Source of the DNA: an uncultured Bacilli bacterium
GTDB lineage: Bacteria; Bacillota_I; Bacilli_A; Izemoplasmatales; UBA1188
DNA length: 33,423 bases
Reading direction: 5' to 3'
NCBI GenBank assembly: GCA_905235635.1
Contig: CAJOMC010000014.1
Span: 1 to 33,423, forward strand
How positions within the stretch are numbered: position 1 is the first letter of the stretch; every line of letters starts with the position of its first letter. The notes beneath the pieces are model-generated. The model was not told where the DNA came from. It saw only the letters and a program-made list of their open reading frames with translations, and ran no database searches. Both the position numbers and the translations under genes were made by a program. Positions 1 through 33,423 of this stretch are shown piece after piece.

Positions 1-23
1 AACGATATCAAGAAAAACTAAAA

Positions 24-70
24 GAGCTAGCACCCCTTGAATTCAGGGCACTAGCTCAACTCTCTTTTTT
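24..70. terminator. Bidirectional rho-independent terminator
   Basis: Arms GAGCTAG (24-30) and CTAGCTC (51-57) pair, with an inner CCC/GGG helix. A T-rich run follows on both strands: TCTCTTTTTT on plus and TTTTAGTTTTTC on minus. On the minus strand it lies about 80 bases past the stop of the DUF4127 gene. On the plus strand it could end a transcript entering from the left. Confidence 0.6.
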
Positions 71-135
71 AAACTAGTCCGTTTTTAACGAACATAGTCG
101 TCCGGTCTCTTTCTTATATTTCTAAATTAAAATAT

Positions 136-1602
136 CTATTCGACTTCAATATCTACTTCAAACATTCTCCTCCAAGGTAACTCAATTCTTTCTATTTTAT
201 AGTCACTATATAGGATAGGAAAATGTGTTTTAGCGTATTCTTCTATCTTCTCTTTAGCTATTTTTGTAATATATTCTTCTTTTCCTTTTAAATCAAAAAT
301 AGTTAACCCAAGATTATCAAGAATATTACTTGAAATATAGTTTCTTACGTATCCTTGATATATTAAATCATCATAGATTCTTTGGGCGAAGAATTTATTT
401 CTGTTTTGAGGATTATTACTATACGATAAAATAGTTGCGAAACTAATCACAGTACCTAGTGAATTTGAAGATGTGTTCCAGGAAGCATATGAATCAATAT
501 AGCTAAATCCAATTGTTTTATAAAGCATATCCATATACTTAAGATTACCGCCATTCACATAATACTTGTCAACTAGTCCAACAGTTTTCCCATCTTTCTT
601 AGCCTTTTTAATTCTTTCAAGTTGTGATAATACAATATCTTTATTTGTTATATCACCTTGTGTATATGCTTCATCTTGTCTATCTTTATTGTAGTTTATA
701 AATAATACTATATCTGCATCATCATACGAGTTTGTGATTATATTTAGTGATGCTTTTATTTGATTCTCTATAGTACTATAAAGAGGCATATTTTCATATG
801 ATGGGATTAAAGATAACGATTCACTATATAGGGGATCTATGTATATTCTTTTTGATGAACAATTCAGTTTATTTATTATTCTTGAAATAAGTGTTAATCC
901 TACTTCATCTGCGCCTGGATAAATTCCTATTTGATTACTATTAAATTTTGATGTTTCCTTAAAAATAACTTCCTTATCCATTGCGGTAAAACCACTTACC
1001 TGAGAGTCATCTTGAGGAATAATTAAATAATCAATTACACCTTTAGATAATAACGATATAGTTTCTTTAACCATTAAAAGATTAGTCTTTCTTCTATCCA
1101 TATAGTCAGATAAATATTCTTTGAGTTCATCAATTAAAAGATGACTATAATCCATATTCTTATGTATTAATGAACCGATTTGATTGATTTCTTTGCCATA
1201 TGTTTCATAATAATCTGGTTCTTCATCACTACTTGAATAAGTAGGACATCTCATAATTAAAGCGAAAGCATAAATAATAATATTTGGTTTAGTCTTTTTG
1301 ATTTCATTTATTAAAGATAGTCTAGAATATAACTCACTGGTTGATAGATGGTGGACCCTTGATGGAACAATTCCACCATAAAGAAGTTGATCAATAGAAA
1401 TTATTAATGCATCCGCAGCACTAACATTATTTAAAATAAATGCTTTTAGTAACTTAAAATCGCTTGGCATTTTTTTATTACCAAGTATGTTAAGTGGTGG
1501 TTCAAAGAGAGTAAAGCCATTAGTATATTCAATTATCTGATTTGGAAATAACCTATTGCAAGGTCTCTCATCAAGAGGTATAAATAAAATTTTCTTATTC
1601 AA
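136..1602 (-). CDS. DUF4127 family protein
   Basis: A 488-residue protein of the uncharacterised DUF4127 family. The N-terminus KKILFIPLDERPCN matches the family's opening signature, and the length is usual for the family. No signal peptide or membrane segment is evident, so it is probably cytoplasmic; the biochemical role is not known. The open frame extends upstream to an ATG at 1668, but the start is taken as TTG at 1602. An AAGG Shine-Dalgarno sits six bases before that TTG, and a consensus promoter (-35 at 1674-1679, -10 at 1651-1656) places the transcription start inside the longer version. It is monocistronic, with terminators on both sides. Family assignment is fairly secure; function is open. 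Confidence 0.8.
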   Translation of the reverse strand: MNKKILFIPLDERPCNRLFPNQIIEYTNGFTLFEPPLNILGNKKMPSDFKLLKAFILNNVSAADALIISIDQLLYGGIVPSRVHHLSTSELYSRLSLINEIKKTKPNIIIYAFALIMRCPTYSSSDEEPDYYETYGKEINQIGSLIHKNMDYSHLLIDELKEYLSDYMDRRKTNLLMVKETISLLSKGVIDYLIIPQDDSQVSGFTAMDKEVIFKETSKFNSNQIGIYPGADEVGLTLISRIINKLNCSSKRIYIDPLYSESLSLIPSYENMPLYSTIENQIKASLNIITNSYDDADIVLFINYNKDRQDEAYTQGDITNKDIVLSQLERIKKAKKDGKTVGLVDKYYVNGGNLKYMDMLYKTIGFSYIDSYASWNTSSNSLGTVISFATILSYSNNPQNRNKFFAQRIYDDLIYQGYVRNYISSNILDNLGLTIFDLKGKEEYITKIAKEKIEEYAKTHFPILYSDYKIERIELPWRRMFEVDIEVE

Positions 1603-1650
1603 AGCACACCTTAAACATCTAATTAAAAGTATATAATAATTGACAAGTTT

Positions 1651-1679
1651 ATAATAATATCCACTCAATTATTTGTCAA
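1651..1679 (-). promoter_or_regulatory. Promoter of the DUF4127 gene
   Basis: TTGACA at 1674-1679, a 17-base spacer, and TATTAT at 1651-1656, read on the minus strand. The predicted start near 1644 lies downstream of the ATG at 1668, which argues for the TTG start at 1602. Confidence 0.6.
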
Positions 1680-1717
1680 TAATTAAGGGCTAAATAGATA
1701 TTATAATATATAATAGA

Positions 1718-1738
1718 AAGAGGCCATTTTGGCCTTTT
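1718..1738 (-). terminator. Terminator of the MFS-GNAT operon
   Basis: The hairpin AAGGCC-AAAAT-GGCCTCTTT on the minus strand is followed by a T-rich tail. It lies about 27 bases after the stop of the GNAT gene. Confidence 0.6.
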
Positions 1739-1764
1739 CACATAATATATTAGTTAGTTAATAC

Positions 1765-2190
1765 CTATACATAGTATTCCATATCAAATTCATGATAAGT
1801 TTCTTCTATTACTTCATTGAATTCTTTAAAACCTATTTTTTCATAAACATGTTTCGCGATATCATTACCATAGATATATGTAGTAGTCATCTTCTTCATA
1901 TGGTAGTTTGCTTTCATAAATTCTATGAATTCTTTTAGGGCGTTAGTTCCCTTTTTCATATTTTGATGCGCTAAATCAATCGCATATTCCCACAAGAAGT
2001 ATTCGCCTTTCCCATCATCTCTTACAAGCGCAAAACCAATGAGTTCATCTTCTTCATATATGTCATAGGCTTTAACGATATCGGGATTATTTTTAATAAT
2101 TTTAATAATATCTTCTTTATCTGAAAGCATTAATTCTTGTGCTTTAGTTAGATTTACTTTCATACTTAAAGAAGGGATAAATTTATACAT
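1765..2190 (-). CDS. GNAT family N-acetyltransferase
   Basis: A 141-residue single-domain GNAT acetyltransferase, which would transfer an acetyl group from acetyl-CoA to an unidentified amine. The central strand-turn with FLWEYAIDLAHQNMKKG corresponds to the acetyl-CoA-binding motif A region. It is followed by TTYIYGNDIAKHVYEKIGF, the usual motif B ending (N...A...YEK.GF). The start ATG overlaps the last eight bases of the upstream MFS gene, so the two are probably translationally coupled; a GGAAG Shine-Dalgarno lies inside the MFS 3' end. Coupling to a transporter suggests the pair handles or detoxifies an imported small molecule, which is inference. The substrate cannot be read from sequence. 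Confidence 0.8.
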   Translation of the reverse strand: MYKFIPSLSMKVNLTKAQELMLSDKEDIIKIIKNNPDIVKAYDIYEEDELIGFALVRDDGKGEYFLWEYAIDLAHQNMKKGTNALKEFIEFMKANYHMKKMTTTYIYGNDIAKHVYEKIGFKEFNEVIEETYHEFDMEYYV

Positions 2191-3652
2191 TTAGTTCTTC
2201 CTTTTCTGTTTCAAATGATTTCGCAGATATACTTGATATATCAATGCCTTTGGTTTCTTTAACTTTAAGAAGCATTAGTATTGTACCTATAGTAATACCA
2301 ATTAAAACTAAAGCTAGTGTTACTGGCGCAATAGATTTATCACCCAAGATAAGTGTAATTATAGAGAATATACCTATTGCGGCACCATAAAATGAACCTG
2401 AGACAAGGTATGTGGTGGTGTTTGTCGAGACACGGAGGTTAGTTTCTGTCGATTCACTAATCATAAGAAGCATTAAATCTCCATAACTCCAAATAGAACC
2501 ACATGCCGCGCCTATTAAGAGTCCTATTATATATGGGTTCCAAATAAATACAGTAGATATATAGAATAATACATAGAATAATACCGTACCTACCGCAAAG
2601 AAGATTGATGCTTTCTTCCTTCCTATTTTATCTGCGATAATGCCAGGGAATAGTTCTACTATTGCACAAGATAATGCATAGAGTGTTAGTGCCCTAGTCA
2701 CAAATGATTCTGATAGTGAATAATCTATTGCCCCACTAGCGTCAATTAGTCCATTACCATTTAAATATCCATAAGCAATTATGGTGTTATAGCCATTTGT
2801 GAGTTGATAAGCTATCATGATAAAGCCATAACTTAACGCGATCCAGAGTAATTGCTTATGGATAAAGATATGCTTAAGACCATTTATTATTCCACCACGT
2901 TTAGCTTCATCACTCTTTTCTTCTTTAGCTTTTTGTCTTTCTTCTTCGGTCATCATTAACTGTTTTAATCTATTATCAATATAGGCATCACTTTCTCTCA
3001 TAAATATGAGTGCGACTACACTAATTACTACACCAACCATACCTAAGACGAAATATACATTACGCCATCCATTATCTGTCACATCTACTTTGAATATACT
3101 TCTAAATAAGGGTATAAGTAATATACCTAATGTCGCAAGACACTTAATAATAGAATAATACGTTCCTCTTTTTTCTTGTGGAGCACATTCTTGAATATAT
3201 ACCTGTTGCATATCATGTGGTATACAAAATTGAATAAGCATAGAACCTATTGCCCATACAGGTATTGATGTCGCAATACCTATAATAAACATACCAAGAC
3301 CCATACCAAGCGTATATAATACAAGGAATAGTTTTCTACCATATCTATCAGATAATGGTCTAAAAAGCATGCCAAGACCAGCAGCAATCATTATAAGCAC
3401 ATCAGCGAATTGTTTCACTGATGCGCTTCTTCCTGTAAACATGCTAAAAAACTTTTCCGCTATTATAGTTTCCGTTAGTTTACCTATGTTAGTTGATACT
3501 TCATCTACTAAATATACTATTGTGATAATAAATACAAAATAGAATATATACCCTGTAATCTTAGGTTTATTCTTTTCTTTTAAAAGACGTGCAATTTCTT
3601 TTTCTTCTTTCTTCTTTCGTAAAAGGAATCGTTCATTAGTCTCTTCTCTCAT
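2183..3652 (-). CDS. MFS transporter
   Basis: A 489-residue integral membrane protein of the major facilitator superfamily with about 12 hydrophobic segments. The loop between helices 2 and 3 reads RPLSDRYGRK, a clear MFS motif A. A second copy, GIIADKIGRKK, sits between helices 8 and 9. The N-terminus is charged and cytoplasmic. A hydrophilic loop (around residues 225-255) rich in Lys and Glu separates the two six-helix halves. The ATG at 3652 has GAGG seven bases upstream. It is the first gene of a two-gene operon with the overlapping GNAT gene. The substrate is unknown; the general fold resembles sugar or metabolite-type MFS proteins rather than a recognisable drug pump. Confidence 0.85.
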   Translation of the reverse strand: MREETNERFLLRKKKEEKEIARLLKEKNKPKITGYIFYFVFIITIVYLVDEVSTNIGKLTETIIAEKFFSMFTGRSASVKQFADVLIMIAAGLGMLFRPLSDRYGRKLFLVLYTLGMGLGMFIIGIATSIPVWAIGSMLIQFCIPHDMQQVYIQECAPQEKRGTYYSIIKCLATLGILLIPLFRSIFKVDVTDNGWRNVYFVLGMVGVVISVVALIFMRESDAYIDNRLKQLMMTEEERQKAKEEKSDEAKRGGIINGLKHIFIHKQLLWIALSYGFIMIAYQLTNGYNTIIAYGYLNGNGLIDASGAIDYSLSESFVTRALTLYALSCAIVELFPGIIADKIGRKKASIFFAVGTVLFYVLFYISTVFIWNPYIIGLLIGAACGSIWSYGDLMLLMISESTETNLRVSTNTTTYLVSGSFYGAAIGIFSIITLILGDKSIAPVTLALVLIGITIGTILMLLKVKETKGIDISSISAKSFETEKEELNV

Positions 3653-4050
3653 CTTAATCCTCGAATATATGTGTAATGATATATAAATATATTTTAATTA
3701 TATCATTTATATAAAGAGGTATAAATGAAAAAGAGTAATTGTGTTGCGCTTTATTTACATATTAGTTTAATTTTATACTAAGAAACACTCACCTAATATT
3801 AATGTTGTAAAAGTCAACTTTAAATTGTATTTGGGTGTGCGGACATTTATTTAGATTTTTTATATGAATCATTATATTCCTTTGGTGTTTGAAAATGATA
3901 AACTGAAAACGTAGGAAAGGACATGCTGACATTTTCAGTTTACCCTTTTCACTATAAAAGTATTGTCACTATTTTTTTATTCGTTTTGCTTTAAATAAAT
4001 TATATGGTTTTAAATATTTAGTTAATAGTTTTATTTCACGTATTTAATCA
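3653..4050. other. Intergenic region with inverted repeat and short relic frame
   Basis: There is no convincing gene here. A perfect 11-bp inverted repeat (3899-3909 with 3932-3942, core AAACTGAAAA/TTTTCAGTTT) encloses a 22-base loop. A minus-strand frame of 25 codons (3847-3924) ends in TPKEYNDSYKKSK. It lacks a Shine-Dalgarno site and looks like the 3' relic of a lost gene. The rest is AT-rich sequence with no recognisable signal beyond possible promoter elements of the MFS operon near 3690. Confidence 0.35.
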
Positions 4051-4082
4051 AGAAAGAGCCAGCAATAAGACTGGCTCTTTCT
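4051..4082 (-). terminator. Terminator of the lipoprotein operon
   Basis: A perfect 12-bp stem AGAAAGAGCCAG / CTGGCTCTTTCT with an 8-base loop, nine bases after the stop of the lipoprotein gene. The core stem is almost the same as that of the terminator at 9911-9940. Confidence 0.8.
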
Positions 4083-4090
4083 ATTTAATA

Positions 4091-6466
4091 CTATTCTTCG
4101 TATTGCGCTAAATAAGCTACTATTTGTTCTGAAGACATATTTTCTTTATTTTGAATAAAGATATCAATTAATGTGTCATAGTCAGATAGTATCTTATTTA
4201 ATATTGCTTGATCTAATGTAACACTTGATGTGATGCCATTATCTTTTAGCATATCCTCTGGGTAATCAGAGAAATTATGGTCAGTATTGTTATCCTCTTG
4301 GATAAACATCATAGGTACTTTTACTTCATTAGCAACGTATACACCATTTTCAGAATCGTATGTGTAATAGAACCTAGAACGTAACTCTATATCATACTTT
4401 CTACTTGTTTTTGCAGTTAACTTCTTATTATACGCTGGAACGAGTAGATTAGATGATCCGTTTAGGTAAACATCGGCAGTGCTTCTTGATGATTTATTTG
4501 CAGACGTTTTATCTGTTACCTTTACTGAATTAATGCCAGATATATCCCATAAATTAAACCATAAAGTGTTATATGTGCCTGTTATATCTCCTAAAACAGG
4601 AACGGTAATAGTTTTTTCCTCTCTTACTTCATATCCTAGTAGTCTTCCTTCATTAGCCTTATATAATTCATTTACATAACCATTAAGTAGAAGAATACCA
4701 GAGGCTTTATTACCTACAACTGACACATATCCATTTTCAATATAGAAATCAGCACAAGCTTTAATCTTATCCGAGCCATCTAATGTTGTATATTCATAGA
4801 TGTGACCAGTAGTCTTATCATTCTTCTTTTCTATAGATAGATAAGATGATCTAGATCCAAAATGACCAGAAACAGTTACACCGTAAGTTGTTGCCATTTC
4901 ATATGTGCTATCAGATACAACGTATTTAATCTTATATGCATCGCCTAATGAGATGAATATTCCTTTAGCATCTTTAGCTAAATCATATTCCATCTTTATA
5001 GTAGGATAAACGCTACCTATAGCTGGAACTGTAGTAGCTGTAGTTATATTGATATAGAATACTAGTTTAGCATTTTTAAATTCAAATAAACCATTAAATC
5101 CAGTACCACTAAACTCATATGACATTTCATCAGCATAAGAGTTTTCTAAATATATATTTACAGCCTCTCCTGCAGCATTTAATGCTGTTTGAACTACATT
5201 AAACACTTTAGCCATAGTGACACTTTGGTTGATGTTTTCTATTACCATTTGCCATTGTTCACCATATCCAGCTTTATTTATACTAGATACATTAGTAAAT
5301 GAAGTGAAATCATAGTTAATATCTAATAAATTAACTATATTACCTTGATAACTTGGTGCCATTTGAGTTGGTAAATAATCATATGCAGTTGTGGTTTCAA
5401 CTTGAGTTAATCTATTTAAATAATCTTTTACTGTACTAACTAATAATTCTTTAATATGAGCTTCTGTTTCAGATAATACAGTAGTTAATGTAGTTGGTAC
5501 ATCCTCTAGTTTAGTAACTGCATTTAACTTTTCTATTTCTGTATCAGAGAAATCAGTTAAATCAGCTTTAATTGTTTCATTAGGCATTTTTGCTAAACCA
5601 GCATCAACTACTTCTTCAAGTTCGGCTATCGCAATCTTCTTTGCTTCGGTTAATACATATTCTTCTAAATCTTCTTTAATTTCAAGAACACATGGCTGAA
5701 CACCTTCAATAGTATCAACTGCTGCTAATTTTGCTTTCTCAGTATTATAAAAAGCTTGTGTATCTACTTTTAAAGTTTCATATGGAATCTTTTCGATTAA
5801 AGCAGTTACATATGGGTTTAATTCTTCTAATGCTTTATTCTTTAAAGCAATAACTACTTTAGCTGTCTCATTCTTAATATATTCCTTAGTATCATCTAGA
5901 ATCTCTTTATATGTTGTTGCAACATCTTCTAGTGATTCAATAGATGATATTTTGTCCATTTCAGTGTCATAGAATTCTTGAACAGATGCCTTTAATTCAT
6001 CGTCAGGGATTTGATCAATTAATGGATTAACGATACCATCTAGTTTTTCAATAGCTAAAGGTTTTAAGGTATCATTAACAAACTTTAAAGTATCAGCAGC
6101 AACTTTGCTTGCTGCTTCTTTAGCCTCATCTAAATCACTTATACCATTAACATACTGTTTTTCTCTATTGTAATATGTTCTTACTATCTCTTTTAATTCA
6201 TCATTAGTAATCTTTTCAATGAAAGGATTAACTAACTCATCTAGTTTTGATATAGCTTCAGCTTTATGTGCAGCCAGCTTAACTTGATGGTTGTCAGTCT
6301 CTGTAATTATATCGCTACTAGTGCTATCTCTATTTGAATCTACCGTAGTATCGATTGTAGTTGGATCTGGTTTAGCAGTTGTTGGGCTATCAAATCCACT
6401 ACAAGCAGTTAAACTGGCTGTAATAAATATTACAAATAAGATAATAATTAAAAATCTTTTCTTCAT
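4091..6466 (-). CDS. Large repeat-containing lipoprotein, function unknown
   Basis: A 791-residue exported lipoprotein. A Lys-Lys-Arg start and hydrophobic stretch lead to the lipobox LTAC with lipidation at Cys22. A Thr/Ser/Asp-rich spacer follows to about residue 65. Four tandem helical repeats of roughly 67-74 residues begin near residues 74, 141, 215 and 282. Each opens with a motif like KLDxxVNPLIxxIPxDELK and contains an F/YYxTE step. A C-terminal part of about 430 residues, rich in beta-type and Asn/Thr/Tyr sequence, resembles nothing I recognise. The ATG shares one base with the TAA of the upstream regulator (TAATG), so translation is coupled. A strong terminator follows. A surface binding or sensing protein is likely by inference; no enzyme motif is visible. 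Confidence 0.75.
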   Translation of the reverse strand: MKKRFLIIILFVIFITASLTACSGFDSPTTAKPDPTTIDTTVDSNRDSTSSDIITETDNHQVKLAAHKAEAISKLDELVNPFIEKITNDELKEIVRTYYNREKQYVNGISDLDEAKEAASKVAADTLKFVNDTLKPLAIEKLDGIVNPLIDQIPDDELKASVQEFYDTEMDKISSIESLEDVATTYKEILDDTKEYIKNETAKVVIALKNKALEELNPYVTALIEKIPYETLKVDTQAFYNTEKAKLAAVDTIEGVQPCVLEIKEDLEEYVLTEAKKIAIAELEEVVDAGLAKMPNETIKADLTDFSDTEIEKLNAVTKLEDVPTTLTTVLSETEAHIKELLVSTVKDYLNRLTQVETTTAYDYLPTQMAPSYQGNIVNLLDINYDFTSFTNVSSINKAGYGEQWQMVIENINQSVTMAKVFNVVQTALNAAGEAVNIYLENSYADEMSYEFSGTGFNGLFEFKNAKLVFYINITTATTVPAIGSVYPTIKMEYDLAKDAKGIFISLGDAYKIKYVVSDSTYEMATTYGVTVSGHFGSRSSYLSIEKKNDKTTGHIYEYTTLDGSDKIKACADFYIENGYVSVVGNKASGILLLNGYVNELYKANEGRLLGYEVREEKTITVPVLGDITGTYNTLWFNLWDISGINSVKVTDKTSANKSSRSTADVYLNGSSNLLVPAYNKKLTAKTSRKYDIELRSRFYYTYDSENGVYVANEVKVPMMFIQEDNNTDHNFSDYPEDMLKDNGITSSVTLDQAILNKILSDYDTLIDIFIQNKENMSSEQIVAYLAQYEE

Positions 6467-7353
6467 TATTTAACTCCTCTTAAATTTCTTGCTAATGCAA
6501 ATGGATATACGAATACACTTAAAACAATTGAAAGCAGTGTTGCAAATGCGGCTGCTAATAGTGCTAATACAATTCCAAGTAAGAATAAAAATACTTTTGC
6601 TACGATTAGGAATATTAATCCGTCTAGGCTAAACGAGAATATAACTCCAGGCATTCTTACAAATCCCCATGAAGTTATCTCCAGCCACATATCGGGAACA
6701 AAAGTATTATTTAGGATCATTGTTCCAAGGAATGAAAATGCTAATACAGCTAAGACTATTGAGCCAATTCCAGCATCTTTGTCACCCTTAGTAAATCCTA
6801 AAATAGCAACTATAATAAATACAAGTGCTAAGAGTGACGGCCAGATAAAAGATTGTATTCTTCTTTTCTTTAATTTACTAGCAAACTCTTTTTTCTTTTG
6901 TTCTTCAATTCTTTTTAGCTCTAGTAATCTCTTGTCATTGCATTTCCTGCACAACAATTTTTTTCTAGTTTCGATATGACTACTTCTTCCGCTTCTAACA
7001 CTATATTTTTCAGTAATTCTAAAAATATCACCAGAATCATATATAGGTTTATTGCATTCTTCGCATACACCAAGAATGGGTTTTTGTTCCGCTTCTTTGA
7101 TAATCACTCTTTCAACTACTTGAGTTTTATCTTCTCCCTGTTCAGAGTTATCATCCCGTTCAATACCAAACAAGTCATCTGTTGAACAGTTAAGAATTCG
7201 ACACATATCTTTTAACATATCGAACGATGGTTCTGCATCATCGTTTTCCCACCTTGATACAGCCTGGTATGTGACATGTAGTTCATCCGCTAACTCTTTT
7301 TGCGTTAATCCAGCTTTACTTCTATATTCTTTTATTTTTAAACCAATGCCCAA
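6466..7353 (-). CDS. XRE regulator with zinc-ribbon and membrane domain
   Basis: About 295 residues in three parts. First is an N-terminal XRE/Cro helix-turn-helix (residues ~5-60, GLTQKELADELHVTYQAVSRWEN). Next is a cysteine pair region (CEEC about 25 residues before CRKC), likely a zinc ribbon. Last is a C-terminal block with about four membrane helices (from ~residue 165). This looks like a membrane-anchored DNA-binding regulator. An upstream GTG (7362) directly abuts the AGGAGG Shine-Dalgarno, so the TTG at 7353, eight bases beyond it, is the better start. The stop overlaps the lipoprotein start by one base, implying the regulator and lipoprotein act together, perhaps as a sensor and its surface partner. 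The TTCAACTAAA / TTTAGTTGAA inverted repeat upstream could be its own operator. Confidence 0.8.
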   Translation of the reverse strand: MGIGLKIKEYRSKAGLTQKELADELHVTYQAVSRWENDDAEPSFDMLKDMCRILNCSTDDLFGIERDDNSEQGEDKTQVVERVIIKEAEQKPILGVCEECNKPIYDSGDIFRITEKYSVRSGRSSHIETRKKLLCRKCNDKRLLELKRIEEQKKKEFASKLKKRRIQSFIWPSLLALVFIIVAILGFTKGDKDAGIGSIVLAVLAFSFLGTMILNNTFVPDMWLEITSWGFVRMPGVIFSFSLDGLIFLIVAKVFLFLLGIVLALLAAAFATLLSIVLSVFVYPFALARNLRGVK

Positions 7354-7370
7354 TTTTGACACCTCCTAAA

Positions 7371-7449
7371 TTCAACTAAATTTTACTATGAAAAGTTGTT
7401 TATTTATCTTAATTAATCTTTGAATTACTCAATATTTTGTTTAGTTGAA
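7371..7449. promoter_or_regulatory. Spaced inverted repeat upstream of the XRE membrane regulator
   Basis: TTCAACTAAA at 7371-7380 and its exact complement TTTAGTTGAA at 7440-7449 are separated by 59 bases. They bracket the region where the regulator's promoter should lie. Two half-sites for autoregulatory looping are plausible but unproven. Confidence 0.35.
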
Positions 7450-7480
7450 ATTTTAAAGCCATTTTTGGCTATTTAATACA

Positions 7481-7547
7481 AAAAAACTGGGTGGTTTTAC
7501 CTAGATCCATCGGATATAACTTCTATTAAGTTACCCCCCAGCGTTTT
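7481..7547. ncRNA. Structured element: three-way-junction RNA or two-way terminator
   Basis: Outer arms CTGGG (487-491) and CCCAG (537-541) continue after a mismatch with GG/CC. On the minus strand the interior holds two small hairpins: TAACTT-AATAG-AAGTTA, then ATCC-GAT-GGAT. T-runs follow on both strands (TTTTTTTG on minus, TTTTTGACTTTTTT on plus). It sits about 130 bases before the XRE regulator start. It matches no riboswitch class I know. It may be a terminator, an attenuator or a small RNA. Confidence 0.4.
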
Positions 7548-7698
7548 TGACTTTTTTCGAGAGAAGGCAAGGCATGTTTTTTATTAACTTATAATATATA
7601 ACAATTCAAAGTAAAGTTCCATATTTTTCAGATTATTCTATCTCGCTTTCCGGCAAAAGTCCCATTTCATAAGAATCATTATTAAAAGTGTAAATTAA

Positions 7699-7722
7699 AA
7701 AACCTTACATATAAAAGGTTTT
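7699..7722 (-). terminator. Terminator of the ATPase-Toprim operon
   Basis: The hairpin AAAACCTT-TTATATGT-AAGGTTTT on the minus strand is followed by TTAATTT. It lies about 110 bases past the Toprim-like gene stop, and leaves room for the short frame at 7741-7812. Confidence 0.6.
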
Positions 7723-7740
7723 CTTAGCCATAAATATTTC

Positions 7741-7812
7741 TTAATTAATACCAGTTCGCTTATTTGCTTTTTTTGCGCACCATTCCTTATATTTCCACAC
7801 CAAATCTATCAT
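7741..7812 (-). other. Possible 23-codon small ORF or 3' gene relic
   Basis: A minus-strand ATG frame of 23 codons contains WKYKEWCAKKANKR. The frame is open upstream for about a dozen codons without any start codon, overlapping the end of the Toprim-like gene. No Shine-Dalgarno precedes the ATG. The composition looks protein-like (basic, aromatic), but it could equally be the tail of an eroded gene. It is transcribed with the ATPase-Toprim operon if the terminator at 7699-7722 is used. Confidence 0.25.
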
Positions 7813-7834
7813 TTCGGGGGAGAAAGTTTGTTTA

Positions 7835-8332
7835 TTATACTTCCTTTCTCCTTAAATATACATCTAGTACCTTTAAAATGTTACTAGACTTCTTTCTACT
7901 AATAGTGGTTTGACTTAAATTAATAGTTTCAACATTATCTATTTCTTTATGTGGTACAAACTGTCTTGCTTTTAGGGTTTTAGCGCTATATGGTATGCTA
8001 TCACCAAGAAATACTTGTTCTATATCTTCATAGAACCATATTAATTCATAGTGGTTGTATCTAGCATAATCTTCTATTAGTTCATTTAACTCATATGCTT
8101 GCTTATTTATGTTATCTATGTCATAACACATAAACACATGAGTTATACCATTATACTTATATATGTTTTTATCAACTTCTTTCTTTCTCTTATTATAGTT
8201 TCCTTTACCATTTAGAAATATAGGAGTTAATTTATGACCTAATGTATTATAGTATTTCTTTAAAGTTTCAGAGATATATAAATAGTCACTCATGGAATCT
8301 TTATTTGATCCTACTATAAATATTAGTTGCAT
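7835..8332 (-). CDS. Toprim/RloB-like small protein, partner of AAA ATPase
   Basis: 165 residues. A hydrophobic strand (LIFIVG, 3-8) is followed by a helix. A second strand ends in the acidic pair CYDIDN (Asp71, Asp73), and a WFYEDIEQVF segment lies near residue 100. This layout matches RloB/Toprim-type nucleases that accompany AAA ATPases in systems such as AbiL. The usual first Toprim glutamate (VEG or CEGE) is not present; the sequence there reads VGSNKDSMSD. Catalysis is therefore uncertain. The ATG has GAGGAG eight bases upstream, five bases after the ATPase stop, so the two form an operon. Probable role: effector of an abortive-infection system, inferred from family and context. It could alternatively be a non-nucleolytic member of the fold. 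Confidence 0.6.
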   Translation of the reverse strand: MQLIFIVGSNKDSMSDYLYISETLKKYYNTLGHKLTPIFLNGKGNYNKRKKEVDKNIYKYNGITHVFMCYDIDNINKQAYELNELIEDYARYNHYELIWFYEDIEQVFLGDSIPYSAKTLKARQFVPHKEIDNVETINLSQTTISRKKSSNILKVLDVYLRRKEV

Positions 8333-8337
8333 AAATA

Positions 8338-9681
8338 CTACTCCTCTAGGCCAAAAGATTTAAAGAAATCAAAAGAATTGATGTTGAAAGGTGAATCTTC
8401 AATAAAACCTTCATAGAATTGGTTAACTGGTTGGTAGTGTCCATTCTTAACTATATTAACTACTTTACCTGTTTCACCTATTACAGTAATAGAATTCTTA
8501 TACTGTTTTAGAATATTCATTGATAGAATATTGTGAGATGCAAAACATAGTTGTCCTTTACCATTTTCCGCAACAAACTCCAGGAGTTTATCTAGAAATA
8601 CTCCTGATATATTCGCATCTAGTTCATCGATAAAGACTTTAGCTCCTTTTACCATAAGGTCTATATACGCATACATCTTTATAATACGTTTAATACCGGT
8701 TGATTCACAGTCTTCATCTACTTCATAACCATCATATACAAATATCTTATTGCATCTATAGTAATCACCATCTATGATTGAGTCTATTCTAATATCTTTA
8801 AGAGATGGTTTAAGAATTTGAATAAACTCTTTTAGTTTATTAACCTCTTTCTTGTATGAATCAAATTTATCTTTTTCTACTACATCATTCATTATCTTAA
8901 AAGATATTATATATTTCTCGTCATTTCTAAATGGATCAAGCGATTTATGATTCATTATAATGAATGCGCCATCTAGAGTATAGTTCTCTTGAAGATCTTC
9001 ACTATCTATAAATACCTTAGTAGTTAGTGAATTATAGAATGTTGAAAACATATACCATAGTAGTTTCTTATTATCTAAATCTTCATCTTTATTTTTAGAT
9101 AGTGAATTTAGTGTATAAGAAATTAGAGATGACCATTCTAGTCTATTAGAGTATTCTTCTTTATACCAGCTAGAATCTAACAGTTTATCATTTACTGTCA
9201 ACTTCCCATCATTAACTCTATATATTTCTTCGTATTCTGAATTTATAGTGGTACCGACTAGTCTTTCTAGTTTCTCATTTAGAGTAAATATTTTTTGTTT
9301 AAAATCATTAAAGTAATATTTAATAATAATGGTATGTTTTAGAACCTCATATATTTTAGTATCATCATCTTCCTTAGATACCGCAAAGATATTTTCTAAG
9401 AAGAGTTCTTTTAAAGACTTATTGATTAATCTCTCTAGTTTATTCTTAATTACATCTTGAACTAGATAATCACTCTTAGTAGTGATTGTATTATAAATAT
9501 CCATCGAAAGCATATAGGCAGATTTGCCTGCGCCGTTGATACCAAAGATTCCTTTAACATTCTTCTTTTCGATATTTATTACTTTTCCTTTAGATACAGA
9601 GTTATTATAGAAATCAATAGATGTCATCTTATCAATGTTTTTAATACCTTTTGTGGTGAATCTCAAAATATAAGTCTTCAT
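8338..9681 (-). CDS. AAA/ABC-type ATPase (AbiL/RloA/PARIS-like), defence-associated
   Basis: 447 residues of the AAA_15/SMC-like ATPase group. Walker A is GINGAGKS (residues 47-54), a signature-like ESTGIKR sits at 326-332, Walker B is KVFIDE (348-353), and the H-loop is ASHN with His383. The insert between Walker A and the signature is long and Lys/Glu/Asn-rich, as usual in defence ATPases. The start ATG has GAGG five bases upstream, and an excellent promoter lies at 9720-9748. The downstream gene, five bases away, is a Toprim/RloB-like protein. ATPase plus Toprim is the architecture of AbiL and PARIS phage-exclusion systems. A phage-sensing ATPase that triggers the partner is the natural inference. 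The exact subtype cannot be fixed here. Confidence 0.75.
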   Translation of the reverse strand: MKTYILRFTTKGIKNIDKMTSIDFYNNSVSKGKVINIEKKNVKGIFGINGAGKSAYMLSMDIYNTITTKSDYLVQDVIKNKLERLINKSLKELFLENIFAVSKEDDDTKIYEVLKHTIIIKYYFNDFKQKIFTLNEKLERLVGTTINSEYEEIYRVNDGKLTVNDKLLDSSWYKEEYSNRLEWSSLISYTLNSLSKNKDEDLDNKKLLWYMFSTFYNSLTTKVFIDSEDLQENYTLDGAFIIMNHKSLDPFRNDEKYIISFKIMNDVVEKDKFDSYKKEVNKLKEFIQILKPSLKDIRIDSIIDGDYYRCNKIFVYDGYEVDEDCESTGIKRIIKMYAYIDLMVKGAKVFIDELDANISGVFLDKLLEFVAENGKGQLCFASHNILSMNILKQYKNSITVIGETGKVVNIVKNGHYQPVNQFYEGFIEDSPFNINSFDFFKSFGLEE

Positions 9682-9719
9682 ATTATCCTCAACATAAAAA
9701 ATATTCTTTTTGTATATTT

Positions 9720-9748
9720 ATTATAAGAGAATTAGATATATATTTCAA
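9720..9748 (-). promoter_or_regulatory. Promoter of the ATPase-Toprim operon
   Basis: TTGAAA at 9743-9748, a 17-base spacer, and TATAAT at 9720-9725, read on the minus strand. The predicted leader is about 30 bases. Confidence 0.65.
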
Positions 9749-9795
9749 GCAAATTATCATAAAAACTATATTTAAATTTTTAAATATATTCTCCT

Positions 9796-9868
9796 CATTT
9801 ATATATACGTATCTTGATGACTTTTTTATAATAATATTTTCAATATTTATTCTTCATCTATTAATCGA
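9796..9868 (+). repeat. Diverged 74-bp direct repeat, left copy
   Basis: Matches 10843-10916 in the same orientation, with about 86% identity and one gap. Shared cores include CATTTATATATACGTA, TTCAATATTTATT and CTTCATCTATT. The pair brackets the hicAB module. The right copy leads directly into the GNAT promoter. The left copy runs into a five-codon frame after GAGGTGCTT and then the terminator at 9911-9940. Confidence 0.65.
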
Positions 9869-9910
9869 GGTGCTTATGCAAAATACGAAATTATGATCGA
9901 TAATGATAAA

Positions 9911-9940
9911 TAAAGAGCCAGTTTTAATGCTGGCTCTTTA
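9911..9940 (-). terminator. Terminator of hicAB
   Basis: A perfect 11-bp stem TAAAGAGCCAG / CTGGCTCTTTA with an 8-base loop, 15 bases after the hicB stop. TTTATC follows on the minus strand. Confidence 0.75.
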
Positions 9941-9954
9941 TATGCTCATAGGGT

Positions 9955-10434
9955 TTAACTTTTTGTATCACGTATTTCTATCCAATTGTTCTTTACATTA
10001 GGATAATTATGCATATCTTCTAAAGCATCCTTGACTAGTTCAGATACTTTAACGGCTGACTCTTCTACTATACTTTCACCTGTATTCGCACTAGATACAT
10101 AGTTGGATATTGCTTCATTAAGCAGGAGATTAATGCTAATTCCTTCTCTTTTCGCTCTTTCATCAACGAGTTTATGAAGCTTTCTAGACATTCTAACCGT
10201 AATCTTTCCGCTATAGTTTGAGTCTTCGTGTGAAGATGGAGATGGAACGCTTATATTATTTTTCTTACAATAATCTAAGAAAACATCGAGGTTACCTTTG
10301 GCTTCTCTTATTGCCTCATCAATAGTATCTCCAACACCTATAACGTTGTCTAAATCAAAGTATTTAACTACGTACACTTTATCTCCGTATCCACTATATT
10401 CAGTATAAACTTCAAATCTGTAATCCTCATTCAT
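9955..10434 (-). CDS. hicB: HicB antitoxin
   Basis: About 159 residues. The N-terminal half has the partial RNase H-like HicB fold, with YVVKYFDLDNVIGVGDTIDEAIREA as its typical stretch. The C-terminal half carries a ribbon-helix-helix DNA-binding motif (ITVRMSRKLHKLVDERAKREGISINLLLNEA, with each part recognisable). This is the long HicB form that neutralises HicA and represses its own promoter. It starts 22 bases after the hicA stop. An ATG at 10440 is only about three bases from AGGTG, so the ATG at 10434 is slightly preferred. The strong terminator at 9911-9940 ends the module. The palindrome at 10711-10732 is its likely operator. Confidence 0.9.
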   Translation of the reverse strand: MNEDYRFEVYTEYSGYGDKVYVVKYFDLDNVIGVGDTIDEAIREAKGNLDVFLDYCKKNNISVPSPSSHEDSNYSGKITVRMSRKLHKLVDERAKREGISINLLLNEAISNYVSSANTGESIVEESAVKVSELVKDALEDMHNYPNVKNNWIEIRDTKS

Positions 10435-10456
10435 AGTCATTCACCTATATCTTTAA

Positions 10457-10675
10457 TTATTTGTTTAATTCTTTTAGATAGACAAAGCTAACAGTTTTTC
10501 CATTTTTTGATGGAATTGTATAAGGCCTTTCAAGGTTCTTATGTTTAGCGATGTAATGAGATCCTTTCCCTCTATTCCTAATTATCTCGAAACCAAATAG
10601 TGCCAAGTACCTAATCAAATCATTGAGAGAGATTTCTTTAGGTAGTGGCTCATTTTGAAACTTATCGATTAATTT
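10457..10675 (-). CDS. hicA: HicA toxin (mRNA interferase)
   Basis: About 72 residues with the double-stranded-RNA-binding-like HicA fold: LIRYLALFGFEIIRNRGKGSHYIAKH, with the conserved GSH catalytic His, then YTIPSKNGKTV and YLKEL. HicA cleaves mRNA until bound by HicB. The open frame can be extended to TTG at 10732 or ATG at 10711, but the promoter at 10737-10766 places the transcript start near 10730, so those starts would have no leader. TTG at 10675 has AGGAG nine bases upstream and gives the usual family length and N-terminus (TNDQKLIDKF). Order hicA-hicB is classical. Confidence 0.88.
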   Translation of the reverse strand, partial: KLIDKFQNEPLPKEISLNDLIRYLALFGFEIIRNRGKGSHYIAKHKNLERPYTIPSKNGKTVSFVYLKELNK

Positions 10676-10710
10676 TTGATCGTTTGTCAAAATAGAACTC
10701 TCCTCTCTCA

Positions 10711-10766
10711 TTGCCACCATATATAGTGGCAACGATATTTTATCATATTTTATTTTTAGTTGTCAA
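10711..10766 (-). promoter_or_regulatory. hicAB promoter and palindromic operator
   Basis: The minus-strand promoter has TTGACA (10761-10766), an 18-base spacer and TAAAAT (10737-10742). Immediately downstream, covering the transcription start, is a palindrome with arms TTGCCAC and GTGGCAA (10711-10717 and 10726-10732). It is a natural binding site for the HicB ribbon-helix-helix dimer. Confidence 0.7.
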
Positions 10767-10842
10767 TTTTTAGGATTATTTCGCGTCTATTGCTGATAAT
10801 AATTATTTCTGATTTTGATTATTACGAATAATACAGTTGTTC

Positions 10843-10916
10843 CATTTATATATACGTAACTTGATATTATTTTTATAATAACATCTTCAATATTTATTTC
10901 TTCATCTATTGATTGA
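10843..10916 (+). repeat. Diverged 74-bp direct repeat, right copy
   Basis: The partner of 9796-9868. Its last bases (TTGATT at 10909-10914) form the -35 of the GNAT promoter, so this copy lies in a working upstream region. Confidence 0.65.
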
Positions 10917-10937
10917 TAAAGATATAAGGCATAGAAT
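10909..10937 (+). promoter_or_regulatory. Promoter of the GNAT gene, possibly leaderless
   Basis: TTGATT (10909-10914), a 17-base spacer, and TAGAAT (10932-10937). The predicted transcript start near 10944 is only about three bases before the ATG at 10947, and no Shine-Dalgarno is present. Translation may be leaderless. Confidence 0.45.
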
Positions 10938-10946
10938 AAGTCTATA

Positions 10947-11480
10947 ATGAAAACTAGTAAAGTAATTAATGGAATTAAATATCAATATAGACTAGTGACA
11001 AAATCAGACATAGATATGGTTATGCCTGTGATTGAATCTGGAAGAGAAACGCTCAAAGCTCAAGGCAATGGTCAGTGGCAAGACGGATATCCATCTAGAT
11101 TTGATCTACTTAATGACATAAAGAATAAAAACCTCTATGTCATATACAATAATAAAAAGTTTGTAGGTGTTCTTGCGTTAATAATAGGTGATAATGACTA
11201 TTCTAATCTAATACGTGGTAAGTGGTTATCAAATGGTGAATTCCTCGTTATGCATAGATGCGCTATATTAAAAGAGTACCAAGGCATAGGCCTTGGATAC
11301 TATCTATTTGATATATTTAAAGAGGTGGGGCTAAACAAAAATATCCATTCCTTAAGAATAGATACTCATGAATATAATAATCCTATGAGGCACCTAATAG
11401 AAAGAAATGGATTTACTTATTGTGGTAATGTTATATTAACTGGTAATAAAGAAAGAGTAGTATATGAGAAATTGATATAA
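10947..11480 (+). CDS. GNAT family N-acetyltransferase
   Basis: 177 residues, the only complete plus-strand gene in the window. Acetyl-CoA-binding motif A appears as MHRCAILKEYQGIGLGYYLF (the usual R/Q-x-x-G-x-G/A). It is followed by LRIDTHEYNNPMRHLIERNGF, a classical motif B tail (DT...N..M......GF). The family acetylates amines on small molecules or proteins; the acceptor here is unknown. The ATG has no good Shine-Dalgarno and lies right after a -10-like TAGAAT, so leaderless translation is possible. A bidirectional terminator with an 18-bp stem separates it from the convergent XRE gene. Confidence 0.85.
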   Translation: MKTSKVINGIKYQYRLVTKSDIDMVMPVIESGRETLKAQGNGQWQDGYPSRFDLLNDIKNKNLYVIYNNKKFVGVLALIIGDNDYSNLIRGKWLSNGEFLVMHRCAILKEYQGIGLGYYLFDIFKEVGLNKNIHSLRIDTHEYNNPMRHLIERNGFTYCGNVILTGNKERVVYEKLI

Positions 11481-11484
11481 TATA

Positions 11485-11524
11485 AATAGTATAAAATGGC
11501 TGGAAACAGCCATTTTATACTATT
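11485..11524. terminator. Convergent bidirectional terminator
   Basis: A perfect 18-bp stem with a GAAA tetraloop (ATGGCTG-GAAA-CAGCCAT at the tip). A-rich and T-rich arm ends provide the U-tract in both directions. It overlaps the stop codon of the minus-strand XRE gene. Confidence 0.85.
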
Positions 11525-12143
11525 ATTCTCTATTTGCTTTTTCTATTTCACCAAAGATTATATAGTATAGTGGTACTGTGATAAATAATACCCATAATAT
11601 ATTCCAGTGCCCTATAGTAAGACCTAAAGTAAAGAAGAGAAATGTCACAAAGACTGGATATAAAAACTTTGTACCTTTCCTAGATATAATTGCGTCCACT
11701 AAGGACGGAACCAGTGGCACTAATAAAAATAAAGTCCAAGTGACAGCCCATAAATTAAATAAGAAACCTGTCAATAGATACGCAATTACAATTATGAATG
11801 ACATAGATGGATAAATAATAGATAGTAGGATTTTATTTCTCTTTTGTTTTTTACTATGAGTATCTATATTCCTTATTTCTTCATTATTTGAGTTAGAATC
11901 ATCTATATCTTTATTATTATGTTTTAATTCTTCTATCTTTTCATTTGTATTAAGCAATTGATCTAGTGATATACCATATAATCTCGCAAGACATATTAAA
12001 TTATCGGTATCTGGAGATGCTTCAGCTCGTTCCCATTTAGATATAGCTTGTCTTGATATACCTAACTCAAGAGCTAATTTTTCTTGTGAGTATCCTTTTT
12101 CTTTTCTTAATTTTATTAATCTTTCAGCAATCTCTAAATTCAT
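11523..12143 (-). CDS. XRE regulator with four-helix membrane domain
   Basis: 206 residues. The N-terminal XRE helix-turn-helix (residues 1-65, GYSQEKLALELGISRQAISKWE) is followed by an Asn/Asp/Lys-rich linker to about 100. Four hydrophobic helices complete the C-terminus. This is a common Firmicute design for membrane-tethered regulators, often autoregulatory and linked to envelope stress or peptide resistance; that role is inference. The ATG has GGAGG seven bases upstream. An inverted repeat TAGGTA-N7-TACCTA (12182-12200) covers its weak -35 and is a likely operator. No co-transcribed partner gene is present. It converges with the GNAT gene. Confidence 0.85.
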   Translation of the reverse strand: MNLEIAERLIKLRKEKGYSQEKLALELGISRQAISKWERAEASPDTDNLICLARLYGISLDQLLNTNEKIEELKHNNKDIDDSNSNNEEIRNIDTHSKKQKRNKILLSIIYPSMSFIIVIAYLLTGFLFNLWAVTWTLFLLVPLVPSLVDAIISRKGTKFLYPVFVTFLFFTLGLTIGHWNILWVLFITVPLYYIIFGEIEKANRE

Positions 12144-12167
12144 AACACGCCCTCCTGTTACAATAAA

Positions 12168-12200
12168 ATTATACTTGATATTAGGTACTAAAACTACCTA
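12168..12200 (-). promoter_or_regulatory. Promoter and operator of the XRE gene at 11523
   Basis: TATAAT at 12168-12173 on the minus strand, with a poor -35 (TAGTTT) embedded in the inverted repeat TAGGTA-CTAAAAC-TACCTA (12182-12200). A repressor bound there would block the promoter. Confidence 0.5.
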
Positions 12201-12343
12201 TTTTACTTTTCAATTACGCAACTATTGGTTGCATATTATATAAATAGATCAATATATAGTATCAAATATAGTATGGTTGTTTTAAATATAAATATAAATA
12301 TAAAATATGGGTGTTTTGTAGCTTTTTGATAGAAACATATAAA

Positions 12344-12382
12344 AAAGAGTTGTGTTTGCATTTAGTATGAGCACAACTCTTT
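12344..12382 (-). terminator. Terminator of the acyltransferase-synthetase operon
   Basis: An 11-bp stem AAAGAGTTGTG / CACAACTCTTT followed by TTTTAT on the minus strand, about 32 bases past the synthetase stop. Confidence 0.8.
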
Positions 12383-12414
12383 ACTTAAAAACTTTTTAAA
12401 TTTATATCTTTCTA

Positions 12415-14067
12415 TTATTTCTGAAGCTCTTTATTAAGTAAAACTCTATAATCAACTTTACCTATTTTTGTCTTAGGGAGTTCTTCTATAATTTCATATT
12501 CTTTAGGTAAAGCATATCTTGCGACCTTAGTTTTCATATAGTCCTTGATGGTTGGAATTACTATATTCTTATCCATTAGTTTATCTTTAAGTACTAGATA
12601 TGCTTTAACTCTTTCGCCTCTTACCTCATCAGGTATGCCAAGTACACAAGCTCTATCAATTAATTCATTACCTTCTAAAGCATTCTCAAGTTCCATAGGG
12701 AATACATTATAACCGTTAGTAATGATCATTCTTTTAATTCTTCCTTTAAAGAAGAAGAATCCATCTTGATCAACCATGCCTAGGTCACCCGAATGAACAT
12801 AGTATTTACCATCTTCATGAAGTTTTAGAGTATTATCAGTTTCTTCTTTATCGTTATAGTATCCTTCCATATTAGTGACAGATGAGAATACTATTTCACC
12901 AGTTTCTCCTACTTTAACTTCTTTAGTGGTTCCAGGTTCTACAATCTTCATATCTACATCAGGTAAGGCTATTCCAATTGAACCAAGTTTACCTCCTTCT
13001 ATAGGAGTAAGTGAACTTGCGACTACACCTTCAGTCATTCCATATCCTTGTCTTACAACTACACTTGCATTATGTGCCTTTAAAAACTCATTAATCTTCT
13101 TCTCTAGTTCTACTGAAAGTGAATCTGCGCCAGAGAATACACCTTTAAGGAAAAATAAATCAGCTTTCTTCATGCATTCTTGATTCATTAGACGTTCAAA
13201 GAGTGCAGGTACTCCACTCATATAATTACATTTATATTTAAGTAAATCTTTAGCGTAGCTTTCAGGAGTAAAACGAGGAATTAAGATACATCTTGCGCCA
13301 GTTATAAGCATAGCGTGTACACCTATAACTAGTCCATTTCCATGGAATATTGGCATAACCGTAAGCATTCTATCAGATGAATCAATTGTAGGATGGGCTT
13401 TCTTCATCTGCATAGCGGATGCGTTAACTGCCTTATTTGAAAGCATTACACCTTTAATCTTACCTGTCGTTCCACCACTGTGTAAGATTAAGGCTGTCCT
13501 ATTTGTATCTTTTTTAAGTTCAGATAGTACACAATCTTTACCTAATTTAATAAAATCATTCCAGAATAAAACATTCTCTTTCTTATCTATCTTAGGTAGT
13601 TTACTTCCAATAAATAGGCTATAAGGTAGTTTCTTAATAGGGGGAAGTGCATCTTTGATTCTTGCGATAATAACTGTCTCAAGCTTTGTGTTATTTCTAA
13701 TATTTCTAACTACTGGATAGAATTGATCCATCATTAGTAATACTTTAGCTTCTACTTTATTTAAGAATCCTTCCATCTCACCTTCACTTGAAAGAGGATG
13801 AATCATATTCGCTATTGCGCCTATTCTATTTAAGGCATAAATAAAGGTAATTGCTTGGGGCACATTAGGCATAGCTACACATACAATATCTTTTTCTTTA
13901 ATGCCTAGTTTAACCAGTGCTTTTGCGACAATATTAACATCTTTAATAAAGTTCTCGTAGGTAGAATTTTTGCCCATAAATTCATAGGCAATATTCTTTG
14001 GGAATTCTTTTGAAATACGCTTTACCTTCTCATATAAGGTATCGTTATTATATTCAAGTATAGACAT
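12415..14067 (-). CDS. AMP-dependent acyl-CoA synthetase/ligase
   Basis: About 550 residues of the ANL adenylating superfamily, which activates a carboxylic acid with ATP and CoA through an acyl-AMP. The P-loop is HSGGTTGKIKG (residues ~196-206). Further motifs are GYGMTEG, HSGDLGMVDQDGFFFFKGR (with the ATP-binding Asp and hinge), and the C-terminal LPKTKIGK carrying the catalytic Lys. Length and motifs fit medium/long-chain fatty-acid ligases, but the substrate is not determinable. A TTG at 14082 overlaps the GGAG Shine-Dalgarno; the ATG at 14067, nine bases after it, is the start. It lies about 20 bases downstream of the E2-like acyltransferase, so they form an operon: the ligase probably makes the acyl-CoA that the acyltransferase uses. 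Confidence 0.85.
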   Translation of the reverse strand: MSILEYNNDTLYEKVKRISKEFPKNIAYEFMGKNSTYENFIKDVNIVAKALVKLGIKEKDIVCVAMPNVPQAITFIYALNRIGAIANMIHPLSSEGEMEGFLNKVEAKVLLMMDQFYPVVRNIRNNTKLETVIIARIKDALPPIKKLPYSLFIGSKLPKIDKKENVLFWNDFIKLGKDCVLSELKKDTNRTALILHSGGTTGKIKGVMLSNKAVNASAMQMKKAHPTIDSSDRMLTVMPIFHGNGLVIGVHAMLITGARCILIPRFTPESYAKDLLKYKCNYMSGVPALFERLMNQECMKKADLFFLKGVFSGADSLSVELEKKINEFLKAHNASVVVRQGYGMTEGVVASSLTPIEGGKLGSIGIALPDVDMKIVEPGTTKEVKVGETGEIVFSSVTNMEGYYNDKEETDNTLKLHEDGKYYVHSGDLGMVDQDGFFFFKGRIKRMIITNGYNVFPMELENALEGNELIDRACVLGIPDEVRGERVKAYLVLKDKLMDKNIVIPTIKDYMKTKVARYALPKEYEIIEELPKTKIGKVDYRVLLNKELQK

Positions 14068-14087
14068 ATATTTTCTCTCCAATTTAT

Positions 14088-14987
14088 TTAGTCGATAGTG
14101 TAATCTACATCCTCAGAAAAACTTACTTCTAGAAGATGTGGGTTCTTACACAAGTAATCTAGTATCTTAATAGATTTCGCAAAATAAAATCCATCCGCAA
14201 TTCTTTCATCTGCGGTAACTGCGATATCTACTACAGTTCTTTCTTCTTCCATGTCACCTACTTTAACCATTTTCTTTGCGATAGTACCTATCGTCATCAT
14301 AATGGAATTAGTACCATAGTTGTTTAAATGGTGATATACAGATGGACATTTAATACTTCCAAGATTAGATAAAAGTAGGGTTGAGAAGGCAGGATCACCA
14401 TGAGTTAAGCCTTTTGGAACCCAACCCCATCTATCAAGCCATCTCACAAATGTGACTATAGGCATAAGCAAAAGTCTTGGGAGTTTCGCAAAATTATTTA
14501 CAGTATCATCAATACCTTTCTTATTAGGCTTTTCTGTCTTCCTTACTTCTTTTACCTCACCCAAGACAAAGGCTTTAACATTATCAACATTATCATCTGC
14601 CCTTGCGGTATATGTGACAAGGGCTTCTTCTGCCTGGTCATTAAACATTCTTTTAGCCACAAATGATACGCTGATAAAATCACGTTCATAGATTCTACCT
14701 GTCCTCACAAATCTATTTAAGTAAGGCCTTTGATTAATGATTCTAACCATCATTGTGATTATGCAGTGGAATAACTTTAATTTAGAATCACTAGGATTTG
14801 ATTCATTTCTTTTATCGATATACTTCATTAAATCAGTAATATCTAATTCTTTTCTTAAACATACTTCACAATCAGTACGCTTTGGATAAAGGTGGCTCAT
14901 TAGGATGTTTAACCCTGGGACATCTTTTACCCAGTGGCCATCTTTTCTATCGCCCCATCTTCTTTTTCTATTTTCAAAAAAGCTCAT
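14088..14987 (-). CDS. 2-oxoacid dehydrogenase E2-like acyltransferase (stand-alone catalytic domain)
   Basis: 299 residues with the chloramphenicol-acetyltransferase/E2 catalytic fold but no lipoyl or peripheral-binding domain. The C-terminal signature VVDIAVTADERIADGFYFAK corresponds to the E2 active-site motif DHRxxDG. Here the catalytic His is replaced by Glu (DERIADG, residues 260-266). LSNLG and YHHLNNYGTNS match the preceding core strands. It is first in an operon with an acyl-CoA synthetase, so a role in acyl transfer from CoA to an unknown acceptor is likely. With the His changed, it may use another base (perhaps a neighbouring His at 219/220) or bind rather than catalyse. GAGAG precedes the ATG by six bases, and the promoter is at 15014-15042. 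Confidence 0.7.
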   Translation of the reverse strand: MSFFENRKRRWGDRKDGHWVKDVPGLNILMSHLYPKRTDCEVCLRKELDITDLMKYIDKRNESNPSDSKLKLFHCIITMMVRIINQRPYLNRFVRTGRIYERDFISVSFVAKRMFNDQAEEALVTYTARADDNVDNVKAFVLGEVKEVRKTEKPNKKGIDDTVNNFAKLPRLLLMPIVTFVRWLDRWGWVPKGLTHGDPAFSTLLLSNLGSIKCPSVYHHLNNYGTNSIMMTIGTIAKKMVKVGDMEEERTVVDIAVTADERIADGFYFAKSIKILDYLCKNPHLLEVSFSEDVDYTID

Positions 14988-15013
14988 TATGTTCTCTCTA
15001 TTATTCTAAATTT

Positions 15014-15042
15014 GTATTAAATATACATATATGGTATCACAA
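15014..15042 (-). promoter_or_regulatory. Promoter of the acyltransferase-synthetase operon
   Basis: TTGTGA (15037-15042), 17 bases, and TAATAC (15014-15019) on the minus strand. The leader is about 20 bases. Confidence 0.45.
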
Positions 15043-15123
15043 AATAGGTTATTTGCTTATTTAACTATAAGTAAGTGGAATAGAATGTATATAAAGTATG
15101 GGCAATAAAAAGATATACCGAAA

Positions 15124-15159
15124 TAATATGAAATGGCTAAAAACAGCCATTTCATATTA
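15124..15159 (-). terminator. Orphan terminator-like hairpin
   Basis: A perfect 15-bp stem AATATGAAATGGCT...AGCCATTTCATATT with a six-base loop. No intact gene ends near it. On the minus strand it would follow the relic region 15298-15499, so it probably served a lost gene. Confidence 0.55.
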
Positions 15160-15343
15160 ACGCTTCTTCTCTTCTACTTATACATATAAGTGGGATTTTG
15201 TAACATTTTGCAATAATTATGACTTTGGAATTAAAACTATTTTTCTAAATTGCCTTATTAAATCACAGCATTGATCGCCATATAATTTTTTGAATTTTTA
15301 GCGATAAATAAGTAATATAATCTGGCCTAATTTGTGAGCTTCC

Positions 15344-15388
15344 CACAATTCCGACAGGTTTTTAGCGGTCATTTTCACAATTCCGACA
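15344..15388. repeat. Two direct copies of CACAATTCCGACA, 32 bp apart
   Basis: Identical 13-mers at 15344-15356 and 15376-15388. Short repeated motifs of this kind occur at the ends of IS21-type elements and at multi-site operators. No transposase is present here, so a relic end is only a possibility. Confidence 0.4.
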
Positions 15389-15421
15389 ATATTAACCATT
15401 TTTTCAGCAATCACTATCTAG

Positions 15422-15499
15422 TTAATTCTTCAAATATTTTATTCTTAAATAGTTTACTTGCTCGGTTACTTGTTCGGCAACCGCATCATTAATAACGCT
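15422..15499 (-). pseudogene. 3' relic of an AlbA_2/AAA_4-type DNA-binding protein
   Basis: A 25-codon frame ending in TAA encodes INDAVAEQVTEQVNYLRIKYL. Tandem (V)TEQV units are a recognisable feature of the linker before the C-terminal winged helix in AlbA_2/HATPase_c_4 regulators, where they also appear at DNA level as tandem 12-mers (15454-15477 here). A stop codon lies immediately upstream and no start exists, so this is only a fragment. Identification rests on the repeat motif alone. Confidence 0.4.
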
Positions 15500-15853
15500 T
15501 CACCAATATAAGTAAATATTTAATAAAACCAGTATAAATGTAGTTGTAAGAAGCAATAATATCTCTCTATTTTTATATAATATTTTATTCAATTTTTGTT
15601 TGAAGATATATGATAATTATTGGGGTAAGCGTTACTAATACCATAATGATAAAGTTGGTTTAATGATAAATATTTGATTATTGTGTTTGAGAGTCTTTAA
15701 CTATTGATCTAAGCATAATGATGTCTTTTAGTTAAAACCCACAATATATTATTTTTTGTGTGCTTTTACGCAAATTCCAAGGATTTTGCGAAAAGTGGCA
15801 CATAACTTTCTCTTTTGATTTGTTTTTAGTCATTTTAACTTACAAAAAAAGAA

Positions 15854-15888
15854 AAAGAATCCAGCTTTCAAGTTAACCTAGATCCTTT
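15854..15888 (-). terminator. Terminator of the MATE-like gene
   Basis: An 11-bp stem on the minus strand (AAAGGATCTAG / CTGGATTCTTT, with two G-U pairs) followed by TTTTCTTTTTTT. Confidence 0.7.
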
Positions 15889-15939
15889 CTTCATATACTA
15901 TTATTTATGTTTCTAAATCATATCAAAAGAGAGAACATA

Positions 15940-17244
15940 TTATTCTGTGGACGTTTTTTGCTTTGATAGTTCTCTTTTAAGAAATACTTTTTCTTCGATA
16001 ATACTAACTATAAAGCTTGCTACCATTCCAAACCCAAACATTAGGATGATTGTGTTCATAGTAAATGTTACTGCTTCTTTCTTATATAATAAGAACCAAA
16101 CTCCATAATATATAAAATTGATAATACATGTATTAATAAAATTATATTTAGTTTTTCCAAGTCCCACAAAAATGTTATCAGGGATTTGTTCTAGGGCATA
16201 AGGAATATAAAATGGGAATGACAATAGTACAATTTCAAATATTCTCTCATAATTTTCTAGCCTTTCAACCACTTTAAAGAAAGGCGTCCATAGTGGTATT
16301 GTTATTAACCATAGTAGTACAATAAACAATACTACAAAGTAATAATTTGATTGTTTTAATTCATTATAGCCATCTTTAGAGTCTCTTCTAATAACCTCCG
16401 TTAATGCATAAATAGGTATTAAAAGCCAGCCCCATATGAAATTATTTGAAACCCAATAGTTACCCGATTCAGAAACTAAATTTACCATCTTAACTATCAT
16501 TAGTGCGTAAACTATGTTTGCGATAAACTGTTGAACGCCAGAGAAAACGCCCACCTTAACCCAATCTTTAAAAATAGTTAAATCTTCTTTTTTAAACCAA
16601 GTGAATTTAATTGCCTTTTCTTTTAATAGGATTATAATTCCTAATAACCCTAGTAATATATTTATTATAATATTACTTGCCGCAACACCAATTACACCAA
16701 ATCTTGGAATAATAATAAAGTCACAGATTACTGTCGCTAGTGCTTTAACGCCTAAACACATATAAATATTTCTGCTTCTGCCAATAACCACAAACACTAC
16801 ATTTATAAAAGAAACTATAATTCCTATCATAAATGAGATAGTGGATATTGATAAATATGAATTTACTAGAGATAAATCTATTTCATTAGGGTTCATAAAT
16901 GAAATAAGATTTGAAGCATATATTAATACTACTATAGAGAAAATAGTATATAAAATAAATGCTACAAATCCTGTCTTAAAGACATAACTTGCAAAGTTAT
17001 CTTTGCTGTTTTTTAATATACCATTAAGAATTGAATATAATGGGATAATTAGAAAAGCTTGAATAGTCTCGTCAATTAAATCAAACCATTCTATTTGTCC
17101 TATTACATCAATTGAAGAAGTCGATACATTAGAAGAGATTATAAAAGTCTCTATAGTACCTATAATTGCTGGAACTAGTGAAAGCAAAACTAATGAGGTA
17201 AATAGTTTCCAATCAAATAGTTTTAATAATTTAATTTTTGCCAT
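15940..17244 (-). CDS. MATE-like multidrug/flippase-type membrane transporter
   Basis: 434 residues with about 12 hydrophobic helices in two halves of six. The length and helix spacing fit MATE (multi-antimicrobial extrusion) or related MOP-superfamily exporters. Segments such as FGVIGVAASNIIINILLG and VFVGLGKTKYN are typical of the family's helices. The charged tail ends in KRELSKQKTSTE. AAGGAGG lies nine bases before the ATG. A possible promoter is TTGTAT (17320-17325) and TAGAAT (17296-17301) with an 18-base spacer. It is monocistronic with its own terminator. It probably exports a cationic compound or lipid-linked substrate across the membrane. The substrate is unknown, and assignment to MATE rather than an oligosaccharide flippase is moderately sure. 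Confidence 0.65.
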   Translation of the reverse strand: MAKIKLLKLFDWKLFTSLVLLSLVPAIIGTIETFIISSNVSTSSIDVIGQIEWFDLIDETIQAFLIIPLYSILNGILKNSKDNFASYVFKTGFVAFILYTIFSIVVLIYASNLISFMNPNEIDLSLVNSYLSISTISFMIGIIVSFINVVFVVIGRSRNIYMCLGVKALATVICDFIIIPRFGVIGVAASNIIINILLGLLGIIILLKEKAIKFTWFKKEDLTIFKDWVKVGVFSGVQQFIANIVYALMIVKMVNLVSESGNYWVSNNFIWGWLLIPIYALTEVIRRDSKDGYNELKQSNYYFVVLFIVLLWLITIPLWTPFFKVVERLENYERIFEIVLLSFPFYIPYALEQIPDNIFVGLGKTKYNFINTCIINFIYYGVWFLLYKKEAVTFTMNTIILMFGFGMVASFIVSIIEEKVFLKRELSKQKTSTE

Positions 17245-17446
17245 TAAAAAAAGCCTCCTTATACAAATTTGATGTATTCACCAATCAAACCATCTATTCT
17301 AAAAAGATATAGACCCAACATACAATAACCCGAGACTATAATTACTGTATTGTCAGTAAGAGATAAAATTGGTTGTTTGGAGTATATCAAAAATATAGAA
17401 ATAATTCAATATATATCCAAAATATTATTATAATAGATGCATTAAA

Positions 17447-18706
17447 CTATGGTTTAAGTAGATTAATTGGAACAACATATATTCCATCTTGTCTTTTATA
17501 TGCCTTACCTGCTGCAGTAAGAATCATCTTGAATGTAGGCTTTTGATGTTTTTCATCAATGGTATTTTCAAGTATATTTAGGTTTTCTACACCTTCATTT
17601 ATGCCATTTTCACTACCAAGCTTTATTTCTACGGCAGCCCATCTACCATCACTTAAATGTATTATTGCATCGCATTCTAGTCCATTGCTATCGCGGTAAT
17701 GTCTTACTTCTCCACCTAGTGATTCTGCATATACTTTTAGTTCATGAACTGCAAAATCTTCAAAGAAAAGACCGAAAGTATTTGAATCATTCATTAAATC
17801 AGATGGAGATACTTTTAGAGCACAACAAGCGATTGATGTATCAACAAAATGACGAGTATTAGTTGTCCTTATAGCAGCTTTGCTTCTAATATTTGGAGTC
17901 CATGCCTCAATATCTTCTATTATATATAGTTCTTCAGCAATTTCTAGATACGATTCAAATGTTTTGATGTCCATTACTCTACTATTTGATACCATAACAT
18001 CATTTAGTAGTGTTTGATATGTTGCTTCGGTCGAAACGTTTCTCGCATAACTTCTTAGAATCATTCTTAGCAATTCTGGATTTTTTCTTTTATATTTTAT
18101 ATTCTCACTATTTTTAAAATTAAATAACCCTTCATAGTAGTTTTTAGTTACATCAATAGATATATCTCTATCATCATTAATAGATCTTGGCCATCCACCT
18201 CTACAAATATAGAAGGCTGTATCCATCAAACGATAATCTTCGTTTAAATCTAGAATTGAAAAATTTTTATTATCAAATAACTCTAATAAAGAAACTTTGC
18301 CTTTAGATTCTAGCGTTTCATATAAGGTCAGCGTTCTCATTTTAATTGGAGTTATACGACCAGCTCCTGAATGGTGAATCTTTTTTTGATTAGGAGGAGT
18401 TGAACTACCAGTTAAAATAAATTCACCAAATTTATTATCATTATCAACTTTTTCCCTTACATAATTCCAAATCTCTGGAACATTTTGCCATTCGTCAATA
18501 AGTCTAGGACAGTCTCCAATTAATGCTTGTTTAGGATCAATAGAAACGATTTCAATAGTATCATCCGTAATTAATTGGATTTTGCTTTTACAAAACTGTT
18601 CTGACGTTGTTGTTTTGCCGCAAAACTTAGGACCTCTTATTTCTATAGCTCCTGATGACTTTAGCTTTCTTTCAATAGTTTTCTCGACTAATCTTTTTAA
18701 ATACAT
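17447..18706 (-). CDS. AAA ATPase with DUF4143 nuclease-like domain
   Basis: 419 residues of the AAA_14 + DUF4143 group. Walker A is GPKFCGKT (25-32) and Walker B is RLIDEW (68-73). The sensor region FILTGSSTP is present. The C-terminal domain carries a PD-(D/E)XK-like core: ECDAII...WAAVEIKLG, with Asp, Glu and Lys retained. The family is widespread in bacteria, often multi-copy and horizontally moved; function is uncertain, with links to defence or toxin-antitoxin-like roles. GTG at 18715 overlaps the AAGG Shine-Dalgarno, so the ATG at 18706 (eight bases on) is the start. Its promoter region holds an 18-bp palindrome and a four-unit repeat array, suggesting tight regulation. Confidence 0.82.
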   Translation of the reverse strand: MYLKRLVEKTIERKLKSSGAIEIRGPKFCGKTTTSEQFCKSKIQLITDDTIEIVSIDPKQALIGDCPRLIDEWQNVPEIWNYVREKVDNDNKFGEFILTGSSTPPNQKKIHHSGAGRITPIKMRTLTLYETLESKGKVSLLELFDNKNFSILDLNEDYRLMDTAFYICRGGWPRSINDDRDISIDVTKNYYEGLFNFKNSENIKYKRKNPELLRMILRSYARNVSTEATYQTLLNDVMVSNSRVMDIKTFESYLEIAEELYIIEDIEAWTPNIRSKAAIRTTNTRHFVDTSIACCALKVSPSDLMNDSNTFGLFFEDFAVHELKVYAESLGGEVRHYRDSNGLECDAIIHLSDGRWAAVEIKLGSENGINEGVENLNILENTIDEKHQKPTFKMILTAAGKAYKRQDGIYVVPINLLKP

Positions 18707-18726
18707 TTTTATCACCTTCTAATAGA

Positions 18727-18755
18727 ATTTTATCAATCATTATAATGATTGTCAA
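18727..18755 (-). promoter_or_regulatory. Promoter of the DUF4143 ATPase with 18-bp palindrome in the spacer
   Basis: TTGACA (18750-18755), a 17-base spacer, and TAAAAT (18727-18732) on the minus strand. CAATCATTATAATGATTG at 18734-18751 is a perfect 18-bp palindrome filling the spacer, an ideal repressor site. Confidence 0.7.
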
Positions 18756-18763
18756 CTGAAATT

Positions 18764-18844
18764 CCCAAGATTGTGACACTTAAACTCCCAAGATTGTGGA
18801 AGTTTCATTCCCAAGATTGTGACACTTAAACTCCCAAGATTGTG
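18764..18844. repeat. Four 12-bp repeats at exact 23-bp spacing
   Basis: CCCAAGATTGTG begins at 18764, 18787, 18810 and 18833. The 11-base linkers read ACACTTAAACT, GAAGTTTCATT, ACACTTAAACT, so the larger unit is a 46-bp duplication. The array lies directly upstream of the -35 of the DUF4143 ATPase gene. It is iteron-like. Candidates are a regulator array, a relic of an IS21-type end, or a replication-protein site. Confidence 0.75.
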
Positions 18845-18879
18845 GATTTTATAGTGTTTTCTTAATAATAACTCAATAT

Positions 18880-18916
18880 AAAATGAGACGAACTGCCAAA
18901 AAGTTCGCCTCATTTT
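18880..18916 (-). terminator. Terminator of the second large lipoprotein gene
   Basis: A 15-bp stem AAAATGAGGCGAACT / AGTTCGTCTCATTTT (one G-U pair on the minus strand), with its T-rich arm as the U-tract. It lies 18 bases after the stop. Confidence 0.8.
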
Positions 18917-18933
18917 CTTATTATAAGATTGTA

Positions 18934-21420
18934 TTATTTTTTAGGGTTATTTGGATCTGGTGCCACCATAAACTGAACATAAAGCATGCCTATTTCATCT
19001 CTATATGAATCATGGAAATATACTATTGTATAGTAGTTACCATCACTAAATGGTGCGCGTCTTAGTGCTGTATTATAATATGGTTCGAACTCATCATATC
19101 CAGCTCCACCTATTTCAACCATATTTAGTGGTACGCTTTCTGTCCCATAGAATTCAATCACATCTTCTCCTTTAAGATAGATGACTTCTGATGTATAAGT
19201 AATATTTCTTGTTTCTTCACTATATGTAGGAGTAAATGTTTTTATTTCACCATCATTTACTTGATATTTAATTAAAAGTAGTGGTGATTCAGTAAATGAT
19301 AGTGAAATCTCTAAATTACTATAATTATCTACTATAGGTAATTCATAGAATTTACTATTATCCATATCCATTACTCTAAGCACTCTATTATCTGAATAAA
19401 GTCCATGTGTTACAAACTGATTAGAGCCTTCTAGTGAATCAATGTAAGCTATTTTTTCTTCATTTGTTAAACCATAAACAATAACTCTCTTATAATCACC
19501 TTCTCTTATATATTCATATAATACATTACTACCTTCTGGTCCAGCTAAATCTATGAGAGGATTGTTTATGGTTTCTCTCACTAATGCATAATCCCATACA
19601 CTAGATAGATTGTCTCTTACTTTTAGATATATATTAAATCCTTCTTTAGAATATATCGCATTAACTTCTAGTAATTTCTTATCTTCAGTTACTTTAGCGT
19701 ATCTATAGCCTTCATTAACTTGATGGAAACCATGTGCTTCAAGCTCTCTCATATAGTATGAGGTATAATATTCACTCACACCTTCAATCAAATATTCATT
19801 ATCTAGTTTTTTATAACCTGATGCTTCATCTACCATAGGGAATCCTAGTTCTTCTATTTCATCTTTAGCGCCAAAGTTACCTAGTTTTTCTTTTATCTCT
19901 TCACCTATTACGCAAGGTATAGATATAGATACATTAGTATTAGGGACAGATATTATAAGATTAAATGATGAAGCTTTACTTGCGCTTTCACCTAGCGCAA
20001 GTAATACATCTGATACTTTATCTTTAAATTCAATAGGAGATGAATTATTACCTATTTCTAAAGAATAGTTTAATTGTTTAAGCATATCGTAAGAGATTCC
20101 TTCTTCTCTTTCGTTATCACTATATACAAAATAGAATACTGGGTATGCCCCATTACTCCAGTATGTAGGGCTTACTGCTTGATCTATGATATCCATAAAC
20201 ATAGGATCATCATTAAGCATAACGTTTTCAAACATTTGATCGCTCTTACCACTTCTTACGATAATACCTACTACTACTGGTTCATTATCATTATTATTAT
20301 CACCATGATTATCGTCTTTATCATCATTATCTCTTAAAAGATTATAGATGAGATCTTGTCTTAATATATTTGAGAATTCAGTATATACATTAGTGATGGT
20401 ACTAGTCTTTGTGCCTTCTTTACTAATAAATGGAGTAGAATCTATATCTTTAGAGTTTAATCCTATACCACTATAATATGCGTCACCAATAGTAATCATC
20501 TTATCATCTGTCATTCTAGTAACTTTCCTTAAGTTACTATTCTTATACCATTTAGGAGTACCTACTTCACATTTAAATGATTCATCACTTACATATGATT
20601 CAAGTGATTCATGATTATTATCTCTTATTAGTTCTTTATTTGCTTCTAGACAGAACTTACGCCATTCACTAATCTTATTATCTTTAACTTCTACATAATC
20701 ATATTCATATGTATAATAGCTTCCTATTTCATGTTCATCATTTGATGTATACATGGAAAGTGTATAGTTTGGAGTAGTATTACTCATATCATAATCTAGT
20801 TCCATGTATACATACCATCTAGTGGTAAATTCTTCTTTATCATTCTTAAAGTTAATATTAAATGTTACATTAGCCATGATTAGATCACTGCTATCAACAT
20901 CTATGCTTATAGATAGAGTAAAGCTATAGTTATATTTATAGTTATCTTTATTCTCTATATCATCATCTACTTTGGAGAAAGTAGATGTATCTATATAGAT
21001 AACTCCTTCTATTACATCATAGTATTTAGTACCAAATTCATAGTTCTTTCCAATTTCTTCAAGTACCTTTTTAAGGCACTGGAATTGAACCATAGGAGGT
21101 TCTGTGTATTCTAGTTCATCTATAATATCGCCAAATGAATCATCGCTAGTATATATACTATCAATAATGCTTAAGGCATCACTATTATCCCTTAATGCAA
21201 AACGCTTTAAAGGGGATATAGTATTCATATCACTAGAACTAGTTTTTAGGTTATTACTTCTTTTCTTATTACTAAAACTCTTTTCTACACCATTAAAGGC
21301 GAACTTTACCTTTTCATATTTACTTGAAGGTAATTTATTAAACATATCACAAGATGTGATAGCTAGTGATAAAGATATAAACGCTACTATAAATAGAGTT
21401 ATTATTCCTAATTTCTTCAT
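18934..21420 (-). CDS. Large surface lipoprotein, function unknown
   Basis: 828 residues. The signal peptide ends in a lipobox ITSC with lipidation at Cys24. A charged Ser/Lys-rich spacer follows. The mature protein is rich in Asp, Glu, Tyr, Ser and Asn, with no membrane segment or enzyme motif I recognise. Near residue 370 there is a low-complexity Asp/Asn hinge (DDKDDNHGDNNNDNE) that separates two halves. AGGAGG lies seven bases before the ATG. An extended -10 (TGCTATAAT) and a TGTGA-N6-TCACA operator sit about 60-100 bases upstream, suggesting regulation by a CRP/FNR-family protein. It is a single gene with its own terminator. A cell-surface binding protein is likely by inference. Confidence 0.75.
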   Translation of the reverse strand: MKKLGIITLFIVAFISLSLAITSCDMFNKLPSSKYEKVKFAFNGVEKSFSNKKRSNNLKTSSSDMNTISPLKRFALRDNSDALSIIDSIYTSDDSFGDIIDELEYTEPPMVQFQCLKKVLEEIGKNYEFGTKYYDVIEGVIYIDTSTFSKVDDDIENKDNYKYNYSFTLSISIDVDSSDLIMANVTFNINFKNDKEEFTTRWYVYMELDYDMSNTTPNYTLSMYTSNDEHEIGSYYTYEYDYVEVKDNKISEWRKFCLEANKELIRDNNHESLESYVSDESFKCEVGTPKWYKNSNLRKVTRMTDDKMITIGDAYYSGIGLNSKDIDSTPFISKEGTKTSTITNVYTEFSNILRQDLIYNLLRDNDDKDDNHGDNNNDNEPVVVGIIVRSGKSDQMFENVMLNDDPMFMDIIDQAVSPTYWSNGAYPVFYFVYSDNEREEGISYDMLKQLNYSLEIGNNSSPIEFKDKVSDVLLALGESASKASSFNLIISVPNTNVSISIPCVIGEEIKEKLGNFGAKDEIEELGFPMVDEASGYKKLDNEYLIEGVSEYYTSYYMRELEAHGFHQVNEGYRYAKVTEDKKLLEVNAIYSKEGFNIYLKVRDNLSSVWDYALVRETINNPLIDLAGPEGSNVLYEYIREGDYKRVIVYGLTNEEKIAYIDSLEGSNQFVTHGLYSDNRVLRVMDMDNSKFYELPIVDNYSNLEISLSFTESPLLLIKYQVNDGEIKTFTPTYSEETRNITYTSEVIYLKGEDVIEFYGTESVPLNMVEIGGAGYDEFEPYYNTALRRAPFSDGNYYTIVYFHDSYRDEIGMLYVQFMVAPDPNNPKK

Positions 21421-21480
21421 ATATAAACCTCCTCTTATTTACTATATTTAGATATATATTTAATGCTAATTAGATATTAC

Positions 21481-21519
21481 ATTATAGCACATAAAATGTA
21501 TGTGATAAACATCACATAC
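21481..21519 (-). promoter_or_regulatory. Extended -10 promoter with CRP/FNR-type operator
   Basis: TGCTATAAT on the minus strand, with TATAAT at 21481-21486. The -35 region is replaced by a perfect inverted repeat GTATGTGAT-AAAC-ATCACATAC (21498-21519). This contains TGTGA-N6-TCACA, the consensus for CRP and for the Bacillus Fnr protein. Its location over -35 could allow either activation or repression. Confidence 0.6.
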
Positions 21520-21681
21520 AGTAAAAATATATTGAAATATGGGGGAAAATATGGATATTTTATAGTTAATCATTTAAATGAAACCAAGACCAAACTTGTT
21601 AGCTAACATTATGAATCACTTAACGCATATAAAATACTAATTATTAATCGAGAAAAGAATGTTATGTAATAACAATTAATC

Positions 21682-21903
21682 TTATAATATGTCAAACAAT
21701 TCCCGGAAATGTTTTATTGTTTTTCCGCTGAAATCAGTTAACTTGGTATGAATCTTCATATCAAAGACTCCGGAGTTTCTTTTCTCTTTGATAATAGAAC
21801 ATTTCTCTCTATCCTCATCCGAAAAAATTCTCAATGGCCCCACAGCAGTTTTAACATTTATCTTTTGGTTTTTATAGGATATATTATTAACATAGTCAAA
21901 CAC
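21682..21903 (-). CDS. Small hypothetical protein or gene relic
   Basis: 73 codons from GTG at 21903, with AAGG five bases upstream. The frame stays open to 21960 without another start. The sequence is Lys- and Asp-rich (for example TAVGPLRIFSDEDREK) with no domain I recognise, no signal peptide and no membrane helix. It lies just downstream of the broken HNH gene and could be a genuine small gene or the tail of another eroded one. Confidence 0.35.
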   Translation of the reverse strand: MFDYVNNISYKNQKINVKTAVGPLRIFSDEDREKCSIIKEKRNSGVFDMKIHTKLTDFSGKTIKHFRELFDIL

Positions 21904-21982
21904 GGGTACCTTAATTTCATTATTGTTAACAATAGCCCTTTCGGTCTTGAAATTAAATGATTATATAATTAACAAATTATCT

Positions 21983-22700
21983 CTATTTGCTATTTAAAAT
22001 ATTAAGTGTAAATTTAGTGCCAAAAAAAGCAATATTGAAAATAATATTTTCTCCATTTTCATAATTGTCAAAAAAGCAATTGTAAATTTTATGTTCACTC
22101 TCTTCAAATGGTTTATATTCTTCTAAAATAGTTGCTTTTACGTGCCAAGGCTTCTTCAATCTACTTCCCATTCTAACAAAACCTATTATTTCATTATCTC
22201 ATTTGTCACTAATGCCTCAACTTCATTATACAAGCCGGAATCTACAATACTATATACGAAACTTTCAATTGCAATTTTGCACAAGAATCTAGTAAACAAG
22301 TAATCATCTTTATACTTGTAGAAATTGATTCCTTTCATTATAGCAATATCAGGAAATTTCCCTTGATAAAGTTTCATTGTTATTCTGGACTTATGACCAA
22401 AAGAATCGTTTTTTCGCCATTTATATTTGTCACATCTAACTGGCACTCTTCCCGGCCGAGCAATACGGAAGAGGTTCTTCTCTTACCTTTTTTGCTCCAA
22501 ATATCTTCTAAAGCCATAAGCATTTTAATGTCTTCATATGATTGTATAGGACCTTCTATTTCTCTAGAAAAATAATTATTACATTTATCACATACTATAC
22601 CCTTGTCGAGTATATATTTCTTATTGCCCATTGACTCGGGAATAATATGCTCAACACTTTTAGAAGAATCCGTATTACATTTGCAGAAAAAACATCTCAT
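21983..22700 (-). pseudogene. HNH endonuclease, interrupted by frameshifts
   Basis: The first segment (from ATG 22700, GGTG Shine-Dalgarno) has a clear zinc-bound HNH motif: CFFCKC, SVEHIIPE and VCDKCNNYF, as in HNH_5 nucleases. The frame then jumps at an A6 run near 22408 into the frame that ends at 22186. It jumps again near 22190 into the frame that ends at 21983 (containing KKPWHVKATILEEY). Joined, the product would be about 235 residues. A seventh A at the first run would restore frame. The second break is not at a long homopolymer, so genuine decay is likely. It lies downstream of the second ATPase-Toprim pair and may have belonged to it. Confidence 0.7.
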
Positions 22701-22763
22701 AATTTTACACCTTTCAGTTAATAAATAATTTAGATAGTTTTTGAAATATACATTATTGGTATG

Positions 22764-23275
22764 CTATTGCTTTCTTATAACTTTTAATGATTCTTTATTT
22801 GAATATTTTTTAAACGGTTCTTTTACATTTATTCTAGACCATATTTTATCTTTGGCGAAACTTACACTGTCTAATTTCTTAATTATATTAGATGAATGCA
22901 TGAACTCTTTTTTGAACTCTTTCTTTCCTACAGTACCAAATAAATCATTAATACTATTGAGATTAGTAGAATATACTATTTCATCTTCAAAGTTATTAAT
23001 TGAATGAATATGGTATATTTTTTTGAATCCAAATCTATTAAGCTTAGTTATATTCTCTTCCAATATTTCAGTTTTATTAACATCAATATCATAGACTAAA
23101 ATGATTATTGTGTCTTTTTTAATACCGCAATACGAGAATTTGAAATTGGTTTATTGATAAAATTAAAAACAGTTACCTTGCCAGGTGTTAGGTAATTATG
23201 TGGACTTATCTTTAGGGCATTTATCAATTTTTCTTCACACTCGCCTTCGACAAAATATTGATAAATCTTAATCAT
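22764..23275 (-). pseudogene. Toprim-like nuclease partner of AAA ATPase, interrupted by a -1 frameshift
   Basis: The ATG at 23275 overlaps the last eight bases of the ATPase gene. Zero frame encodes MIKIYQYFVEGECEEKL..., with the Toprim glutamate in FVEGE, and stops at TAA 23105-23107 after 56 codons. The -1 frame, entered at TTA AAA AAG (23114-23122), continues DTIIILVYDIDVNK, with the DxD acidic pair, then FEDEIV, to 22764. The joined protein would be about 170 residues, close to the other Toprim-like protein in this window. A AAA AAG is the classical bacterial -1 slippery heptamer (as in dnaX), so programmed frameshifting is possible. A lost A from an A7 run is the simpler reading. Confidence 0.65.
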
Positions 23276-24428
23276 CACTTTCGTCCTCTGCTAGTTCAAA
23301 GATTTTATTAACATTTGGTGCAGTATTAAACATATCATTATCTATTATTGTTTTAGGTGATACGTTGTTTCTGTTGTCGGCTTCACTTCCACAATTGATA
23401 GTAACTATTTGTTTGTCATTCACTTTCTCTTTTTTCATAAAATAAAATGAATGGAACGGAAAACCTAAACTTAATATATTCATATTATGTGTTGTAAAAA
23501 ATATTTGTTCATTTGGGCCCAATAATGATGCCATAGTTGATAACATAGCGGCTTCAATATCTGAGTTAACATACGAGAATTGTTCATCTACTAAATAGAT
23601 ACCATTATTATGATGTTTTATACCATATATAATATTTGCAATATTTACAGCATATTTAGTGCCGCTTGATAAAAGTGGAATATCTGATAATTTCATTTCT
23701 TCTTGTATTATTATCTTCTTGCCACAATCATGCTCTATTACATATGCATTATCAGTATCACTACTTTCATTAACATTAATGATTGACGAATCCATTGTTT
23801 TAAATACATCATTTAATATTTTGATGTATGTTTGCTGCTCGTATTCATTTTTAGTTTTTTCAAAGGTAATTGTATCAAACGGATACTCTGTTGCTGGAAG
23901 AACTACTCTCCAACCAGAATACGGGGTAATATCTTTTAAACATTCTATATAATCAACATAATTATCCGGAATGCTCTCTAATTCCTTTAATTTATTTTCG
24001 TAAGAGTCTTTAGAAGATTTAGTTGACGACAAATTAACATAAGTATGTGAAACCATAACTTTTGAATCTATAAGTTTTTCTGAAATTAATATTTTGTATC
24101 TATGTAAAATATGGTTTTCTTTTGTGTCTTCTACTAAATCGATTTCAATTTTTGAGTCTTGATCATTTTTGTTAGCTATTTCATCTAGTATTATTTTTTC
24201 TTTTCTATTTAGAAATAGTAATATTCTCCAAATACATTTAATTAAAGATGTTTTGCCAGAAGCATTTGAGCCAACAAAAATATTTAGTTTTTTATATCTA
24301 AATGATGGTACGTATTCTAAATTTTCGTTTTCAATTATGCTTGTTTTAAGCTTGTTTGGAAATGAAAAATTAACATCAAAATCATAAAATGATAACACGT
24401 TATCTAACTTAATATTTAGTATTGCCAT
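23268..24428 (-). CDS. AAA/ABC-type ATPase (AAA_21/OLD-like), defence-associated
   Basis: About 386 residues. Walker A is GSNASGKT (53-60), the ABC-like signature is LSSGTK (253-258), Walker B is IYLVDE (277-282) and the H-loop is TTHN (His314). This is a complete SMC/OLD-type ATPase core with a helical insert, and no fused nuclease. TTG at 24452 lies upstream of AAGGAG; the ATG at 24428, about nine bases after it, is the start. Its 3' end overlaps the Toprim gene by eight bases, so the two are translationally coupled. By family, the ATPase would sense invasion and control the Toprim partner. It differs clearly from the ATPase at 8338-9681 in sequence and insert. Confidence 0.75.
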   Translation of the reverse strand: MAILNIKLDNVLSFYDFDVNFSFPNKLKTSIIENENLEYVPSFRYKKLNIFVGSNASGKTSLIKCIWRILLFLNRKEKIILDEIANKNDQDSKIEIDLVEDTKENHILHRYKILISEKLIDSKVMVSHTYVNLSSTKSSKDSYENKLKELESIPDNYVDYIECLKDITPYSGWRVVLPATEYPFDTITFEKTKNEYEQQTYIKILNDVFKTMDSSIINVNESSDTDNAYVIEHDCGKKIIIQEEMKLSDIPLLSSGTKYAVNIANIIYGIKHHNNGIYLVDEQFSYVNSDIEAAMLSTMASLLGPNEQIFFTTHNMNILSLGFPFHSFYFMKKEKVNDKQIVTINCGSEADNRNNVSPKTIIDNDMFNTAPNVNKIFELAEDESDD

Positions 24429-24445
24429 AGCGATATTCTCCTTAT

Positions 24446-24505
24446 TATTCAAATATTTTGAATATTTATCATATATATTATATTACTAAAGTTAATATAT
24501 GACAA
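24446..24505 (-). promoter_or_regulatory. Promoter and leader palindrome of the second ATPase-Toprim pair
   Basis: TTGTCA (24500-24505), 17 bases, and TATAAT (24477-24482) on the minus strand. Just past the transcription start is the palindrome TATTCAAA-TAT-TTTGAATA (24446-24464), between start site and Shine-Dalgarno, a likely repressor site. Confidence 0.6.
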
Positions 24506-24876
24506 GAGAAAAACTATAGGAAAGTATTCCACCAATAAAAAGCATACTTCTCTTTGAAAAAGAATTAATTCTATATATAGTTAATTATTTCCTCGTTATA
24601 GGAGGTTCCTCTAAGATAGGAAATCTTCTATATTCATATTTTTCGTGCTGTATATGAGTAATCTGATAATCCAAATTTACTTCTTACCGTGCAGTTTCTT
24701 CTTCTTTCTTTTGAAATAGAAGACGGATTTCCTCCTATAAGTTCCACTATTGTTCTTATGCTTTTTCGTTCAACACAAAAAGTTCTTATACAGCAACTTT
24801 TTTCCACCAAGGTGCTGGATGTAAAACTAAAATTCTCCATACTTAGTCGAAAGTACCAATAAAGGTACTTTTCTAT
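24506..24876. other. Intergenic region with possible IS30-type transposase relic
   Basis: A minus-strand frame at 24634-24840 (68 codons) contains ERKSIRTIVELIGGNPSSIS followed by KERRRN. This resembles the helix-turn-helix of IS30-family transposases (ER..I......G..PSTISRE..RN). The remainder of a transposase is absent, no Shine-Dalgarno precedes the frame, and no inverted terminal repeats were seen. A terminator at 24850-24871 lies beside it. The rest of the stretch holds nothing recognisable. Confidence 0.35.
24850..24871 (-). terminator. Terminator of the NERD gene
   Basis: An 8-bp stem AAAGTACC-TTTATT-GGTACTTT on the minus strand, six bases after the stop, in T-rich surroundings. Confidence 0.65.
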
Positions 24877-25593
24877 CTATTTCTTATTTAATATAAATTT
24901 ACATTTAGGATAATTTGAACAACCTATAAACTTGCCATACTTTCCATTTCTTTCAACTAGTTGTCCACCACATCTAGGACATATGCCTTCTTTTAATTCT
25001 AATTGAGTTTTCTTAATAGTTTTAACGTGTTCTTTATTACTCATATCAGTATGGGCATTTATTAATTTATTATATATTTCATCCATCTCTTCTAATGAGT
25101 AATAAGTACCATCATCAAAACCTTTTAAATACCATTTTAGATTATTCAAATTAACTACATTAGGAAGAGCAACTTTATCAGCGTTGTTTTGAACCATAAC
25201 TACAACAGAATTAATCTTATATTTATTACCTAATACTTTACTTATATGATAAATATGAGATTTATTCTGTTTTAATGGATTAGTAAATTGGTGTTTTTCT
25301 CCTGTGTATAAACATTGAGTCCATTTATCTTGGTTTTCACTACCAAATATCCAACCTATATAGTTTTTAGTTTCAATACAAAATATACCATTATGTCTAA
25401 TTTCAATATGGTCTATCTGATGACTTTTACCATTATCATCTAAAAGTATTAAATTATTTATTTGTCTATGTTCAACCTTACCAAAGAACCAAGGGTTGAG
25501 TTTAGAGTCAACCCTTGCTTCTCCTATTTTGCCTTTACGGTTGTTTATTGCAGGTTGAGCAATAGTTTTTACTATTTTCTTAAGTAGACTCAT
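24877..25593 (-). CDS. NERD-domain nuclease-like protein with topoisomerase-type zinc finger
   Basis: 238 residues. An N-terminal NERD domain (about residues 18-130) contains GKIGEARV, the acidic HQIDHIEI, and the catalytic-type ETKNY (Glu-x-Lys) of the PD-(D/E)XK fold. A C-terminal C4 zinc finger as in topoisomerase IA (CPRCGG...GCSNYPKCKF, residues ~205-235) would bind single-stranded DNA. NERD proteins are found in DNA-processing and defence contexts; the precise role is unknown. The ATG at 25593 has only a weak Shine-Dalgarno. It follows the hsdM relic and a 40-codon fragment in the same direction and could share their transcript. A hairpin terminator follows the stop. Confidence 0.8.
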   Translation of the reverse strand: MSLLKKIVKTIAQPAINNRKGKIGEARVDSKLNPWFFGKVEHRQINNLILLDDNGKSHQIDHIEIRHNGIFCIETKNYIGWIFGSENQDKWTQCLYTGEKHQFTNPLKQNKSHIYHISKVLGNKYKINSVVVMVQNNADKVALPNVVNLNNLKWYLKGFDDGTYYSLEEMDEIYNKLINAHTDMSNKEHVKTIKKTQLELKEGICPRCGGQLVERNGKYGKFIGCSNYPKCKFILNKK

Positions 25594-25635
25594 ATTTAAA
25601 TATTATCTTAGGTTTCCCAATTGTAATTTGAATAG

Positions 25636-25758
25636 TTATTCGTTTATTTGTCCTTTTTTATAGAACTTTAGTTTTCTGCTTAGCGAAGCATTAATATCCA
25701 TAATATCTTTTTCTTCTAAACATATTACGGTTACTTTTAAATCTTTATATATCTTCAT
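25636..25758 (-). pseudogene. 40-codon 3' fragment of an unidentified gene
   Basis: A frame from ATG 25758 to TAA at 25636 encodes CLEEKDIMDINASLSRKLKF in its middle and ends GQINE. The frame is open further upstream, into the hsdM relic, without its own start. ATG and the relic's TGA overlap. It looks like the end of a larger lost gene joined by deletion to the start of hsdM. I do not recognise the family. Confidence 0.35.
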
Positions 25759-25856
25759 CTTATAGTTTTTAGATTTAGTATATGAGCGCCACTTCTTAAA
25801 ATGTCAGCAGAATGCCACAAATCATCTTTTAGTTTCTTTAATTCCTCATCTGTCAT
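25755..25856 (-). pseudogene. hsdM: 5' remnant of type I restriction-modification methyltransferase
   Basis: 33 codons starting TDEELKKLKDDLWHSADILR. This matches the N-terminus of HsdM/N-6 DNA methylases (...LW..AD.LR...). The match ends at about residue 25, after which the frame soon stops at TGA. The ATG lies one base past the XRE stop, with a Shine-Dalgarno inside the XRE 3' end. Regulator then hsdM is a familiar order, so most of a type I system seems to have been deleted. Confidence 0.5.
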
Positions 25857-25857
25857 A

Positions 25858-26058
25858 TTATTTCTCTTCCTCTGCCTTTATATCATATCTTTTAAATAAT
25901 TTTTCTAATTTCACTCTTATTAATTTGGTTGGCTTAACATGGCCATTTTCCCATCTAGAAACGGTCACAGAAGATACACCCAATAATTTTGCAAAATCAT
26001 CTTGAGAAACATTCATAGCTGCCCTTAATTCTGGTACAAGTATTGTATAATCGTTCAT
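25858..26058 (-). CDS. Small XRE-family transcriptional regulator
   Basis: 66 residues, essentially a single Cro/CI-type helix-turn-helix: LRAAMNVSQDDFAKLLGVSSVTVSRWENG, then KPTKLIRVKLEKLF. AGAGG lies about eight bases before the ATG. The promoter is probably TTGAGA (26102-26107) and TATTAA (26079-26084) with 17-base spacing. It is directly followed by the hsdM relic, so it was probably the controller of a restriction-modification operon. Repeated TTAACA/ATAACA motifs between 26062 and 26097 could be its operator. Confidence 0.8.
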   Translation of the reverse strand: MNDYTILVPELRAAMNVSQDDFAKLLGVSSVTVSRWENGHVKPTKLIRVKLEKLFKRYDIKAEEEK

Positions 26059-26388
26059 TATTTAACACCTCTTAACTTTTAATAACATATTTTAACATTT
26101 TTCTCAAATTTTCGCCATTTTTTAAAATAAACATATTTATTTCTTTCTTTTTTATAAAATATATTGTCGGAAGCCCATTAATACAACGAAATTAGAGCAA
26201 AAGAGTTGTTTTTTCTCTTATCATAATAAACATAAATTATATAAAATAACAATAAACACTACACATAATGGGTAATAAGTCCCATTATTTTCTATAAAAT
26301 AATGCCTTGACAATATTAAATCCTCCACTATTTAGATGTTTTTCTAAAAAGTGGAGGATATTTCATTATTCAATCAGTATAGATTTGT
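26059..26388. other. Intergenic region with hairpins
   Basis: It contains the XRE promoter (26079-26107), an 8-bp hairpin ATAATGGG / CCCATTAT (26265-26288) followed by TTTC on the plus strand with no plus-strand gene to terminate, and the MFS terminator at 26320-26359. No coding frame of interest was seen. Confidence 0.4.
26320..26359 (-). terminator. Terminator of the FAD oxidoreductase-MFS operon
   Basis: Arms ATCCTCCACT and AGTGGAGGAT form a 10-bp stem with a further TTTAGA/TCTAAA inner pairing. Thirty bases past the MFS stop. TTTAATATTG follows on the minus strand. Confidence 0.7.
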
Positions 26389-27804
26389 CTATTCTTCTTT
26401 TGCCTCTGCTGCCTTTGCCATCTTCTCTTCTTTTATTCTCCTATAATAGATTCTTGCTCCAAAGAAGAGAGGGACAAATGTTAAGAATGTAAATATACCT
26501 GCCCATAAGAATAGATTGGAGTTAGGAATATACACAGCCATTCCATTTGCGTCTACATCAGTTCCTATTGCGGTAGCTTTTATAATAAAGTCTCCCGCAA
26601 TAGTTCCAATAAGCATTGGAACCCATGTAAAGAATAGGCATCTAATACCTTCAAACTGCCCTCTTGATTTATCTGGGAATAGTCCTCTCACCCAAATCAT
26701 TGCGGCTTCAGTGACTAAGATGAATCCTGCCCCAAAGAAGAAACAGAATAATATTATAGGTATATTCTTTACACTAAATACTTGATCAGGATTAACGTTA
26801 CTTGGACCCTTTATAAAAGTTGATATACCAAATAAACCAATTACAGTTAAGGCTACGGCGATTAAAAGGAGTATTGGTATATGGTTTTTATCAATCAACT
26901 TTGATAAAGGCAAAGATACAATGATGCCAAGTATCATTGCGAGTCCTTCTATAATGCCAAAGTTACCTTCTGTAATTCCAAGACTAAATTTTGCCCAGTT
27001 ACCTATATGGACAAAATAGAAATTAAAAGAAATAAAATATACAGTTGCGATAATACATGCGATAAGTATCTCTTTTATATTAGGTACCTTCTTAAGTTCC
27101 TTAAACTTAAAAGGTACCAGTAATTGATCTTTAAATTTACCACTAGAATATGGTTTTAAATCTTTATTATCCTTTAAGAATATTAAAGCTAAAACACCAA
27201 GTAAAGATACAAAACCACCAATAGATAGGAATAAAGCTTGGTAGTGCTCGTTTCCTAGTTCATTGCCAATTATTTGCCCACCAACTACAGTCCCAACAAT
27301 AGTGGCAATAATTGGCATTACACCTAAGACAAAGCCTACCTTGCCTTTATTCCTATCATTGGTAAAATCATTTGCCCAAGAGTTAAAACCTGCGTCATAT
27401 CCAAGTGAACCTATAAATGACATAATACCATCTAGTACTACAACCATTGTTGCCGCAAGAACTACTGCTTTAGCTTCCGTTGCGACAAACTCCATTAAAC
27501 CTACAAGTATAGTTGATATGCCCCATAAAATATATCCTATGCCAATAAACTTACGTCTTGTACCTTTTCTATCAGAGATAGTACCAAATAGGAATGTTGA
27601 TATACAGGTTAAGGTAGCTGATACAATAACCATCGCAGTTACATAAGATACATCTTTTGTGATCTTGGTATACATGAACGTGTTAAACCATTGGTTTTCC
27701 ACGTTCCAACATAACTGTCCACATAAACAGAATGATACAAACTGTAACCAGAAAGGGAATCCTCTTCCTTCTTGATATTTTTTATTCATTAATTCTTTAT
27801 CCAT
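26389..27804 (-). CDS. MFS transporter
   Basis: 471 residues with about 12 membrane helices. Motif A is present as GTISDRKGTRRKFIG between helices 2 and 3. The opening WLQFVSFCLCGQLCWNVENQWFNTF, with Asn and Glu in helix 1, resembles MFS/GPH-type sugar or metabolite carriers. AGAGG lies eight bases before the ATG at 27804. The gene begins 12 bases after the stop of an FAD-dependent oxidoreductase, so they form an operon: transporter and enzyme probably handle the same compound. The last residues (KEEKMAKAAEAKEE) are a charged cytoplasmic tail. The substrate is unknown. Confidence 0.85.
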   Translation of the reverse strand: MDKELMNKKYQEGRGFPFWLQFVSFCLCGQLCWNVENQWFNTFMYTKITKDVSYVTAMVIVSATLTCISTFLFGTISDRKGTRRKFIGIGYILWGISTILVGLMEFVATEAKAVVLAATMVVVLDGIMSFIGSLGYDAGFNSWANDFTNDRNKGKVGFVLGVMPIIATIVGTVVGGQIIGNELGNEHYQALFLSIGGFVSLLGVLALIFLKDNKDLKPYSSGKFKDQLLVPFKFKELKKVPNIKEILIACIIATVYFISFNFYFVHIGNWAKFSLGITEGNFGIIEGLAMILGIIVSLPLSKLIDKNHIPILLLIAVALTVIGLFGISTFIKGPSNVNPDQVFSVKNIPIILFCFFFGAGFILVTEAAMIWVRGLFPDKSRGQFEGIRCLFFTWVPMLIGTIAGDFIIKATAIGTDVDANGMAVYIPNSNLFLWAGIFTFLTFVPLFFGARIYYRRIKEEKMAKAAEAKEE

Positions 27805-27816
27805 TACTTTTACCTC

Positions 27817-29136
27817 TTATTTATCGTAATAAGATATGTGTCCTATTTTCTTCCATATCTTATTACTCTTATTTACCCATTTATGATATTTAGATATATC
27901 ACTTGGGAACTTCTTATAGTGATTAAATATCTTCTTCCCATTAGAGAATTGTCTTAAAACTAACTTAAATGATTTAAAGGATATCTTTCCTTTAAATAAA
28001 CCACTAATAAGCTCTTTTATCATATTTGGTTCAGTATCACTATCACTCTTAAAGATAATGTTCTTCTCAAATAGATAATCATTTTCTTCTTCGCTCATAG
28101 CGAGGACAGATATAATACCTGACCTTATTAAACTATCTATAGAAGCTTTGTCTCTATTATAGTTAATATTAATAGGCCAGAGGTTTAAAGCACTAAAATC
28201 ATTTTCTTTTAGTGCTTTCTTTAAGGTTGGTAAAGCCATATCTATAAACTCTAAAGTATAAGACATTCCTTCACCGCTCATTGGGTTAGTAAGAAGTGCT
28301 GTATCTCCAATGATTAAGAAGTTATCGCTTATAAAAGAATAAGGTGATCTAGAATATGGGGTAGACCCACCTTCTTCTTTTATAAGCTCAAAATCTTTTA
28401 CCTTAATTCTTTCTAAGAAATGTTTTTGCTTCTCTTTAGCGTGAGCGATAGAAGACACTGCGCCTGTCCCTATTATTCCACCTGATTCGAAACTGCATGG
28501 GGCAATCCAACTCTTAAAGTATGGATATGATGTTGAAGTAAGAGTTTTAGTGCCATCCTTCCATTTAACGTAACTTAAAGTGACATAAAATCTGTCTAGT
28601 GGTGTAATTGAAAAATTTTCCATATATTGAGATTTTATGTCTCGTCTTAGACTACTTGACATACCTGTCGCATCAACAATTAATCCTGCATAGTATTCTA
28701 TAGGTTTAGAGTCTTTAATTGCCTTTATACCTATAGGATTACCTTGTGTATTGTAGATTATTTCCTTATATGAAGTATTAAAGGAGAAGCGCGCACCAGC
28801 TTTAATTGCTTCTCCTTTTAATCTCTCAAATAACATATGAAAATGTGCTGCATATACATTAATACTATTTCTTTTCTCATTCTTATCTAGGGCACTTCTT
28901 GTATATACATCATGAAATATTTCTACCATATCAGGGTCACCTTCTTTAGGTAGGGCAAGTCCGTGTTTTAAAAAGTCATCATATTGAAAATGAATAATAT
29001 CAAATCTATTACAGATATCTTCTTCTTTATCCTTATCGATGACTAATACCTTAAAGTTTGACTTTGCTAACTTAAAGGATAAATAGGTCCCTGATGTACC
29101 GGAACCAACGATTAATGCATCAAAATAGTTCTCCAT
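27817..29136 (-). CDS. FAD-dependent oxidoreductase, geranylgeranyl-reductase-like
   Basis: 439 residues. The N-terminal dinucleotide-binding motif reads VGSGTSGTYLSFKLAKSNF, followed by VLVIDKD (acidic residue at the end of strand 2). The second FAD motif is FLIIGDTALLTNPMSGEGMSY, the GD...P..GEG signature of the group that includes geranylgeranyl reductases and p-hydroxybenzoate-hydroxylase-like flavoproteins. It would oxidise or reduce a hydrophobic or aromatic substrate using FAD, with NAD(P)H probably as partner; the substrate is not evident. AGGAG lies seven bases before the ATG. The promoter is at 29173-29201. It is first in an operon with the MFS transporter 12 bases downstream. Confidence 0.78.
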   Translation of the reverse strand: MENYFDALIVGSGTSGTYLSFKLAKSNFKVLVIDKDKEEDICNRFDIIHFQYDDFLKHGLALPKEGDPDMVEIFHDVYTRSALDKNEKRNSINVYAAHFHMLFERLKGEAIKAGARFSFNTSYKEIIYNTQGNPIGIKAIKDSKPIEYYAGLIVDATGMSSSLRRDIKSQYMENFSITPLDRFYVTLSYVKWKDGTKTLTSTSYPYFKSWIAPCSFESGGIIGTGAVSSIAHAKEKQKHFLERIKVKDFELIKEEGGSTPYSRSPYSFISDNFLIIGDTALLTNPMSGEGMSYTLEFIDMALPTLKKALKENDFSALNLWPININYNRDKASIDSLIRSGIISVLAMSEEENDYLFEKNIIFKSDSDTEPNMIKELISGLFKGKISFKSFKLVLRQFSNGKKIFNHYKKFPSDISKYHKWVNKSNKIWKKIGHISYYDK

Positions 29137-29172
29137 ATAAAGTCTCCTGTAATAAAAGAATTCACTAGTCCT

Positions 29173-29201
29173 ATTATAAACAAATACACGATATTTGTCT
29201 A
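29173..29201 (-). promoter_or_regulatory. Promoter of the oxidoreductase-MFS operon
   Basis: TAGACA (29196-29201), 17 bases, and TATAAT (29173-29178) on the minus strand. Confidence 0.6.
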
Positions 29202-29288
29202 GTTTACTACTATGGTTGAGACAGCTATATTTATATTATTTAAATGGATAGAACTATTAATTATTATATATAGAATGTGGTTTGATAG

Positions 29289-29330
29289 TATTAATAAAAT
29301 ATCGCCAATTTTGGCGATATTTTATTAATA
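29289..29330. terminator. Long perfect hairpin, probable terminator
   Basis: Two 20-base arms with a two-base centre; the core is ATCGCCAA-TT-TTGGCGAT, and the outer arms are A/T-rich. It lies about 220 bases past the stop of the DUF4143 gene at 29555. Terminators here commonly use the arm's own T-rich end. It could also be a palindromic repeat. Confidence 0.5.
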
Positions 29331-29554
29331 TGGTTGTTTAGAATAATTATGATTTTATACTAGTGGATTGTATAGATATAATTAGTAAGTTATCGTTCAG
29401 TATTTATGGTGGTGAGCACCTATCTTTATACTCGCTATAATGATGTAAATAGTATATAATCACTCGTCCATCACATTTTATATTTATTAGTATTTTCTCT
29501 GGATATTGATTCTACCAAAGTAATAGGGTCTTATTTATATTTAGTGAAATAGTA

Positions 29555-30808
29555 TTAATAATTATTTAGTAAAAAATCTTTTAAAGAAATAACATTAATT
29601 GTTTTATCATCAATATGAATTGTTTTCTTTTCATCATAAGTAACAATAATGAGTTTCAAATTATTATTATCTGACTTTGCAAAATTAATTAAATTGTCTA
29701 TTTCTCTATCATATGTGTCCTGTTCGTTTAATGAGTATGCAACTTGAATCAAAATATTATTATTAGGCAAGTAAAAATCAACATCTACTTTTTTACCTTT
29801 TAGATAATACATTTCGTAGTTATCTCTATACAAATTGATAGCTACTATATTTTCTAATAGGGCAGATTTTTTGCCATCAACAAATAGGTTTAATACACCA
29901 TTATCTCTAAAATAGTACTTAGGATTACTGTTTTTATCAACAAACGAAGCGTAATAATTTTCAATAGTAAATAAAAGGAACGAATCTTTAATATACCCGC
30001 AATAATCAATTATCACATCTTTTGATATCTTATATCCAATACTACTGATTGTGTTTTGCAGTCTCGTATATGAAATATCTTGTAGAACTGACTCAGATAT
30101 TTTTTTAATTAGTAATTTCATGCCGTTTTCACTTCTAACCTTATTATGAGTGATGATATCGTTATATAAAACCTTTTGGTATACACTAGACACATATTCT
30201 CTTTTATTTTTGAAGTCAACGGATGCAGGGAAGCCCCCATATATGAAGTATTGTTCTAAAAGATTATTAGCTTTCGCAATTTCTTTGGTTGAAAGCACGT
30301 TGCTATTTACGTTATGTGCTCTTAAATACTCTCTAAAAGAATAAGGCAATATTTCTTTTGATATATATCTTCCACCAAGTTTAGCAGCCACTTCTTTTGA
30401 CAACATTTTTGCGTTACTACCAGTTATATCAACCTTATATCCTTGATTTGCAATACGAATCGCAAATTTTTCCCAATCATCAATATTTTGTATTTCATCA
30501 AAATAAAAGTAATGCTTTTTAGAAGTCATTTCTTCTGCAGCAAGTAAAATATCATCAAAATCAGTAAGTTTAAAATCGACAAGTCTTTCGTCATCAAAAT
30601 TTATATAAACAATTTGATTCCACTCTACACCTTCGTTTATTAAGTCTTTAACTCGTTTATAAAGTAATGTTGTTTTACCGGCACGTCTTAATCCAACTAA
30701 TACATAATTAGCATTCTTCTCTAGTTCAATATCTCTATCAATAATAACGGCATCGCGTATTACTTGGTGTTGATCATATATTATTTTTTTAAGTACTTCC
30801 TTATTCAT
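29555..30808 (-). CDS. AAA ATPase with DUF4143 domain
   Basis: 417 residues. Walker A is GLRRAGKT (39-46) and Walker B is FYFDEI (101-106). DITGSNAKML forms the sensor strand, and FREYLRAHN plus YGGFPASV are family hallmarks after the AAA domain. The C-terminal DUF4143 nuclease-like core has KVDVDFYLPNNNILIQVAYSL. The usual catalytic Glu-x-Lys is replaced by Gln-x-Ala, so nuclease activity is doubtful, unlike the paralogue at 17447-18706. AGGAGG lies about nine bases before the ATG. The promoter is embedded in two 18-bp direct repeats. It sits next to abiEi/abiEii in a toxin-antitoxin-rich stretch. Confidence 0.85.
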   Translation of the reverse strand: MNKEVLKKIIYDQHQVIRDAVIIDRDIELEKNANYVLVGLRRAGKTTLLYKRVKDLINEGVEWNQIVYINFDDERLVDFKLTDFDDILLAAEEMTSKKHYFYFDEIQNIDDWEKFAIRIANQGYKVDITGSNAKMLSKEVAAKLGGRYISKEILPYSFREYLRAHNVNSNVLSTKEIAKANNLLEQYFIYGGFPASVDFKNKREYVSSVYQKVLYNDIITHNKVRSENGMKLLIKKISESVLQDISYTRLQNTISSIGYKISKDVIIDYCGYIKDSFLLFTIENYYASFVDKNSNPKYYFRDNGVLNLFVDGKKSALLENIVAINLYRDNYEMYYLKGKKVDVDFYLPNNNILIQVAYSLNEQDTYDREIDNLINFAKSDNNNLKLIIVTYDEKKTIHIDDKTINVISLKDFLLNNY

Positions 30809-30823
30809 ATATAGTGCCTCCTA

Positions 30824-30874
30824 TGTCGACTATATTATACAATAATTATATGTTTTTGTCGAGTATATTCTACA
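30824..30874 (-). promoter_or_regulatory. Promoter inside two 18-bp direct repeats
   Basis: The plus-strand repeats TGTCGACTATATTATACA (30824-30841) and TGTCGAGTATATTCTACA (30857-30874) match at 16 of 18 positions and are 33 bp apart. On the minus strand the right copy contains the -35 TCGACA (30857-30862) and the left copy the -10 TATAAT (30834-30839), with a 17-base spacer. A regulator bound to both would cover the promoter. Confidence 0.65.
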
Positions 30875-30956
30875 TAATCATAAAAAACTATCGTTTTCTG
30901 AGTATTTTAAATAGTAATTTGTACCTTTAGGCTACTAAATCTTTTTTGATGCCTTT

Positions 30957-31811
30957 TTATTCACACTCTAATAAATCAACTGAGTTAATAAACATATTTT
31001 TATCAAGGCTATCCAAATTATAATCACTACTAATAAAAGGTATAATATCATCTTTTATTGCATTAAAATCTGATTCTATAAATTTATTAATCAATAATTC
31101 TTTAATACTCATGATTGTATAGTTTGATGTATCCTTATCTAGCGAAAAAGCTAATTTGTTTTTTAAATACTCCAAATTAAATTTAACATTATGTGATATG
31201 TAAAACATATAATCATAGTAGTCTCTACCTTTCGTTCTTTCTCTCCAGTTTCTCGTTAATAGTGCGTTTAACTTACCAGAAAATAAAGATCCATAATCGA
31301 AACAATATATATAGGAAAACATTGGAGAATTCAGTAATTTCATTTCATATTTAGCACCAGGAATATATTTTGTGCTCACTTCAATTTTTATTGAGATTAG
31401 CTTTTCCTTATTTAAGCTAATCTTTTCAAAATACTCATTAGCCAAATCGTAATGAGATATTTTGATATATCTTCTTCTCACCTCACCAGTATCATAATCA
31501 GGCTTTGAATAAACTACAGATTTTAATCCATATGATTCAAGCACATTAATACATCTAGACATATATTGATCAAAATCAAGTTTATAGTTTTCACTTATTA
31601 CTTGGAAATCTAAATCCTCGCTAAATCTATCTAGGTTGTGAAATATTCTTAAGCAGGTACCTCCATAGAAAGCAACATTCTTAAAGAAAGATGTTTGAGA
31701 TAGCGCGTATAATATTATCTTTTGAGATATTTCTCTTAATGCGTTTTCGAATTCGTTTAGATTTTTAGGATTGCTTATTTTTAGTGACTCCAAAATATAA
31801 TTATTAATCAT
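30957..31811 (-). CDS. abiEii: AbiEii nucleotidyltransferase toxin
   Basis: 284 residues of the AbiEii/type IV toxin family of DNA polymerase beta-type nucleotidyltransferases. The hallmark GGTCLRIFHNLDRFSEDLDFQ appears at about residues 50-70, with the Ser/Thr and the acidic DLD metal-binding pair. A later conserved LLTRNWRERTKGRDYYDYMFY (K-x-R-D-x-x-D) is also present. The toxin is GTP-dependent and halts growth when phage infects. Its ATG overlaps the last eight bases of the antitoxin gene, the usual arrangement. No strong hairpin is seen directly after the stop; a weak GGC/GCC stem occurs at about 30931-30955. Confidence 0.9.
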   Translation of the reverse strand: MINNYILESLKISNPKNLNEFENALREISQKIILYALSQTSFFKNVAFYGGTCLRIFHNLDRFSEDLDFQVISENYKLDFDQYMSRCINVLESYGLKSVVYSKPDYDTGEVRRRYIKISHYDLANEYFEKISLNKEKLISIKIEVSTKYIPGAKYEMKLLNSPMFSYIYCFDYGSLFSGKLNALLTRNWRERTKGRDYYDYMFYISHNVKFNLEYLKNKLAFSLDKDTSNYTIMSIKELLINKFIESDFNAIKDDIIPFISSDYNLDSLDKNMFINSVDLLECE

Positions 31812-32391
31812 GTGTTTCCTCCAAATATCTCTTTAAAACATTTAGTGTTTTAGATGAATATAAATCGCATAATTCTATTATTTTATTTGTATTCAATTCA
31901 TCAAACATTACTTCATCTATCCTTAAATCATCAAATAGTAGGTTCAGTAATTCTCTTTTATTATTTCTTGGCGATATAACTGATAATAAATCAAGGAGTG
32001 CCTTTTCAGGGGATGCGATTAAAACTTTTGAGCCATCTATTTCAATCTCATTAACACCATATGGATAAGCCTTTGAATTAATATCTTGGTATAAGAATAG
32101 GCCAAAATAATTCTTATATGTTTTTTTCTTATTTTTTTTAAATGAGGCAGACTTAATAGTATATACTTTTTCTGGTATCATTCCATAATAAGATAGAGCT
32201 GTCTCAAATGAAATATACGAAGGTAATAATAAATTATTAGCTATAATAAAGGGATCACTGTCTTTACTCGTTTCATAAAGACCACGCTTAAGTTTTATTA
32301 GATTATTCTTTCTTACTTCTGATGAGATTTTCTTAAAAGGGTCTGAATAGTCTTTATACTCATATAGCAATAAATCAATACTCTTAATCAT
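31804..32391 (-). CDS. abiEi: AbiEi antitoxin, winged-helix regulator
   Basis: 195 residues, the partner of AbiEii. The N-terminal winged-helix DNA-binding region (residues ~1-60, with LIKLKRGLYE) is followed by the AbiEi core (YISFETALSYYGMIPE and SPEKALLDLL). In the family it neutralises the toxin and represses the operon by binding inverted repeats. An 18-residue-scale length difference from longer AbiEi forms suggests the shorter AbiEi_4 group. AGGAGG is placed seven bases before the ATG. The TTTCCTCCT / AGGAGGAAA inverted repeat around the -10 (32395-32437) is the expected operator. Confidence 0.88.
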   Translation of the reverse strand: MIKSIDLLLYEYKDYSDPFKKISSEVRKNNLIKLKRGLYETSKDSDPFIIANNLLLPSYISFETALSYYGMIPEKVYTIKSASFKKNKKKTYKNYFGLFLYQDINSKAYPYGVNEIEIDGSKVLIASPEKALLDLLSVISPRNNKRELLNLLFDDLRIDEVMFDELNTNKIIELCDLYSSKTLNVLKRYLEETHD

Positions 32392-32394
32392 AAA

Positions 32395-32441
32395 TTTCCT
32401 CCTGTTACTAGAATTATACTCCAGTTTTAGGAGGAAATCAA
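32395..32441 (-). promoter_or_regulatory. abiE promoter with flanking inverted repeat
   Basis: TTGATT (32436-32441), 17 bases, and TATAAT (32413-32418) on the minus strand. Arms TTTCCTCCT (32395-32403) and AGGAGGAAA (32429-32437) form an exact 9-bp inverted repeat centred on the -10. One arm contains the Shine-Dalgarno. AbiEi binding here would block transcription. Confidence 0.65.
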
Positions 32442-32457
32442 TATTAAATATAATAAA

Positions 32458-32479
32458 AGCCTTAGGTCAAACTAAGGCT
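32458..32479 (-). terminator. Terminator of the sugar acetyltransferase gene
   Basis: An 8-bp stem AGCCTTAG / CTAAGGCT followed by TTTATTATA on the minus strand, about 40 bases past the stop. Confidence 0.75.
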
Positions 32480-32518
32480 ATTAATATTAAACAATATTTC
32501 TAATAAAAGGTCTCACAA

Positions 32519-33115
32519 TCACATTTTGTCTTTGCCAGTAATTTCTCTTATAACCCTACATGGGTTACCAAAGGCAAGAGAGTTTTTAGGTATGGATCTT
32601 GTGACTACTGAACCTGCGCCTATTACTGAACCTGCGCCTATTGTTACACCACCAATTATAGTTACGTTAGATGCAATCCAACAGTTATCTTCTATAGTGA
32701 TAGGCTTACCATATTCTTTATCCGTTAGATAACCCTTATCACTCATATAGATATTTCTATCTTCATATCTTAAGGGATGAACTGGTGTAACTAGTGATAC
32801 ACCAGTTCCTATGAATACATTCTTACCTATAGTAACTCTACATGTATCTAATATAGTAAAGTTAAAATTTGCATATGAATTATCACCTATAGATATGTTT
32901 CTACCATAATCAAAATATATGGGTCCCTGAAGAAATACATTCTTACCTAATTTAATATCTAATTCTTTTAGAATATTATTTCTTTTATTTATATCTTCTT
33001 CTAGGGTATTATTATATTCTAGACAAAGCCTATGAGCCTTCATTTTAAGTGATACAAGCAAAGCATCAGCTGGATCATATAATTCACCTTTAAGCATCTT
33101 TTCTAATTCTTTCAT
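32519..33115 (-). CDS. Sugar O-acetyltransferase (maltose/galactoside/NodL type)
   Basis: 198 residues of the left-handed beta-helix acetyltransferase family. The N-terminal helical cap MKELEKMLKGELYDPADALL is characteristic of maltose and galactoside acetyltransferases. Hexapeptide repeats follow (IGDNSYANFNFTILD, IGKNVFIGTGVSL, with TPVHPL carrying the catalytic His, then IGGVTIGAGSVIGAGSVVT). The ending LAFGNPCRVIR is also conserved. It transfers acetyl from acetyl-CoA to a sugar hydroxyl; length is as usual for the family. AAAGGA precedes the ATG. Its own promoter lies at 33149-33177. It is monocistronic with a clear terminator. Confidence 0.9.
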   Translation of the reverse strand: MKELEKMLKGELYDPADALLVSLKMKAHRLCLEYNNTLEEDINKRNNILKELDIKLGKNVFLQGPIYFDYGRNISIGDNSYANFNFTILDTCRVTIGKNVFIGTGVSLVTPVHPLRYEDRNIYMSDKGYLTDKEYGKPITIEDNCWIASNVTIIGGVTIGAGSVIGAGSVVTRSIPKNSLAFGNPCRVIREITGKDKM

Positions 33116-33148
33116 ATTAATTAATTCCTTTATATTACTTATACTTTT

Positions 33149-33177
33149 ATTATATAAATAGGGTATGCAAATATCAA
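33149..33177 (-). promoter_or_regulatory. Promoter of the sugar acetyltransferase
   Basis: TTGATA (33172-33177), 17 bases, and TATAAT (33149-33154) on the minus strand. Confidence 0.6.
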
Positions 33178-33370
33178 TGAATGATTAGAGAAGATAAAAT
33201 ATTATGCAGTATAATCATTATTCTTGACTTTACTGTTAAACCTACCCTATCATGATAATAATTCTAAATGATATTACTGTTTTCGATATATATAGTGTTT
33301 TTATTAAATCTAAAAAGATTTTTGAAAAACAAAAATATTATGTAATAATAAAGAAAAAGGAGTTATGGTA

Positions 33371-33423
33371 ATGATAATTAGTACTAAACTCAAAATAAAA
33401 CTCAATAATGTTTGTAAGCTCTA
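33371..33423 (+). CDS. Partial CDS at the right edge
   Basis: ATG at 33371 has AAGGAG eight bases upstream and opens a frame (MIISTKLKIKLNN...) that runs off the window. An ATG at 33365 is too close to the Shine-Dalgarno. The upstream TTGACT (about 33223) and TATCAT, 18 bases apart, may form a promoter. Only 17 codons are visible, so the product cannot be named. Confidence 0.45.
   Translation, partial: MIISTKLKIKLNNVCKL

Follow-up and report, generated by a model that had tools for sequence, protein, structure and literature searches.

The family listed by PADLOC as PDC-S01 (AAA_14-DUF4143, COG1373) is the described system to which the gene considered here is closest. Passages of a 2026 survey describe PDC-S01 as an ATPase fused to PD-(D/E)xK, place it fourth in frequency among prokaryotic defences, with counts of 29,494 for Bacteria and 9,986 for Archaea, and treat it as a candidate anti-phage family, most PDCs awaiting validation (PMC12988326). 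COG1373 is also listed among transferred genes in one paper. Passages on PDC-S01, including those returned by a search with 'direct repeat', mention neither promoter arrays nor self-DNA recognition, and no array is described for DUF4143/COG1373 in passages of the openly accessible literature searched; nor did that literature yield a mechanism for PDC-S01, which is counted among the commonest candidate defence genes. From the sequence comparisons described below we consider it likely that a direct-repeat array upstream of such a gene is its private operator, and that the DUF4143 protein binds the units itself and most likely represses its own transcription.

The window, by which we mean the whole analysed stretch of 33,423 nucleotides, encodes on its minus strand a 419-aa protein that matches the PDC-S01 model PDLC04790 (4.3e-60); PDC-S01 models also match members of other DUF4143 clades. 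The gene and the elements that precede it are, in the direction of its transcription:

18832-18844, minus strand: array unit 1, core CACAATCTTGGGA, most distant from the promoter
18809-18821, minus strand: array unit 2, core CACAATCTTGGGA
18786-18798, minus strand: array unit 3, core CACAATCTTGGGA
18763-18775, minus strand: array unit 4, core CACAATCTTGGGA, adjoining the -35
18750-18755, minus strand: -35 hexamer TTGACA
18734-18751, no strand: perfect 18-bp palindrome CAATCATTATAATGATTG
18727-18732, minus strand: -10 hexamer TAAAAT, with a 17-bp spacer from the -35
18715-18720, minus strand: ribosome-binding site AGAAGG, by direct reading
17447-18706, minus strand: AAA_14-DUF4143 protein, 419 aa, with start ATG 18706

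Exact copies of CCCAAGATTGTG stand on the plus strand at 18764-18775, 18787-18798, 18810-18821 and 18833-18844, starting 23 bp from each other, and CACAATCTTGGGA is the array unit in the gene's direction. A search for paired copies at the 23-bp spacing found 3 matches and, in 100 dinucleotide shuffles, none (chance expectation 0), and direct comparison shows that the alternate linkers are identical, so that the array is built on a 46-bp repeat. Both the four regularly spaced 12-mers and the 46-bp duplication of the first-pass annotation are therefore real, and so is its placement of the array directly upstream of a consensus promoter, since the array ends 7 bp from the TTGACA of a TTGACA-17-TAAAAT promoter. 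At the -35 the string GACAATC is nearly in register with the array (22 bp) and resembles the unit frame ACAATC. The palindrome is indeed perfect, but it had been taken for the promoter spacer itself, and this part did not hold: it spans most of the spacer and the last two bases of the -35. It is missing in orthologues 85% and 70% identical to the protein, although both retain the array, and it is therefore probably incidental; as a conserved operator it was ruled out on the same ground. Translation likely starts at ATG 18706 and not at GTG 18715.

The array is inherited together with its gene. In the 85% identical orthologue, from another GTDB family, the unit occurs four times, two of the copies having one mismatch, and the DNA similarity between this locus and the window covers only 17459-18853, that is, array, promoter and gene. 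The 70% identical orthologue, from a third family, has the unit three times, and in a relative 56% identical the array unit is related yet altered. The motif occupies a single locus in the source genome and, because no exact copy was found outside its own array in the three genomes that carry it, the operator site would be private, serving one gene and no regulon. A regulon was considered and rejected: outside the array there are only single-mismatch matches, and both of those in genome G000 lie inside coding sequence. Viral decoy arrays were dismissed as well, the sole IMG/VR match lying in a GC-rich phage gene whose coding sequence is repetitive. This phage sequence (L261, 1328-1440) repeats ACCACAATCTTGGGCGG and appears to be a chance match within the gene of a repetitive low-complexity protein. 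A structured RNA could also be set aside, with no Rfam match near the gathering score and the array lying upstream of the -35.

The source genome has 11 DUF4143 genes, most of them preceded by differing repeat arrays. Homologues were then gathered by protein similarity alone, disregarding arrays, and the 170 bp upstream of each was scored for self-similarity. The median score of 113 non-redundant homologues was 31, against 9 both in shuffles and in 270 control genes of the same genomes, and the array threshold was passed by 97% of the homologues as compared with 3.7% in each control; the top-scoring control gene is itself a DUF4143 gene. Among the 110 homologues that passed, the best period was 23 bp in 103 and 46 bp in 7, the core-to-core spacing being 23 bp in 243 of 255 cases and the usual copy number three or four. 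A later set, mainly of Clostridia genomes together with seven viral contigs, had 23 or 46 as best period in 66 of 73. The proposal of the first-pass annotation that a protein binds in phase at the promoter of this DUF4143 ATPase is thereby strongly supported at the level of sequence, and the search upstream of relatives that it had recommended returned arrays almost everywhere. Arrays with the 23-bp period also precede relatives on plasmids of Bacteroides, Collinsella and Prosthecochloris; most gene copies found are on chromosomal or MAG contigs, the sampled genomes probably being mostly MAGs. One relative within the source genome (L021) has no array upstream. Genes with 23-bp arrays are also present in two genomes (L142, L143) where the gene is open only if TGA is read as tryptophan, as in a mycoplasma-like code.

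Other DUF4143 clades have arrangements of their own. In clade 2, arrays of 32-34 bp precede 27 of 35 genes, the unit being about one helical turn longer, and some of these arrays extend to the ribosome-binding site. In clade 3, 20 of 31 genes have two dyad copies 62-99 bp apart; for 18 of these 20 genes the second copy ends 3-21 nt ahead of the start codon, and this placement is the layout of a repressor. The clade 3 dyads are gene-specific, AAAATGCGTCCATACGCAAAAATA for instance, and flank the core promoter (upstream regions of L030, L226-L254). For Thermus thermophilus TT_P0211, passages of an earlier study report a 6.6-fold induction with plasmid and TtAgo (Argonaute) (PMC4406477). We found no array upstream of the operon of this AAA_14-DUF4143 gene (L260, 14854-16319), which makes it a candidate for different control.

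The protein itself is divided as follows, all coordinates being on the minus strand:

18092-18706, minus strand: residues 1-205, P-loop ATPase, Walker A GPKxxGKT and Walker B LIDEW invariant
17837-18079, minus strand: residues 210-290, winged helix-turn-helix, from the structure model
17930-17968, minus strand: residues 247-259, recognition helix, residue 248 of which covaries with motif positions 9-11
17450-17836, minus strand: residues 291-419, PD-(D/E)xK domain, E344-x-D346...E360-x-K362, in which residue 340 covaries with positions 0-2

Both Pfam families are matched well above their cut-offs (PF13635, 109 bits against 28.1; PF13173, 54 bits against 27), and the Walker and PD-(D/E)xK residues are intact, G30, K31, D71, E72, E344, D346 and K362 being invariant and E360 conserved in at least 90%. 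The AlphaFold model (pLDDT 95, from a 72-sequence alignment) is that of an ATPase with a winged helix and a PD-(D/E)xK nuclease, and its Foldseek matches are STAND ATPases, Orc1/Cdc6 and the Card1 nuclease; for the ATPase and winged-helix part the best full-length neighbours are STAND ATPases (SSO1545, NLRs, Avs5) and Orc1/Cdc6. A sequence search of the PDB returned no relative.

Phase alignment of 118 arrays, which may be 1 bp off in some clades, gives the frame GMCAAW-NNNNNN-AAT followed by an A-rich linker, where the middle of the frame is variable between genes and constant inside one array. The motif, differing from gene to gene, tracks protein similarity (Mantel r 0.39, P 0.001), and a partial correlation from which overall identity was removed leaves signal only in the recognition helix with its turn (P 0.005) and in the wing (P 0.01); these permutation tests ignore phylogeny, a problem that clustering and held-out tests lessen. 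When only protein pairs below 45% identity are compared, motif positions 8-11 are associated with residues 246-248, and positions 0-2 with residues 273, 340 and 384. The held-out test was trained on the first 118 pairs and applied to 30 new loci, all below 65% identity to each of those pairs, whose array phases were assigned without protein information. In this test residue 248 comes first among 374 columns for positions 9-11, with 1.0 bit per array (0.34 for the next column), and about 370th for positions 0-2; for the latter, first place belongs to residue 340, beside the nuclease active site, with 1.3 bits (0.55 for the next). Associations significant over 71 clusters are those of K248 with G10 (P 6e-5), D248 with C9 (3e-6) and G11 (4e-5), P248 with A11 (9e-5), N248 with C11 (4e-4), and K340 with GCC at positions 0-2 (C2 in 18 of 19, 1e-7). 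The 419-aa protein has K248 and S340, and its motif has GGG and CAC, consistent with these associations. As residues 248 and 340 predict opposite halves of the repeat, the array is probably read by the protein itself, at two places. It is mainly because of this double dissociation that we take the binding to be its own, and one of the two parts involved to belong to the nuclease domain.

The arrays also keep regular positions relative to promoters. Counted from where the last unit starts, the -10 lies 42-43 bp away in 47 arrays and 19-21 bp away in 31, the difference being one unit, and the -35 of these promoters fits the unit frame. The promoters are near consensus (median score 8.8 at array genes, 4.9 in controls), and an array placed at the -35 of promoters this strong points towards repression. 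Binding of the DUF4143 protein to its own array is, judging from the covariation, highly probable; given binding, we would still expect repression with good confidence. It would be logical to suggest a division of labour, the recognition helix being responsible for reading the 3' part of the core and a nuclease-domain loop for reading its 5' part, inside the family-wide frame that the A-rich linker follows, with copies of the protein bound side by side adjoining or over the -35. Bound in this way, the protein would most likely repress its own transcription and keep a potentially dangerous nuclease scarce until it is displaced. Phage infection is an obvious candidate for the release signal, because PADLOC lists the family as PDC-S01. 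A bolder version, which we regard as rather doubtful, sees an immune machine that rests on the array and is triggered from it: the ATPase-nuclease would assemble on the repeats of its own promoter, with its nuclease domain helping to read them, displacement by an invader would both derepress the gene and free an active nuclease, and fast divergence of specificity would prevent cross-talk between paralogues of one cell.

Should the protein bind as proposed, it might instead activate its promoter in positive feedback, like a class I or II activator at or upstream of the -35. It is true that the arrays of about half of clade 1 abut the -35 at a fixed distance without covering it, a position that activators also use. 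We find such activation unlikely, since promoters near consensus should have no need of an activator; the second clade 3 site, which ends no more than about 20 nt from the start codon, and those clade 2 arrays that run into the ribosome-binding site speak against it too. It is less probable again that the array is mainly an assembly platform of the ATPase-nuclease for defence sensing or self-marking, with secondary effects on transcription. Such a platform would agree with the copy number of three to four, with the Foldseek resemblance of the P-loop ATPase to STAND NLRs and Avs5, with the listing as a defence candidate, and with the intact nuclease motif, a loop residue of which covaries with the repeat, but the arrays are locked to the promoter in phase and orientation and no stray units occur elsewhere in the three genomes.

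Direct-repeat arrays are a common form of operator, and some different host regulator could in principle occupy this one; this is very improbable, given the many differing motifs beside paralogues within one genome, each predicted by the helix residues of the adjacent protein. The first-pass annotation had offered a plasmid-type replication site and an IS21-type end as alternatives, and both are disfavoured because neither has a reason to be locked to a promoter in phase and orientation. Origin iterons with the ATPase as an Orc1/Cdc6-like initiator would account for the 23-bp direct repeats, for the Foldseek matches to Orc1/Cdc6 with origin DNA and for the occurrence of gene and array on some plasmids, but the copies are mostly on chromosomal or MAG contigs, with up to 11 paralogues per genome and arrays differing among them, the unit common to orthologues consists of array and gene only, and the promoter-array DNA matches no plasmid record; we give this explanation hardly any weight. 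An insertion-sequence end, whether of IS21 type or another, has least of all to recommend it: repeated motifs do occur in IS21 ends, but there is no transposase domain among the neighbour genes searched and no IS-like boundary, the array DNA has no plasmid match and its motif a single genomic locus, and the same layout precedes unrelated DUF4143 genes.

Elsewhere in the window, a second DUF4143 gene (29555-32391, minus strand; PDLC04787, 8e-92) adjoins an AbiEi/AbiEii-like type IV toxin-antitoxin pair and has TCGACA-type repeated sites about 33 bp apart around its promoter, which are also found in an 82% identical orthologue (L257). Between the two DUF4143 genes, the region 22383-25593 (minus strand) encodes an HNH-like small protein, an AAA_21 (AbiEii/OLD-like) ATPase and a protein with NERD and a topoisomerase zinc finger, and looks like a small defence island.

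If genes of this family carry their cognate DNA alongside, thousands of natural protein-DNA pairs could be read from genomes. The named residues would then provide a recognition code open to direct testing, with an assay ligand for every such member, and the array would give a handle on how the system stays off and what releases it.

Repeat-based autoregulation is already known, and what appears to be new is its occurrence in this family, its scale and the reading of DNA by a nuclease domain. The Rep-iteron autoregulation of plasmids is similar in that direct repeats of about 20-23 bp stand next to the gene and its own product reads them with a winged helix, whereas the product here is an ATPase-nuclease, the arrays are tied to promoters, and the copies are mostly chromosomal with no replicon evident. 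Toxin-antitoxin and restriction-modification C-protein operons likewise place a defence-type gene under its own DNA-binding product; here, in contrast, a single protein would combine ATPase, DNA reading and nuclease, with no separate antitoxin or C protein. STAND ATPases and Orc1/Cdc6 resemble the modelled fold of the ATPase and winged-helix part, at TM-scores of only 0.2-0.4, but where they have sensor repeats or initiator parts the protein described here is predicted to have a PD-(D/E)xK domain.
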